From contig NZ_VZDO01000004.1 of the NCBI RefSeq assembly GCF_008802405.1, forward strand, positions 186,001 to 250,000: a stretch of DNA of 64,000 bases, read 5' to 3'. Under the pieces are notes generated by a model that was given only the letters and a program-made list of their open reading frames with translations, was not told where the DNA came from and did not search any database. Source of the DNA: Plantimonas leprariae (GTDB lineage: Bacteria; Pseudomonadota; Alphaproteobacteria; Rhizobiales; Rhizobiaceae). The translations under genes and the position numbers were made by a program. Below, one piece after another: positions 1 through 64,000 of the stretch; the first letter of the stretch is position 1; each line of letters opens with the position of its first letter.

Positions 1-230
1 CCATCTGCTCCTCCATCGCATCCGCCGCGACAGGCACGGCCGTGCGGATGAGATGGGAAGGACGCCCAGGTTCCGCCAGCGCGCATCGGATCGATGACGG
101 AATCGTTTCCGTTCCACTGCGAGTGGAAGCGATAGCTTCGAGAAACCAGCCGGTGAAACGAAAACCGTCGCGAACGCGCTACTTCGGCTCGCGAATCCTT
201 TCTAGGATCGCTCGTCGACTCAAGCGAAGG

Positions 231-950
231 ATGAATCGTAACCCGATGACCGCCAAGAAGGACGCCCTCCAGTACGGGGCGCTTCCCTATCTGATCGAGA
301 ATGGCGAGCTGCGCGTCCTTCTCGTCACATCGCGGGGCACGGGGCGCTGGATCATTCCGAAGGGCTGGCCGATGAAAGGCAAGCGTCCGCACGAAGCCGC
401 GGCGCAGGAGGCGTTCGAGGAGGCCGGCGTCGTCGGCAAGGCGCGGCGGAAGCCGATCGGCGCCTACGAATACGACAAATATGCGCTCGACGGTTCCTTC
501 GTCCGCTGCACGGTCCGGGTCTTTCCTTTGCCGGTGGAAACGCTGACCGACGACTGGAAGGAGGTGCTCCAGCGCCGGCGGCAGTGGTTCGGCCGGGAAA
601 CAGCGGCGGGGCTCGTCGAGGAACCCGACCTCCGCGAGCTGTTGCGGACCTACCAGCCCGGCAAGGTGCCGTCAGGTGAACAGCCGCTCGAACAGGAGGG
701 AAAATCCCTCGAAGACGAAGGCGCCCATCAGACCGAGAACGGCGATCGAAAGGGCCGTAAGCAGAAGGCCAAGCAGCGCCCAGACCCCGTCCTGCTCCAG
801 AAGCGCAAGCGAAAAAAAGCAGATCGCGATCGCCGGAAGCATGTTGCCAAGCGGGATCGGCAGGAAAAGCACGATCGCCATCAGGAGGCAGGCGATCCCG
901 ATGAGGTACTCGGAGGGCGCGCGGACGAGAACGGTCAGCCGCGGTCGTAG
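231..950 (+). CDS. NUDIX hydrolase with an unusual antisense-overlapping tail
   Basis: A NUDIX-family pyrophosphohydrolase, probably acting on a nucleoside-diphosphate-linked substrate in the cytoplasm. The NUDIX box lies at about residues 45-70 and keeps the metal-binding EExG core (QEAFEEAGV), preceded by the PKGWPMKGK segment typical of a diphosphoinositol-polyphosphate-like subgroup. The usual domain ends near LRELLRTYQPG, about 145 residues. Here the frame runs on for about 95 further residues that are almost all charged and lie antisense to exoD. ATG at 231 follows GCGAAGG directly and ATG at 246 is an equally possible start; the open frame upstream looks non-coding. A one-base shift near 661-676 would give a TGA at 677-679, so the tail may reflect a frameshift or lost stop. 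The substrate is not predictable. Confidence 0.8.
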   Translation: MNRNPMTAKKDALQYGALPYLIENGELRVLLVTSRGTGRWIIPKGWPMKGKRPHEAAAQEAFEEAGVVGKARRKPIGAYEYDKYALDGSFVRCTVRVFPLPVETLTDDWKEVLQRRRQWFGRETAAGLVEEPDLRELLRTYQPGKVPSGEQPLEQEGKSLEDEGAHQTENGDRKGRKQKAKQRPDPVLLQKRKRKKADRDRRKHVAKRDRQEKHDRHQEAGDPDEVLGGRADENGQPRS

Positions 951-1304
951 CAGCTTCTCGGCCCGCTGGATCCAGGGCACGACGCGGGTGATCATGGTCT
1001 CGAAGTCGGCGCGCGGCATGGATCGGTTCGCGATGACCCCGGGCAGCCACGGCGAGCGCCCGAAGCTCAGTTGCGCGGCGAGGATCACCAGCGGCGCGCC
1101 GAGGATCGCGGACGTGCCCGGAATGGCGGGAAGCGCGTTCGGGATCGCGAAGATCAGCATCAACGCCCCGAAGGCGCGGTCCTGCAGCGCCATGACGAGA
1201 TCCGCGACCGAGACCCGCGCGCGGGTCTCGTCGGCAGCCATGGCTTCGAGGATATCGGCGAGCGTTCGCTTGGCCGGGGGCGGCGGCAGGGCTCCGTCGT
1301 CCAT
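672..1304 (-). CDS. exoD: ExoD-family exopolysaccharide synthesis membrane protein
   Basis: A 210-aa integral membrane protein of the ExoD family, named for a Sinorhizobium locus affecting exopolysaccharide production and alkali tolerance; the biochemical role is unknown. A soluble N-terminus of about 35 residues (LADILEAMAADETR) precedes the family hallmark FGALMLIFAIPNALPAIPGTS, and at least four hydrophobic segments follow, the last near the C-terminus (GLLLTALSIAVLGLMGAFVF). The length is normal for the family. The gene is convergent with the NUDIX gene and overlaps its open frame by 279 bases. Upstream it is separated by 97 bases from the end of kup on the same strand, so read-through from kup is possible. 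Confidence 0.88.
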   Translation of the reverse strand: MDDGALPPPPAKRTLADILEAMAADETRARVSVADLVMALQDRAFGALMLIFAIPNALPAIPGTSAILGAPLVILAAQLSFGRSPWLPGVIANRSMPRADFETMITRVVPWIQRAEKLLRPRLTVLVRAPSEYLIGIACLLMAIVLFLPIPLGNMLPAIAICFFSLALLEQDGVWALLGLLLTALSIAVLGLMGAFVFEGFSLLFERLFT

Positions 1305-1401
1305 GCTTGGTTCAGCGCTCGCTTCCTGCTGCGATCCGGGGCATTTGCACGCGTTGCGTGACGAATGAAAGTCGCCGCGGCGGCTTCGTGTTCCCTAGGC
1401 G

Positions 1402-3300
1402 CTAAATGGTGAACTGCTGTCCCATTTCGACCACGCGGTTCGTCGGCAGACAGTAGTAATTCGACGTATCGGCGGCGGACAGCGCGAGCGTGATATAGAG
1501 CCGGTCCTGCCACTGCGGCATGCCGACATTCGCGGTGGCGCGGAACACCCGGCGCGACAGGAAGAACGAGGTCGACATGATCTCGAACTTCAGCCCCTTC
1601 TTCTTCGCCAGCGAGAAGGCCTTCGGCACGTTCGGCTCCTCCATGTAGCCGAAGGTGAGGAAGACGCGCGTGAAGAGTTCGGACGCCTGCTCGATCCGCA
1701 CGCGATCCTCAAGCGGCACGCGGGGCGTGTTCTCCACAATGATCGTCATGATGATGTTGCGTTCGTGGAGCACGCCGTTGTGCTTCAGGTTGTGCATCAG
1801 GGCGCTCGGCGCCATCTGCGTGTCGGAGGTGAGGAACACCGCCGTTCCCCGCGCCCGCGCCGGCTGCGAGCGCTCCAGCATGTGCGTGAGGTCGGTCAGC
1901 GCGATGCTCTCGCGCCGCGCTTTCGCGTAGACGATCCGCGTGCCGCGCATCCAGGTCCACATGATGACCGTCAGCCCGGTCGCGAGGCCGAGCGGCGCGT
2001 AGCCGCCGTCGAGCACCTTCAGGAGATTCGACCCGAGGAAGATGCATTCCAGGAGGACGAAGGGGATCATCGTCAGGAGCGCCAGCGGCAGCTTCCACTT
2101 CCAGCACTTCCAAAGGAAGATGACGGTCAGGATCGACGTCCCGATCATGTTGCCGGTGACGGCGATGCCGTAGGCGCTGGCAAGGCGGCCCGAGGTCTGG
2201 AACGACAGCACCAGCACCATCACGCCGATGAACAGGAGGAAGTTCACCTTCGGCATGTAGATCTGGCCGAACTGCTCCTCCGACGTGTGGAGGATCTCGA
2301 GGCGCGGCACCAGGCCGAGCTGGACCGCCTGCTGCGTCAGCGAGAAGGCGCCGGTGATCACCGCCTGGCTGGCGATCACGGTCGCCATCGTGGCGAGGAT
2401 CACCAGCGGCAGCCGGCCCCATTCCGGCGCCATCAGGAAGAACGGGTTCTCAAGCGCGGCCTGATCCTTCATGATCAGCGCGCCCTGGCCGAGATAGTTG
2501 AGCGCAAGCGCCGGGAACACGAGGAACACCCAAGCGACGCGGATCGGTTTGCGGCCGAAATGGCCCATGTCGGCGTAGAGCGCCTCCGCGCCGGTGATCG
2601 CCAGGAACACCGATCCGAGGACGATCAGCGCCAGGAAGCCGTGCTCGATCAGGAAGAAGAAGGCGCTGAGCGGGTTCAGCGCCAGGAGGATGTCGGGCCG
2701 GTCGCCGATATGGACGATGCCGAGCACGCCGATCACGACGAACCAGACGAGGGTGATCGGGCCGAAGAACACCGATATCCGCCCCGTGCCGCGGCTTTGC
2801 ACCGCGAACAGCCCGATCAGGATGACGATGGTGATCGGCAGGACCCAATGGTCGAAGACCGGCGTCACGAGCTTCAGGCCCTCGACCGCCGACAGAACGG
2901 AAATCGCCGGCGTGATGATCGCATCGCCGTAGAACAGCGAGGCGCCGATGATGCCGATGATCGCCAGGAACATCTTGCGGCCGAGAACGCGCTGCACCAG
3001 CGCCAGCAGCGAGAGGGTGCCGCCTTCGCCATTGTTGTCGGCTTGGAGGACGAGGATGATGTACTTCACGGTGACGATGAGCGTCAGCGCCCAGAAGAGC
3101 AACGAGACGACGCCGATCACCTCGCTGTCGAGCAGACCGTCCGCGGCCGAATGGACGACGGCCTCGCGCAGCGCGTAGAGCGGGCTGGTGCCGATGTCGC
3201 CGTAGACGACGCCGATGCAGCCGAGCAGCAGCTTCCAGAACCCGGAACTGACGTGGTCCTGCTCGGAAACCGCGTGCGGATGATCTGCTTCGACGGCCAA
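1402..3300 (-). CDS. kup: Kup-type low-affinity potassium transporter
   Basis: Kup/HAK/KT family K+ uptake protein, probably a K+/H+ symporter in the inner membrane. The 632-aa length is normal for the family. The N-terminus carries the diagnostic GDIGTSPLYALRE at about residues 34-46. About twelve hydrophobic segments follow over residues 20-455, and a soluble C-terminal region makes up the last 150 or so residues, ending in the usual NYYCLPTNRVVEMG-type tail. The start MAVEADHPHAV leaves a short hydrophilic leader before the first membrane segment, as in relatives. The gene has 258 bases of non-coding DNA upstream, which should hold its own promoter; I found no recognisable riboswitch there. 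Confidence 0.95.
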   Translation of the reverse strand: MAVEADHPHAVSEQDHVSSGFWKLLLGCIGVVYGDIGTSPLYALREAVVHSAADGLLDSEVIGVVSLLFWALTLIVTVKYIILVLQADNNGEGGTLSLLALVQRVLGRKMFLAIIGIIGASLFYGDAIITPAISVLSAVEGLKLVTPVFDHWVLPITIVILIGLFAVQSRGTGRISVFFGPITLVWFVVIGVLGIVHIGDRPDILLALNPLSAFFFLIEHGFLALIVLGSVFLAITGAEALYADMGHFGRKPIRVAWVFLVFPALALNYLGQGALIMKDQAALENPFFLMAPEWGRLPLVILATMATVIASQAVITGAFSLTQQAVQLGLVPRLEILHTSEEQFGQIYMPKVNFLLFIGVMVLVLSFQTSGRLASAYGIAVTGNMIGTSILTVIFLWKCWKWKLPLALLTMIPFVLLECIFLGSNLLKVLDGGYAPLGLATGLTVIMWTWMRGTRIVYAKARRESIALTDLTHMLERSQPARARGTAVFLTSDTQMAPSALMHNLKHNGVLHERNIIMTIIVENTPRVPLEDRVRIEQASELFTRVFLTFGYMEEPNVPKAFSLAKKKGLKFEIMSTSFFLSRRVFRATANVGMPQWQDRLYITLALSAADTSNYYCLPTNRVVEMGQQFTI

Positions 3301-3558
3301 TCAGCTTCTCCGGGCCGCGACCTCTATCCCGACGAACCGGGAAGCGGCGCAACCTTCCGATGGCGTCGTTCGGACTCGGTCCCGAGGCCGGAGGAACGCC
3401 GGGCCGCTTGGAATAGCAAATCGCACCGCATTGCAACTGAACTCTCGGCACAGTTGGTATGCAGCGCTGCACATGCATAAGGCAAACGATCGGAAGCCGG
3501 AAAGTAATGGGCCGCTCGACCGCTTCAAGCGGATGCGGCATCGACGGCCGGCGCGGGG

Positions 3559-4227
3559 CTAACCCGCGAACGGCGCATGGAAATCGACCCGGAACGGCCC
3601 GCCTGTCGCGTCCTCCACGAACAATGCCAGACTGCCGATCCGGAGCGGGGTGCCCTCGAAGGATGCGAAGCGGCGGCGCAGTTCGGTTTCCGCCACCGAC
3701 GCCTCCGGATCGGCGAGCGAACCGGTGAGCGTCATATGGAAGCGGAAGTCCTCCTGCACGAACGGATAACCCCAGCGATCGAGATGCGCGAGCTGGCGCG
3801 CGGAAAGGCGTTCGGGACGTCGGCGGGCGCGCTCGGCTTCCCCCAACGGCGCGCGGAAGGGCTCGAAGGCCGACAGGACGTCGCCTTCGAGATCCGCGAG
3901 TTCGGAAGCCGGTCCATCTGGCACGAGAGCGTGGAAGCCGCCGAGCCGCGCGAGAACGATGTGCGGCAGCGCGAAGGCAGCGCGCCCGGCCGCGAAGCGG
4001 CCGAGGGCGTCCCGCACCTCGTCCATCGTCACGCCGTCCGCGAGGCGAAACGGCGCGCGCATCGTCGCATGGAAGCCGTAGCGCGCCGGTTCCGCGACCA
4101 GCGGGTCGATTGCGGCATCGGCGGCACGAGTCGGCTCGCCCGTGAAGGCGTCCCGGCCGAGCCACAGCGCCGCCGCGCGGGTCAGCGGATCGTCGGCGGG
4201 CGGCGTGAAGTAGACGGCGGCGCGCAT
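3559..4227 (-). CDS. DUF1045-type 2H phosphoesterase-like protein
   Basis: A 222-aa protein of the DUF1045 family, often annotated as a phosphonate metabolism protein and placed in the 2H phosphoesterase superfamily. Both catalytic HxT motifs are visible: FHATMRAPF (His53, Thr55) and FHMTLTGSL (His164, Thr166). The N-terminus MRAAVYFTPP is the usual family start. It begins 10 bases after the stop of the PHP-domain gene upstream, so the two are probably co-transcribed and may both act on a phosphate ester. No other phn (C-P lyase) genes are in the window, so a phosphonate role is not supported by context. Confidence 0.85.
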   Translation of the reverse strand: MRAAVYFTPPADDPLTRAAALWLGRDAFTGEPTRAADAAIDPLVAEPARYGFHATMRAPFRLADGVTMDEVRDALGRFAAGRAAFALPHIVLARLGGFHALVPDGPASELADLEGDVLSAFEPFRAPLGEAERARRRPERLSARQLAHLDRWGYPFVQEDFRFHMTLTGSLADPEASVAETELRRRFASFEGTPLRIGSLALFVEDATGGPFRVDFHAPFAG

Positions 4228-4237
4228 CGGCCGCCGC

Positions 4238-5137
4238 TCAGCCGAGATGGACCGGGTTCGTCCAGGCCTGCCGGCCGCTCTCGTCCATGACGACGACGCG
4301 GAACCAGTCGCCGCGGAACCGCTCCAGCGGCAGTTCGGCCTGGGTCAGCCCGTCGCCGCCGACATATTCCGCCCGCGAGCCGCGCCCGACGACCGCGATG
4401 CCGCGCGCCGGCGAGCAGGCGACGCGCACCTTGTCGCCGTCGACATGCACATCCTCCAGCACCGGGCCGCGCGAGGAATAGAAGTCGCCGCGCTTCATCG
4501 CGGCGAGGATCGCGTCCGGCTCGTTCGTCTCGCTCTTCACCATCATCCAGCCACCGCACCAGTCCGGCGACTTGAAGTGCGCGTCGTCGGAGGCGTAGGC
4601 GAGCAGGCGGTGGCCTTCGCTGAGCAGGGCGTCGAGCAGCGCCGTGCCGTCGCCGCGGTCGCATTCCACCGCGCAGCCGGTGTTCCAGATCTCCACCGAA
4701 TGGGCGATCTCCGCCATCTGCCGCCCGTCCTCGATCGAGAGGCCGGACCATTGCGGATGCGCGATGCCGAGGAAGGCTCCCGCCGCGACGGCGCGTTTCG
4801 CCAGCGCCACGGCGTCCTCGTCCTTGCCGAGCGGCGCGAAGTCGAGCGGCAGGCCGCAGGCGAGCAGGTGCCAGATCTCGCCGTGGCTGTTCGCCGGCGC
4901 GTGGATCTCCGCCCCGAAGATCGTGGTGAAGCGGTCCGTACGGAGAGCGGAAGTGTCGACGACGGGGAATCCGAACCGCTCGAGGAAATGGTCCGACAGG
5001 CACAGGAAGTCGTAGCCCGCCTCGGCATAGACGCGGCACACCTCTTTCGGCGAGCGCGCGCCGTCCGATCGCGTCGAATGGGTGTGGATGTTGCCGCGGC
5101 GGAATCGGCCGGGCCGGGCGAAGGCGGAAAGGGTCAT
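4238..5137 (-). CDS. PHP-domain metal-dependent phosphoesterase
   Basis: A 299-aa member of the PHP family (polymerase and histidinol phosphatase fold), likely hydrolysing a phosphate ester with bound metal. Metal ligands are visible as NIHTHSTRSDG (His18, His20), LSDHF (residues 48-51), an internal GIAHPQWSG and a later SDDAHFKSPDW. The frame is open upstream to 5233, but the family start is MTLSAFARPGRF at 5137, followed closely by the first metal motif. It is 10 bases upstream of the DUF1045 gene and divergent from the membrane protein gene at 5365. The substrate is unknown. Confidence 0.85.
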   Translation of the reverse strand: MTLSAFARPGRFRRGNIHTHSTRSDGARSPKEVCRVYAEAGYDFLCLSDHFLERFGFPVVDTSALRTDRFTTIFGAEIHAPANSHGEIWHLLACGLPLDFAPLGKDEDAVALAKRAVAAGAFLGIAHPQWSGLSIEDGRQMAEIAHSVEIWNTGCAVECDRGDGTALLDALLSEGHRLLAYASDDAHFKSPDWCGGWMMVKSETNEPDAILAAMKRGDFYSSRGPVLEDVHVDGDKVRVACSPARGIAVVGRGSRAEYVGGDGLTQAELPLERFRGDWFRVVVMDESGRQAWTNPVHLG

Positions 5138-5292
5138 GGCTGGCGTTCTGGCATGGCGGGATGACGAACTCCTGACAGCGATCCGCCCGCGCTGTCCAGA
5201 GCGTCCTTTCGCCGGCGCCGCCGCGTTCATCATCTCCGCGGTTTGCCGGGCAGCACGCGGGCCATGGCGCTATCGGCTGCCGCCGCCGCGCC

Positions 5293-5308
5293 TTAATATC
5301 TGCTTAAC
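5293..5308 (+). promoter_or_regulatory. CtrA-type binding site upstream of the 5365 operon
   Basis: TTAA (5293-5296), seven bases, then TTAAC (5304-5308): an exact match to the CtrA consensus TTAA-N7-TTAAC. It lies 57 bases upstream of the ATG at 5365, a distance like that of the other consensus copy before ddl. CtrA is the alphaproteobacterial cell-cycle response regulator. Control by CtrA is inferred from the motif only. Confidence 0.6.
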
Positions 5309-5364
5309 CGGAAAAAATCGGGTTCGAGTCGCGGCGATCGTCCGCCACTTGGTGCGGAGCGTCC

Positions 5365-6639
5365 ATGTCGAAGTCGCAATCCTACCTGCTTCGCGGGCAG
5401 ATCAACCGGCTCGAAGTCACGACGCAGGTGACGCTTTCGGTTCTCGCGCTCGGCAGCGGCGTGTTTACCTATCTCGGCGTCCGGGAACTGCTGGACGGCT
5501 CGCCGACCACCGTCTTCCTCGGCGCTGTGATCTACTCCTCGGCGGTTTCGGTCGCGATCTACGCCTTCTGGAGCTACCTGATGCGGCTGATGCCGCATGT
5601 GCGCGGCAGCCGCGGCCTCCTTTACGTCGCGATGGCGCTCGGCGCGGCGATGATCATGGCGATGTCGTCCTGGCTGAACGCCTCGGCGCTGGCCGGCGCG
5701 GCGGCGCTGGAGCAGCATCTCGCCAACACGACCGAGGAATATCAGCAGCGCTTCAACGCCGCGAACGAGAATGCGCTCGCCGCCCAGAGCCTCCTGCCGG
5801 ACATCCAGCTCGCCTCGCAGCGATTCGCCGGGCTCGCCGACGTCGAGCGGCAGTCGGGCGCGCTCACCGGCACGTCGGGCTCCGGCACCGTGGTGCAGCT
5901 TCTCTCGCAGATGTCGGCCCAGCTCGGCGGCCTGCAGCAGGAGATCACCGAATCGCGCCAGGCCGTCGACGTGCTCTTCGCCGACGGCTCGAAGCGGCTC
6001 GCCACCATGCGCGAGCTCGTGTCCTCGTCCGGCCCGATCGCCGAGCGCTCGAACGCCTATGCGGAGGAAGCGGTGAAGCTGTCGGGGCTGATCACGGCGC
6101 TGCAGCAGACCTCCGTCGCGCCGGCGGTCAAGCGGGCGGCGGACGATCTCGGCAAGAGCTTCATCGCGCCGGTCGCGGACGGCGTCGACGCGACGCTCCA
6201 GACCCGCCAGACCGAAGTCGTCGGCAAGGTCGAGGCCGCCGTGAAGGCGCAGAGCACCGCGCTCGCGAGGGCCGCCGACGAGATCCTCTCACGGCCCGTC
6301 GTCGAGCCGCTGCGCTTCACGCCGCTTTCCGCTCCGGAGGCGGTGATCCGCTACGCCGCGGACTTCCTGCCGTCCTGGGCGGGAGCCATCGCGATCGACC
6401 TCGTGCCGGGCGTCCTGATCTTCATCCTCTGCGTCGTGCAGGACGTGATCCGGCGCGAGGACGGTACCGCGGCGGAGACCGAGGAGATGAGCTCGGTCGA
6501 TCTCATGCGGGCGCTGAAGATCCAGCGCCAGTTGCGGCAGGCGGAGGACGAGGCGGACGGCGTGGTCGTCGAGCGCGACGACATCGTGCAGCAGAACCAG
6601 CCGCACGGTCCCGCCTATCCCAGAACCGTGGTTCGCTAG
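5365..6639 (+). CDS. Polytopic membrane protein with long coiled region, function unknown
   Basis: I do not recognise a named family. The 424-aa protein has three hydrophobic segments near the N-terminus (about residues 21-38, 49-73 and 85-112), a roughly 220-residue Ala/Gln/Glu-rich region likely to be helical or coiled coil, a fourth membrane segment at about 338-360, and an acidic cytoplasmic tail (RREDGTAAETEEMSS onward). This layout recalls structural or signalling membrane proteins. The ATG at 5365 is the first in frame after a CtrA-type site. The next gene, a membrane-anchored ClpP-like protein, starts 3 bases after the stop, so the two almost certainly form an operon. Confidence 0.8.
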   Translation: MSKSQSYLLRGQINRLEVTTQVTLSVLALGSGVFTYLGVRELLDGSPTTVFLGAVIYSSAVSVAIYAFWSYLMRLMPHVRGSRGLLYVAMALGAAMIMAMSSWLNASALAGAAALEQHLANTTEEYQQRFNAANENALAAQSLLPDIQLASQRFAGLADVERQSGALTGTSGSGTVVQLLSQMSAQLGGLQQEITESRQAVDVLFADGSKRLATMRELVSSSGPIAERSNAYAEEAVKLSGLITALQQTSVAPAVKRAADDLGKSFIAPVADGVDATLQTRQTEVVGKVEAAVKAQSTALARAADEILSRPVVEPLRFTPLSAPEAVIRYAADFLPSWAGAIAIDLVPGVLIFILCVVQDVIRREDGTAAETEEMSSVDLMRALKIQRQLRQAEDEADGVVVERDDIVQQNQPHGPAYPRTVVR

Positions 6640-6642
6640 CGG

Positions 6643-7533
6643 ATGGTCGGCGACGAATATTCGCCGGGCGCGGTGGAGCGGCTGTTCCGCCGCATTCCGG
6701 ACGGTGCGATCCTGCGCGCTGTCTTCTTCGTTCTCCTGGCGCTCGCCGTCGGTGTCATCGGGCAGGACTACCGCACGATGGCGCTCGCAGACGCGGACAG
6801 GGCGCGCACCGAGCGCACCGAGCCGCTGCCGCTGGCGCCGCCGAAGCCCGGCGACCAGATCCGGCCTTTCCTGCCGAGGACGATCCCCGTCGCGCCGGAT
6901 CGCGGCGAGCCGCGACTGCCCGGCTACGACGCGCCGGCGGCGACGGCCGCGATGAGCCAGCCGATGCAGTTCCGGATGGCGGCCGACCGCGCCGCCACGG
7001 CGGTCGGGCGGATCGATGTCGGCACGGCGGAAGCGTTCGGCGCGTTCCTCGACGGGGAGGGCAGAGGCGTGAAGTCGCTGATCCTGCATTCGCCGGGCGG
7101 TTCGGTCGAGGACGCGATGGCGATGGCGCGGCTCGCCCGCGAGCGGAAGCTCGAAATGCTGGTGCCGGCGGACGGCTACTGCGCCTCGGCCTGCCCGCTG
7201 TTCTTCGCCGGCGGCCGCTACCGCGCGGCCGGCGACCATGCCTGGATCGGCCTGCATCAGGTCTATGCGGTGGACGTGCCGGGCGTACCGCGCATGCGCG
7301 ATCTCGACCGCTCGATCTCGGACATCCAGGCCACCGTCGCGCGCTGCCAGCAACTGCTGCAGGAGATGGGCGTGAAGCCCGATATCTGGATCAAGGCAAT
7401 GCAGACGCCGCCGAACGACCTCTACGTCCTGACGCCGGACGAGCTTTCCATCTCGAACTACGTGACGAAGCCGGTGCAGGGGCCGCCGATGCCGCCGACA
7501 TCCACTTCGCCCGAACGGCCGTCCGCCGCCTGA
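6643..7533 (+). CDS. Membrane-anchored periplasmic ClpP-like serine hydrolase (COG3904 type)
   Basis: A 296-aa protein with one N-terminal membrane anchor (about residues 22-40), a proline-rich linker and a ClpP/crotonase-like domain. Visible features are the oxyanion-type segment LILHSPGGSVEDA (about 147-159), a probable nucleophile Ser182 in the motif CASAC, and His205 in WIGLHQVY, the arrangement of predicted periplasmic ClpP-class proteins (COG3904). A proteolytic role is inferred; no substrate is known. The tail from about residue 275 is Pro/Ser-rich. It is the second gene of the operon behind the CtrA-type site and ends 7 bases before the end of the convergent hydrolase gene. Confidence 0.82.
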   Translation: MVGDEYSPGAVERLFRRIPDGAILRAVFFVLLALAVGVIGQDYRTMALADADRARTERTEPLPLAPPKPGDQIRPFLPRTIPVAPDRGEPRLPGYDAPAATAAMSQPMQFRMAADRAATAVGRIDVGTAEAFGAFLDGEGRGVKSLILHSPGGSVEDAMAMARLARERKLEMLVPADGYCASACPLFFAGGRYRAAGDHAWIGLHQVYAVDVPGVPRMRDLDRSISDIQATVARCQQLLQEMGVKPDIWIKAMQTPPNDLYVLTPDELSISNYVTKPVQGPPMPPTSTSPERPSAA

Positions 7534-7540
7534 CCGGCGA

Positions 7541-8482
7541 TCAACCTTCCGGTGCGATGCGGTCCAGCCACCGTTCGAAGCTGCCAAGCGCGGCGGCGCG
7601 GATCGGTTCGATCTCGTTCAGCGTCTCGTGGCGCGCGCCCTCCTGCACCAGAAGCGTCACGTCGCGGCTGCCGGCGTGGCGGAGACCCCCGGCGAGGGCG
7701 TGCGCCGCCTCGCCGCGACGCGCCGCAGGGTCCTCCGTTCCGCCGAGCACGTGAACCGGAAGCCCATCCGGCAGGGCGGCCCAGGCGGCTTCGGTCGAGC
7801 CGCCGCGGATGAGTTCCAGGACGTCGAGCGCCATCGAGTTCGTCGGCGTCCAGCCGCAGAGCGGGTCGTTCAGATAGCGGTCGACCTGCGCCTCGTCGTG
7901 GCTCAGCCAGTCGCCGTCCGTCCGGCGGTTCTCGACGCTCCGCGCCCAGGCCTGGAAGGTCGAGCGCGCGAACAGATCGCTCGCGACGTCGGAGCCCTTC
8001 AGGGCGCGCTCCGCCTTCAGCGCGGCGACGCCCAGCCGCTCGCGGTAGCCGAAGGCTGGATCGGCGTTCCAGATCGCGAGGCCGGCAAGCTGCGGGCCGA
8101 GCCGGAGGGCGAAGTTCAGCGCCACGAGCCCGCCCATCGAATGGCCGAAGACGATGATCGGCAGGCCGCGCCGGTGCTCGGCCCGCGCCCGATCGAACAC
8201 CGCGCGGCAATCGCCGACGACCTTCGCTGCGCCGTCGCGCTTGGCGAAGCGGCGTAGCGGCGCGTCGGACGCGGTGGTCGAGCCGTGACCCCGGTGGTCG
8301 TGTGCGTAGACATGGAAGCCACGCTCCGCCATCTCGCCGGCGAAGCGCCCGTAGCGCTCGGCATGTTCGGCGAGACCGTGGAAGACGAGGAGGATGCCGC
8401 GCTCGTGCGCGCGGGCGTCGGCGCGAAAGACGTTGAGCAGCGCGCCGGTCGGGCTGTCGAGGCTGAAGCGATGGTCGAACAC
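7541..8482 (-). CDS. Alpha/beta hydrolase (lysophospholipase / monoacylglycerol lipase type)
   Basis: A serine hydrolase of the PldB / monoglyceride lipase group, probably cleaving acylglycerols or lysophospholipids. The oxyanion region is LLVFHGLAEHAERYG (about 31-45), the nucleophile elbow is GHSMGG (Ser115), and GTEDPAARR plus GARHETLNE supply the likely Asp and His. The frame stays open far upstream to 9640, but that part is antisense to the RNase T2 gene. I place the start at GTG 8482 (VFDHRFSLDS), just before conserved sequence; no strong ribosome site confirms it. It is divergent from the RNase T2 gene. Confidence 0.85.
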   Translation of the reverse strand: MFDHRFSLDSPTGALLNVFRADARAHERGILLVFHGLAEHAERYGRFAGEMAERGFHVYAHDHRGHGSTTASDAPLRRFAKRDGAAKVVGDCRAVFDRARAEHRRGLPIIVFGHSMGGLVALNFALRLGPQLAGLAIWNADPAFGYRERLGVAALKAERALKGSDVASDLFARSTFQAWARSVENRRTDGDWLSHDEAQVDRYLNDPLCGWTPTNSMALDVLELIRGGSTEAAWAALPDGLPVHVLGGTEDPAARRGEAAHALAGGLRHAGSRDVTLLVQEGARHETLNEIEPIRAAALGSFERWLDRIAPEG

Positions 8483-8626
8483 GGGCGCAACTCGCGGAAA
8501 GTCCGACGCAGTCTTCGCCGGCTGCTTCGATCGGCGCAAGCGCCGGTTTTCGTGGCCGGCGACGCCTTGCCAAATCGCCGCGACTCGGAAATGTTTCCGG
8601 TCTGTTCCGACAAGGAGAAGTCGCGG

Positions 8627-9613
8627 ATGAAATGGGTTCTGGCGCTCGCCGCGATGTTTGCCGCGTCGGGGCAGGCGGGGGCGCAGCAGGCGTCCGGCGA
8701 GGGGTACTTCATTGCGAAGCGCGCCTGCGAGGCGACCCAGTCCATCCGGGGCGGCGACGGCGTCCAGCCGGCAACGCTGACGGTCGACCGCGCCTACAGG
8801 TTCGTCGCCGAGAACAAGCAGCCGGCCAGCCACTACCTGATCGAGATTCCCGACGTCTCGCCGAACCGCCGCTGGGTGGAGCGCGACTGCGGCGAACGCG
8901 TCGCCTCGGTCGGAGCCGCCGCTTCCACCGGGGCAAAGTCGTCGTCCGACTCCACCGTGTCGACGCGCAACATCCTGGCGATCAGTTGGCAACCGGCCTT
9001 CTGCGAGGGACAATCGAACAAGCCGGAATGCCGCTCGCAGACGGCGGATCGCGCCGACGCGTCGCGCTTCTCGCTGCACGGCCTCTGGCCGCAACCGCGG
9101 TCGAAGCAGTATTGCGGCGCGGCCGCCGGCCTGAAGGACAAGGACAAGTCGCCGGCTTGGCAGAGCCTGCCGGCGCCCGAGCTTTCCGCCGAGACGCGCC
9201 GCCGGCTGGAAGCGGCGATGCCCGGCACGCAATCCTTCCTCGACCGCCATGAATGGGCGCGCCACGGCACCTGCTACGGCCGGAACGCCGACGGCTACTT
9301 CACCGAAACGCTGGCGCTGCTCGACGCGGTGAACGCTTCGCCGGTCGCGAAGCTCTTCGCGGATCGGGTGGGGAAGGACGTGACGGCCGAGGAAATCCGC
9401 GGCGCGTTCGACCAGGCCTTCGGGAACGGGGCGGGCGAGCGCGTCCGCATCGCCTGCCGCAACGACGGCGACCGCCGGCTCGTGACGGAACTCACGATCG
9501 GCCTCGGCGGCGAGGTCGGCGCGACGCCGGACCTTCCCGCGCTGCTGCGCGCCGCGCGCCCGACGAAAGCGGGGTGCCCCGGCGGCGTGGTGGATGCGGC
9601 TGGGCTGCAGTAG
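8627..9613 (+). CDS. Secreted RNase T2-family ribonuclease
   Basis: A 328-aa ribonuclease of the T2 family, which cuts RNA through a 2',3'-cyclic phosphate. Both catalytic boxes are intact: CAS I FSLHGLWP (about 148-155) and CAS II HEWARHGTC (about 208-216). An N-terminal signal peptide (MKWVLALAAMFAASGQAGA, cut near residue 19) predicts export to the periplasm. An AAGGAG ribosome site at 8611-8617, nine bases before the ATG at 8627, fixes the start within a longer open frame. Cysteines scattered through the mature region fit the disulfide-stabilised fold. The next gene starts 2 bases after the stop, so co-translation is likely. The role may be RNA scavenging. Confidence 0.93.
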   Translation: MKWVLALAAMFAASGQAGAQQASGEGYFIAKRACEATQSIRGGDGVQPATLTVDRAYRFVAENKQPASHYLIEIPDVSPNRRWVERDCGERVASVGAAASTGAKSSSDSTVSTRNILAISWQPAFCEGQSNKPECRSQTADRADASRFSLHGLWPQPRSKQYCGAAAGLKDKDKSPAWQSLPAPELSAETRRRLEAAMPGTQSFLDRHEWARHGTCYGRNADGYFTETLALLDAVNASPVAKLFADRVGKDVTAEEIRGAFDQAFGNGAGERVRIACRNDGDRRLVTELTIGLGGEVGATPDLPALLRAARPTKAGCPGGVVDAAGLQ

Positions 9614-9615
9614 AA

Positions 9616-10119
9616 ATGCCGCGGTCCGATGCACCGGCACTTTCGCCGCGGGTTTCAGACAAGCCCCACGTCGTCGAACTCCCGAACGGCTACGTGGTCA
9701 GCGACGAGCGGCCGCGCATCGACATGGGCTTCGTTCACGCCTCGCTCGCCGACGCGTATTGGGCGGAAGGGCGTCCGGCGTGGCTGACCGAAAGAAGCTG
9801 GTCGAACTGTCTCTGCTTCGGCGTCTACGCGCCGGACGAGAAACAGTCGGGTTTCGCCAGGGTGTTGACCGACTATGCGCTTCGCGCGCATGTGGGCGAC
9901 GTGTTCGTTCATCCGGCCGCTCGCGGCCTGGGCCTCGGCAAGGCGCTGATCGCGGCGATTCTGGGTCACCCCGAACTCGCAACCGTCACGCACTGGACGC
10001 TGACGACCGCGGACGCGCACGAACTCTATGCGCGCTACGGCTTCCGGGCGTCGAAAACGGACGCTGATTGGATGACGCTAGTTCGGCAACCTTGGGTCGG
10101 CGACGATGCCGGACGGTAA
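9616..10119 (+). CDS. GNAT-family N-acetyltransferase
   Basis: A 167-aa GNAT acetyltransferase transferring an acetyl group from acetyl-CoA to an unknown amine. The acetyl-CoA binding motif is RGLGLGKAL (about 103-111), preceded by the beta-4 strand VGDVFVHPAA and followed by TTADAHELYARYGF, the usual motif B pattern. ATG 9616 is 2 bases after the RNase T2 stop; the frame extends upstream but overlaps that gene. It reads in the same direction as the small membrane gene at 10135. Confidence 0.88.
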   Translation: MPRSDAPALSPRVSDKPHVVELPNGYVVSDERPRIDMGFVHASLADAYWAEGRPAWLTERSWSNCLCFGVYAPDEKQSGFARVLTDYALRAHVGDVFVHPAARGLGLGKALIAAILGHPELATVTHWTLTTADAHELYARYGFRASKTDADWMTLVRQPWVGDDAGR

Positions 10120-10134
10120 TGCAGGGATGATCCG

Positions 10135-10320
10135 GTGACGGTCGCCAGACTCCTCATCCTGTTCCTCGCCGCGCTCGCGGTTGCGCTGCTCGTCTCGACG
10201 GTTCTCGTGCAGATGGGGGTGCGTCAGCGCGTGGCGATCGTGGCGGCCGCGATCGCGACACCGGTCGTCTTCGTCGCCGTGCCGCTGCTGCCGGCGCTGA
10301 TCGCTCGTCTGTCCGGATGA
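10135..10320 (+). CDS. Small two-helix membrane protein
   Basis: A 61-aa predicted inner-membrane protein made almost entirely of two hydrophobic segments (about 4-25 and 33-57) joined by a short basic loop (GVRQR). It would start with GTG at 10135, with an AGGGA element about 8 bases upstream; an ATG at 10127 in another frame stops at once. It follows the acetyltransferase gene by 15 bases. No family is recognised. The codon pattern (strong G/C at third positions) supports real coding. Confidence 0.6.
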   Translation: MTVARLLILFLAALAVALLVSTVLVQMGVRQRVAIVAAAIATPVVFVAVPLLPALIARLSG

Positions 10321-10442
10321 CCGATCCTCGCCATACCGTGATTCTTTGGCGCGGCTGCCGATCTGTTGCGGCTTGGCCCCGGATCGCTTAGTTACGCCGC
10401 AGCTTTTCCTCATCCATCCGGATTCGGAGTTCCTCGCGCGCC

Positions 10443-12092
10443 ATGGCTCGCCAGTTCGTCTACCATATGTCGGGCCTGAAGAAGGCTTATGGCAACAAGA
10501 AGATCCTCGACGACATCCACCTGTCCTTCTACCCGAGCGCCAAGATCGGCATCCTCGGGCCGAACGGGTCGGGCAAGTCGACGCTCCTGAAGATCATGAG
10601 CGGCGAGGACAAGGAATATACCGGCGAGGCCTGGGCCGCCGAAGGCGCGACGGTCGGCTACCTGCCGCAGGAGCCGCAGCTCGACGAATCGAAGACCGCC
10701 TTCGAGAACGTCATGGAGGGCGTCGCCGACAAGCAGGCGATCCTCGACCGCTACAACGAACTGATGATGAACTACTCGGACGAGACGGCCGAGGAGGGGG
10801 CGAAGCTCCAGGACATCATCGACTCGCAGAACCTCTGGGACCTCGAACCGCAGGTCGAGATGGCGATGGAGGCGCTGCGCTGCCCGCCGAAGGATGCCGA
10901 CGTCTCGACCCTGTCCGGCGGCGAGAAGCGCCGCGTCGCGCTGTGCAAGCTCCTCCTGTCGAAGCCGGACATCCTGCTCCTCGACGAGCCGACCAACCAT
11001 CTCGACGCCGAGACGATCGCCTGGCTGGAGAAGCACCTTCGCGACTACGAGGGCGCCGTGCTGATGGTGACGCACGATCGCTACTTCCTCGACAACGTCA
11101 CCGGCTGGATCCTCGAGCTCGATCGCGGCCGAGGGGTGCCCTACGAGGGCAACTACTCGACCTACCTCGACAAGAAGGCCAAGCGCATGACGCAGGAGGG
11201 CCGCGAGGACGACAACCGCCAGCGCGCCATCTCGCGCGAGCGCGAATGGATGCAGCAGGGCGCCAAGGCCCGGCAGACGAAGTCCAAGGCGCGTATCCAG
11301 GCCTATCTCGACCTTGTCGAGCGGGCCGATCAGCGCCGGCCGGCGGATGGCCGCATCGTCATCCCGACCGGCGAGCGGCTCGGCCAGAAGGTGATCGAGG
11401 TCAACAACATCACCAAGAGCTACGGCGACCGCGTCCTCATCGAGAACCTGTCGTTCAAGCTGCCGCCCGGCGGCATCGTCGGCATCATCGGGCCGAACGG
11501 TGCCGGCAAGTCGACCCTGTTCAAGATGATCACCGGGCAGGAGCAGCCGGACGCCGGCGAGGTGGCGGTCGGCGACACGGTCTCGCTCGGCTATGTCGAC
11601 CAGAGCCGCGACGACCTCGACGGGAAGAAGAACGTCTGGGAGGAGATCTCCGGCGGCGTCGACATCCTGAAGCTCGGGAAATACGAAATGAATTCTCGGG
11701 CTTACGTCGGCAACTTCAACTTCAAGGGCACCGACCAGCAGCAGAAGGTCGGAACCCTGTCCGGCGGCCAGCGCAACCGCGTGCATCTGGCGAAGATGCT
11801 GAAGTCGGGCTCGAACGTCATCCTCCTCGACGAGCCGACGAACGACCTCGACACCGAGACGCTGGCGGCGCTTGAAGACGCGCTGGAGGATTACGCCGGC
11901 TGCGCCGTGGTCATCAGCCACGACCGCATGTTCCTCGATCGGCTCGCGACGCACATCCTCGCCTTCGAGGGCGACAGCCACGTCGAATGGTTCGAAGGCA
12001 ACTTTGCCGACTACGAGGAGGACAAGATCCGGCGGCTGGGCCCGGAGGCTGTCAACCCGAAACGGCCGACCTATAAGCGGCTGACGCGCTGA
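10443..12092 (+). CDS. ettA: Energy-dependent translational throttle protein EttA (ABC-F)
   Basis: A 549-aa ABC-F ATPase that binds the ribosomal E site and gates entry into elongation according to ATP/ADP ratio. Two ABC modules are visible. The first has GPNGSGKST (about 38-46), LSGGEKRR and LLLDEPTNHLD; the second has GPNGAGKST (about 353-361), LSGGQRNR and ILLDEPTNDLD. The charged linker between them (REREWMQQGAKARQTKSKARI) and the start MARQFVYHMSGLKKAYG are hallmark EttA sequence. There are no membrane segments. It stands alone, with 122 bases upstream and about 200 downstream. Confidence 0.96.
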   Translation: MARQFVYHMSGLKKAYGNKKILDDIHLSFYPSAKIGILGPNGSGKSTLLKIMSGEDKEYTGEAWAAEGATVGYLPQEPQLDESKTAFENVMEGVADKQAILDRYNELMMNYSDETAEEGAKLQDIIDSQNLWDLEPQVEMAMEALRCPPKDADVSTLSGGEKRRVALCKLLLSKPDILLLDEPTNHLDAETIAWLEKHLRDYEGAVLMVTHDRYFLDNVTGWILELDRGRGVPYEGNYSTYLDKKAKRMTQEGREDDNRQRAISREREWMQQGAKARQTKSKARIQAYLDLVERADQRRPADGRIVIPTGERLGQKVIEVNNITKSYGDRVLIENLSFKLPPGGIVGIIGPNGAGKSTLFKMITGQEQPDAGEVAVGDTVSLGYVDQSRDDLDGKKNVWEEISGGVDILKLGKYEMNSRAYVGNFNFKGTDQQQKVGTLSGGQRNRVHLAKMLKSGSNVILLDEPTNDLDTETLAALEDALEDYAGCAVVISHDRMFLDRLATHILAFEGDSHVEWFEGNFADYEEDKIRRLGPEAVNPKRPTYKRLTR

Positions 12093-12290
12093 CGAAGGAC
12101 TCACAGCTTTTTTAGCTGGCCACCCTTCACTTCGGATGGCCGCGCTTCAGAATGCCGCTGACGGGTCCGGATACCCGATGCGATCGAACAGCAAGGCGCC
12201 GGTGCGCCTTCCGGCCGCATCGGACCGCCCGCAAAAGAGCAGTCTTTTGTTCCAAGACCGTCCGAGTTGCCTTTCGGGACAGCGCATGCC

Positions 12291-13733
12291 GTGATCGATT
12301 TCGAAAGCCTCTTCGCTTCGATCCCAAGCCCTTACATGGTGCTCGACGCCCGGTTCAATTATGTGGCCGCCAACCGCGCCTACTCGGACGTGGTCAAGCT
12401 GGCGCCCGAGCGGCTGATCGGCAACAACCTGTTCGAGCTCTTCCCGAACGACGGTGAGGAGGGGCAGCGGTTGCGACGGTCGCTGCAGTCCGTGCTCGAT
12501 ACCGGCAAGAGCAACACCATCGCCTTCATTCCCTACGCGATCCCGCGTCCCGAGGCGGAAGGCGGCGGGACCGAGACCCGGTATTGGACGGCCGTCCACA
12601 CGCCATTGCGCGGCCCGGACGGCGGCACCGCCTTCGTCCTCCAGAACACCGTCGACGTGACCGAACTCGTCCATTCCCGGGCTGGGGCCGACGGCGGTAG
12701 TCTCGACATGCTGCAGCGCGCCCGCGAGGCCGAGCGCGCCTATCGCGATACCCTCGCGGAAAGCGAGGAGTTCCGCCGCCTTTTCGCGCAGGCACCGGGG
12801 ATGATCGCGGTGTTCGAGGGCGCCGACCATCTCCTCGCATTCGCCAACGACGCCTATAAGGCGTTCGCCGGCGACCGGCCGCTGAAGGGACGCGCGGTGC
12901 GGGAAATCTTCCCGGACCTCTTTCCGGAAGGCGAGGATGTCGTCGAATGGCTCGACATCGTCTTCCGCAGCGGCAAGCCGAAGGCCGGCGAGGGCATCCG
13001 CGTGGTGATCGGCGGCGGGAAGGAGCCGGCGCGGGAAGTGTTCATCGACCTCCGCTGCCAACCGATCTTCGATAGCGTCGGCACGGTGACGGGCGTCTTC
13101 GTGCAGGGCACCGATCGCACCGACCAGTATCTGGCGATGCATCGCCTGCAGCTTCTCCTGGACGAGTTGAACCACCGCGTGAAGAACACGCTGTCGACGG
13201 TTCAGTCGATCGCGCGCCGCTCGTTCCGCGACGCCGACAGCGCCGGCCTCGCGGCCTTCGAGGCGCGCATCAAGGCTCTGTCCGCCGTCCACGACATCCT
13301 CAGCGACCGGCACTGGGAAGAGATCGGGCTGGAAACGCTGCTACGGCAGGAGATCGCCGCCTTCGGCGAAAATCGCGTAGCGGTGGCCGGGCCCGCGATC
13401 GGGCTGACGCCCCGCGCCGCGATCGCGCTGTCCATGGTGTTCCACGAACTCGCCAGCAACGCGGTCAAGTACGGCGTGCTCGCGATGGAGGAGGGCTCGC
13501 TCTCGGTCGGCTGGAGCGTCGATCCGGATGACGGCGACCGCCTGCGGTTCGAATGGCGGGAGGACGGCAACGGCTCGGCGCCGGCCGACTGGTCGCGCGG
13601 CTTCGGCATGCGCACGCTCCGCCGGATCATCGAGGGCGAACTCGATGGAACGCTCGCTCTTGATTTGGCGGCGACCGGTTTCATTTGCCGCTTCGACATC
13701 GCCCTCGACGAGGTAGGAAAAGTTGCAGGCTGA
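12291..13733 (+). CDS. HWE-family PAS sensor histidine kinase
   Basis: A soluble sensor kinase with two PAS domains (about 5-125 and 155-285) followed by an HWE/HisKA_2-type transmitter. The phospho-acceptor region is DELNHRVKNTLSTVQSIARR, and the ATPase domain shows HELASNAVKYG, FEWREDGNG and GFGMRTLRRII, the alphaproteobacterial HWE pattern. GTG 12291 (VIDFESLFAS) begins right at the first PAS domain; a TTG at 12267 would add eight residues. The next gene, a single-domain response regulator, overlaps its stop by 11 bases, so the two are a natural pair. Such pairs often feed light or general stress signalling, but the signal here is unknown. Confidence 0.9.
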   Translation: MIDFESLFASIPSPYMVLDARFNYVAANRAYSDVVKLAPERLIGNNLFELFPNDGEEGQRLRRSLQSVLDTGKSNTIAFIPYAIPRPEAEGGGTETRYWTAVHTPLRGPDGGTAFVLQNTVDVTELVHSRAGADGGSLDMLQRAREAERAYRDTLAESEEFRRLFAQAPGMIAVFEGADHLLAFANDAYKAFAGDRPLKGRAVREIFPDLFPEGEDVVEWLDIVFRSGKPKAGEGIRVVIGGGKEPAREVFIDLRCQPIFDSVGTVTGVFVQGTDRTDQYLAMHRLQLLLDELNHRVKNTLSTVQSIARRSFRDADSAGLAAFEARIKALSAVHDILSDRHWEEIGLETLLRQEIAAFGENRVAVAGPAIGLTPRAAIALSMVFHELASNAVKYGVLAMEEGSLSVGWSVDPDDGDRLRFEWREDGNGSAPADWSRGFGMRTLRRIIEGELDGTLALDLAATGFICRFDIALDEVGKVAG

Positions 13734-14127
13734 CGACCAGGAAGGCGTGACGGCGCCGAAAGCGCTGACGGGCCTGAAAGTCTTCGCGGTCGAAGACGAA
13801 TCCTTGGTGGCGATGCAGCTCGAAGACATGCTCTACGATTTCGGCTGCGAGGTCGTCGGCGTCGCCATGCGCTTCAACCGGGCGCTGGAGATGGCGGCCG
13901 CCCTGCCGCAGATCGATTTCGCGGTTCTCGACGTCAATATCGGCGGCGACAAGGTCTATCCCGTCGCCGAGCGGTTGCGGGCGCGGGGCGTCCCGATCGT
14001 CTTCGCCACCGGCTACGGCCGCACTGGCGTCGATGCCGAATGGCATGGCTGCCAGATCGTGCAGAAGCCCTACACGGCGAAGGAACTCGGCCGCCACATC
14101 GTGGCGGCGGTCTCCGCCACGCGATAG
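13723..14127 (+). CDS. Single-domain response regulator
   Basis: A 134-aa stand-alone receiver domain with no output domain. The phosphorylation site is complete: acidic pair Glu24-Asp25 (VEDES), phospho-acceptor Asp70 (AVLDVNIGG), Thr96 (FATGYG) and Lys115 (QKPY). TTG 13723 has a TAGGA ribosome site; GTG 13747 is a shorter alternative. The overlap with the kinase stop implies coupled translation. It probably receives phosphate from the HWE kinase and acts by protein contact or as a phosphate sink. Confidence 0.88.
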   Translation: MQADDQEGVTAPKALTGLKVFAVEDESLVAMQLEDMLYDFGCEVVGVAMRFNRALEMAAALPQIDFAVLDVNIGGDKVYPVAERLRARGVPIVFATGYGRTGVDAEWHGCQIVQKPYTAKELGRHIVAAVSATR

Positions 14128-14177
14128 GGCCGCGGGGCGGTTCATCGGACCTCCAACGAACGGAAGGCGGCGCTGGC

Positions 14178-14840
14178 ATGGATGTCTTCGTCAGACACCT
14201 CATGGAAACGCTGGGGCCGGCCGGCATCGCGCTGCTGATGTTCCTGGAAAACATCTTCCCGCCCATTCCGTCCGAGCTGATCATGCCGCTGGCGGGCTAC
14301 CAGGCGGCATTGGGCGAGATGTCGATCGTCGTCGTCATCGCGGCTGGCCTCGTCGGCTCGGTGCTCGGCATCATCCCCTGGTATTGGCTGGGATACGCGA
14401 TCGGGGAGAAGCGGATCGTCGCGCTCGCCGCCCGCTACGGCCGCTGGCTGACGATGACGCCGGAAGACGTGGAGGCGGCGGACCGCTGGTTCCTGCGCAA
14501 GGGCTGGTGGGCGGTGTTCTTCGGGCGGCTGGTGCCGACCGTGCGCACGCTGATCTCCGTGCCAGCCGGTCTGGCGCGCATGCCGTTCGGCCTTTTCCTC
14601 CTGCTTTCGGCCGTCGGCAGCCTGATCTGGACGGCCGGCCTGGCGCTCGCCGGCTACCTCATGGGGCAACAGTACGAGGCGATCGAAAGCTATGTCGGAC
14701 CCGTGTCGAACGCCGTGGTGATCGCGGCGGTCGGCATCTACGTCTGGCGGGTCGTGACGTTCAAGCCCGGCCCGCGCGCCGCGACGGTGGACTTGAAATC
14801 GAACGAACGGCCGCATCTCTACGAAGGGCCGGATGCCTGA
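14178..14840 (+). CDS. DedA-family membrane protein
   Basis: A 220-aa DedA (SNARE-associated/VTT domain) inner-membrane protein. DedA proteins are linked to membrane homeostasis, and several act as undecaprenyl-phosphate or phospholipid flippases. Family features include FLENIFPPIPSELIMPLAGY (about 23-42) and the functional FFGRLVPTVRTLISVPAG (about 114-131) with its essential arginines; four or five hydrophobic segments follow the usual plan. ATG 14178 has GGAAGG about ten bases upstream. The MOSC gene begins inside its last codons. Confidence 0.9.
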   Translation: MDVFVRHLMETLGPAGIALLMFLENIFPPIPSELIMPLAGYQAALGEMSIVVVIAAGLVGSVLGIIPWYWLGYAIGEKRIVALAARYGRWLTMTPEDVEAADRWFLRKGWWAVFFGRLVPTVRTLISVPAGLARMPFGLFLLLSAVGSLIWTAGLALAGYLMGQQYEAIESYVGPVSNAVVIAAVGIYVWRVVTFKPGPRAATVDLKSNERPHLYEGPDA

Positions 14841-15423
14841 GGCGAGGCGACGCCTCCCGCGCCGGAAGCTGCAGGGGATCGTCACCGGCCTCTACCGCGC
14901 GACGGCGAAGGATTTCGTCACCAACCCGGTCGACGAGCTTGACCTCTCGTTCGAGGGCATCGCCGGCGACGTCCACGGCGGCGCGACGCGCCGCTCCGGC
15001 GGGCGTGAGCCGTGGTACCGGCGCGGAACGGAGATGCGGAACGAGCGGCAACTGACGCTTCTGGCGATGGACGAGCTGGCGGCCGCCGCGGCCGATCTGG
15101 GCATCCCCGAGATCAAGCCGGAATGGATCGGCGGCAACGTGCTGGTCGAAGGCATACCCCAGCTGAGCTGGCTGCCGCCCCGCACGCTGCTGTTCTTCGA
15201 AGGCGGCGGGACGCTGAAGGTCGACGGCGACAACGCGCCGTGCCGGGCGTCGGGTCGCAGCATCGCTCGGCATTGCGAGGGGCGCGGCGAGATCGAGACC
15301 GGCTTCGTCAAAGCGGCACGCCACCGGCGCGGGCTCGTCGCCTGGGTCGAGAAGCCGGGCCGCGTGCGGACCGGAGAGGGGTTCGAGGCCCGCCTGCCGG
15401 AACAATGGCTATATGTCCGATGA
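14833..15423 (+). CDS. MOSC-domain protein
   Basis: A 196-aa stand-alone MOSC domain, the C-terminal fold of molybdenum cofactor sulfurases, thought to handle sulfur or bind Moco. The segments FEGIAGDVHGGA, RNERQLTLLAMDEL and EWIGGNVLVEGI match the family, and the expected conserved cysteine is in GDNAPCRASGR. It starts 8 bases inside the upstream dedA gene and its end overlaps the convergent DUF2293 gene by 15 bases. No Moco biosynthesis genes are nearby, so the substrate is open. Confidence 0.88.
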   Translation: MPEARRRLPRRKLQGIVTGLYRATAKDFVTNPVDELDLSFEGIAGDVHGGATRRSGGREPWYRRGTEMRNERQLTLLAMDELAAAAADLGIPEIKPEWIGGNVLVEGIPQLSWLPPRTLLFFEGGGTLKVDGDNAPCRASGRSIARHCEGRGEIETGFVKAARHRRGLVAWVEKPGRVRTGEGFEARLPEQWLYVR

Positions 15424-15741
15424 CGGCATCGGCTCGTCCTCGTCGGCCTCGGGTTCGAGGCGGCGCGTCGAGCCCCAATGGTCGAGCGTGGCGTTGATCG
15501 CGTCCACCACGAAGAAGCGGGCCGCGTCGCGGTCGTAGCCTTCGTCCATCAGCGCGTCGTAATCGGTGTGGGCGTGGCGAATATGCGCGACGATCGCCAG
15601 CCACAACGCCGCGCCGGGCGACAGCGCCCGCATGTGCCGCGCCGCCGCGGCGGCACGGATAGCCTCGGCGTCAATGAACGGCACGCGCGGGATGGTCGCC
15701 GTCAGGAGCTTGGCGATCGACCGCTGGCGCTCGGTCGTCAT
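15409..15741 (-). CDS. DUF2293-domain protein
   Basis: A 110-aa protein whose central part (HIRHAHTDYDALMDEGYDR, then a helical stretch ending LDHWGS) fits the DUF2293 family, which has no known function. ATG 15741 (MTTERQRSIAKLL) is chosen because it lies 7 bases after the stop of the TrmO-type gene; the open frame upstream is only the shadow of that gene. The acidic tail (EADEDEPMPSSDI) overlaps the end of the convergent MOSC gene. It contains no cysteines and no membrane segment. Confidence 0.75.
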   Translation of the reverse strand: MTTERQRSIAKLLTATIPRVPFIDAEAIRAAAAARHMRALSPGAALWLAIVAHIRHAHTDYDALMDEGYDRDAARFFVVDAINATLDHWGSTRRLEPEADEDEPMPSSDI

Positions 15742-15748
15742 CGGCGGC

Positions 15749-16252
15749 TCACGCTTCACCGGGAGGCGGCACGTCGACGCTGCCGATGAAGGGCTTGATG
15801 TCGAGGAGCGGCGTTGCGTCGAGCACGTCGACGGCGTCGAGGGTGATGCGTCCGGCGGGGGCGTCGATATGCAGCGCGCGGACGAGATGCAGGCCGATCG
15901 GATTCGGGCGCACCGGCGAGCGCAGCGAGAAGGTGCCGAGCGCGCGGTCCGCATGCCGCGGCCGCTGCAGGGCGAGGTCGCGCCGCGCCCGGTCGAGCCA
16001 GGTGAGGAGGATGAGCCATTGGCCGTCCCCGAGATCGGCAAGGCCCTCGCGGAACGGCGGCAGGACCTCGACGAGCGGCGACCCGCCGCCACGCTCCCGC
16101 GCCTCGCGGACGTTCTTCGGGCATGACGACCGCTCGCGCCAATCCGAGCGGATCCGCCCGATGAAGCGCAGCCGCGCATCGCCCGATGCGGCGTGGTCGA
16201 GGCTGGCGAAAAGGACTTCCCCGTCGCGAAGGCCGGCTTGATCTTCCTGCAT
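15749..16252 (-). CDS. trmO: TrmO/TsaA-type tRNA t6A37 methyltransferase
   Basis: A 167-aa protein of the TsaA-like (UPF0066) family; the E. coli member TrmO methylates N6-threonylcarbamoyladenosine at tRNA position 37 using S-adenosylmethionine. Supporting motifs are LRFIGRIRSDW near the N-terminus, LILLTWLDRARRDL in the middle and the signature SPVRPNPIGLHLVRAL, followed by LDAVDVLDATPLLDIKPFI. The start MQEDQAGLRDGEV at 16252 is the only ATG close to the domain. It is divergent from the ArsR-methyltransferase/metF genes, with a perfect palindrome between them. Shared control with SAM-cycle genes is plausible for a SAM-using enzyme. Confidence 0.85.
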   Translation of the reverse strand: MQEDQAGLRDGEVLFASLDHAASGDARLRFIGRIRSDWRERSSCPKNVREARERGGGSPLVEVLPPFREGLADLGDGQWLILLTWLDRARRDLALQRPRHADRALGTFSLRSPVRPNPIGLHLVRALHIDAPAGRITLDAVDVLDATPLLDIKPFIGSVDVPPPGEA

Positions 16253-16324
16253 GACCGCGTTCTTGCCCGGAGCCGCGTCGACGTCAACGCGACCGAACGG
16301 CGGCTTGCCCACGCTTCGAGAAAC

Positions 16325-16344
16325 ATATAAAGATATCTTTATAT
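16325..16344. promoter_or_regulatory. Perfect 20-bp palindrome, likely ArsR-family operator
   Basis: The half-site ATATAAAGAT (16325-16334) is followed directly by its exact reverse complement (16335-16344), in very AT-rich sequence for this genome. It lies between trmO (start 16252) and the ArsR-methyltransferase gene (start 16362), 17 bases before the latter's ATG, where a bound repressor would block transcription or ribosome access. Autoregulation and control of metF by the adjacent ArsR protein is the simplest reading. Confidence 0.7.
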
Positions 16345-16361
16345 CATCTATCGAGCGTGGA

Positions 16362-17378
16362 ATGCTGGATACCTCGAAGCTCTCGTTCGCCGCTTCGATC
16401 GAAGTGCTGAAAGCGCTCGGCGAGCCGACGCGCCTGCGGCTGGTTCGCCTGCTGGCCAGCCACGACCTGACCGTTTCCGACCTGACGAGCATTCTCGGCC
16501 AGTCGCAGCCGCGCATCTCGCGGCATCTGCGCCTCCTCGTCGAATGCGGCGTGCTGACGCGATATCAGGAAGGCGCCTGGGCCTATTTCCGCTCCGCCGA
16601 TGCGCTGGACGTGGCGACGCTGACGCGCGCCGTCGTCGGACGCATCGCTGGCGACGATCCGATGCTGGCGCGCGATCTTGATCGCCTCGAAGCGATCCGG
16701 CGCGAGCGCGCGGCGCGGGCCGCAGACTACTTCGCCCGCAACGCGGAGCGGTGGGACAGGCTGCGGCTCCTCCATGTCGCCGATGCCGACGTCGAGGCCG
16801 CGCTGCTAGAAGCCCTCGGCGAGGAGACGCTCGGCGACGTCCTCGATGTCGGCACCGGCACCGGGCGGCTGCTCGAACTCCTGGCGCCTCGCGCGGCGCG
16901 GATCGTCGGCGTCGATGCCTCGCGCGAGATGCTGCAGGTCGCCCGCGCCAAGCTCGACGCGGCCGGCATCGCCAACGCGCAGGTGCGGCAGGGCGACGCC
17001 TACTCCCTGCCGCTGGCGCATGGCAGCTTCGACCTCGTCACGTTGCATCAGGTGCTTCATTATCTCGACGACCCGGGCGCCGCGGTGCGCGAGGCCGCGC
17101 GCATGCTGCGACCGGCGGGGCGCCTCGCCATCGTCGATTTCGCCCCGCACGGGCTGGAGTTCCTCCGCGAGGAACAGGCGCATGTCCGCCTCGGCTTCTC
17201 GCAGGAAACGCTTGCCGGCTATCTGGGCGAGGCCGAACTCGACGTCGTGGCTTGGCGCCTCCTCGTGCCGGGTGTCGAGTGCCCCGAACGGTTGACGGTC
17301 GTCGTCACCGTTGCGCAGGATCGGCGGCGTACCATCGCTGCCGACGCATCTTCCGCCGCCCAGCCCGAGCGAGTCTGA
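16362..17378 (+). CDS. ArsR-family regulator fused to a SAM-dependent methyltransferase
   Basis: A 338-aa fusion. Residues 1-95 form an ArsR winged helix (KALGEPTRLRLVRLLASHDLT, recognition helix SQPRISRHLRLLVECG) without the metal-binding cysteine motif of true arsenic sensors. Residues from about 120 form a class I methyltransferase with motif I LDVGTGTGR (161-169) and the acidic VGVDASREML (183-192). ATG 16362 is taken because ArsR homology begins at once; the frame continues to 16251 across the palindrome. It is 5 bases upstream of metF. The likely role is sensing SAM or S-adenosylhomocysteine through the methyltransferase fold to control methionine-cycle genes, as for SahR-type regulators; this is inference. 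Confidence 0.87.
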   Translation: MLDTSKLSFAASIEVLKALGEPTRLRLVRLLASHDLTVSDLTSILGQSQPRISRHLRLLVECGVLTRYQEGAWAYFRSADALDVATLTRAVVGRIAGDDPMLARDLDRLEAIRRERAARAADYFARNAERWDRLRLLHVADADVEAALLEALGEETLGDVLDVGTGTGRLLELLAPRAARIVGVDASREMLQVARAKLDAAGIANAQVRQGDAYSLPLAHGSFDLVTLHQVLHYLDDPGAAVREAARMLRPAGRLAIVDFAPHGLEFLREEQAHVRLGFSQETLAGYLGEAELDVVAWRLLVPGVECPERLTVVVTVAQDRRRTIAADASSAAQPERV

Positions 17379-17383
17379 CAGCC

Positions 17384-18298
17384 ATGCCGCAAGTTCCCCC
17401 CGCCCGCGAGAAGCTGCGCGTGTCCTTCGAGTTCTTTCCGCCGAAGACGGAACGGATGGAGGAGGGGCTCTGGGCCGCCATCGAGCGCCTGCAGCCGCTG
17501 TCGCCGGACTTTGTGTCAGTGACCTACGGGGCCGGCGGCTCGACCCGCGAGCGCACGCACCAGACCGTGAAGCGCATCCTGGATGAGAGCGATCTCGTGC
17601 CGGCGGCGCACTTGACCTGCGTCGATGCGAGCCGTGCCGACATCGACGCGGTGATCCGCCAATACCGGACGACGGGCGTGAAGCATTTCGTGGCGCTGCG
17701 CGGCGACAGCCAGAACGGCGCGGGCTCGCCCTACGCGGCCCATGCGGAAGGCTACCAGAGCTCGGCCGATCTCGTGGCGGGTCTGAAGGCGATCGATCCG
17801 ACGATCGAGGTCTCGGTGTCCGCCTATCCGGAGAAGCATCCCGAAAGTCCGGATTTCGCGACGGACATCGACCTTCTGAAGCGCAAGATCGACAACGGCG
17901 CGACCCGCGCGATCACGCAGTTCTTCTTCGACAACGACGTGTTCGAGCGCTTCGTCGAGCGCGTGCGCCGCGCGGGCATCTACGTGCCGATCGTGCCGGG
18001 CATCGCTCCGATCCACGACTTCGCAAAGATCTCGCGCTTCGCGCAGGGGTGCGGCGCGACCGTGCCGAACTGGCTCGCCGCGCGCTTCGAAGGGCTGGGG
18101 AACGACCCGCAGACGCACAGCCACGTCGCCGCCGCGGTCTGCGCCGAGCAGGTGCTGGACCTCGCCGACCGGGGCTTCCGCGACTTCCATTTCTACACGA
18201 TGAACCGGGCCGATCTGGTCTATTCGATCTGCCACATCCTCGGCCTGCGGCCGAAGACCGCCGTCGCCGTGGTGCCGGCTCTCGCGGCCGCCGAGTAG
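17384..18298 (+). CDS. metF: Methylenetetrahydrofolate reductase
   Basis: MetF reduces 5,10-methylene-THF to 5-methyl-THF with NAD(P)H and FAD, supplying the methyl group for methionine synthesis. The 304-aa TIM-barrel protein shows SFEFFPPKTERMEEGLW near the N-terminus (catalytic Glu region), VTYGAGGST, LRGDSQNG, SAYPEKHPES and ITQFFFDN, all conserved in MetF. ATG 17384 is 5 bases after the stop of the regulator gene, so the two are co-transcribed. A hairpin terminator follows 20 bases after the stop. The operon starts at the palindromic operator. Confidence 0.96.
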   Translation: MPQVPPAREKLRVSFEFFPPKTERMEEGLWAAIERLQPLSPDFVSVTYGAGGSTRERTHQTVKRILDESDLVPAAHLTCVDASRADIDAVIRQYRTTGVKHFVALRGDSQNGAGSPYAAHAEGYQSSADLVAGLKAIDPTIEVSVSAYPEKHPESPDFATDIDLLKRKIDNGATRAITQFFFDNDVFERFVERVRRAGIYVPIVPGIAPIHDFAKISRFAQGCGATVPNWLAARFEGLGNDPQTHSHVAAAVCAEQVLDLADRGFRDFHFYTMNRADLVYSICHILGLRPKTAVAVVPALAAAE

Positions 18299-18318
18299 GC
18301 CGAGGCCTCGACGGAAAA

Positions 18319-18348
18319 AGGGCCGGAAGCGCTACCGCTTCCGGCCCT
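18319..18348 (+). terminator. Hairpin terminator after metF
   Basis: A 13-bp perfect stem (AGGGCCGGAAGCG, 18319-18331, against 18336-18348) with a CTAC loop, directly downstream of the metF stop. It is preceded by AAAAAG but has no T-run on the plus side, so it could also serve the small minus-strand gene whose stop is at 18379, reading into a TTTTT run at 18315-18319. Confidence 0.7.
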
Positions 18349-18378
18349 CGCATGTCTCGCGCGAAACGCGCCGAGCCT

Positions 18379-18465
18379 CTACGGCAGAACTCCGATCACC
18401 GCCGCCGCCACGAAGGCGAAAGCAGCCGACATCATCAGGACGTTCAGAGACCGTGTCAGATGCAT
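18379..18465 (-). CDS. Hidden 28-residue single-pass membrane protein
   Basis: A very short gene reading MHLTRSLNVL then a hydrophobic helix (MMSAAFAFVAAAVIGVLP) and TAG. It has the best ribosome site of the neighbourhood, AAGAGGAGG five bases before the ATG, and a basic N-terminus followed by one membrane span. It lies between metF and the decarboxylase gene on the opposite strand, with a terminator-like hairpin just beyond its stop. Function is unknown. The sequence alone shows a plausible, well-translated microprotein. Confidence 0.65.
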   Translation of the reverse strand: MHLTRSLNVLMMSAAFAFVAAAVIGVLP

Positions 18466-18760
18466 GCGTCCTCCTCTTGCGATAACGAGAGATTAACGAA
18501 TGTTGCCGGTTCGTAAAGACGACATTTCGTGTTCAGGACGCGCCACGGGCTATCTCGCGCGGAAATCCACAGATCCGATGGGGCTTTGACGGCCCGAAGA
18601 TTTTTGTCAGCCGGCTTTTCCGGGCGCGGCATCGCGCGCTCGCGCAACCGTCGCGATTCGGCGCAGCCGGGTTGCATGTAACGCCGTCGCGTGCGAGCGC
18701 ATCGCCACGGAGGGGAGGCGTCGGTTCGGGTGCTTCCCGCAAGGGGCGGATAGAGCAATC
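18466..18760. other. Non-coding stretch between small membrane gene and decarboxylase
   Basis: About 295 bases with no convincing gene. It should contain divergent promoters for the small minus-strand gene and the decarboxylase. It includes AT-rich patches (18480-18500 and 18596-18610) but no repeat or palindrome that I could align; open frames here lack ribosome sites and family features. Confidence 0.5.
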
Positions 18761-19981
18761 ATGCAGCGATTCACCAGCGCGAAAGACGCAGCCCTGACGC
18801 TTCGTCCCGATGCGCCGGTCTATTGTTTCCGCCCGGAAGTGCTGACGGCCGACGCGAAGGCGTTCATGGCGGCCTTTCCCGGCGAAACCGCCTACGCGGT
18901 GAAGACCAACGGCGAGCGCATGGTGCTGGAAACGCTGGCGAAAGCCGGCGTCGCGACTTTCGACGTCGCCTCACCTGGCGAGTTCGAGGCCGTGCGCGCC
19001 GTCGCGCCGCAGGCGGCCATGCTCTACATGCATCCGGTGAAGGCGCAGTCCGACATCAACCTCGCGCTGCAGACCTACGGCATCCGCACCCTGTCGCTCG
19101 ACCACGAGGACGAGGTCGCGAAGATCCTGCGCATCGTGCGCGCGCTCGATCTCGACCCCTCGACCATCACGCTGTTCATCCGCCTCGCCACCAAGGGTCA
19201 CGCCGCCTACGAGCTGTCGAAGAAGTTCGGTGCGGCGCCCGCCCATGCCGTCGAGCTGCTGCAGCGCTGCGAGCGGATCGGCTTCAAGGTCGGCCTTTGC
19301 TTCCACGTCGGCTCGCAGATCGAGGACCCGGAAACCTACGAGCGGGCGCTCGCCTCGGCCGACTGGGTGCGCGCGCGGGCCGGCGTGACGCTCGCCGGCC
19401 TCGACGTCGGCGGCGGCTTTCCCGCCGAATACGGCCACGATCCGCGCCGCCGGAAGCCCGAGATGCCGGCGCTGCCGGAGATCATGGAACGGCTGCGCGC
19501 CGACATCGCCGCGTGGGGCTTCGAGGACGTGCCGCTCGTCGCCGAGCCGGGCCGCGTCGTCGTGGCCCGCGCCTTCTCGCTGATCGTGCGCGTGCTGCTG
19601 CGGAAAGGCCGCCGGCTCTACATCAACGATGGCATCTGGGCGTCGCTATCCGACTCGTGGACGGGCAAGATCACGCTGCCGGCGCGCTTCATCCCCGACC
19701 CGGCGCGGAAGACGCGCAACGGCGACCCCGCCCAGGTCACCGCATTTCGCGTTTGCGGCGCGACCTGCGATTCGGTCGACATCCTGTCGCGGCCGTTCTG
19801 GCTGCCGGAAACCGTCGACACCGGCGACTGGATCGAGATCGGCCATATCGGGGCCTACTCGCTTTCTCTGCGCACCCGCTTCAACGGCTTCTACCCGGAC
19901 ACGTTCGTCGAGGTCGAAACGCCATTCGATGCCGGCGACGCCCCGCAGGGCTATGCCAGCCTGGAGACGATGGCCGACTGA
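18761..19981 (+). CDS. Type III PLP-dependent ornithine/lysine-type decarboxylase
   Basis: A 406-aa fold type III (alanine racemase-like) PLP decarboxylase of the eukaryotic ornithine decarboxylase group, probably making putrescine or cadaverine. The PLP lysine is Lys48 in GETAYAVKTNGE; other active-site parts are LCFHVGSQ, LDVGGGFPAEY, AEPGRVVVA, and GATCDSVDI with the catalytic Cys-Asp pair. The tail has HIGAYSLSLRTRFNGF as in relatives. Diaminopimelate decarboxylase is less likely because the GATCDSVD motif is that of ODC. It is monocistronic and convergent with the DUF4112 gene. Exact substrate choice is uncertain. Confidence 0.88.
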   Translation: MQRFTSAKDAALTLRPDAPVYCFRPEVLTADAKAFMAAFPGETAYAVKTNGERMVLETLAKAGVATFDVASPGEFEAVRAVAPQAAMLYMHPVKAQSDINLALQTYGIRTLSLDHEDEVAKILRIVRALDLDPSTITLFIRLATKGHAAYELSKKFGAAPAHAVELLQRCERIGFKVGLCFHVGSQIEDPETYERALASADWVRARAGVTLAGLDVGGGFPAEYGHDPRRRKPEMPALPEIMERLRADIAAWGFEDVPLVAEPGRVVVARAFSLIVRVLLRKGRRLYINDGIWASLSDSWTGKITLPARFIPDPARKTRNGDPAQVTAFRVCGATCDSVDILSRPFWLPETVDTGDWIEIGHIGAYSLSLRTRFNGFYPDTFVEVETPFDAGDAPQGYASLETMAD

Positions 19982-19987
19982 TGGCCC

Positions 19988-20419
19988 TCAGCGCTTCGGC
20001 GTGATGTCCTTCATCGAATCGGGGTCGATCCGGCTGCCGCTATCCCCGAAGTGGTCGAGCACCATCTGGGCGTTGCGGCGGTGCGACTTGAAGTAGACGT
20101 CGAACACGTCGCCGGCCACCGGCACCGAGCCGACCGCCGCGTCGAGCGCGACGTTGGCGACCATCTTCAGGAGCTTCTGCTTCGGCATGCCGAGCTTGCG
20201 CGCCTCGTTGATGATGTAAAGGCCGACCAGGCCGCCCGCCGCGTCGCCGATGCCGGGAACGAGGCCGATGACGCTGTCCAGCCCGAAGCGGACGCCGACG
20301 AAGGGCACATGGACGGCCGTGTCCATCAGGCGGGCGATCCGCGCGATGCGCTGCACCCGGCGCATCCGGTCCGCCTGCGCCATCGCGTCGAACGGACGAT
20401 CGGCATAGGTGGAACTCAT
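19988..20419 (-). CDS. DUF4112-family membrane protein
   Basis: A 143-aa DUF4112 protein of unknown function. The family core is clear: MDTAVHVPFVGVRFGLDSV, LVPGIGDAAGGLVGLYIINEA and GSVPVAGDVFDVYFKSHRRN, containing two hydrophobic segments. The ATG at 20419 (MSSTYADRPFDAM) gives the usual length; the frame extends to 20539 without support. It is convergent with the decarboxylase gene, leaving only 6 bases between their stops. Confidence 0.88.
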   Translation of the reverse strand: MSSTYADRPFDAMAQADRMRRVQRIARIARLMDTAVHVPFVGVRFGLDSVIGLVPGIGDAAGGLVGLYIINEARKLGMPKQKLLKMVANVALDAAVGSVPVAGDVFDVYFKSHRRNAQMVLDHFGDSGSRIDPDSMKDITPKR

Positions 20420-20501
20420 CGAAGCCTGTTCTCCGTCGCGCCACGCCGATCGCGGCCGCGCGGAGGATATGGGAACATCGCGAGCCGGTTGGAAGTGCCG
20501 T

Positions 20502-21698
20502 TCACATAGCGGCGAGCAGCGCGTCCGTCGGCCAGCCATCGGCCGGCATGCCGAGCCGCCGCTGTTCCTGGCGCACCGCCTCGCGCGTCGCGCCGCCGAG
20601 GATGCCGTCCACCTTGCCGACCTCGTAGCCCTTGGCGGCGAGCTTCTCCTGCAGCGACTTCATCGAATCGAAGGAGAGGCCCGGCTCCGGGCTGCCCATG
20701 TCGACCGGCTCGGCTCCGGCGAGCCGGGTCGCGAAGTAGCCGGCGGTCAGCGAGTAGACGAGCGAGTTGTTCCATTCGAGGAACACGTCGAAATTCTTGA
20801 AGGCGAGGAAGGCCGGACCGCTCTTGCCCATCGGCAGGAGGATGGAGGCCTCAATGCCGTCGCTTTCCAGCGCCGAGCCGTCCGCCTTCGTCACGCCGAG
20901 CTTGGAGAACTCAGCTCGCGGCTCCTTGTTGGCGAGCGCGGCGCGGTCCCACGGGAAGTCGGCGGGAAGGCGGATCGCCTCCAGCCAGGGCTCGCCGCGC
21001 TGCCAGCCGAGCGAGGCCATGAACTTGCCCGTCGTCGCCAGCACATCGGGCGAATCGGTCAGGAGGTTGACGGAGCCGTTGCCGTCGCCATCCGTGCCGA
21101 ACTTCACGTATTCCTCCGGCAGGATCTGCGTCTGGCCGAGCTCGCCGGCCCAGGCGCCTTTCATCTGCTCCGGCTGCAGGTAGCCGGAGTCGACCACCCG
21201 CATCGCCGCAATGAGGTGCGGGCGGAAAAGGTCCGGGCGACGGCAGTCGTGCGCCAGCGTCGACAGGGCGGCCAAGGTGTCGAAATCGCCGAGCACCGCG
21301 CCGTAGTCGGTCTCGAGACCCCAGAAGGCGGCGATCGCCGGGCCGGGCACGCCGGTCTCGGCCTCGACCTTGTCGAAGACGGCGGCGTATTTCTGCAGGT
21401 TCTGCTTGCCGAGCTTCAGCCGGTAGCCGTTGACCATGCGGCCGGCGAACTCGCCCCAGGTCTGGGTGAAGACCTTCTGCCCGCGGTCCCGCGCCAGCAC
21501 CTTCTCGTCGATGCGCATGCGCGCGACGGAACGCTCGACGGCGTCCTGCGAGATGCCGGCCGCGATCGCCTCCGCCTTCACGCCGTCGACGAAGGCGGTG
21601 AAGTCGCCGCCGCATTGCGCCGTCTTCTGCTCCTGCGCGAGCGCCGTCGAGGCCGAAAAGAGCGCGAAGGCGAGGGCGAGGGGGCGAAGGGTGAGCAT
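20502..21698 (-). CDS. Lytic murein transglycosylase with C-terminal peptidoglycan-binding domain
   Basis: A 398-aa exported enzyme of the membrane-bound lytic transglycosylase B type (SLT_2), which cleaves the MurNAc-GlcNAc bond to form 1,6-anhydroMurNAc ends. A signal peptide (MLTLRPLALAFALFSASTALA) is followed by the catalytic domain with FWGLETDYGAVLGD (catalytic Glu) and GELGQTQILPEEYV. A C-terminal PG_binding_1 module lies at about 345-398 (LQEKLAAKGYEVGKVDGILGGATREAV). The true start is ATG 21698; the longer open frame overlaps the GH25 gene. It lies 89 bases downstream of the lysozyme gene on the same strand. Confidence 0.93.
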   Translation of the reverse strand: MLTLRPLALAFALFSASTALAQEQKTAQCGGDFTAFVDGVKAEAIAAGISQDAVERSVARMRIDEKVLARDRGQKVFTQTWGEFAGRMVNGYRLKLGKQNLQKYAAVFDKVEAETGVPGPAIAAFWGLETDYGAVLGDFDTLAALSTLAHDCRRPDLFRPHLIAAMRVVDSGYLQPEQMKGAWAGELGQTQILPEEYVKFGTDGDGNGSVNLLTDSPDVLATTGKFMASLGWQRGEPWLEAIRLPADFPWDRAALANKEPRAEFSKLGVTKADGSALESDGIEASILLPMGKSGPAFLAFKNFDVFLEWNNSLVYSLTAGYFATRLAGAEPVDMGSPEPGLSFDSMKSLQEKLAAKGYEVGKVDGILGGATREAVRQEQRRLGMPADGWPTDALLAAM

Positions 21699-21787
21699 GA
21701 ACGAGGGTCCCAACGGCGGCTTGTCCGATTTCCCTCGGTATCGCCGGACGTTAGCGGCGGCAAGATGGCCGCCCCAAGATAGGACGC

Positions 21788-22576
21788 TCAGCTGCGGCGC
21801 GGACGCCGCGCGCCCAGCCACTTCGTCCAGTCGGCCCGCGAACCGGAGAAGGCGTTGCGGTCCACTTCGCCGGAAACGCCGGGCACGGTGCCGGTCGCCG
21901 TCCATTGCCAGAAGCGGAACGGTCGCCCCTCGTAGACGGCGCTCGGATGGTCCTTCACCGCCCGCAGCCAGAACTCGTAGCGCGGGAACGCCCCGACCAG
22001 CCGGTCGCGATGCACGTCGATCGGCACGTAGAGGATCGGACGGACGCCGTAGTACTTCTCCACCGTGTCGAGGAAGTCCTGCATCTCGCGCATCAGGTCG
22101 TCGCGCGGCGGCCGCTTGGTGCAGGTGGGGGAGTCCGGCGTCCATTCGACGTCCAGCACCGGGGGCAGGGCGTCCGGGTCGCGAGGCACGTTGGCGATGA
22201 ACCAGCGCGCCTGCTCCTTGCCCGTCCGGCAATGGTAGAAGAAGTGGTAGGCGCCGCGCGGCATGCCGACGGCACGCGCCGCCGCCCAGTTCTCGGCGAA
22301 CTTCGCGTCCACCCGGTCGCCGCCCTCCGTCGCCTTCAGATAGGCGAAGGCGACGCCGCCCTTCTTCGCGGCCGGCCAGTCGACGTCGCCCTGGTATTTC
22401 GAGAGGTCGATGCCGTGGACCGGGTAGTCCTCCGGGCTCGTGCCCGCGTGGCCGTCGAGGCCGAGAGCGACCGGGTCCAGCGTGGTGGAGGTACAGCCGC
22501 CCGCCGGGAGCAGCGCCGCCCACAGCGCCAGGGCCGCATACGCACCCGGCCGTCCGATAGCCCAACGCAACACCAT
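21788..22576 (-). CDS. GH25-family lysozyme, exported
   Basis: A 262-aa glycoside hydrolase family 25 muramidase. An N-terminal export signal ends near PAGGCTS (Cys28), possibly a lipoprotein site though not a perfect lipobox. The catalytic domain has VHGIDLSKYQGDVDW (catalytic Asp), AYLKATEGGD, GAYHFFYHC and VLDVEWTPDS (catalytic acid Asp/Glu), in family order. It is upstream of and probably co-transcribed with the lytic transglycosylase, giving two exported glycan-strand hydrolases side by side. Confidence 0.92.
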   Translation of the reverse strand: MVLRWAIGRPGAYAALALWAALLPAGGCTSTTLDPVALGLDGHAGTSPEDYPVHGIDLSKYQGDVDWPAAKKGGVAFAYLKATEGGDRVDAKFAENWAAARAVGMPRGAYHFFYHCRTGKEQARWFIANVPRDPDALPPVLDVEWTPDSPTCTKRPPRDDLMREMQDFLDTVEKYYGVRPILYVPIDVHRDRLVGAFPRYEFWLRAVKDHPSAVYEGRPFRFWQWTATGTVPGVSGEVDRNAFSGSRADWTKWLGARRPRRS

Positions 22577-22837
22577 GCGCGATACGTCCCCGTCCGCGCC
22601 CCCAGCGCGACACCATCAATGGCCGCATACTCCCACAGCAGGGTTAACGGCCGTTTACCATAAGTCGACGGCTGCACTGGCCGTTCGCAACCTCCGCTCC
22701 ATTTTTAAGCAGACTTCGTCGAAGTCGGAACGAAGCGGACGTCACGGCATTGAACTTTCCGTGATCCGTTGCGGTCAGACGCAAAGAACCGGCGCGGTTG
22801 TCGCGTCAGGCAAATGAAGAGAGGATTGGAGACAGAC

Positions 22838-23083
22838 GTGAAGAAGCTTGGACTTTCCATCGGCGCTGCCGCTCTCCTGGCGCTCGGCGCCTGCTCGGAC
22901 AACAGCAGCAGCACCGCCACTCCGCCGGCGACGAACACGACGCCGCCCGCGGCGAGCGGGTCCGCAACCACGACGCCTCCGGCCACCACCACCACGACCC
23001 CGCCCGCCACCACTGGCGGCGCGATGGCGCCTTCGGGCGGCGCGACCGGCGGCGCCGGCGGCACGACGCCCCCGGCCCAGTAA
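22838..23083 (+). CDS. Small Thr/Pro-rich lipoprotein
   Basis: An 81-aa predicted lipoprotein. The signal VKKLGLSIGAAALLALGAC ends in a good lipobox (LGAC, Cys19). The mature part is low-complexity, dominated by Thr, Pro, Ala and Gly with repeated TTTPPATT-like units, so it is probably a disordered periplasmic tether. GTG 22838 has GGAG about nine bases upstream; ATG 22814 would add eight charged residues ahead of the signal and is less likely. A strong terminator follows. It is divergent from the GH25 gene, and function is unknown. Confidence 0.75.
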   Translation: MKKLGLSIGAAALLALGACSDNSSSTATPPATNTTPPAASGSATTTPPATTTTTPPATTGGAMAPSGGATGGAGGTTPPAQ

Positions 23084-23110
23084 AACTCGACACGACAGAC
23101 GATGCATACG

Positions 23111-23139
23111 ACGCCCGGCGCATCCGCGCCGGGCGTTTT
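23111..23139 (+). terminator. Rho-independent terminator after the lipoprotein gene
   Basis: An 11-bp perfect stem (ACGCCCGGCGC, 23111-23121, against 23126-23136) with an ATCC loop, followed by TTTT. It lies 28 bases after the lipoprotein stop and isolates it from the TerB-DnaJ gene. Confidence 0.88.
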
Positions 23140-23225
23140 CGTGCACGGCGGCGCGGGTCGGTGAACGAGGGGTTCGCCGAAATCGCCGTGGCGCCCGCGC
23201 GACCGCGCGTGATAAGAGCCGTGCC

Positions 23226-23999
23226 ATGACCGATCTGATGCAAGAGGGGCGGCGCGTCGCGGATCGACCGTCGGCCGGCCGGGCGCTGGCGGACGGCGTC
23301 GGAGCGATCCTGCAGGCCATCGGGTCGCGGAGCGTCTCCACGCTGGAAGCGCTGTTCGAGTGTGTCCATACCCTCTTCAGCGGTGACCGCGAGACGCGCC
23401 GGCGGGTGTCGTTCTCCGTCGCGATGATCGCGCTGTCCGCCAAGATGGCGAAGGCGGACGGCATCGTCGCGCCGTCGGAGGTGGCGGCCTTCCGCAGCAT
23501 CTTCCAAATTCCGCCGGAGGAAATGCGCAACGTCTTCCGGCTCTACGATCTTGCGAAGCAGGATACAGCCGGCTTCGAAGCCTACGCCGCGCGGATGACG
23601 ACGCTCTGCGGCGAGGGCGAGCATCACTGCCAGCTTCTTTCCGACGTGCTGGACGGGCTGTTCCACATCGCCAAGGCGGACGGCATCCTGCACGAGCGCG
23701 AACTCGAATTCCTGCGCCGCATCGCGACGGTGTTCGAGATGTCCGAGCGCGAGTTCGCGGCGGTGGAGAACCGGCACGTCGCGCACGGCGCGGCCGGCGA
23801 CTACGCGGTGCTCGGCGTTTCCCCGAACGACACCCTACCGGCGATCCGCGCGCGCTATCTCGAACTCGTGCGCGAGAACCATCCCGACCGGCTGGCGGCG
23901 CGGGGCGTGCCGGCCGAGTTCATGGCGATCGGCACCGAGCGGATGAAGGCGATCAACGCCGCCTACGAGAGCGTCGCGAAGGCCCGGGCCGCGGCGTGA
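23226..23999 (+). CDS. TerB-DnaJ (DjlA-like) co-chaperone
   Basis: A 257-aa soluble protein with a TerB-like acidic helical domain (about 55-185: SVAMIALSAKMAKADG and GLFHIAKADGILHERELEFL) and a C-terminal J domain (about 195-257) carrying the HPD motif (RENHPDRLAARG) that stimulates DnaK. This is the DjlA plan without an obvious N-terminal membrane anchor. ATG 23226 is the first in-frame start with typical codon use. The following amidase gene overlaps its stop by 4 bases (GTGA), suggesting coupled expression. Confidence 0.9.
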   Translation: MTDLMQEGRRVADRPSAGRALADGVGAILQAIGSRSVSTLEALFECVHTLFSGDRETRRRVSFSVAMIALSAKMAKADGIVAPSEVAAFRSIFQIPPEEMRNVFRLYDLAKQDTAGFEAYAARMTTLCGEGEHHCQLLSDVLDGLFHIAKADGILHERELEFLRRIATVFEMSEREFAAVENRHVAHGAAGDYAVLGVSPNDTLPAIRARYLELVRENHPDRLAARGVPAEFMAIGTERMKAINAAYESVAKARAAA

Positions 24000-24748
24000 C
24001 GCCGGATACCGACCTCGTCGATCTCGTTATGCCCTCGCCGAACCGCAACGAGCGGCGCGGCGCCGGCCCGGATATCCTGCTACTGCATTACACCGGCATG
24101 GAAGACGGCGAGAAGGCCGCGAAGTGGCTGACCATGCCGGTGTCGCAGGTCTCCTGCCACTACCTCGTCCACGAGAACGGACGCATCGTGCAGTTCGTGC
24201 CGGAGACCGAGCGGGCGTGGCATGCCGGTGCGGGAAGCTGGCAGGGCAGGGCCGACATCAACTCGCGCTCGGTCGGCATCGAGATCGTCAATCCCGGTCA
24301 CGAGTTCGGCTACCGCGCCTTTCCGGACGCCCAGGTCAGCCGGATCGTCGCGCTTTGCCTAGGTATCCTGTCGCGCTGGCCGATCGAGCCGCGCAACGTG
24401 CTCGCCCATTCCGACACCGCGCCGAGCCGGAAGCAGGATCCGGGCGAGCTTTTTCCCTGGGACCGGCTGCACGCCGCCGGCATCGGGCATCTGGTCCAGC
24501 CGGAGCCGATCCGCGGCAGCCGCTTCCTCGCGCTCGGCGACGAAGGCGCGCCGGTGGACGCTTGGCAGGAACTGCTGGTGCTTTATGGCTACGAGGTCGA
24601 GCGGACGGCGCGTTTCGACGAGGCGACGCGTTTCGCGACGCTCGCCTTCCAGCGCCACTTCCGCCCCGAGCGGGTGGACGGCGTCGCCGACGTCTCGACC
24701 GTCGCGACGCTGCACCGGCTGCTGCAGGCGCTGCCTCCGGTCGCCTAG
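23996..24748 (+). CDS. N-acetylmuramoyl-L-alanine amidase, AmpD type
   Basis: A 250-aa Amidase_2 zinc enzyme that cuts the lactyl-amide bond between MurNAc (or anhydroMurNAc) and L-Ala. Zinc ligands are in LLLHYTGM, and AHSDTAPSRKQDPG supplies the second His and the Asp; AWHAGAGSW and NSRSVGIEIVNPG are also conserved. A C-terminal PG-binding-like helical region follows (about 185-245: WQELLVLYGYEVERTARFDE). No signal peptide is visible, so a cytoplasmic recycling role like AmpD is likely. GTG 23996 overlaps the upstream TerB-DnaJ stop. Confidence 0.93.
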   Translation: MTPDTDLVDLVMPSPNRNERRGAGPDILLLHYTGMEDGEKAAKWLTMPVSQVSCHYLVHENGRIVQFVPETERAWHAGAGSWQGRADINSRSVGIEIVNPGHEFGYRAFPDAQVSRIVALCLGILSRWPIEPRNVLAHSDTAPSRKQDPGELFPWDRLHAAGIGHLVQPEPIRGSRFLALGDEGAPVDAWQELLVLYGYEVERTARFDEATRFATLAFQRHFRPERVDGVADVSTVATLHRLLQALPPVA

Positions 24749-25167
24749 CCGCGCCGGCGGGTGACGAGGATGCCGGCGATGATCAGCGCGACGCCGGCCG
24801 CGCTCGCCCAGAATGCCGGCGACCGGTCGCGGACGAAATCGAAGGCGACGCCCGAGACCATCTGTCCGGCGATCACGAGCAGCGCCGTGTTGAGCGCTCC
24901 GACCCGCGCGATCACCCAGCTTCCCGCGGCCACGAAGACGACGCCGATCGGGCCGCCGAGATAGGCGTACCAGGGCGTGCCCGCCGCGCCGGCCGGCACC
25001 AGACCGCCCGCCAGCAGGCCGACCAGCGTCAGCGCGACGAAGCCGACGGCATGGTTCCAGAACGACGAGATCATCGGCGAGGTGGAAAGGCTGAGGCGGC
25101 CGTTGAGCTGACGGCTGAGACCGACGAGCAGGCCGCCGATGAAAGCCAGCAGGATCGGACCGCTCAT
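24745..25167 (-). CDS. YdcZ-family (DMT) transporter half, second of a pair
   Basis: A 140-aa inner-membrane protein of the DMT_YdcZ (DUF606) family with about five hydrophobic segments. Typical segments are MSGPILLAFIGGLLVGLSRQLNGRLS and PWYAYLGGPIGVVFVAAGSWVIARVG. ATG 25167 shares its A with the stop of the upstream paralogous gene (TGATG), so the two are translated together and probably form a heterodimer. Substrate is unknown. Its stop overlaps the end of the convergent amidase gene by 4 bases. Confidence 0.87.
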   Translation of the reverse strand: MSGPILLAFIGGLLVGLSRQLNGRLSLSTSPMISSFWNHAVGFVALTLVGLLAGGLVPAGAAGTPWYAYLGGPIGVVFVAAGSWVIARVGALNTALLVIAGQMVSGVAFDFVRDRSPAFWASAAGVALIIAGILVTRRRG

Positions 25168-25649
25168 CACGCGATCCGCGCGAAAAGGATGATCAGCGCG
25201 CTGCCTGCGAGAATGAGGACGAGCGACAGCGCGTCGAAGCGGTCGGGCTTTCGCACTGGCAGGCTGAAGAGGCCCCAGCGATCCGCCGCGAGGGCGAAAA
25301 GGGCCTGTCCCGCGAGGCCGAGCGCGAGCGTTCCGGAAAGACCGATCCGGCTGTTCACCGCGGTCGATGTCGCGAGAACCGTCGCCGCACCGGAAAGGCC
25401 GCCGAGACAGGCCCAGACGGGCGCCTTCGATGCGGTGCCCGCTCCGCGTCTCCGGCTGCGAAACGCAAGCGCGAGGAATGCCGCGGCAGCGAGAAGACCG
25501 ACGCCATGCGCGGTCCATGACGCGAACATCGCTCCGCCGAAGCGGGCCAGCTCGCCGTTCAGGTAGACCATTAACGTCAGCAGGCAGCCCGTGCAGAAGG
25601 CGGCCAGCAGATGATGCGGCTTCGGACGCGACGTAGAGGGGGTAGGCAT
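25167..25649 (-). CDS. YdcZ-family (DMT) transporter half, first of a pair
   Basis: A 160-aa paralogue of the gene just downstream, again with four or five membrane segments (HLLAAFCTGCLLTLMVYLNGELA; VWACLGGLSGAATVLATSTAVNSRIG; ALSLVLILAGSALIILFARIA) and a basic loop (FRSRRRGAG). The NG-x-L pattern near the first helix matches YdcZ proteins. The start MPTPSTSRPKPHH at 25649 gives a short basic leader. The pair resembles two-component small multidrug-resistance-type transporters, but the cargo cannot be told. Confidence 0.82.
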   Translation of the reverse strand: MPTPSTSRPKPHHLLAAFCTGCLLTLMVYLNGELARFGGAMFASWTAHGVGLLAAAAFLALAFRSRRRGAGTASKAPVWACLGGLSGAATVLATSTAVNSRIGLSGTLALGLAGQALFALAADRWGLFSLPVRKPDRFDALSLVLILAGSALIILFARIA

Positions 25650-25717
25650 CGAGTCCCCCTAGCACGAGCCTCCGGCGCGATACGAGGATACGGGTTCGCA
25701 TCGGTTCGGGAATCGGC

Positions 25718-26296
25718 ATGGAAGCAGACTCGGAGTTTTTGGCTGCCGTCCGGGACAATCGCCGCAATCGCGAACTGCTCGTTCGCCTGCGCCGGCTCGG
25801 GCTGGACGACTGCTTCCTCGTGGCGGGCTGCCTGTTCCAGTCGTTCTGGAACCGCCTCTCCGGCCTCCCGCCCGAGCACGGGATCAGGGACTACGACATC
25901 TTCTATCACGACGGTTCCGACCTCTCGTTCGAGGCGGAGGACGCCGTCGTCCGCCGGGTACACGATGCCGTCGCCGATCTCGGCATCGCGGTGGACGTGA
26001 AGAACCAAGCCCGCGTGCATCTCTGGTACGAGGGTCGGTTCGGGCATCGGAGGGAGCCGCTCCGCGACTGCTGCGACGGGATCGACCGGTACCTTGTCGC
26101 CTGTACCTGCGTCGGCATCGACGTGCGCAGCGGCGCTATCTACGCGCCGAACGGCCTCGCCGATCTTCGCGCCGGCATCCTGCGGCCCAATCCGAAGAGC
26201 GGCAGCCCTGCCGCGTTGTTCGCGGCGAAGGCGGCGGACTACCGGGCGCGCTGGCCGTGGCTTCGGATCGAGCCGGACGGCGCGCTTGGCCGTTGA
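25718..26296 (+). CDS. Nucleotidyltransferase-family protein (NTP_transf_6)
   Basis: A 192-aa protein matching the NTP_transf_6 (PF06042) group of nucleotidyltransferase-fold proteins. The core is FLVAGCLFQSFWNRLSG followed by GIRDYDIFYHD, where the DYD aspartates would bind metal, then VDVKNQARVHLWYEGRFG and a C-terminal helical part (ALFAAKAADYRARWPWL). ATG 25718 is the first start and fits the family. It ends 32 bases before rnpB. The substrate is not known. Confidence 0.85.
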   Translation: MEADSEFLAAVRDNRRNRELLVRLRRLGLDDCFLVAGCLFQSFWNRLSGLPPEHGIRDYDIFYHDGSDLSFEAEDAVVRRVHDAVADLGIAVDVKNQARVHLWYEGRFGHRREPLRDCCDGIDRYLVACTCVGIDVRSGAIYAPNGLADLRAGILRPNPKSGSPAALFAAKAADYRARWPWLRIEPDGALGR

Positions 26297-26328
26297 CTTC
26301 GCGGCCTCGAACCGGCACGGGAGCCCGC

Positions 26329-26714
26329 GTCAGCCGGCCGGGCGGCCGCTCCCGTCACATGCCGAAAGGCGGCGGGGGAGGAAAGTCCGGGCTCCACGGA
26401 GAAACGGTGCCGGGTAACGCCCGGCGGGGGCGACCCCAGGGAAAGTGCCACAGAGAACGAACCGCCTCGGCCTGCCGGGGTAAGGGTGAAAAGGTGGGGT
26501 AAGAGCCCACCGCGCGACCGGCAACGGGAGCGGCACGGCAAACCCCACCGGGAGCAAGACCGAATAGGGACGACGCGGCGGCTCCGGCTGCCAGCCCTTC
26601 TCCGGGCCGGTCGTCCGGGTGGGTTGCTCGAGGCGGCGCGCGAGCGCCGTCCCAGAGGAATGGTCGCCCGGTGGCTTCGGCCATCGACAGAACCCGGCTT
26701 ACAGGCCGGCTGAC
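26329..26714 (+). ncRNA. rnpB: RNase P RNA, bacterial class A
   Basis: The RNA subunit of ribonuclease P, which trims the 5' leader of pre-tRNA. The 5' GTCAGCCGGCC (26329-26339) pairs exactly with 3' GGCCGGCTGAC (26704-26714) to form P1. Universal elements are present in order: GAGGAAAGTCCGGGCTCC (26379-26396, P3/P4), CCCAGGGAAAGTGCCACAGA, GGTAAGAGCCCACCGCG, GGCAAACCCCACC, GAGCAAGACCGAATAGGGA and ACAGAACCCGGCTTAC (P4 3' strand). The length (about 386 nt) and the GGGTAACGCCCGGCGGGGGCG-type P6-P9 region match alphaproteobacterial RNAs. The exact ends are inferred from P1 pairing. Confidence 0.96.
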
Positions 26715-27228
26715 TTCGACCATCGCCGGCCTTCAAATCATTTCGTTCGCTCGGAACCGTTGCAACTCCTGCGCGACAATCTCGAATGATGCGATGTGGA
26801 CGAAAAGCGGCGCAAGTCACTGTGGGGCGATGATTTCCCGCCTCCGCAACACGTCGGTCGCAGCAGCGGACAGGATCGACTTCCACTAGGCGAAGCTTGC
26901 GTGAAGTTGGGGCCGATCCCCTTCCGGCGCCACTTATCAACGCATTGTTAAGTTTAACGATTTATGGATGTCTTCGAACCCCGCCGCCCGTGGCGGGGCG
27001 CGCCGTCCCATTGACGCCCATATGGCCCCATGTTAACCCTGCCGCCAGTTCGAGGGGAGGCTGAACGCTCCCTTTCATCAGGCAAACAGTGCAACTCCGG
27101 CGTGATCGCAGCCGGTGGCGACGGAACGGCAGCGTTCCGCGCTTCGGTGCATCGCGTCCGTTTGGCTGGCGGCCGCAATCGACGCGACGCGCGCTGGCGT
27201 TCGATCGAAGGGGCGGGCGCATCGTCGG
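26715..27228 (+). other. 514-bp intergenic region ahead of the dcw cluster
   Basis: No convincing gene lies between rnpB and mraZ. The region is AT-richer than its surroundings in 26930-26975, with TTAAGTTTAACGATTT near 26948, and holds a three-repeat MraZ box at 27006-27030. The main dcw promoter is probably here, around 26930-27040, which would give mraZ a leader of roughly 200 nt. Open frames in this stretch lack family features. Confidence 0.6.
27006..27030 (-). promoter_or_regulatory. MraZ box (three TGGGN repeats)
   Basis: On the minus strand the sequence reads TGGGG, five bases, TGGGC, five bases, TGGGA. Three TGGGN direct repeats separated by 5-nt spacers are the known operator of the MraZ repressor in E. 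coli and other bacteria. It is about 200 bases upstream of the mraZ start, so autoregulation of the dcw operon by MraZ is expected. The repeats are on the strand opposite to mraZ. Confidence 0.75.
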
Positions 27229-27681
27229 ATGGATCGATTCCTTTCCAATTCGGTTCTCGGCATCGACGCGAAGGGCAGGGTGTCCATCCCGTCGGGTTTC
27301 CGCCAAGTGATGGCGGCGCGCGGTTTCCGCGACTTCTACGGCATGCAGTCGCTTGGCGACCCGGCGATCGACGTCGGCGGCTCGGACCTCCTGGAGCGCT
27401 ACGAGTCGCGCATGTCGGCGGAGGATCCGCTTGGCGAGACCTACGCCGACCTTTCGCTGCTGGCCTACGGGGACGGCACCTTCCTGAAGGTCGATCCGGA
27501 AGGGCGCATCACGGTGACGGACTTCATCCGCTCCCACACGGGGATCGCGGATCGCGTCGCCTTCGTCGGCCGCAACCAGTTCTTTCAGCTCTGGGAGCCG
27601 GACCGGTTCGAGGCGCACCGGGCGGAAGCGCGGGCGCGGCTGCTGGCGGCCCGCAAGTCCGGCTCCGGGCGGGTCGAATGA
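27229..27681 (+). CDS. mraZ: MraZ transcriptional regulator of the dcw cluster
   Basis: A 150-aa MraZ protein with two SpoVT/AbrB-like halves, each with the DNA-contact pattern: DAKGRVSIPSGFRQ (about 13-26) and DPEGRITVTDFIR (about 88-100). MraZ forms ring oligomers that bind TGGGN repeats and repress the operon. ATG 27229 (MDRFLSNSVLG) matches the family start; the upstream frame to 27115 is non-coding. It is first in the cluster, and its stop overlaps the rsmH start by 4 bases. Confidence 0.96.
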   Translation: MDRFLSNSVLGIDAKGRVSIPSGFRQVMAARGFRDFYGMQSLGDPAIDVGGSDLLERYESRMSAEDPLGETYADLSLLAYGDGTFLKVDPEGRITVTDFIRSHTGIADRVAFVGRNQFFQLWEPDRFEAHRAEARARLLAARKSGSGRVE

Positions 27682-28718
27682 TGGAACATCGCGGCGAATT
27701 GCACGTGGAAACGCACGACGGCAGCGTCCCGCATATTCCGGTGATGCTGGCCGAGGTGCTGGAGGCGCTGCGCCCGAAGATCGGCGAGACGGTGGTCGAC
27801 GGCACCTTCGGGGCCGGCAGCTACAGCCGCGCCATCCTTTCACGCGGTGCGAACCTCGTCGCGATCGACCGCGACCCGGACGCCTTCGCCGAGGCCGACC
27901 GGACGGCGAGGGCGTTTCCAGACCGCATGACCGCCGTGAACGGCCGCTTCGGCGAGCTGGCGGACCTCGTCGCCGACCGCGTGCCGGGCGGGCTGGTCGA
28001 CGGTGTCGTGCTCGACATCGGCGTCTCGTCCATGCAGCTCGATCAGGCCGAGCGCGGCTTCTCGTTCGCCAAGGACGGGCCGCTCGACATGCGCATGGGC
28101 GGGCATGGGCCGACCGCGGCCGACGTGGTGAACCGGATGAAGCCCGGCGACCTCGCGCGCGTCTTCAGCTTCCTCGGCGAGGAGCGGCATGCCGGGCGCG
28201 CCGCCCGCGCGATCGAGGCCCGCCGTGGGGAGCGGCCGTTCGAGCGCACGCTCGATTTCGCCGGCGTGGTGGGCAAGGCGGTGGGCCGGGCTCCCGGCGA
28301 CCGGATCGACCCGGCGACGCGCGTGTTCCAGGCGCTGCGCATCTTCGTCAACGACGAGCTCGGGGAGCTGGCGCGGGCGCTGGTCGGCGCGGAGCGCGTG
28401 CTGAAACCCGGCGGCCGGCTCGTCGTGGTGTCGTTCCATTCGCTTGAGGATCGCATCGTCAAGCGCTTCCTGCGCGACCGCTCCGAAGCCCCTTCGGCCT
28501 CTCGGCATATGCCCGACGTGCCGGCGAAGGCGCTGACCTTCGAGGCGCGCAACCGTGCGCTCGCCGCCGGCGAAGCCGAATGCGCCGGCAATCCGCGGGC
28601 TCGCTCGGCGAAGCTTCGCTTCGGCACCCGTACCGCCGAGCCGCCGCGCGACGCCGCCGACCCTCTCGATTTCGCGGCGCTGCCTTCGCTCGCCGCCCTG
28701 CCGTTCTCCGGAGCCTGA
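27678..28718 (+). CDS. rsmH: 16S rRNA (cytosine1402-N4)-methyltransferase
   Basis: RsmH (MraW) methylates N4 of C1402 in the 16S rRNA P site with SAM. The 346-aa protein shows HIPVMLAEVLEAL, the SAM motif VVDGTFGAGSYSRAIL, VVLDIGVSSMQLD, RGFSFAKDGPLDMRM, QALRIFVNDELGEL and VVSFHSLEDRIVKRF, all diagnostic. The tandem ATGATG at 27678/27681 overlaps the mraZ stop. The C-terminus is slightly extended with a Pro/Ala-rich tail. ftsL starts 5 bases after its stop. Confidence 0.97.
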   Translation: MMEHRGELHVETHDGSVPHIPVMLAEVLEALRPKIGETVVDGTFGAGSYSRAILSRGANLVAIDRDPDAFAEADRTARAFPDRMTAVNGRFGELADLVADRVPGGLVDGVVLDIGVSSMQLDQAERGFSFAKDGPLDMRMGGHGPTAADVVNRMKPGDLARVFSFLGEERHAGRAARAIEARRGERPFERTLDFAGVVGKAVGRAPGDRIDPATRVFQALRIFVNDELGELARALVGAERVLKPGGRLVVVSFHSLEDRIVKRFLRDRSEAPSASRHMPDVPAKALTFEARNRALAAGEAECAGNPRARSAKLRFGTRTAEPPRDAADPLDFAALPSLAALPFSGA

Positions 28719-28723
28719 CCGCC

Positions 28724-29080
28724 GTGTTGAAGACGATCGACATCATCCTCGTCGCCTTGATGGTCACGGCCGCCGCGTGGACCTTCAAGGTCAAGTACGA
28801 GGCCGAGTCGCTCGAGGCGCAGGTCGCCTCGTTCGATCGCAAGGCGCAGCTCGAGCGCGAAACGATCTCGCTGCTCGACGCCGACTGGAGCCTCCTGAAT
28901 CAGCCCGACCGCCTGCAGCGGTTGGCCGAGGCCTTCAAGGGCGATCTCGCGCTGGAGCCTGTGCAGCCGCAGCAGATCATCGAGCCGGAGGAGCTGCCGG
29001 CCGTGCCGATCGACATCGTGCCGAGCCCCACCGCCTCGCTCGGCGGCTATGCCGAAGCCTCGAAGACCAAGGTGCGCTGA
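28724..29080 (+). CDS. ftsL: Cell division protein FtsL
   Basis: A 118-aa bitopic divisome protein. One membrane span (about 6-22: IIILVALMVTAAAWTF-like) is followed by a short periplasmic coiled coil (YEAESLEAQVASFDRKAQLE), LDADWSLLNQPDRLQRLAEAF, typical of alphaproteobacterial FtsL, and a proline-rich tail. It starts with GTG at 28724; the frame upstream overlaps rsmH. With FtsQ and FtsB it links FtsWI to the Z-ring. Position between rsmH and ftsI is canonical. The sequence is poorly conserved, so the call leans on synteny. Confidence 0.88.
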   Translation: MLKTIDIILVALMVTAAAWTFKVKYEAESLEAQVASFDRKAQLERETISLLDADWSLLNQPDRLQRLAEAFKGDLALEPVQPQQIIEPEELPAVPIDIVPSPTASLGGYAEASKTKVR

Positions 29081-29081
29081 G

Positions 29082-30824
29082 ATGAAGCTCCCGAAGCCGT
29101 CTTTCGCGCCGCTCGCCCGTCTTGCCGTGTCGCCGCTGACTTTGCGCCTGCCGGGCTCCCGCCGTTCGTCGGCGAAGGCCGACGCGCGACCGATGTCGGA
29201 GAAGGTCCGGAACAAGAGCCGCTTCACCATCGCGATGACGGCCTTCTGCTGCATCTACGCGGTGATCGGCGGCCGGCTGGTCTGGTGGGGCGTCGCGCCC
29301 GCCGACGACGGCGGCTACCGCGCCTTCGGGCAGGTGGTGGCGGACCGTCCCGACCTCATCGACCGCAACGGCGAGGTGCTGGCGACCGACATCAAGACCG
29401 CCTCGCTCTTCGCCGAGCCGAACCGCATCGTCGACGCCGACGAGGCGACGGAACTCCTGACCGGCGTCCTGCCGGACCTCAACCCGAAGCAGCTCCGCAC
29501 CAAACTGACCAGCGGCGCGAAGTTCGCCTGGCTGCAGCGCGAGCTGACGCCGAAGCAGCAACAGCAGATCTTCGAGCTCGGCATCCCCGGCATCGGCTTC
29601 CGCACGGAGAAGCGGCGCTTCTACCCGGGCGGCAACACCGCCTCTCACATCATCGGAGCGGTGAACGTCGACAACCAAGGCATCGCCGGGATGGAGAAGT
29701 ACATCGACGATACCGGCCTGCGCGACATCCAGAACCTCGGCCTCGCCGGCGGCGAGATGGCGCCGGTCAAGCTGTCGATCGACCTGCGCGTCCAGCACAT
29801 CATGCGCGACGAGCTGGCCGCCGCGATGAAGCGCTACCGCGCGATCGCCGCCGGCGGCGTCATCATCGACGTCGATACCGGCGAGATCCTCGCGATGGCC
29901 TCCATGCCGGACTACGATCCGAACCAGCCGGCGGAAGCGTTGAAGAAGGAGAACCTGAACCGCATGTCGGCGGGCGTGTTCGAGATGGGCTCGACCTTCA
30001 AGAGCTTTACCACCGCGATGGCGCTGGATTCCGGCAAGGTGACGCTGAACACCGTGTTCCCGACGAACCCGTTCCGCGTCGGCGGCTTCACGATCAAGGA
30101 GTTCCACTCCAAGCACCGGCCGCTCTCGGTGCCGGAAATCTTCCAGTATTCGTCCAACGTCGGCTCGGCGCACGAGGCGGATCTCGTCGGCATCGAGGGC
30201 CATCAGGCGTTCCTGACGCGCATGGGCCTCCTGTCGCGCCTCAAGACCGAGCTGCCCGAAGTGGCGACGCCGACGCAGCCGCGGGTCTGGAAAAAGATCA
30301 ACTCGATGACCGCCTCCTACGGCCACGGCGTCGCGACGACGCCGCTGCAGACCGCGGTCGCGGCGGTCGCGCTGATGAACGGCGGCTACCTGATCCCGCC
30401 GACCTTCCTCACCCGCACGAAGGAGGAGGCCGACAAGCTGAAGACACAGGTCGTCTCGAAACGCGTCAGCGACGAGATGCGCTACCTCTACGACCTCAAC
30501 GGCGAGCGCGGCTCCGGCCGGTCGGCGCAGGTCAGCGGCTACCGCGTCGGCGGCAAGACCGGCACGGCCGAGAAGGTCGTGAACGGCCGCTACAGCGGCA
30601 ACAAGAAGTTCAACGCCTATCTCGCTTCGTTCCCGATCGACGCGCCGCGCTACGTGGTGCTGGTGGTGGTCGACGATCCGCAGGTGGAAGAAGGCAAATC
30701 GAACGCGCAGGCCGCCGCCAACGCCGCGCCGACCGCGGGCGCCATCATCCGCCGCGCGGCTGCGCTTCTGAAGGTCAAGCCGGTCTTCAAGGAGCAAGGA
30801 AATTCCTTGCTCGTGTCGTACTGA
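29082..30824 (+). CDS. ftsI: Septal peptidoglycan transpeptidase FtsI (PBP3)
   Basis: A 580-aa class B penicillin-binding protein that cross-links septal peptidoglycan together with FtsW. A cytoplasmic basic tail of about 45 residues and one membrane anchor (about 48-66) precede the periplasmic part. The pedestal has [15 protein letters not shown]; transpeptidase motifs are STFK with Ser304 as nucleophile, SSN near 356 and KTGTA near 490. The start ATG 29082 is one base after the ftsL stop; the extra 33 bases of upstream frame fall within ftsL. Its length is normal. Confidence 0.96.
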
Positions 30825-30891
30825 GGCGGCAGAACGGCAACCTTGGAGCCGGCGCGGGGAAACGCCGGCTCGCCGACCAGGGGATTGCCGC

Positions 30892-32340
30892 ATGAAGATT
30901 TCCGAGCTCGCCAAAGGACTTGCGGACGGCGGCGGCGAAACGGATGTCGAAGTGACGGGCGTCGTTTCCGACTCCCGCAAGGCCGTGCTGGGAAGCCTGT
31001 TCGCGGCGCTGAGCGGCTCGAAGGCGGACGGCGCCGGCTTCGTGGCGGACGCCGAACGGCGCGGCGCGGCCGCGGTGCTGGCGGCCGACGGACTGGCGCT
31101 CGACACGGCGCTCCCGGTGCTCCGCTCCGTCGATCCGCGCCGGGCGCTCGCCCTGATCGCGGCACGCTTCCACGGAGCACAGCCCGGCACCATCGCCGCC
31201 GTCACCGGCACCAGCGGCAAGACCTCGATCGCCGCCTTCACGCGCCAGATCTGGGCGGCGGCCGGCGAAGCGGCCGCTTCGATCGGCACCGTCGGCGTCG
31301 TCTCGCCGACCCGCAACGAATACGGCTCGCTGACGACGCCAGACCCGATCGACCTCGCGCGGTTGCTGGCCGAACTGAGCGGCGAGGGCGTGACCCACGT
31401 CGCGATGGAAGCCTCCAGCCACGGCCTCGACCAGCGTCGGCTCGACGGCGCGAAGCTTGCCGCCGCCGCCTTCATCAATCTCGGCCGCGATCATCTCGAC
31501 TACCATCCGGATATCGAGAGCTATTTCGCCGCGAAGATGCGCCTGTTCGACACGCTTTTGCCGCAGGGCGCGCCGGCGGTGATCTTCGCCGACGACGGCT
31601 GGTCGGACCGCGCCACCGCCGTCGCGCTCCATTCCGGCGCGGACCTCCTGACGGTCGGGCGCAAGGGTACGTTTCTGTCGCTGAAGCGGCTGGAGCACGA
31701 GCGCCACCGCCAGATTGCCGAGATCGAGCATGCCGGCCGGCTCTATCGCGTCGTGCTGCCGCTCGCCGGCGAGTTCCAGATGGCGAACGCGTTGGTCGCG
31801 GCCGGCCTCGCCATCGCCACCGGCGTCGATCCCGACATCGCGCTTGAGGCGCTGGAGTCCTTGAAGGGCGCGCCCGGACGGCTCGACCTCGCCGGCAACA
31901 CGGCGGAAGGCGCGCCGGTCTTCGTGGACTATGCGCACAAGCCGGAAGCGCTGGAGAACGTGCTTTCGTCCGTCCGTCCCTTCACCACGGGCCGCGTCGT
32001 CGTGGTGTTCGGCTGCGGCGGCGACCGGGACAAGGGCAAGCGGCCGATCATGGGCGAAATCGCGACCCGCCTCGCCGACGTCGCGATCGTCACCGACGAC
32101 AATCCGCGCTCCGAGGTGCCGGCGACGATCCGCGCCGAGATCATGGCGGCGGCGCCCGGCGCGACGGAGATCGGCGACCGGCGCGAGGCGATCCGCGCGG
32201 CGGTGCGCGAGGCCAGGGCCGGCGACACGGTAGTAATCGCCGGCAAGGGCCATGAGAACGGCCAGACGATCGGATCGCAGACCCTGCCGTTCAGCGACCA
32301 CGAGGAGGTTCGCGCGGCGATCGCGGAGGCCGGCCGATGA
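30892..32340 (+). CDS. murE: UDP-MurNAc-L-Ala-D-Glu:meso-diaminopimelate ligase
   Basis: MurE adds meso-diaminopimelate to UDP-MurNAc-dipeptide with ATP in the cytoplasm. The 482-aa Mur ligase has [16 protein letters not shown] in the N-terminal domain, the ATP loop TGTSGKTS (about 105-112), [16 protein letters not shown], and the DNPR motif (403-406) that selects meso-DAP over lysine. The HENGQTIG sequence near the C-terminus is also typical. The start follows a 67-base gap after ftsI, and murF overlaps its stop by 4 bases. Confidence 0.97.
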
Positions 32341-33800
32341 GCGAGAACTGGCTCTGGGAATCCGATGCGCTGCTCGCCGCACTCGGCGGCCGGGCGCATG
32401 GCGCGCTGCCGGGCGGCGTCACCGGCCTTTCCATCGACACGCGGACGCTGAAGGCCGGCGACGCGTTCTTCGCCATCAAGGGCGACCGGTTCGATGGCCA
32501 CAATTACCTGACCGCGGCGCGCTCGGCCGGCGCTTCGGTCTTCGTCGTCGCGCAATCGAAGCTTCCGGCGCTCGGGAAGGTGCTGGGGTCGCTGATCGTG
32601 GTGGACGACGTGCTCGCGGCACTCGGGCGTCTCGCGTCGGCCTCCAGGGCGCGCTCGAAGGCGAAGATCGTCGCCGTCACGGGCAGCGTCGGCAAGACCA
32701 CGACCAAGGAGGCGCTGCGGCACGCGCTGGAGGCATCCGGTCCGGTCCATGCCTCGGCGGCGTCGTTCAACAACCATTGGGGCGTGCCGCTGAGCCTGGC
32801 GCGGATGCCGGCCGACGCGCGCTACGGCGTGTTCGAGATCGGCATGAACCATCCGGGCGAGATCCGGCCGCTGGTGAAGCTGGTGCGGCCGCACGCAGCG
32901 ATCGTGACGCTGATCGCGCCGGCGCATCTCGGCTTCTTCCGCGACCTCGATGAGATCGCCGTCGCCAAGGGTGAAATCTTCGAGGGCGTGGTGGAGGGCG
33001 GCACGGCGATCCTCAATGCCGACGACCCTTACCACCTGCCGCTCGCCGAAATGGCCAGACAGGCGGGGGTCAACGATATCAAGCTCTTCGGCGAAAATGC
33101 TGAAGCGAACTACAGGCTGGCGGACTTCCAGCCGATGCCGGGCGGCGCGCGGATGCGGGCAAACATCGCCGGCGAGGATGTCGACGTCGACCTGCCGACG
33201 ATGGGGCGGCACATCGCGCAGAACCTCCTCGCCGTGCTCGGAACGGCCTCGGTGTTCGGCGCGGACGTCGCCGCGACCGCCGCGGCGCTGTCGAGCTGGC
33301 GGGCCGGCAAGGGGCGCGGCGCGCGTCACCACATCACGCTGGCGGACGGCCGCCGTTTCGAGCTGATCGACGAAAGCTACAACGCCAACCCGGCGTCGAT
33401 GCGCGCGGCGATCGCGGTGCTGGGCGCTTCCAACCCGAAGGGAAACGGCCGGCGCATCGCCGTGCTCGGCGACATGCTGGAACTCGGCGACGGTGGGCCG
33501 GCCATGCATGCCGAACTCGCCGAACCGCTGGAAGCGGCGAAGGCCGAGCGCGTCTACATGCTCGGCGAAGCCATGAAGGCCCTCGACGACGCGCTCGACG
33601 GACGCCTGCCATGCGAATGGCATCAGAGCTTCAGCGAGCTTGAGACAAGCCTGATCGGGCAAGTTCGCGACGGCGACGTCCTGATGGTCAAGGCGTCGAA
33701 CAGCATCGGTTTGTCGAAGATCGTGGACCGTCTCACCGCCGCATCCTCCTCGGAGCCGTCCGACCCGGCCGCCGCAAGTCGGCCGTCGCAAGGACAGTAG
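32337..33800 (+). CDS. murF: UDP-MurNAc-tripeptide:D-Ala-D-Ala ligase
   Basis: MurF attaches D-Ala-D-Ala to complete the UDP-MurNAc-pentapeptide. The 487-aa protein has [19 protein letters not shown] in domain 1, the ATP loop [11 protein letters not shown] (about 115-125), [30 protein letters not shown] and [15 protein letters not shown], all MurF hallmarks. Its ATG overlaps the murE stop (ATGA). The last 20 residues are Ser/Ala/Pro-rich and not conserved. mraY starts 4 bases after the stop. Confidence 0.97.
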
Positions 33801-33804
33801 AGGC

Positions 33805-34887
33805 ATGCTCGCATTTCTCGGCCAGTTCGGCGGCGACGTCCCGGCCTTCAACGTCTTCCGTTACATCACCTTCCGGACCGGAAGCGCGATGATCACCTCG
33901 TTCATCGTCGTGTTCCTGTTCGGGCCGGCGGTGATCGCGACGCTGCGCATCCGGCAGGGACGGGGTCAGCCGATCCGCGCCGACGGCCCGCAGACGCATT
34001 TCAAGAAGGCTGGTACGCCCACCATGGGCGGCCTGATGATCCTCACCGGGCTCATCGTCTCGATTTTGCTCTGGGCGGAACTCGCCAACCTCTACGTCTG
34101 GGCGGTGCTGCTCGTGACGGTCGGCTTCGGCGCGATCGGCTTCTACGACGACTACCTGAAGGTCACGAAGCAGAGCCATCTCGGTCTTTCCGGTAAGGCG
34201 CGGCTGGCTTGCGAGTTCGTCATCGCCGGCATCGCGCTCGCCATGATCGTCCATGCCGGAACCGGCAGCTTCGCGACCTCGCTCGCCTTTCCGTTCGTGA
34301 AGTCGCTGCTGCTCAACCTCGGCCTGTTCTACATCGTGCTCGGCGCCTTCGTGGTGGTCGGCTCCGGCAACGCCGTGAACCTCACCGATGGGCTCGACGG
34401 GCTCGCCATCGTGCCGATCATGATCGCGGCCTCCGCCTTCGGCCTCATCGCCTATCTGGCCGGCAACGTGAACTTCTCGAACTATCTGCAGATCCACTAC
34501 GTCGCCGGCACCGGCGAGCTCGCGGTCGTCTGCGGCGCGGTGATCGGCGCGGGCCTCGGCTTCCTCTGGTTCAACGCGCCGCCGGCCGCGATCTTCATGG
34601 GCGACACCGGGTCGCTCGCGCTCGGCGGCATGGTCGGCACCATCGCCGTCGCCACCAAGCATGAGCTGGTGCTGGCGATCATCGGCGGGCTGTTCGTGAT
34701 CGAGGCGCTGTCAGTGATCATCCAGGTCGCCTCGTTCAAGCTCACCGGCAAGCGCGTCTTCCTGATGGCGCCGATCCACCACCATTTCGAGAAGCTCGGC
34801 TGGACCGAAAGCCAGGTCGTGGTCCGCTTCTGGATCATCGCCTTCATCCTCGCCTTCGTCGGCCTGTCGACGCTGAAGCTCCGATGA
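33805..34887 (+). CDS. mraY: Phospho-MurNAc-pentapeptide transferase (lipid I synthase)
   Basis: MraY transfers phospho-MurNAc-pentapeptide to undecaprenyl phosphate in the inner membrane, making lipid I. The 360-aa protein has about ten hydrophobic segments and the family motifs [32 protein letters not shown] (catalytic Asp pair), [25 protein letters not shown] and the HHHFE metal-site sequence [13 protein letters not shown] near 310. The start is 4 bases after murF and murD overlaps its stop by 4 bases. Confidence 0.97.
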
Positions 34888-36275
34888 TCCCGGTCGCATC
34901 GCTCGAGGGCAGGAAGATTGCGCTGTTCGGCCTCGGCGGTTCGGGGCGCGCGACAGCCGAGGCGCTGGTTGCGGGCGGCGCGAATGTCACCGCCTTCGAC
35001 GACAACCCGGCGAGCGTTGACGCCGCGGCTGCGGCGGGCATCCCGACCGCCGACCTGAAAAGCTTCGACTGGTCCGGCACGACGGCACTGGTGCTGTCGC
35101 CCGGCGTTCCGCTGACGCATCCGAAACCGCACTGGACCGTCGATCTCGCCAAGGCTGCCGGCGCGGAGGTGATCGGCGACATCGAGCTGTTCGGGCGCGA
35201 GCGCCGCACCCGCGCTCCGGAGGCGCCGTTCATCGCCATCACCGGCACGAACGGCAAGTCCACCACGACGGCGCTGGTCGCGCATTGCCTCGCGCATGCC
35301 GGGCGCGACACGCAGCTCGGCGGCAATATCGGTACGGCCGTGCTGACGCTGGAGCCGCCCGCGCCGGAGCGCTTCTATGTCGTGGAGTGTTCGTCCTACC
35401 AGATCGACCTTGCGCCGACGATCGAGCCTTCCGTCGGCATCCTCCTGAACCTGACGCCCGATCATCTCGACCGGCACGGCACGATGGAGAACTACGCCGC
35501 CGTGAAGGCGCGCCTGCTGAAGCAGGCCGGCACCGCCGTCGTCGGCATGGACGACGACTGGTGTGCCGGGATCGCCGATTGGCTGGAGGCGGACCGGCGC
35601 CGCGTCGTGCGGATATCCAACACGCGCGAACTGCATAGCGGCATGTTCTTCGCCGATGGGCGCGTCGTCGCCCGCACCGACGAGATCGAGCACGTCTTCG
35701 ACCTCGCCGGCATCGGCTCCTTGCGCGGCCGGCACAACGGGCAGAACGCGGCGGCGGCCGTCGCGGCGCTCGCGGCGAGCGGTCTGTCCGCCGCCGAAAT
35801 CGACAACGGCTTAAAGACGTTTCCGGGTCTGGCTCACCGGATGGAGGAAGTCGGGCGGCAGGGCAACGTGCTCTTCGTCAACGACTCCAAGGCGACGAAT
35901 GCCGAAGCCGCGGCACCGGCGCTTTCCGCCTTCGAGCGCATCCATTGGATCGCCGGCGGCCTGCCGAAGGCCGGCGGCATCACGGCCCTCGCGCCGCTCT
36001 TCGACCGGATCGCGAAAGCCTATCTCATCGGCGAGGCGGCGCCGGCTTTCGCCGCGACGCTGGGCGACCGCGTTCCCTACGAGATTTCTGGCACGCTCGA
36101 TCGGGCCGTGGAGCGCGCCGCCGAGGAAGCCGGCGCGACCGGCCGGGAGGAGGTGGTGCTCCTGTCGCCGGCTTGCGCCAGCTTCGATCAGTTCCGCAAC
36201 TTCGAGGTCCGGGGCGACAGCTTCCGGACCGCCGTCGGCCGGCTGTCCGGCATCGATCTCTTCCGGAAAGGCTGA
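34884..36275 (+). CDS. murD: UDP-MurNAc-L-alanine:D-glutamate ligase
   Basis: MurD adds D-Glu to UDP-MurNAc-L-Ala. The 463-aa protein has an N-terminal Rossmann-like region ([22 protein letters not shown]), the ATP loop [11 protein letters not shown] (about 117-127), [31 protein letters not shown] and [11 protein letters not shown], then [11 protein letters not shown] near the C-terminus. The order matches the family throughout. The ATG overlaps the mraY stop; ftsW begins 4 bases after its stop. Confidence 0.97.
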
Positions 36276-36279
36276 AGGC

Positions 36280-37434
36280 ATGGCCGGGCGCACCGAGCAG
36301 GGCATCGTCGCGGACTGGTGGCGGTCGGTGGACCGCTGGTTCCTCGCCGCGTTCATCTGCCTGATGGTGGGCGGCTTCGTCCTGTCCTTCGCCGCGAGCC
36401 CGCCGGTGGCGGAGAAGATCGGTCTCGAACCGTTCCACTTCGTGAAGCGGCACGCGATGTTCCTCGTGCCGTCGATGCTGGTGATGCTCGGCACCTCGAT
36501 GCTGACGGCGCGCGGCATCCGCCGCATGTCGATCCTGCTGCTCGGCGGGTCGATCCTCCTGATGATCGGCGCGCTGTTCTTCGGCATGGAGGTAAAGGGC
36601 GCGCGGCGCTGGATCGAGTTCGGCCCGCTGACGATTCAGCCATCGGAATTCATGAAGCCGGCCTTCGTGGTCATCTGCGCTTGGCTCTTCGCCGAGCGGG
36701 CGCGCAAGAAGGAGATCCCCGGCAACCTGTTCGCGATGATGCTGCTTATCGTCGTCTGCGCGCTGCTCGTCGCGCAGCCGGACCTCGGTCAGACCATGCT
36801 GACGGCCGGCACCTGGGGCGGCCTGTTCTTCATGGCCGGCCTGCCGTGGATCTGGATCATCCTGCTCGGCGGCGTCGGCGTCACCGGCTTCTGCGCCGCC
36901 TATTTCGTGTTCCCGCATGTGGCGAGCCGCATCGACCGGTTCATGACCGGCGAGGGCGACACGTTCCAGACCGATACGGCGCGCGAAGCGATCATGGGCG
37001 GCAGCTGGCTCGGCAAGGGACCGGGCGAGGGCACCGTGAAGCGCATCCTGCCGGACAGCCACACCGACTTCGCGTTCTCGGTGATCGCCGAGGAGTTCGG
37101 CATCGTCACCTGCATGGCGCTGGCCGCGATCTTCTGCTTCATCGTGGTGCGCGGGCTGCAGGTCGCCTTCGCGCAGCGCGACCACTTCGCGCGTCTCGCG
37201 ATCTCGGGTCTGGTGCTGCTGTTCGGCCTTCAGTCGATCATCAACATGTCGGTGAACCTGCAGCTGATGCCGGCGAAGGGCATGACGCTGCCGTTCATCT
37301 CCTACGGCGGCTCGTCGATGATGGCGATCGCCATCTCCGCCGGCTTCATTCTGGCGCTGACCCGCAAGAAGGCCGAGAACGCCTCGCAGACCGACGAACT
37401 GATGGCGCGCACGATGGCCCTTTACGGGGTTTGA
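36280..37434 (+). CDS. ftsW: Septal peptidoglycan glycosyltransferase FtsW
   Basis: A 384-aa SEDS-family integral membrane protein that polymerises lipid II into septal glycan strands as partner of FtsI. About ten membrane segments are visible. Family motifs include KGARRWIEFGPLTIQPSEFMK, QPDLGQTMLT, the catalytic-loop region and GEGTVKRILPDSHTDFAFSVIAEEFG, then LPFISYGGSSMMA. ATG 36280 gives the usual cytoplasmic leader (MAGRTEQGIVADWWRSVD). Two small ORFs that are not part of the common cluster follow before murG. Confidence 0.97.
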   Translation: MAGRTEQGIVADWWRSVDRWFLAAFICLMVGGFVLSFAASPPVAEKIGLEPFHFVKRHAMFLVPSMLVMLGTSMLTARGIRRMSILLLGGSILLMIGALFFGMEVKGARRWIEFGPLTIQPSEFMKPAFVVICAWLFAERARKKEIPGNLFAMMLLIVVCALLVAQPDLGQTMLTAGTWGGLFFMAGLPWIWIILLGGVGVTGFCAAYFVFPHVASRIDRFMTGEGDTFQTDTAREAIMGGSWLGKGPGEGTVKRILPDSHTDFAFSVIAEEFGIVTCMALAAIFCFIVVRGLQVAFAQRDHFARLAISGLVLLFGLQSIINMSVNLQLMPAKGMTLPFISYGGSSMMAIAISAGFILALTRKKAENASQTDELMARTMALYGV

Positions 37435-37503
37435 GGTGGACGACAGCACTGTCGGCGGGCTTACGGACGGCGGAAGGAGCAGATCAAGCTGACCGCGAGC
37501 TAC

Positions 37504-37686
37504 TTGAACGGGATCGCCGTCGGCCTGACTCTCGTAGGCGGACTTTCGATACCCACGTCGATCGCCTTGAACGGAACGGCGAGCAGCCAGCAGTTGCTCG
37601 CCGCCGGGATCAGCTTGATATCTTTCGCGTTGAGTGCCTATGTGCATCGATATGCAAAACGATCGCTGAGGAGGTTGGACGGATGA
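37504..37686 (+). CDS. Small two-helix membrane protein inside the dcw cluster (first of pair)
   Basis: A 60-65-aa predicted membrane protein with two hydrophobic segments (GIAVGLTLVGGLSIP and QLLAAGISLISFALSAYV) and a basic tail (HRYAKRSLRRLDG). The first conventional start is TTG 37504, but the only good ribosome site, GGAAGGAG at 37472-37479, is spaced for a CTG at 37489, which also overlaps a short upstream frame's TGA. Codons such as ATA, AGT, TCT, CGA and AAA are unusual next to ftsW and murG. It overlaps the next small ORF by 4 bases. Function is unknown. Confidence 0.6.
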   Translation: MNGIAVGLTLVGGLSIPTSIALNGTASSQQLLAAGISLISFALSAYVHRYAKRSLRRLDG

Positions 37687-37814
37687 GCGACATTCTGTAC
37701 TACGCCCTCGCGCTGATCGCGCTGCCGCTGGGATCGATCCTAGTGGTTTGGTATGCGGGCTGGGACCTTGACCGGCAGCTCAAGTCAGGACGTGAAAAGC
37801 GTCTCCATCACTAG
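37683..37814 (+). CDS. 43-aa single-pass membrane protein inside the dcw cluster (second of pair)
   Basis: A 43-aa protein with a short N-terminus, one membrane span (about 5-24: LYYALALIALPLGSILVVWY) and a charged C-terminal tail (DRQLKSGREKRLHH). The ATG at 37683 overlaps the stop of the preceding small ORF (ATGA) and has a strong GAGGAGG ribosome site eight bases upstream, so translation is well supported. The 73 bases from here to murG are AT-richer than the cluster. No family is recognised. Confidence 0.62.
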   Translation: MSDILYYALALIALPLGSILVVWYAGWDLDRQLKSGREKRLHH

Positions 37815-37887
37815 GTAGGCCTAATCCCAAGTCCTAGTTCTTGCCTCCGCGGCACGTTGTGACAATTACGTCCTGAGTCGAAGCGTC

Positions 37888-38985
37888 TTGACGTCTCCTA
37901 TCCTTCTTTCAGCCGGCGGGACGGGCGGCCATCTGTTCCCCGCCGAAGCTCTCGCGCATGAGCTGAAGGCTCGCGGCTACGAGGTGCATCTCGCCACGGA
38001 TGACCGCGCCGGGCGCTATGCAGAGCGCTTTCCCGTCGAAGCGATCCACACCATTCCCTCGGCGACGTTCGGCTCGAAGAGCCCCGTCGCGGTCGCCGGC
38101 TCGCTCTGGAAGCTCTGGACCGGGTTCCGGACGGCCGGTGCGCTGATCCGGCGTATAAGGCCGGCGGTCGTGGTCGGCTTCGGCGGCTACCCGACCGTGC
38201 CGCCGATGATGGCGGCGGTGCAGGCCGGGCGGCCGACGCTGATCCACGAGCAGAACGCCGTGATGGGCCGCGCGAACCGCTTTCTGTCGAAGCGGGTGGA
38301 AGCCATCGCCGCCGGCATCCCGCAGGAGCACGCGGATGGCGGCATCGCCGCGAAGACCACCGTCACCGGCAATCCGGTGCGGCCCGCGGTGCTGAAAGCC
38401 GCTGGCGTGCCCTACCGCGCGAGCGAGGCGGACGAGCCGTTCCGCCTCGTCGTCTTCGGCGGCAGTCAGGGCGCGCAGTTCTTTTCCGAGGTGATGCCGA
38501 AAGCCGTGCCGCTGCTGCCCGAAGCTCTGCGTCGACGGCTGCGGGTGACGCAGCAGGCGCGCGCCGAGCAGCAGGAGGCGGTTCGCGAGTTCTACCGCGC
38601 GCAAGGCATCGACGCCGACGTTTCGCCTTTCTTCGGCGACATGGCGGCGCGGCTCGGTTCTGCGCATCTCGTCGTCAGCCGCTCCGGTGCCTCGACCGTT
38701 TCCGAGGTCGCGGTCATCGGGCGGCCGGCGATCCTCGTGCCGTACCCTTACGCGCTCGACCACGACCAGGCGGCGAACGCCGCGCTCATCGAGAAGGCCG
38801 GCGGTGCCGTCGTCGCGCGGCAATCCGAGCTGTCGCCGGAGCGCTTGGCCGCGATGATCGCGGACCTCGCTGGCGATGCGGCGAAAGCTTCCGCCATGGC
38901 GGCGGCGGCGCGCTCGACGGGCTTGCCCAATGCCTCTCGGTTGCTTGCCGACCTCGTTGCGTCTATGGCCGCGCCAGCAAGATAA
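37888..38985 (+). CDS. murG: Lipid II synthase MurG
   Basis: MurG transfers GlcNAc from UDP-GlcNAc to lipid I on the cytoplasmic face of the inner membrane. The 365-aa GT28 glycosyltransferase has the N-terminal glycine motif [63 protein letters not shown], and the UDP-GlcNAc site [21 protein letters not shown]. It begins with TTG at 37888, right at the conserved start ([11 protein letters not shown]). A 25-base gap separates it from murC. Confidence 0.97.
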
Positions 38986-39010
38986 CCGCGACGTCATCCG
39001 GAGTTTCGTC

Positions 39011-40429
39011 ATGAAAATGCCGCCGAATATCGGGCCGGTGCACTTCATCGGCATCGGCGGCATCGGCATGAGCGGCATCGCGGAAGTGCTGGTCACGCTC
39101 GGCTATACGGTGCAGGGATCGGACGCGAGCGAGAACGCCAACGTCCAGCGGCTGCGCGAGAAGGGCGTGCAGGTTTCCGTCGGGCACGCCGCCGAGAACC
39201 TCGGCAAGGCTGAGGTCGTGGTGGTCTCGACCGCGATCAAGCGCTCCAATCCCGAACTCGCCGCCGCGCGCGAGCGCCTGCTGCCGATCGTGCGGCGCGC
39301 GGAGATGCTGGCCGAGCTGATGCGGTTCCGGCAGGCGGTCGCGATCGGCGGCACGCACGGCAAGACCACGACGACCTCGATGGTCGCGACGCTGCTGGAT
39401 GCCGGCGGGCTCGATCCGACCGTCGTCAACGGCGGCATCATCAACGCCTACGGAACGAACGCCCGCATGGGCGGCGGCGACTGGATGGTGGTGGAGGCGG
39501 ACGAGAGCGACGGCACCTTCCTGCGCCTCCCGGCGGACGTCGTGATCGTCACTAACATCGATCCCGAGCACCTCGACCACTACGGCACCTTCGACAAGGT
39601 GCGCGCCGCCTTCCGCGCCTTCGTCGAGAATGTGCCGTTCTACGGTTTCGCCGTGATGTGCCTCGACCATCCGGAGGTGCAGACGCTCGTCGCCGAGATC
39701 GAGGATCGGCGCATCATCACCTACGGCGAGAACATCCAGTCCGACGCGCGCTTCGAGAACGTCAGGATGGACGGGCCGCGCTCGACCTTCGACGTTGTGA
39801 TCCGCGACCGCGTCTCGGGGGAGAAGACCGAGATCCGCGATATCCAGCTGCCGATGCCCGGCCGGCACAACGTCTCCAACGCTACCGCGGCCGTCGCTGT
39901 CGCACACCGGATCGGCATCTCGGCCGACGACATCCGCAAGGGCCTCGCCTCGTTCGGTGGCGTGAAGCGGCGCTTCACGCATACGGGGCAGGTGAACGGC
40001 ATCGACGTCTACGACGACTACGGCCATCATCCGGTGGAAATCCGCGCCGTGCTCGCGGCGGCACGCGCTTCCGCCAAGGGGCGCGTCGTGGCGGTCGTCC
40101 AGCCGCATCGCTACACGCGGCTGCAGAGCCTGTTCCCGGAATTCGCCGCCTGCTTCAACGATGCCGACACGGTGGTGCTCGCGCCGGTCTATGCGGCCGG
40201 CGAGGAGCCGATCGAGTTCGTGAACTCCGAGATGCTGGTGGAGCGCCTGAAGCTTGGCGGCCATCGCGATGCACGGCTGATCGACGGGCCAGCGGAGATT
40301 GCGCCGCTCGTTCACCAGCTCGCTTCGTCCGGCGACATGGTCGTCTTCCTCGGCGCGGGCTCGATCACGCAATGGGCCTACGCGCTGCCGAAGGAACTCG
40401 AAGCGCTGAACGCCAAGTACCCGCAATGA
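39011..40429 (+). CDS. murC: UDP-N-acetylmuramate:L-alanine ligase
   Basis: MurC starts the peptide stem by adding L-Ala to UDP-MurNAc. The 472-aa protein has the N-terminal [17 protein letters not shown], the ATP loop [11 protein letters not shown] (about 113-123), [38 protein letters not shown] and [14 protein letters not shown], all MurC hallmarks. ATG 39011 ([10 protein letters not shown]) fits the family; the frame upstream lies within murG. Its stop overlaps the murB start by 4 bases. Confidence 0.97.
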
Positions 40430-41370
40430 GCCTGTTCGACCGGCTCGGCGAGCGCTTCGCGGGCGTACGCGGCCGCATCACGTCGAACGCCGAGATGGAG
40501 AAGATCACTTGGTTCCGCGCGGGCGGGCTGGCCGAGATGCTCTTCCAGCCGGCCGACGAGGAAGACCTCGCGACGTTCCTTCGCGTTCTGCCGGAAGAAG
40601 TGCCCGTAACCGTCGTCGGCATCGGCTCGAATCTTCTCGTGCGGGACGGCGGTATCGATGGCGTCGTCATCCGGCTGTCGGCGAAGGGCTTCGGGCAGGT
40701 CGAGCGCGAAGGCGAGACCGCGCTCCGCGCCGGTGCGGCCTTGCCCGACAAACGGCTCGCGGCTGCGGCGTTGGATGCCGGGCTCGGCGGCTTCCACTTC
40801 TTCCACGGCATTCCCGGCTCGGTCGGCGGGGCGTTGCGCATGAACGCCGGCGCCAACGGCGTCGAGACCCGCGAGCGTGTCCGGGAAGTGCGGGCGGTCG
40901 ACCGACGCGGCGAACTGCATGTGCTTTCGAACGCCGACATGGGCTACGCCTACCGGCATTCCTCGGCGTCGCCGGACCTGATCTTCGCCTCGGCGCTGTT
41001 CGAAGGCGAGCCGGCGGAAGAAGGCGCGATCCGCGCCAAGATGGACGAGGTGCAGCATCACCGCGAAGCGGTGCAGCCGATCCGCGAGAAGACGGGCGGC
41101 TCGACCTTCAAGAACCCGGAAGGTTCGTCGGCCTGGAAGGAGATCGACCGTGCCGGCTGCCGCGGCTTCCGGGTCGGCGACGCGCAGATGTCCGAGATGC
41201 ACTGCAACTTCATGATCAATACCGGCGCGGCCAGCGGGCACGATCTGGAAACGCTGGGCGAAACCGTGCGCGAGCGTGTCCACGGCACCTCCGGCATCCT
41301 GCTCCACTGGGAGATCAAGCGCCTCGGCCGCTTCGCCGCCGGGCGCGAGGTGCGGGTGTTCGAGGCTTAG
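40426..41370 (+). CDS. murB: UDP-N-acetylenolpyruvoylglucosamine reductase
   Basis: MurB reduces UDP-GlcNAc-enolpyruvate to UDP-MurNAc with NADPH and FAD. The 314-aa type II MurB has [32 protein letters not shown] (FAD binding), [41 protein letters not shown] and [13 protein letters not shown] serine at the catalytic site in GGSTFKNP matches the family. The ATG overlaps the murC stop (ATGA). It is followed by a 238-base gap holding a CtrA-type site, so the cluster probably has a second promoter there. Confidence 0.97.
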
Positions 41371-41535
41371 CGTCGACGCAGTCTTGGGCCGACCCTTCGA
41401 GCAAGGTCGTCATTGCCGGGGCAGGCCCTGAGAATGACGATCGGCGCGTGGGGTTCTGAAGACAGCGGCCGGAAAGCCTCATCCGAACAATCGCTTCACA
41501 CGACCTTTCGATTTTCTTTCAAACTCTTCCCACCG

Positions 41536-41551
41536 TTAACTCCCGTTTAAC
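41536..41551 (+). promoter_or_regulatory. CtrA-type binding site upstream of ddl-ftsQAZ
   Basis: TTAA (41536-41539), seven bases, TTAAC (41547-41551), an exact CtrA consensus, 57 bases before the ddl ATG. In Caulobacter, CtrA controls ftsQA and ftsZ transcription during the cell cycle, so this location in the largest gap of the cluster is telling. Direct control here is inferred. Confidence 0.7.
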
Positions 41552-41608
41552 CAAGCGGGCCGCATGAATGGGACCGAGCCCGCACGGTGGGCGCAAGGTC
41601 GTGTTTTC

Positions 41609-42532
41609 ATGCCGAAACATGTCTCGGTTCTGATGGGCGGATGGTCGAGCGAAAGGCCGGTGAGCCTTTCCTCGGGCACCGCCTGCGCCGACGCTCTGGA
41701 GGCGGCCGGCTTCGACGTGACCCGGATCGACGTCGACCGCGACGTCTACAAGGTTCTGTCCGATCTCCGCCCCGACGTCGCGTTCAACGCGCTGCACGGG
41801 CCGTTCGGCGAGGACGGCACGATCCAGGGCGTGCTCGAATTTCTCGAAATCCCCTACACGCATTCCGGCGTGCTGGCCTCCGCGCTCGCCATGAACAAGG
41901 TCAAGGCGAAGACGATCGCCAAGGCCGTCGGCGTTTCGGTCGCGGAATCGAAGGTGCTGGAGCGCCGCGTCATCGCCGAGAAGCACGTGATGCCGACGCC
42001 TTACGTCGTGAAGCCGATCGCCGAAGGATCGAGCTTCGGCGTCTTGATCGTGCGCGAGGATCAGGCGCATCCGCCGCAGCAACTCCATGCCTCCGACTGG
42101 GCCTTCGGCGAAACGCTGATGGTGGAGCGCTTCGTCGCCGGCCGCGAGCTGACCTGCGCCGTGATGGGCGATGTCGCCCTGCCGGTCTGCGAGATCACCA
42201 CCGAGGGTCACGCCTTCTACGACTACGATTCCAAGTACGCGCCGGGCGGTTCGGTTCACAAGATTCCGGCCGAGATCCCGGCCGCCGTCGCGAACCGCGT
42301 GCAGCAGTATTCGCTCGCCGCGCACCGGGCAATCGGCTGTCGTGGGGTGTCGCGCTCCGATTTTCGCTACGACGACCGGTTCGGCGAGGGGGGCGAACTC
42401 GTCTGGCTCGAGATCAACACGCAGCCGGGCATGACCCCGACCTCGCTCGTGCCGGACATCGCGCGGGCCGTCGGCCACGAATTCGGCGAACTGCTCACAT
42501 GGATGGTGGAGGACGCGTCATGCCGGCGCTGA
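41609..42532 (+). CDS. ddl: D-alanine:D-alanine ligase
   Basis: Ddl makes D-Ala-D-Ala for MurF. The 307-aa ATP-grasp enzyme has [63 protein letters not shown] and [18 protein letters not shown], in family order. ATG 41609 ([11 protein letters not shown]) is chosen over ATG 41564, which would add a non-conserved leader, and leaves 57 bases to the CtrA-type site. ftsQ starts 13 bases before its stop. Confidence 0.96.
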
Positions 42533-43437
42533 GGCACCACGAACGCCGCGATCCGCCGATGGAGGCGTCGCTCAGCCGTCGCGGCGCGTTCCGCATCTCC
42601 TTCCTCGGCCGCAAGCTGGCGAATGCCGGCCGCGCGTTCGGGAGGCTGCCGCGGCCGAGCTTCAACGCGCTCGCCGCCCTGTTCCTCGGCAGCACTGCGC
42701 TCTACGGCATGGTCCTCGGCGGCCATACGACGGGCGTCATCGACAACGTCTCGCAGCCGCTCGGCTTCTCGATCGACAAGGTCGACGTGTCCGGCAACGC
42801 CGAGACGTCGGAGATCGACGTGCTGCAGGCGCTTTGGTCGACCGGCGCGCAGAGCCTGCCGTCGCTCGACGTCGACGCCGCTCGCCAGACGCTCGAAGCC
42901 ATGCCCTGGATTCAGTCCGCCTCGGTCGCCAAGACCTATCCGGACCGCGTGACGATCTCGCTGGTGGAGAAGCATCCCTTCGCCGTTTGGCAGAAGGGCG
43001 GCGAACTCCTGGTGATCGACCGCGAGGGCAGGGAGATCATGCCCTACCTGCCGAACCGCTTCGCCAGCCTGCCCTTCGTGGTCGGCCCCGGCGCGAACGA
43101 GGACGCGGCCGAGTTCCTCGATGCGATGGATGTCCTGCCAGAGCTTCGCGCAAGGGTCCGCGCCTATGTTCGCGTCGGCGATCGCCGCTGGGACCTCAGG
43201 TTGGAGAACGGTCTCACAGTGCGACTCCCGGAGGATGGGGCTGTGGAAGCTGCCGCCGAGTTGACGCGGATGGACAAGGAAACGGGGCTTCTGTCCCGCG
43301 ACATCGCCGGCGTGGACATGCGGGTGGCCGACCGCGTCATCGTGCGCCTGACGCCCGATGCGCTGAAACGGCGCGATGCGGCGGTGAAGGAACGCGACAA
43401 GCTGATCAAGCGCAGCCAGAAAGAGAAGCCCGCATGA
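42520..43437 (+). CDS. ftsQ: Cell division protein FtsQ
   Basis: A 305-aa bitopic divisome protein. A basic cytoplasmic tail of about 45 residues, one membrane span (about 48-68: [20 protein letters not shown]), a POTRA domain (about 85-155: [23 protein letters not shown] and [28 protein letters not shown]) and a beta domain follow in order. FtsQ recruits FtsL/FtsB and helps trigger FtsWI. The ATG at 42520 lies inside the end of ddl. Its stop overlaps ftsA by 4 bases. Confidence 0.95.
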
Positions 43438-44771
43438 GCCTCGGTCCGTTCAATCGAGGGGCGAAGTCGCTGCCGCGCATGCGCGCGCTGCCGGGGAAGC
43501 GCACCCGCATCGTTTCCGTGCTGGACGTCGGCACGACCAAGATCACCTGCATGATCGCGCGGCTGAAGCCGCGGCCCGACAGCGAGGTGCTGCCCGGCCG
43601 CACGCATCTCATCGAGATCGTCGGCATCGGCTGCCAGCGCTCGCGCGGCATCAAGTCGGGCGTCGTCGTCAACCTCGAAGCCGCCGAGAAGTCGATCCGC
43701 TATTGCGTCGACGCGGCGGAGCGGATGGCCGGCCTCACCGTCGAGTCGCTGATCGTCTCCGTCACGGCCGGCCGTCTGAAGAGCGTGCGCGGCAGCGCCG
43801 AGATCGGCGTCGACGGCGCCGGCGTCTCCGCCGGCGACGTGAAGCGCGTCCTCGCGCAGGCCGTGCGGTCTCCGATCGAGCGGAACCGGCTCGTCCTCCA
43901 TTCGGTGCCGTTCGACATGGCGCTGGACGGCGAAGGCGGTCTCGACAACCCCGCCGGCATGGTCGGCCAGCGGCTCGCGGCCGACATCCATCTTCTCTCG
44001 GCGGAAGAGACGCCGCTGCGCAACCTCGAAGCCGCGATCAACCGCGCCCAGCTCGCGGTGGAAGCCTTCGTGGCGACGCCTTTCGCGTCCGGCCTCGCCA
44101 CCCTCGTCGACGACGAAGCGGACATGGGCTCCGCCTGCATCGACATGGGCGGCGGCTCCACCACGATCGCGATCTTCCAGAACGGCAAGTTCGTCTACGC
44201 CGACTCCGTCGCGCTCGGCGGCCATCACATCACGATGGACCTCGCGCGCGGCCTGTCGATCAGCCCCGAACATGCCGAGCGGCTGAAAGTCATGCACGGC
44301 TCGGCGATGGCGGAACTGCAGGACGACTCCGACACGATCGAGGTGGCGCCGCTCGGCGACCACGAGGCCGACGCGCCGATCAACGTCGCCCGGTCGCTGG
44401 TCGCGCGCATCATCCGGCCGCGCGTCGAGGAGACGTTCGAACTGATCCGCGATCGCCTGGCTGCCTCCGGCCTCGGCCACGTCATCGGCAAGCGGGTGGT
44501 CATCACCGGCGGGGCCAGCCAGCTTTCGGGCCTCGGCGGCGCAGCCCGCCAGGTCATGCAGCGCAACGTGCGTCTCGGCCGGCCGCTCGGTGTCGCCGGC
44601 CTCTCCACCGCCAACAAGAGCCCGGCCTTCGCGACGCCGGTCGGGCTCCTGATCTATCCGCAGGTCTCCACCATGGAGCACTTCGCGGAACGCTTCTCGC
44701 CGGGCCAACTCGTGTTCGACGAGCGCACCAAGGTCGGGCGCGTCGGCAACTGGTTCAGAAAGAGCTTCTGA
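43434..44771 (+). CDS. ftsA: Cell division protein FtsA
   Basis: FtsA is the actin-like protein that tethers FtsZ to the membrane. The 445-aa protein has the phosphate 1 motif [15 protein letters not shown], the 1C domain with [29 protein letters not shown] (phosphate 2), [15 protein letters not shown] (adenosine region) and a C-terminal basic amphipathic end ([12 protein letters not shown]) for membrane binding. The N-terminal 25 residues are basic and longer than in E. coli, as usual in Rhizobiales. ATGA overlap with ftsQ. Confidence 0.96.
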
Positions 44772-44890
44772 CGGGCGGTTCACGCTGCCCGCCGAACACC
44801 CAACAGCGCGCGCCGCGCGCCCCTCGAAGCGAAACCCAGACGACGGCCGGCGCGGCGCTGCGGCCCGAGATCGAGAAAAGGACGAAGGAC

Positions 44891-46474
44891 ATGCCGATCA
44901 ATCTCGCCAAGCCCGACATCACCGAACTGAAGCCCCGGATCACCGTGTTCGGCGTCGGCGGCGGCGGCTGCAACGCGGTCAACAACATGATCGACGCCGG
45001 CCTCGAGGGCGTGGAGTTCGTCATCGCCAACACCGACGCGCAGGCGCTCCGCTCGTCCCGCGCCGAGCGCATCATCCAGATGGGCGTCGCGGTGACGGAA
45101 GGCCTCGGCGCCGGCTCGCAGCCGGAAGTCGGCCGCGCGGCCGCCGAAGAGTCGCTCGACGAGATCTGCGATCACCTGCTCGGCTCGCACATGTGCTTCG
45201 TCACCGCCGGCATGGGCGGCGGCACGGGCACGGGCGCGGCGCCGGTCGTGGCACGCGCCGCCCGCGAGAAGGGTATACTGACGGTCGGCGTCGTGACGAA
45301 GCCGTTCCACTTCGAGGGCGCGCGCCGCATGCGCATCGCCGACCAGGGCATCGAGGATCTGCAGAAGAACGTCGATACCCTCATCGTCATCCCGAACCAG
45401 AACCTCTTCCGCATCGCCAACGACAAGACCACCTTCGCCGACGCCTTCGGCATGGCCGACCAGGTGCTCTACTCGGGCGTCGCCTGCATCACCGACCTGA
45501 TGGTCAAGGAAGGCCTGATCAACCTCGACTTCGCCGACGTCCGCTCGGTGATGCGCGAGATGGGCAAGGCGATGATGGGCACGGGCGAGGCCTCCGGCGA
45601 AGGCCGCGCGATGGCCGCCGCCGAGGCCGCGATTGCCAATCCGCTGCTCGACGAGACTTCGATGAAGGGCGCGAAGGGCCTGCTGATCTCGATCACCGGC
45701 GGCCGCGACCTCACCCTCTTCGAGGTGGACGAGGCGGCGACCCGCATCCGCGAGGAAGTCGACTCGGATGCGAACATCATCCTCGGCGCGACCTTCGACG
45801 AGAACCTCGAAGGCGTCATCCGCGTGTCGGTCGTCGCGACCGGCATCGATAAGGCGATGGAGATGATGGAGCGGCCGATCGAGGTGCGTCACGCACCGAT
45901 GATGCAGCGCCCGATCGCCGCGCCGCCGGTTCCGATGCCGGCTCCCGCCGCGGTCGCGGCGGAGATGCCGTACGAAGCCGCGCCGCAGGCCTACGGGGCT
46001 CCCGCGATGGCTGCCGCGCCGGTCGAGGCTCTCGAGATGAACGACGACTTCTCGGCGGCGCTGGAAGCCGAGATCGCCGAGGTCGCCATCCGTCCGGCGG
46101 CCCCGCAGCCGGCGGTCCGCCGCGAGGCGGCGACGGCGCGCATGCCGCGCGTCGAGGACTTCCCGCCGATGGTGCAGGCCGAGATCACGCATCGCGCCTC
46201 TCAGGTCGAGACGTCGCCGGTCGCCGAGGACAAGGGCCCGATGAGCCTCCTCGGCAAGCTGACGCGCAGCCTCGGTCGTCGCGAGGAAGGCGAGACGCCG
46301 GAGATGACCGAGACCCGTTCCGCGCGGACGGAGCCCCGCCGCGCCGAGCAGAACCCCTACGCGCCGCGCCGTCCGGCTGCCGAATCGCCGTCGCGGCCGC
46401 AGTCGATGCACCGCACGGTGGCCGAAGACGATCAGCTCGAAATCCCGGCCTTCCTGCGCCGCCAGTCGAACTGA
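44891..46474 (+). CDS. ftsZ: Cell division GTPase FtsZ
   Basis: The tubulin-like GTPase that forms the Z-ring. The 527-aa protein has [28 protein letters not shown], the tubulin signature GGGTGTG (about 110-116) and the T7 loop [11 protein letters not shown]. From about residue 320 a long Ala/Pro-rich, charged linker (over 180 residues, typical of alphaproteobacteria) leads to the C-terminal peptide [15 protein letters not shown] that binds FtsA and other partners. ATG 44891 matches the family start ([17 protein letters not shown]). A strong terminator follows 21 bases after the stop. Confidence 0.97.
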
Positions 46475-46495
46475 TCGGGTACGTTGCACAACGAC

Positions 46496-46533
46496 AACAG
46501 TCCCGCCGCTGCCCAGCGGCGGGACTGTTCGTT
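46496..46533 (+). terminator. Strong terminator after ftsZ
   Basis: A 15-bp perfect stem (AACAGTCCCGCCGCT, 46496-46510, against 46515-46529) with a GCCC loop, followed by CGTTT. It closes the dcw operon, so lpxC most likely has its own promoter in 46534-46769. Confidence 0.85.
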
Positions 46534-46769
46534 TAAGCTTATGTTTTCGTTAACGATTTTAACGGAAGAATTGCGGTGCGCCATTAACACGAGGTTAGAA
46601 ACCGTGATTTGGCGCCTATGCAACGTATCCGTATCTTGCTGTCGGGGAAATCAAGACTTTCGGGGGTTTGTCTCGCGGGACGGAGGCAAACCGAAGCAAA
46701 GCGGAAGTCGAGCGTCGGGACCCGGGCTTGGGCCCTCTCGACGCGGATTGGCGTAAGGAACTGCTTGGC
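46534..46769 (+). promoter_or_regulatory. lpxC upstream region with CtrA-like half-sites
   Basis: An AT-richer stretch between the ftsZ terminator and lpxC. It holds GTTAACGATTTTAACGG (spacing 5, not the consensus 7) and TTAA-N7-TTAG at 46584-46598, one base off the TTAA-N7-TTAA core. A promoter is expected here; control by CtrA is only a possibility. Confidence 0.4.
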
Positions 46770-47717
46770 GTGATCATTTACCAGCAGACGATCGGGGGAA
46801 GGGTCGATTTCGCCGGTATCGGCGTCCACAGCGGTGAACCGGTCCAGCTCTCCCTGATCCCTGCTGATTCCGACAGCGGCATCCTTTTCAAGATCAGGTC
46901 CGATTGTGGCGCGATCAGGTCGGTGGCGGCCGTTTCCGCCAACGTTCCCGCGACCGATCTCTCCACCATCGTCGGCACGCCCGGAGGCGTACATGCGGCG
47001 ACGGTCGAGCACTTGATGGCGGCCCTTTACGCCATGAACGTCGATAACGTCGTGGTCGAGATCGACAGCGGCGAAGTGCCGATCATGGACGGCTGCTGCG
47101 AGGCTTTCGTGGAGGCCATCGAGCGCGTCGGGCTGGTCAAGCAGGATGCCAAGCGCCGCTACATCCGTGTCGTCCGGCCGGTGCGCGTCGAGACCGCGAA
47201 CGGCTGGGCCGAGTTCGTGCCGCACTACGGCAGCCGCTTCGAGATCGAGATCGATTTCGCGACGAAGGCCATCGGCCGTCAGGCGTTTTCCGGCGAGCTC
47301 ACCGCTTCGATGTTCAAGGCGGAACTGGCGCGGGCCCGTACCTTCGGCTTCATGAAGGATGTGGAACGCCTTTGGGCTTCCGGGCATGCCCTCGGGTCGT
47401 CGCTGGACAATTCGGTGGTGATCGGCGACGACGACCGCATCATCAATCCGGACGGGCTCCGCTACCCGGACGAGTTCGTCCGCCACAAGACGCTCGACGC
47501 GGTCGGCGACATCTCGCTCGGCGGTGGTCGCATCCTCGGCTGCTATCGCTCGTTTCGCGGCGGTCACAAGCTGAACGCCCTCGCACTGCAGGCTCTGCTG
47601 CGCGATCACTCCGCACACGACATCGTCGAACTGCCGGCTCGTCGCCGCGACATCGTCCGCCATTCGCCGCTGATCGCCGCGGTCGCCGCGCCGGCCTACG
47701 GCCCGCAGACGCTTTAG
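46770..47717 (+). CDS. lpxC: UDP-3-O-acyl-N-acetylglucosamine deacetylase
   Basis: LpxC removes acetate from UDP-3-O-acyl-GlcNAc, the committed zinc-dependent step of lipid A synthesis. The 315-aa protein begins at GTG 46770 (VIIYQQTIGGRVDFAGIGVHSG), the family start, with TAAGGA 11 bases upstream; the open frame back to TTG 46668 is rejected. Zinc and catalytic residues lie in TVEHLMAALYA, RHKTLDAVGDISL and RGGHKLNALA, plus ARTFGFMKDVERL. It follows ftsZ as in most alphaproteobacteria. Confidence 0.96.
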   Translation: MIIYQQTIGGRVDFAGIGVHSGEPVQLSLIPADSDSGILFKIRSDCGAIRSVAAVSANVPATDLSTIVGTPGGVHAATVEHLMAALYAMNVDNVVVEIDSGEVPIMDGCCEAFVEAIERVGLVKQDAKRRYIRVVRPVRVETANGWAEFVPHYGSRFEIEIDFATKAIGRQAFSGELTASMFKAELARARTFGFMKDVERLWASGHALGSSLDNSVVIGDDDRIINPDGLRYPDEFVRHKTLDAVGDISLGGGRILGCYRSFRGGHKLNALALQALLRDHSAHDIVELPARRRDIVRHSPLIAAVAAPAYGPQTL

Positions 47718-47944
47718 ACTCCGCCGCCTTTCCTCGATTGGTGACGATCTGCCGCCGTTGGACGCTAGACTTCCGACGCGGCGGCAGGCGAAGCAACGCG
47801 CCTGATGATTGCTTGCGTCATGTCGTTTCCAGACGATGCGTCATAAAAAAGGCGTCATAAAGCTTTTCTCGAAGATTGTGGGTTCGCGGCGGCTGACATA
47901 GAACGCGGCGGTCACGAGGGGACGATCAGGGGAAAATCGCAGCC

Positions 47945-48817
47945 ATGCGCAGCATGTCGATGCGGGCGTCGTTCGTCCGTCTGTCCATCTGCCTCGCCGC
48001 CGCGGTCGGCGCGACGACGCTTTCGGGCTGTCTGTTCGGCGGCGGCAAGGACGATGTCGACCCGCTGGCGCTCGCGGCGCAGACCGAGCCCGCCGACCAG
48101 CTCTACAATCAGGGGCTCGCCAATCTCGAAGGCGGGCGTCTCGGCGAGGCGACGAAGAAGTTCGACGCGATCGACCGCCAGTATCCCTATTCCGAGTGGG
48201 CGCGCAAAGCGCTGGTGATGCGCGCCTTCGCCTCGTACCGGAACGGCGACTACGATACGGCCGTGACCTCCTCGAAGCGCTATCTCGCCACCTATCCCGG
48301 CACGTCCGAGGCGGCCTACGCCCAGTACATCCAGGGCCTTGCTTACTTTCGGCGGATCCCCGACGTGACACGCGACCAGCGCGACACCGCGCGCGCCGTC
48401 GCCGCTATGCAGGAAGTGGTCGATCGCTATCCCGACTCCGAATACGCCGAGGATGCGCGCTCCAAGGTGCGCGTCGCGCGCGACCAGCTCGCCGGCAAGG
48501 AGATGCAGGTCGGTCGCTATTACCTGGAGCGGCGCGAGTATCTCGCCTCGATCAATCGCTTCAAGACCGTGATCGAGACCTATCCGAACACCCGGCACGT
48601 TGAGGAGGCGCTGTCCCGCCTGACCGAAGCTTATTACGCCATGGGCCTCACCCAGGAGGCGCAGGCATCGGCCTCCGTGCTCGGACAGAACTTCCCCGAT
48701 TCGCAATGGTACAAGGACTCCTACGCGCTTCTGGAGTCCAAGGGTCTGAAGCCGCAAGCAGGCGGCAGCGACTCGTGGTTCGCGAAGGCCGCAGGACTCA
48801 TCACCGGTCGCGGTTGA
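47945..48817 (+). CDS. bamD: Outer membrane assembly lipoprotein BamD
   Basis: A 290-aa lipoprotein subunit of the BAM complex that inserts beta-barrel proteins. The signal peptide ends at TTLSGCLF (lipidated Cys about residue 29). The mature part has five TPR-like helical repeats, including [62 protein letters not shown] and [14 protein letters not shown], the last two typical of BamD. ATG 47945 is preferred; MSMRASF at codon 4 is an alternative. It stands between lpxC and recN. Confidence 0.95.
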
Positions 48818-48865
48818 GGCCGCCGCTTTGAAATCGGGCGCGAACTGATCTATCTTGGCGGAGTA

Positions 48866-48887
48866 GATGGCGGTCGAAACCGCCATC
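48866..48887. repeat. Tight hairpin downstream of bamD
   Basis: GATGGCGGT, CGAA loop, ACCGCCATC: a perfect 9-bp stem, 48 bases after the bamD stop. It lacks a T-run, so it may be an RNA 3'-end stabiliser or part of a tandem termination signal with the next hairpin. Confidence 0.6.
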
Positions 48888-48910
48888 CACGTTGCTAGAG
48901 AATGAATTGG

Positions 48911-48948
48911 ACCCGGAGCGTCACTCGCCAGTGTCTCCGGGTTCTTTT
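48911..48948 (+). terminator. Terminator between bamD and recN
   Basis: ACCCGGAG (48911-48918) pairs with CTCCGGGT (48935-48942), with an inner CACT/AGTG stem closing a CGCC loop, followed by TCTTTT. It is a rho-independent signal for bamD. The rest of the 397-base gap to recN (48949-49214) shows no gene; it contains TTAACCGCCGGTTCG at 49110, which is only half a CtrA site. Confidence 0.75.
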
Positions 48949-49214
48949 CATCTCAAGCGTGACGGTCAGCGGTAGAAACCACATCGCATCACCTCCGGTT
49001 CGAGAGCGAGGCCGTTGCCGCAGCCGGGGTGGCCCATCCTCCCCGGTCGCACCGCTGGCTCGGTGCGGGCTGCTTTCGCGCTCGAATGCACCCGGTCTAG
49101 CCGAGACGTCTTAACCGCCGGTTCGCTCGCAATTCCGCTTTCTGAAGCCGCCTCCAGAACCTATCTTCCCGTCGCTTGCCTTCAATCGCGTCCTGGACTA
49201 GCGACTCGGCTCCT

Positions 49215-50888
49215 ATGCTTGTTCACCTTTCGATCCGCGATATCGTGCTGATCGAGCGTCTCGACCTGTCGCTGAAGGATGGTCTGTCGGTGCTGACCGG
49301 CGAGACCGGCGCCGGCAAGTCGATCCTGCTCGATGCGCTGTCGCTCGCGCTTGGCGGACGCGGCGACGGCGGCCTCGTGCGTCATGGCGCGAAGCAGGGC
49401 GAGATCACGGCTGTGTTCGATCCGCCCGCCGCGCATACCGTCCGCCGGCTCCTGGTCGAGAACGGCTTCGACGACGACGGCGACGTGATCCTCCGCCGCA
49501 TCCAGAATGCCGACGGCCGCACGCGCGTCTTCGTCAACGACCGCCCATCGAGCGTCGCCCTGATGCGCGACATCGGCGCGGCGCTGGTCGAGATCCACGG
49601 CCAGCACGACGACCGGGCGCTGGTGGACCCGGAGGCGCATCGCACGCTGCTCGACGCCTATGGCGGTCTTGGCACCGAGGCCGCCGCCGGCTCCCGCGCC
49701 TATGCCGAGTGGCGGGACGCCGAAGGCGAACTCGTGCGCCACCGCGCGAAGGTGGAAGCTGCTGCTCGCGAGGCGGACTATCTGCGCGCAGCGGTAGAGG
49801 AACTCTCGGAACTTCAGCCCCTGGCCGGCGAGGAGGAGGAACTCGCCGAGCGTCGTCAGGTGATGATGAAGTCCGAGAAGATCGCGACCGACGTCAACGA
49901 CGCCTTCGAGGAACTCTCCGGCAACGCCTCGCCGATCCCGGCGCTGGCCGGGCTGCTGAAGCGCCTCGACCGAAAGAAGGACGAGTTGCCGGGTCTGCTC
50001 GACGAGCCGATCGAGCGGCTGGACACCGCGCTGGACGCGCTGTCCGACGCGCAGATGGGGTTGCAGGCGGCGCTGCGCAGCCTGGAATACGATCCGCGCG
50101 CGCTGGAACAGTGCGAGGAGCGGCTGTTCGCCCTGCGCGCCGCCGGCCGCAAGTATTCGCGCGCGGTGGACGACCTGCCCGAGCTCGCTGCCAAGATGAT
50201 CGGCGACCTCGCGGACCTCGATGCCGGCGAAGCGCGGCTCGCACAGCTTTCAGTCGAGGTGGCGGAGCGCCGCGCCGTGTTCGATCGGATCGCGGCCGAT
50301 CTGTCGGGCAAGCGCCATGAAATTGCCAAGCACCTTGAAGACGCCGTGATGGCCGAGTTGCCGGACCTGAAGCTGGAGCGCGCCGCCTTCGTCGTGGAGA
50401 TGAAGACCGACGCCGAGAAGCCGTCCGCCGCCGGCATCGATACGGTCGAGTTCTGGGTGCGCACGAACCCCGGCACGCGGCCGGGGCCGATGATGAAGGT
50501 GGCGTCGGGCGGTGAGCTCTCGCGTTTCCTTCTGGCGCTGAAGGTCGCGCTCGCCGACAAGGGGTCCGCGCCGACGCTCGTCTTCGACGAGATCGACACG
50601 GGTGTCGGCGGCGCGGTGGCGGATGCGATCGGCCGGCGGCTGGCGCGTCTCGCGAGCCGCGTGCAGGTGCTGTCCGTCACGCATGCGCCGCAGGTGGCGG
50701 CGCGCGCGACGACGCATCTCCTGATCTCGAAGTCGGAAAGCGAGGCCGAGCAGGGCCGGGTGGCGACGCGCGTCGCGGCGCTGGAGGCCGCGAACCGCAC
50801 GGAGGAGATCGCGCGGATGCTCGCCGGCGAGAGCATCACGAAGGAGGCGAGGGCGGCGGCGAAGCGTCTGATCGGCGCTTCCGCCTGA
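49215..50888 (+). CDS. recN: DNA repair protein RecN
   Basis: A 557-aa SMC-like ATPase involved in double-strand break repair. The N-terminal MLVHLSIRDIVLIERLDL, the Walker A loop GETGAGKSILLDALSLALGGRG (about 30-51), a central coiled coil (about 150-340) and C-terminal KVASGGELSRFLLALK signature with TLVFDEIDTGVGG (Walker B) and SVTHAPQVAARA are all RecN hallmarks. ATG 49215 is the family start; the frame to 49176 is not conserved. ligA follows 80 bases later in the same direction. Confidence 0.96.
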   Translation: MLVHLSIRDIVLIERLDLSLKDGLSVLTGETGAGKSILLDALSLALGGRGDGGLVRHGAKQGEITAVFDPPAAHTVRRLLVENGFDDDGDVILRRIQNADGRTRVFVNDRPSSVALMRDIGAALVEIHGQHDDRALVDPEAHRTLLDAYGGLGTEAAAGSRAYAEWRDAEGELVRHRAKVEAAAREADYLRAAVEELSELQPLAGEEEELAERRQVMMKSEKIATDVNDAFEELSGNASPIPALAGLLKRLDRKKDELPGLLDEPIERLDTALDALSDAQMGLQAALRSLEYDPRALEQCEERLFALRAAGRKYSRAVDDLPELAAKMIGDLADLDAGEARLAQLSVEVAERRAVFDRIAADLSGKRHEIAKHLEDAVMAELPDLKLERAAFVVEMKTDAEKPSAAGIDTVEFWVRTNPGTRPGPMMKVASGGELSRFLLALKVALADKGSAPTLVFDEIDTGVGGAVADAIGRRLARLASRVQVLSVTHAPQVAARATTHLLISKSESEAEQGRVATRVAALEAANRTEEIARMLAGESITKEARAAAKRLIGASA

Positions 50889-50917
50889 CGACTCCATCTT
50901 CACGTTTCGCGGTCTAG

Positions 50918-53458
<2,541 letters not shown>

Positions 53459-53513
53459 TTCATCATCTCTCCGCAGCCCGGTATTTCCAATTGCCGGGCC
53501 CGGAAGCTTTCGC

Positions 53514-54386
53514 ATGACAACCGTCGTCGCCATCGATTTCGAGACCGCCAACCGCTCGCCCACCAGCGTCTGCGCGGTCGGCCTCGCCTTCATTGAGGAC
53601 GGCGAGGTCGTCCACCGTGCCTACAGCCTGATCCGGCCGCGCGACATGGCGTTCGATCCGATGAACATGCGCGTCCACGGTATCCGGCCGACGGACGTGC
53701 TGGACGCGCCGGAATTCCCGGACGTGTGGGGGGAGTTCGGCGACCGGATCGACGGCGCGCTGGTGCTGGCGCACAACGCCTCGTTCGACGTGCGCGTGCT
53801 CGGCGCGTCGCTTGCCGCCTACGGCCTGCCGGCGCCCGCCTTCCGCTCGTTCTGCACCGTGTCGATGGCGCGCCGCCTGTGGCCGGACGAGCCGAGCCGC
53901 CGCCTGTCGGCGCTGGCAGCGAAGTTCGCGGTCCGCTTCACCCATCACCATGCGGGCGAGGACGCCTACGCCTGCGCGTACATCGCGCTGCAGGGGGTGC
54001 GCGAAGCGGAGGCGATCGACGTGCTCGATCTCGCCGAGTCGATGGAACTGGCGAAGCCGGTTCGCGCCGTGGCGGCGCAGAGGCAGGGCGGCATCGCGGC
54101 GCGGGCGCTCGCCGCGCGCAACGCGCCGGCCTCGCGCGACGATCTCCTGCGCTTCCGCGTGGCGGGCTCGAAGGGCACGCCCTACGACATGCTGCTGCGG
54201 GTCGACGGGCGAGGGGAGCGGACGCTGTTCTGCTCCTGCCCGGGCGCGAAATTTCGCGGCGAATGCCGGCATACGAAGGCGCTGCTGGCCGGCGACCATC
54301 GGGCCCTCATCGTCGGGTCGCAGGACGAGGGGCGGCACCTCTCGTCGATCCTCTCGGCGCTGCTCTTCGTGGCCGAAGCCGCCTGA
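53514..54386 (+). CDS. DnaQ-type 3'-5' exonuclease fused to a SWIM zinc motif
   Basis: A 290-aa protein. Residues 1-165 form a DEDDh exonuclease: Asp8/Glu10 (VAIDFETAN), Asp92 (HNASFDV) and the HxAxxD pattern His145-Asp150. The C-terminal part has a SWIM-type zinc motif C-x-C-x8-C-x-H at Cys240, Cys242, Cys251 and His253 (FCSCPGAKFRGECRH), a module known for DNA or protein binding. Exonucleases of this type are proofreading or repair enzymes; the SWIM module could target DNA. It starts 55 bases after ligA, so a DNA-repair context is plausible. The substrate is unknown. Confidence 0.85.
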   Translation: MTTVVAIDFETANRSPTSVCAVGLAFIEDGEVVHRAYSLIRPRDMAFDPMNMRVHGIRPTDVLDAPEFPDVWGEFGDRIDGALVLAHNASFDVRVLGASLAAYGLPAPAFRSFCTVSMARRLWPDEPSRRLSALAAKFAVRFTHHHAGEDAYACAYIALQGVREAEAIDVLDLAESMELAKPVRAVAAQRQGGIAARALAARNAPASRDDLLRFRVAGSKGTPYDMLLRVDGRGERTLFCSCPGAKFRGECRHTKALLAGDHRALIVGSQDEGRHLSSILSALLFVAEAA

Positions 54387-54513
54387 TCCCGGCGTCCATC
54401 GGCGGCCGGATGACAAAAGCGCTTCTGCGTGCTTAAAGCCGCCTCGTTCAGAACCGCGCTGATGGCAACGAGGAACGCGGCAAGCGGCCAGGAACGGCCG
54501 GAAGGTTGAAGTC

Positions 54514-55890
54514 ATGGCCAAGGAATGGACCCCGAAGAGCTGGCGTGGCATGCCGATCGAGCAGGCGCCCACCTATCCGGACCTCGCCGCCCTGGCCGAT
54601 ACCGAGAAGCGGCTTTCCAGCTTTCCGCCCCTCGTTTTTGCAGGTGAGGCGAGGAAGCTGACCCGCGCGCTCGGGGAGGTCGCCGAAGGTCGCGGGTTCC
54701 TGCTTCAGGGCGGCGACTGTGCCGAAAGCTTCGCCGAGCACGGGGCGGATAACATCCGCGACTTCTTCCGCGCCTTCCTGCAGATGGCGGTGGTGCTCAC
54801 CTTCGCGGCTTCGCAGCCGGTGGTGAAGGTCGGGCGCATCGCCGGCCAGTTCGCCAAGCCCCGCACCGCGCCGACCGAGACGAAGGGCGACGTGACGCTG
54901 CCGATCTATCGCGGCGACATCGTCAACGGCATCGAGTTCGACGAAACCTCGCGCGTGCCGAATCCCGAGCGGCAGCTCGAAGCGTACCGCCAGTCGGCGG
55001 CGACGCTCAACTTGCTCCGCGCCTTCGCGCAGGGCGGCTACGCCAACCTCGACAACGTCCATCAGTGGATGCTCGGCTTCATCTCCGGCTCGCCGCAGGG
55101 CGAACGGTACGGCAGCTTGGCCGACCGCATCTCGGAGACGATGAACTTCATGCGCGCCATCGGCATCACCGCCGATACGCATCCCTCGCTGCGCGAGACG
55201 GACTTCTTCACCAGCCACGAGGCGCTGCTTCTCGGCTACGAGGAAGCGCTGACCCGCGTCGATTCCACCTCCGGCGATTGGTACGCGACCTCCGGCCACA
55301 TGATCTGGATCGGCGACCGGACCCGGCAGTTGGAGAACGCGCATGTCGAGTTCTGCCGGGGCATCAAGAACCCGCTTGGGCTGAAATGCGGCCCCTCGCT
55401 GGAGCCGGACGCGCTGCTGCGCCTCATCGACGTGCTGAACCCGCAGAACAAGCCGGGCCGGCTGACGCTGATCACGCGCTTCGGCCACGAGAAGGTGCAG
55501 GCGCACCTGCCGAAGCTGATCCGCGCGGTGGAGCGGGAAGGGCGGAAGGTGGTCTGGTCGTGCGATCCGATGCACGGCAACACGATTTCGGTGAACGGCT
55601 ACAAGACGCGGCCCTTCGACCGCATCCTCCAGGAGGTCGAGCGCTTCTTCGAGGTCCATCACGCGGAAGGCACCCATGCCGGCGGCATCCACATCGAGAT
55701 GACCGGCAAGGACGTGACGGAATGCACCGGCGGCTCGCGCATGGTCTCGGCCGACGATCTTTCGGACCGCTACCACACGCATTGCGATCCGCGCCTCAAC
55801 GCCTACCAGGCGCTGGAACTCGCCTTCCTCGTCGCGGAACTGCTGAAGAAGGACGTCGCGGCCCAGCCGAAGCAGGCGGCGAACTTCTAA
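54514..55890 (+). CDS. aroF: Class II 3-deoxy-D-arabino-heptulosonate-7-phosphate synthase
   Basis: This enzyme condenses phosphoenolpyruvate and erythrose-4-phosphate, the first step of the shikimate pathway. The 458-aa class II (plant/mycobacterial-like) form has [87 protein letters not shown] and [15 protein letters not shown]. The start ATG 54514 follows GAAGG. The symbol is used loosely, since class II genes are named aroF, aroG or aroH in different species. It appears to be monocistronic or first of a short run. Confidence 0.94.
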
Positions 55891-55923
55891 GTAGCGCGTA
55901 ATCCACATGCTGAAGACGGAGCA

Positions 55924-56400
55924 ATGAGCCTCGGCGCCGGTCTGCTGATGTCAAGGTCGAACCCCTTGACGCTTGCGGGCTTGACGTTGCTGGTCTTCGG
56001 CTCCGCCTTGTTGGTGCGCGGCTTCGTCGGCATGGCAAACACCCGACCGCTCGTCGGCGACGTGGTTCAGCTGAGCGGTCGCGTCGTGAAGGTGGACTTT
56101 CGAAACGTCTCGTCTCCCAAGTTCGGGGCGATGGAGCGATATCGTATGATCGAGGTCACGTTGCCGGATGGTAGCGCGGCCCTGATCAAGGACGATGCCC
56201 TGGGTTTCCAGCAAACCTTCATCGGGGAACTCGTCCCAGTGCTGTACGACGCGGATCAGAATCTATTGCGCATAAGACGGCCGAACGCAGACATGCGTCG
56301 CCGCGGCATCGATACGGCGCTGGGCGGTCTGACGCTTCTCTTGGCGGGGTTGGCCTGCTTCGCGGCATTCATGCTGATGCCGCAACAGCCTACGCCGTAG
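55924..56400 (+). CDS. Small two-span membrane protein, function unknown
   Basis: A 158-aa protein with membrane segments near each end (about 15-35 and 131-152) enclosing a soluble domain of about 90 residues (GDVVQLSGRVVKVDFRNVSS through VPVLYDADQNLLRIRRP). The layout resembles DUF3592-type proteins, but I cannot confirm it. Third-position A/T and codons such as TCA, AGG, CGA, TAT and TTT are more common than in neighbours, suggesting recent gain. A six-codon frame (ATGCTGAAGACGGAGCAATGA) just upstream ends over its start. It is convergent with the DedA gene. Confidence 0.7.
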   Translation: MSLGAGLLMSRSNPLTLAGLTLLVFGSALLVRGFVGMANTRPLVGDVVQLSGRVVKVDFRNVSSPKFGAMERYRMIEVTLPDGSAALIKDDALGFQQTFIGELVPVLYDADQNLLRIRRPNADMRRRGIDTALGGLTLLLAGLACFAAFMLMPQQPTP

Positions 56401-56404
56401 CTTC

Positions 56405-57022
56405 TTACCGTGCTCGGTCGTTCGCCTCTTCCTTCTGGCGCTCGGCCTTTGTCGTGAACAGCGCTGGGCCCCATTGCCGCCAGGCGAACCAGATCGCCAG
56501 CGCGGCCGCGATGACGCCGAGCGTGATGCCGACGGCGTGCTCCATCATCTCCAGCCGCGCGAAGACGAGGTTGATCGCGGAGCCGAAGACGTAGCCGAGC
56601 GACGTGAAGATGCCGGCCCACAATCCCGCGCCGACGAGATTGAGGAGCATAAAACGCACGATCGAGATGGACGACAGGCCGAGCGCGATCAGCCCCGGCA
56701 TGCGCAGGCCGTAGATGTAGCGGTTCACGATCACGAAGAAGGCGTGGAACTTGTCGACGAGCCGGATCGCCTTGGCGAATTTCGGCTTCGTCTTCCAGCG
56801 CCGCACCCAGCGATGGTTGGAGAAGAAGCGCGCGAACAGGAACACCGCCGAGTCGCCGCAGAACGAGCCGACGAAGGCGAGCGCCACGATGAATTCGAGC
56901 GAGTAGGAGCCGCGATAAGCGAGGAAGCCGCCGATGATCGCGAAGACTTCGCCTTCGAAGAACGTGCCGATCAGGACGATGACCGGACCGAACCTGCTGA
57001 CGAGATCGAGTATTTCGTACAC
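56405..57022 (-). CDS. DedA-family membrane protein (second in the window)
   Basis: A 205-aa DedA/VTT-domain protein with about four or five membrane segments. Visible family parts are IGTFFEGEVFAIIGGFLAYRG (residues about 18-38), GDSAVFLFARFFSN and the motif NRYIYGLRMPGLIALGLSS (about 100-118). It belongs to a different subgroup from the DedA protein at 14178, with a basic cytoplasmic end (TTKAERQKEEANDRAR). Its stop is 4 bases from that of the convergent small membrane gene. The 336-base region upstream contains a MITE-like element rather than a gene. Confidence 0.87.
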   Translation of the reverse strand: MYEILDLVSRFGPVIVLIGTFFEGEVFAIIGGFLAYRGSYSLEFIVALAFVGSFCGDSAVFLFARFFSNHRWVRRWKTKPKFAKAIRLVDKFHAFFVIVNRYIYGLRMPGLIALGLSSISIVRFMLLNLVGAGLWAGIFTSLGYVFGSAINLVFARLEMMEHAVGITLGVIAAALAIWFAWRQWGPALFTTKAERQKEEANDRAR

Positions 57023-57119
57023 GAACGCTCCGTAGCGATTCGATCGCAGACCGCGGCTTCGCGCCGACGCGTTCCTATGTCAGGAGGAATGCCGATTTTG
57101 CAATCGTCCGGGCCGCATT

Positions 57120-57279
57120 AGAGTGCCTAACAGAACTCCTGGGCGGAGGGCCGGCGAGGGATTTTTCGTTCCCGGGAGGAGCCGAGCGCAGCCCATGCAG
57201 CGCATGGGCGAGCATCGGCGACGATGCGGGAGCGGAAAAGACCCGCCGGACCGATCCCAGGGGTTCTGTTAGGCACTCT
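57120..57279. mobile_element. 160-bp MITE-like element with 24-bp terminal inverted repeats
   Basis: The left end AGAGTGCCTAACAGAACTCC (57120 on, 24 bp to 57143) and the right end (57256-57279) are inverted repeats with one mismatch. Inside are two nested hairpins (CCCATG/CATGGG at 57198-57214 and GCATCG/CGATGC around 57213-57230) and no coding frame. TTA occurs directly outside both GAGTGCC ends (57118-57120 and 57279-57281), fitting a 3-bp target duplication as made by the IS1031-type group of IS5-family transposases, whose ends start GAG. It sits between the DedA gene and gltX; nothing else is seen in 57023-57358. Confidence 0.75.
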
Positions 57280-57358
57280 TAGTCCGGCGAAGCCGGGTAT
57301 CGCCCCGATCCGGCCGCTGGAGTGCCGGTTTCGAGACTGCTAGACGCGGCGTCGAACA

Positions 57359-58759
57359 ATGCGCGCGAGCCCCATGCCCAACCGTCCGACCGTCCGCTTC
57401 GCTCCGTCGCCGACCGGCTACCTCCATATCGGCAACCTCAGGACCGCGCTGTTCAACTGGCTCTACGCCAAGGTGGAGGGGCGGGAGGGCACGTTCATCC
57501 TGCGCTACGACGACACCGACCGCGAGCGCTCGAAACCGGAGTACGCGGAAGTGATCGCCACCGATCTCGAATGGATCGGCATCCGCCCGGACGTGGTCGT
57601 CCGGCAGTCGGACCGGCTGGAACTCTACCGAGCGGCGGCGGCGCGGCTGCGCGAGGCCGGGCTGCTCTATCCCTGCTACGAGACACCGGACGAATTGGAA
57701 ACGAAGCGCAAGCGCCTGCTGGCGCGCGGCCTGCCGCCGGTCTACGGCCGCGAGGCGCTGCGGCTGTCGGCGGAGGATCGCGCGCGGCTGGAAGCCGAGG
57801 GCCGCCGGCCGTACTGGCGCTTCCTCCTGCCGAACTTCGACGGCGAGCCCTTCGCGCAGCAGCGGACCGAGATCCACTGGCAGGATCTCGTGCTCGGCGA
57901 GCAGACGGTCGACCTCGCCTCGCTGTCGGATCCCGTGCTGATCCGCGCCGACGGCAACGAGCTCTACACCTTCACCTCCGTCGTCGACGACGGCGACATG
58001 GGCGTGACGCACGTCATCCGCGGCGGCGACCACATCACCAATACCGGCGTTCAGATCGCGCTGCTCCAGGCGCTCGGCTACGAGGTGCCGACCTTCGGCC
58101 ACCACAATCTCCTGACGACGATCGACGGCGAGAGCCTGTCGAAGCGCTCCGGCGCTCTGTCGCTCCGCTCGCTGCGCGGGGCCGGCGTGCAGCCGATGGC
58201 CGTCGCCTCGCTGGCTGTCCTCACCGGCATGTCGGGATCGATCGAGGCGGCATCGAATCTGCCCGAACTCGGTGCACGGCTCGACCTGTCGACCGTCTCG
58301 GCCTCGGCATCGAAGTTCGACCCGGCGGAACTCGACCGCCTGTCGGCCGAGATCACGCATCGGCTGGAGCCGGGCGACATCCGGACGGAACTCGAAGCGA
58401 TCGGCGTTCCGCCAGAAAGCGTCGAGGCATTCTGGCACGCCGTCCGCGCCAACTGCGTCAAGATGGCGGATGCCGCCGAGTGGCGGGCGGTTGTCTTCGG
58501 TGGCTCGCCGGTCCGGCCCGACCTTGGCGAGGACGACAGGCAGTTCACGCGTGAGGCCTTCGATCTGCTGCCGGACGAGCCGTGGGACGAGCGCACCTGG
58601 AAAGGCTGGGCGGACGCCGTGAAGGCCGCCACCGGGCGCAAGGGCAAGGCGCTGTTCATGCCCCTGCGCATCGCGCTGACCGGTCTCGATCATGGCCCGG
58701 AGCTGGCGAGCCTCCTGCCGCTGATCGGCCGCGAGCGGACGCTTAAGCGGCGACCTTAG
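57359..58759 (+). CDS. gltX: Glutamyl-tRNA synthetase
   Basis: A 466-aa class I aminoacyl-tRNA synthetase charging tRNA-Glu (and, in organisms with GatCAB, possibly tRNA-Gln). The HIGH-type motif is [19 protein letters not shown] (about 15-33); the KMSKS-type motif is ESLSKRSG (about 257-264), with YDDTDRERS and [15 protein letters not shown] between. ATG 57359 is the longest start; ATG 57374 ([12 protein letters not shown]) would drop five residues and is nearly as likely. Many alphaproteobacteria carry two GltX; this copy has the shorter type of C-terminal domain. It is convergent with maeB. Confidence 0.94.
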
Positions 58760-58773
58760 GTCGGACGAAGGAG

Positions 58774-58799
58774 GGCGCTCGTCCGCCGGACGGAGCGCC
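58774..58799. terminator. Hairpin between convergent gltX and maeB
   Basis: GGCGCTCGTCC (58774-58784) pairs with GGACGGAGCGCC (58788-58799) around a 3-base loop, with one bulged G. It lies in the 44-base gap between the two stops and could end transcription from both sides; there is no long T-run. Confidence 0.6.
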
Positions 58800-58803
58800 G
58801 GCT

Positions 58804-61155
<2,352 letters not shown>

Positions 61156-61203
61156 GGGGCAACCTCCGATGCCGGCGTCTTAAACCGTTTTGCGCGCCGG
61201 CCT

Positions 61204-62193
61204 CTAGCCCCAAAGCGCCGACGAGGGCGGCGAAACCGTGGAGCCGGCATAGATCAGCCCGTCCGGCCGGTCACGCTTCATCAGGAGCGGTCCGTCGAGG
61301 TCCACGAAATCGGCGCCTTGCGCGATGAGCATCGCCGGCGCCATGGCGAGCGACGAGGACACCATGCAGCCGACCATCACGCCGAACCCTAGCTGGCGCG
61401 CTTCCCGCACCAGCACCAGCGCTTCCGTGAGGCCCCCTGTCTTGTCGAGCTTGACGTTGACGCAGTCGTAGCGGTCCGCCAGCGCCGCGAGATCGGACGT
61501 CTGGTGCAGCGATTCGTCGGCGCAGATCGGCACCGGGTGCGGGATGCCGGCCAGGACCGCGTCCGCGCCGGCGGGGAGGGGCTGCTCCACCAGCGCCGCC
61601 CGCACTTCGGCGGCGACGAGCATGTTCGCGCGGATGTCGCCCGGCGTCCAACCCTCGTTGGCGTCGAGGATCAGGCGCGCGACGGGGCTCGCCGCCCGGA
61701 CCGCGCGGATGCGCTCGGCGTCCCGGCCGTCGCCGCCGCCGACCTTCACTTTCAGGAGCGTGCGGTCCGCCACCGCGAGGGTCGCCACCGCCATCTCGTC
61801 GGGCGCGGCGAGCGAGATCGTGTAGGCCGTTTCCAGCGCCTGCAGGTCGCCGATTCCCGCCAACCCGGCGACCGCGCGGCCGGCAAGCTTGGCCTCGAGA
61901 TCCCAGAGCGCGCAGTCGACCGCGTTGCGCGCCGCGCCGGCCGGCATGAAGCGCTGGATGTCTTCGCGCGACGCGCCGGCTTCGACCGCCTCCCGTGCCG
62001 CTTCGATCTGGGCGCGGACGCTCTCGACGCTCTCGTCGTAACGCGCGTAGGGCACGCATTCGCCGCGCCCGGATCGACCCGCTTCGGAAATCTCCGCGAC
62101 CACCACCACCGCCTCGCGCTTCGAGCCGCGCGCGATGGTGAAGACCTGCGCGAGCTCGAACCCCTCCACTGTGACCGAAACACGACGCGGCAT
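61204..62193 (-). CDS. L-Ala-D/L-Glu (dipeptide) epimerase, enolase superfamily
   Basis: A 329-aa muconate-lactonising-type enolase superfamily member, closest to L-Ala-D/L-Glu epimerases such as YcjG that recycle murein peptides. The KxK catalytic lysine is in TLLKVKVGGGD, metal ligands in LILDANEGW, ALVEQPL and ICADESLH, and the second catalytic lysine in NVKLDKTGGL. ATG 62193 (MPRRVSVTVEGFEL) has AAAGGA six bases upstream; the frame to 62367 overlaps the divergent mlaE leader. It is probably transcribed with maeB. Substrate range within the family cannot be fixed from sequence. Confidence 0.9.
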   Translation of the reverse strand: MPRRVSVTVEGFELAQVFTIARGSKREAVVVVAEISEAGRSGRGECVPYARYDESVESVRAQIEAAREAVEAGASREDIQRFMPAGAARNAVDCALWDLEAKLAGRAVAGLAGIGDLQALETAYTISLAAPDEMAVATLAVADRTLLKVKVGGGDGRDAERIRAVRAASPVARLILDANEGWTPGDIRANMLVAAEVRAALVEQPLPAGADAVLAGIPHPVPICADESLHQTSDLAALADRYDCVNVKLDKTGGLTEALVLVREARQLGFGVMVGCMVSSSLAMAPAMLIAQGADFVDLDGPLLMKRDRPDGLIYAGSTVSPPSSALWG

Positions 62194-62369
62194 CGGAAAT
62201 CCTTTCCCGGCTGGGACTTTGCTGAGGGCCGCGCCATGACAGCACCATGCAAGGATGGTTAACGTCCGCACGGCTTGGAGTCCGCGCTTCGCGACGCGGC
62301 TCCGGGTTCCCCTGTTTCCGCCAGCCGAGCGGCGACGGCAAGGCCGCGAGCTTCGAAAGACGACCACGC

Positions 62370-63563
62370 ATGCTGGATCCGAAGGACGAGGAAGCGCCGG
62401 CAGGCGGCGACGGCGCGATGGGCCGTCGCGCGGCCCCGCCGTCGCTCACGGCCGAGAAGGCCGACGGCGGCGTCGTCCTGCAGCTTTCCGGCGACTGGCT
62501 GGCCCGCACGATCGGCACGGTCGAGAAGACGGTCGACGACACGCGCGAGGCCGACCTCGGCTCGAAGATCGCGGTGGATGTCGGCGATGTCGGCCGGATC
62601 GATACCGCCGGCGCGTTCTTGGTCGAAAGCCTCGTTCGGACCATCGGCGAGAAGGGCGGCTCGGTGGAGCTGCGCGGGGTCGACGAGGAGAACGCGCTGT
62701 TCAAGGCGGTGCGCGAGGCGATCGAGCGCGAACGCCCGGAGCCGCCGGGGCGCGGGCCGATGCTGTGGACGCTGCCGCTGGAGGCGATCGGCCGCGGCAT
62801 GTACGCCATCAAGGACGAGATCGTCCTCGGCCTGAACATCGTCGGCGCGTCCATCTACGGCGCGGGCCGCCGCGTCACCGGGCAGACGCAGGTGCGGCTT
62901 GCCGCCATCGTCAACCAGATGGATCGAATGGGCGTGCGCGCGGTGCCGATCATCGCGCTGATGAGCTTCCTGATCGGCGGCATCATCGCGCAGCAGGGCG
63001 CGTTCCAGCTCCGCTCCTTCGGCGCGGAAATCTTCGTGGTCGATCTCGTCGGCATCCTGCAACTGCGCGAAATCGGCGTCCTCATCACCGCAATCATGAT
63101 CGCCGGCCGCTCGGGCAGCGCCATCACCGCCGAGATCGGCTCGATGAAGATGCGCGAGGAGGTCGACGCCCTGACCGTCATCGGCCTCAACCCGATCGGC
63201 GTTCTCGTCTTCCCGCGCCTCGTCGCCCTGACCCTCGTCCTGCCGCTGCTCGCCTTCATCGCGGACATCGCCGGCATCGCCGGCGCGATGGTGACGACCT
63301 GGACCTATATCGGCATCCCGCCAGCGGCCTTCATCCAGCGCCTGCGCGAATCGATCGACGTCGCGACCATCTTCGCCGGACTGATCAAGGCGCCGTTCAT
63401 GGCGATCATCATCGGCATCGTCGCCTCCTCGGAGGGGATGAAGGTCGGCGGCAGCGCCGAAAGCCTCGGTCTCCACGTGACGGCGTCGGTGGTGAAGTCG
63501 ATCTTCCTCGTCATCGTGGTCGATGGCGTGTTCGCGATCTTCTACGCCTCCATCGGCTACTGA
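62370..63563 (+). CDS. mlaE: MlaE-type ABC transporter permease with N-terminal STAS domain
   Basis: A 397-aa permease of the Mla/Ttg2/Mkl group moving phospholipids between the membranes. Residues about 30-115 form a STAS-like domain (GGVVLQLSGDWLART; AVDVGDVGRIDTAGAFLVESL), as in MlaB fused to the permease. The permease (about 150-397) has PIIALMSFLIGGIIAQQGAFQL, LREIGVLITAIMIAGRSGSAITAEIGSM and GGSAESLGLHVTASVVKSIF. ATG 62370 is the family start. The ATP-binding gene follows 1 base after its stop. Confidence 0.94.
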   Translation: MLDPKDEEAPAGGDGAMGRRAAPPSLTAEKADGGVVLQLSGDWLARTIGTVEKTVDDTREADLGSKIAVDVGDVGRIDTAGAFLVESLVRTIGEKGGSVELRGVDEENALFKAVREAIERERPEPPGRGPMLWTLPLEAIGRGMYAIKDEIVLGLNIVGASIYGAGRRVTGQTQVRLAAIVNQMDRMGVRAVPIIALMSFLIGGIIAQQGAFQLRSFGAEIFVVDLVGILQLREIGVLITAIMIAGRSGSAITAEIGSMKMREEVDALTVIGLNPIGVLVFPRLVALTLVLPLLAFIADIAGIAGAMVTTWTYIGIPPAAFIQRLRESIDVATIFAGLIKAPFMAIIIGIVASSEGMKVGGSAESLGLHVTASVVKSIFLVIVVDGVFAIFYASIGY

Positions 63564-63564
63564 C

Positions 63565-64000
63565 ATGGCGGAAACGGAAACCAGCGAGCGCCCGACGGAC
63601 GACGACGTGATCATCCGCGTGCGCGGCGTCGACGTCAGCTTCGGGCTGAAGCAGATCCTGAAGGACTGCAACCTCGACGTGAAGCGCGGCGAGATCCTCG
63701 GCTTCGTCGGCGGCTCGGGCATGGGCAAATCGGTGCTCTTGCGCACCATCCTCGGCCTCAACCAGAAGCAGGCCGGTACGATCGAGGTGTTCGGCGTCGA
63801 TTACGAGAAGGCCAGCGACGAGGAGCGCCTCGCGGTGGAGCAGCGCTGGGGCGTGCTGTTCCAGCACGGCGCGCTGTTCTCGTCGCTGTCGGTCATGGAG
63901 AACATTCAGGTGCCGATGCGGGAATACCTCGATCTCTCGCCGAAGCTGATGGACGAGCTTGCCCGCCTGAAGATCGACCTCGTCGGCCTGCAGCCGGACG
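63565..64000 (+). CDS. mlaF: MlaF-type ABC transporter ATP-binding protein (cut by window edge)
   Basis: The first 145 codons of an ABC ATPase partner of the upstream MlaE-type permease. The Walker A loop is VGGSGMGKSVLLRTILGL (about 48-65), with the Q loop in GVLFQHGALFSSLSVMENI (about 97-115). The MlaF-like SG(S/M)GKS and LFSSLTV-type sequence supports the assignment. The signature and Walker B lie beyond base 64000. An MCE-domain protein gene is the expected next neighbour, not visible here. Confidence 0.9.
   Translation, partial: MAETETSERPTDDDVIIRVRGVDVSFGLKQILKDCNLDVKRGEILGFVGGSGMGKSVLLRTILGLNQKQAGTIEVFGVDYEKASDEERLAVEQRWGVLFQHGALFSSLSVMENIQVPMREYLDLSPKLMDELARLKIDLVGLQPD

Follow-up and report, generated by a model that had tools for sequence, protein, structure and literature searches.

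The window, a stretch of 64,000 nucleotides from Plantimonas leprariae, contains two small frames between ftsW and murG of the dcw cluster, here called p1 and p2. The interval between the ftsW stop and the murG start with both small frames inside it, the ATGA overlap of p1 and p2, and the GAGGAGG site in front of a p2 of 43 amino acids are all as the initial annotation described them (Table 1). Its two-helix p1 stands in part: the helical frame is open, but it has no ATG or GTG start in frame. The frame at the place of ftsW in the relative G219 (L098) matches Pfam FTSW_RODA_SPOVE.

Table 1. Features of the ftsW-murG junction in the window (positions in the 64,000-nucleotide stretch).
Feature	Position	Strand	Basis or remark
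ftsW, upstream flank	36280..37434	+	79-88% identity to the same-place frame in four congeners
p1, open frame predicted to encode two membrane helices	37435..37686	+	profile match, E 1e-28
Short GTG frame, 1 base 3' of the ftsW stop	37436..37492	+	interpreted by comparison with G004
p1 family motif KEQIKL	37474-37491	+	within the p1 frame
AAGGAG	37474..37479	+	encodes K-E of the family motif
GAGGAGG, putative ribosome-binding site of p2, inside p1	37668..37674	+	sequence; 8 bases 5' of the p2 ATG
p2, single-helix gene of 43 amino acids	37683..37814	+	starts on the ATGA overlap, 37683-37686
Spacer between p2 and murG	37815..37887	+	sequence
murG, downstream flank	37888..38985	+	TTG start aligns with the ATG of relatives

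The GTG that opens the short frame behind ftsW is not in the reading frame of the p1 helices. Up to the end of the first helix the p1 frame offers one standard start, TTG 37504; initiation there would keep both helices but omit the E-x-x-K-L motif, which is present in 88 of 90 family loci. In the congener G004 the tail and the helices of p1 form a single frame of 92 amino acids, and the window p1 is therefore probably frame-shifted near its 5' end. The short GTG frame resembles an earlier N-terminal tail of p1 that no longer shares a reading frame with the helices, and a shift between tail and helices is the most likely reading of the window copy. In the helical part, most differences between the window and G004 are synonymous. 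The AAGGAG within the motif might, speculatively, act as a ribosome site for CTG 37489. The window copy, with p2 open and the link between the p1 tail and helices lost, is probably in early decay. The one-base shift could also be a sequencing error, as one strain was compared.

The surroundings of murG were compared across 60 relatives; murG was found in 58 of these, and none was found in the incomplete congener G002. The junction sample comprises 48 genomes (30 loci with the window genome included, 15 more, and 3 further named loci), and ftsW adjoins murG in 45 of them. In 28 of the 45 junctions, 1-51 nucleotides separate the two genes, while G003 and G014 have gaps of 145 and 169 nucleotides without the pair. 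The pair or its remains occur in 15 junctions. Both frames are open in ten of these (G004, G025, G392, G275, G219, G220, G187, Jiella endophytica, Jiella pelagia, and a Fulvimarina MAG), only p2 is open in four (the window genome, G027, G032, and G150), and both frames are broken in G005; the p2 of G032 and of the Fulvimarina MAG were counted from pair comparison and not from a profile match. The p1 start codon, where present, lies 1-12 bases 3' of the ftsW stop, and in G220 the two genes may overlap. Named carriers are Jiella mangrovi, J. avicenniae, J. endophytica, J. pelagia, Jiella sp. LLJ827, Aurantimonas sp. 22II-16-19i, Aurantimonas VKM B-3413 (with a broken p1), Aureimonas sp. Leaf427, Fulvimarina manganoxydans, and the Fulvimarina MAG. 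Four congeners have a readable junction: the pair is intact in G004 alone, absent from G001 (with a gap of 5 nucleotides) and G003, and broken in G005. Hence ftsW does usually run straight into murG, as had been stated, but not in several species of this genus and its neighbors.

The proposal of a recent insertion does not hold, because the pair occupies the same junction in several genera and the p1 copies of this site cluster in the p1 tree. The inserted DNA is not broken in all the relatives that share it either, since both frames are open in 10 of the other 14 carriers. The pair appears to be old at ftsW-murG and to have been lost repeatedly. An insertion unique to the strain is ruled out by same-site copies in four named genera.

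Codon use separates the pair from its neighbors, as the initial annotation had noted. The codon score of p1 (-0.26, positions 37474-37686) is lower than that of all 1699 same-length stretches of five neighboring dcw genes, and the score of p2 (0.02) falls in the lowest 0.11% of 1834 such stretches. GC3 is 0.75 in p1 and 0.73 in p2, against 0.84-0.94 in the neighboring dcw genes. The intact p1 of Aureimonas G004 (0.75) and Jiella G025 (0.67) are low as well, so that low GC3 gives no sign of recent arrival.

Of the 14 junctions with p1 sequence, ten, the window included (37432-37435), have p1 in the reading frame of ftsW immediately after the stop codon and open as far as the helices; in G004, G005, G032, and G220 the frames differ. 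Read-through of the ftsW stop into an FtsW-p1 fusion is not retained as a likely reading, since four junctions are out of frame and the stop codon is kept (TGA or TAA) in the in-frame junctions read. The in-frame continuation may be explained by shared descent.

Several other features of the junction differ among relatives. ftsW is absent from the upstream stretch examined before murG in G028 (L061), G322 (L158), and G361 (L157), where the junction seems, from the missing ftsW, to have split or taken up further DNA. An inverted repeat, CCGCATTTTGCGG, followed by TAAC, lies 55 bases 5' of murG in L172, L176, and L177, and the repeat is found also in L157 and L158, where ftsW is not adjacent. 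Its carriers are loci of the genus Jiella and the Fulvimarina MAG; it is absent from the window, L173-L175, and L178-L181. The repeat is possibly a murG promoter or regulator site. Between p2 and murG there is a second p2-like frame in two loci, without a start in L174 (G275) and complete with 51 amino acids in L176 (Fulvimarina MAG), the pattern that a tandem duplication of the module followed by loss of one p1 would leave.

The pair extends far beyond this junction. A p1 profile of eight sequences (E<=0.01) has matches in 105 of 394 sampled genomes of the GTDB family, the window genome included, with up to 11 p1 copies per genome. At the level of the order a profile of 73 rows (E<=1e-4) finds p1 in 53 of 397 genomes, and at that of the phylum in 10 of 299; for the class, the eight-row profile has matches in 4 of 385 genomes, a count that includes the window genome and one transporter-like false match. 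The match in G797 (L185) reads as a transporter and was rejected as p1. The 90 loci compared below are the better-scoring part of the family match list and not a random draw.

In 74 of the 90 loci, p1 is followed by a p2, that is, a hydrophobic frame of 30-59 amino acids starting at -4, with ATG in 65 loci and GTG in nine. Three more starts are a TTG at -4, one at -1, and one at -11. The filter leaves 13 loci without p2; two of them, L118 (where the p1 stop is lost) and L146, nevertheless hold a -4 frame. In L138 (G337) the end of p1 is shifted and p1 and p2 lie in one frame, which is either decay or a natural fusion. A p1 without p2 is found in 10 of the 90 loci, and eight of these ten share a basal group in the tree that is loosely supported. 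The overlap was also read in 13 later loci outside profile building, 12 of them from other GTDB families (L211 and L215 were dropped from an original 15 as already in the set). An overlapping p2 is present in 13/13, ten at -4 (one with TTG) and three at -1. As a control for chance, only 7 of 374 window frames of at least 80 codons are followed by such an overlapping frame. The conserved -4/-1 overlap expected of a translationally coupled pair is thus found in both sets. Moreover, among the 75 members whose p2 starts at -4, 60 match TAAGGAGGT, the anti-16S consensus, over at least four bases within the 18 bases before p2, and four show no match of three or more bases there.

Both genes carry the mark of purifying selection. 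The ratio dN/dS was estimated by Nei-Gojobori counts for 21 pairs, several of them near synonymous saturation. It is 0.03-0.32 for p1 in the 20 of 21 pairs giving a value, and 0.05-0.26 for p2 in 15 pairs, with 0.49 for the window against G004 and five pairs without a value. Between the window and G004, p1 (0.22) is as constrained as ftsW (0.22) and murG (0.23), and the p2 value of 0.49 indicates that p2 is less constrained. Nine further junction pairs for p2 give 0.11-0.14 in three pairs beside an intact p1, 0.49-0.57 in three (two that include a genome with a broken p1, and one between tandem copies), while three yield no value. Where p1 is broken (G027 and G032), p2 dN/dS is 0.53-0.57 versus 0.11-0.14 beside an intact p1, as expected if p2 needs p1. 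Translational coupling of these putative small membrane proteins, as first proposed, is supported at the level of sequence by the conserved overlap and the purifying selection. Spurious frames in a neutral spacer are by comparison barely credible. A p1 without ATG or GTG start, as in the window, would suit such an explanation, but not low dN/dS in both genes, in the pairs giving a value, nor an overlap conserved across families.

The p1 proteins mostly have 75-100 amino acids and the p2 proteins mostly 30-60. The p1 alignment retains 73 of 88 rows; near-duplicates were dropped, as were divergent or broken rows, which mostly lack p2. One E occurs in every row, and K, L, A, G, H, and L each reach at least 90%. 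The p2 alignment retains 70 of 74 rows, with near-duplicates left out, and a single P in the helix reaches at least 90%. AlphaFold2 models a Jiella p1 as two helices, residues 30-64 and 69-98 (mean pLDDT 75.9, pTM 0.45), and this p1 is accordingly predicted to be a helical hairpin. From their charges, both ends of p1 and the C-terminal end of p2 would face the cytoplasm.

The genes upstream of the pair are diverse. A same-strand coding frame ends at most 400 bases upstream in 58 of the 90 loci, many of them repeats of the same site, and 65 Pfam families are found among 39 upstream same-strand genes, which rules out upstream genes of one shared function. These 39 genes include four ribosomal S4 domains, four RlmN, three carbamoyl-phosphate synthases, one FtsW, and one FtsK. 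By locus, 8 of the 90 sit 3' of ftsW and 7 behind one gene read as rlmN from sequence and tally. The tree was built from 77 p1 rows with few columns, weak, truncated, and duplicate rows being left out. The p1 copies of the ftsW site cluster in it (8 rows, support 80/70, or 96/92 with L130, a long-branch row from another place that joins this group), and the S4-site copies group together with support 99/97. A second copy in the window genome (G000:C33:285746-285976) groups with the S4 site; it lies behind an apparent ribosomal protein S4 gene, and both of its frames are open, with p2 at -4. Tree and synteny favor old, fixed sites over a mobile element, plasmid copies excepted.

These settings bear on the role proposed at first, modulation of the divisome or of lipid II. 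If the pair acted specifically on FtsW, MurG, or lipid II in these bacteria, that would explain why it is kept between ftsW and murG in several genera, why p1 starts so close behind the ftsW stop in most carriers, and why a divergent copy stands directly behind murB in G014. Most copies, however, adjoin unrelated genes (S4-domain, RlmN, CPSase), and the pair occurs on plasmids. In addition, 30 of the 45 junctions are without the pair, so it is not conserved with the dcw cluster; the congeners G001 and G003 do without it, only G004 is intact among the four readable congeners, and the window copy is damaged. As a specific role this has only a slender chance. Many unrelated neighbors and a pair that is dispensable at ftsW-murG make a general membrane-level accessory or regulatory role fit better than control of FtsW or MurG. 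The copy in G014 (L151) is a profile match 23 bases 3' of the murB-like frame, which was recognized by its likeness to the window murB.

On plasmids, searches found 10 records for one subfamily and 2 for another (two common to both searches), and no plasmid record was found for the ftsW-type p1. Komagataeibacter and Novacetimonas plasmids carry the pair, and some of them are typed as conjugative. In all seven records read (L199-L205) p1 was found by profile. A p2 at -4 is present in L199, L201, L202, L203, and L204; in L200 and L205 p2 was not found and the p1 end runs on. A gene over p1 is listed in 1 of the 10 records of the first subfamily (Methylobacterium), the gene table being incomplete. 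On plasmid pC of Methylobacterium sp. FF17 (L202, 2228-2733), p1 shares 4 bases with the end of a short gene annotated as a transcriptional regulator, and the three genes may be coupled.

A membrane toxin p1 with p2 as its neutralizer, persisting by addiction, is an unlikely explanation, even though several observations agree with it. The copies are many and patchily distributed, some are on plasmids, and a BrnT toxin gene lies close downstream of the pair in two plasmid records read. Furthermore, p1 is broken or gone with p2 open in four junction copies and never the reverse in 15, and some p1 proteins have weak holin-like profile matches. On the other hand, the toxin would have to persist without its antitoxin in the 10 of 90 loci with p1 alone, the plasmid copies L200 and L205 have no -4 p2, and p2 stands without a whole p1 in 4 of 15 junctions. 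With p1-only loci and p2-only junctions, neither protein looks dangerous alone; by the same counts, the partners are not strictly obligate. The copies are also kept at fixed chromosomal sites, PADLOC gave no match in four proteins, and an earlier loss of p1 is expected from its being the longer target.

Searches of Pfam, NCBIfam, PADLOC (on four proteins), and PHROGs gave no convincing match to the pair, and literature searches led to no paper recognized as describing it. SLATT domains usually neighbor nucleotide-sensing (SMODS or SLOG) genes. A miniature two-helix pore or effector domain of the SLATT or holin kind, with p2 as its regulator, is suggested by some of the 73 p1 members: NCBIfam SLATT_2 matches 14 and SLATT_1 6, and Pfam DUF4231 matches 6, SLATT_1 4, and holin 3_6 7. 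Against this, the best E values for SLATT and DUF4231 over the 73 members are 0.0002-0.012, SLATT_2 reaches 16 bits against a cut-off of 40, and the unrelated VIT1 scores alike (8 of 73, best E 0.00026). All these matches are weak and of similar size, so no family is singled out. A fold search of solved structures gave no match at E<=0.001, and a PDB sequence search gave matches only at E>0.5. No SLATT_2 genes were found in 142 genomes, but the 14 controls were equally empty, so this result carries no weight. SMODS and SLOG do not appear among the 25 commonest of the 65 upstream and 78 downstream Pfam families. For phage holins the best E is 0.0014-0.005, and a search with one p1 returned no phage record. 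The SLATT or holin kind is rather improbable.

Taken together, the gene pair is real, old, dispersed, and unnamed, and its first gene is damaged in the window genome. On balance, p1/p2 is probably one copy of a dispersed two-gene module that encodes a co-translated membrane complex with two helices from p1 and one from p2. Ribosomes that finish p1 would restart on p2 at the ATGA overlap by termination-reinitiation, and both chains would thus be made together. The two proteins would then most likely pair at once in the membrane into a small heteromeric complex. At the ftsW site, the shared position and the tree suggest that the module arrived earlier than the split of Aureimonas, Jiella, Aurantimonas, and Fulvimarina. 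It would probably be expressed there from the dcw transcript, and it seems since then to have been kept in some species and to be decaying or lost in others. A wider and more tentative picture, to which we give somewhat less than an even chance, is that the pairs form a family of membrane micro-complexes with two subunits, unnamed and for the most part unannotated. As a cassette, the pair would spread to plasmids and to positions 3' of housekeeping genes and remain under selection wherever it settles, so that a single cell could have as many as eleven diverged versions of one three-helix unit.

A two-gene family under purifying selection in about a quarter of the sampled genomes of the GTDB family (105/394) is without a convincing Pfam or NCBIfam model. 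The pair offers a clean system in which to ask why overlapping pairs encode small membrane proteins, and position inside the division cluster does not here imply a division function.

Among known systems, SLATT and DUF4231 effectors share with p1 a two-helix hairpin and weak, sub-threshold profile matches. They usually have sensor genes as partners, whereas p1 has a one-helix partner and the pair stays far under the SLATT_2 cut-off. Holin/antiholin-like pairs likewise consist of small hydrophobic proteins, and there are weak matches to holin models, but p1/p2 loci are mostly chromosomal and many lie behind housekeeping genes. KdpF and CydS resemble p2 in size and in the single helix, with one-member matches at E 0.015-0.024; the neighbor of p2, however, is a hairpin and not a transporter or an oxidase. 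According to the part of PMC10666635 consulted, genes that overlap at -4 are coupled in translation, and such overlaps are enriched where the products are subunits of a heteromeric complex. That part deals with a general mechanism and leaves the p1/p2 family unnamed, yet the termination-reinitiation pairs it describes are like p1/p2 in their ATGA overlap, in a ribosome site inside the first gene, and in adjacent genes for small subunits.
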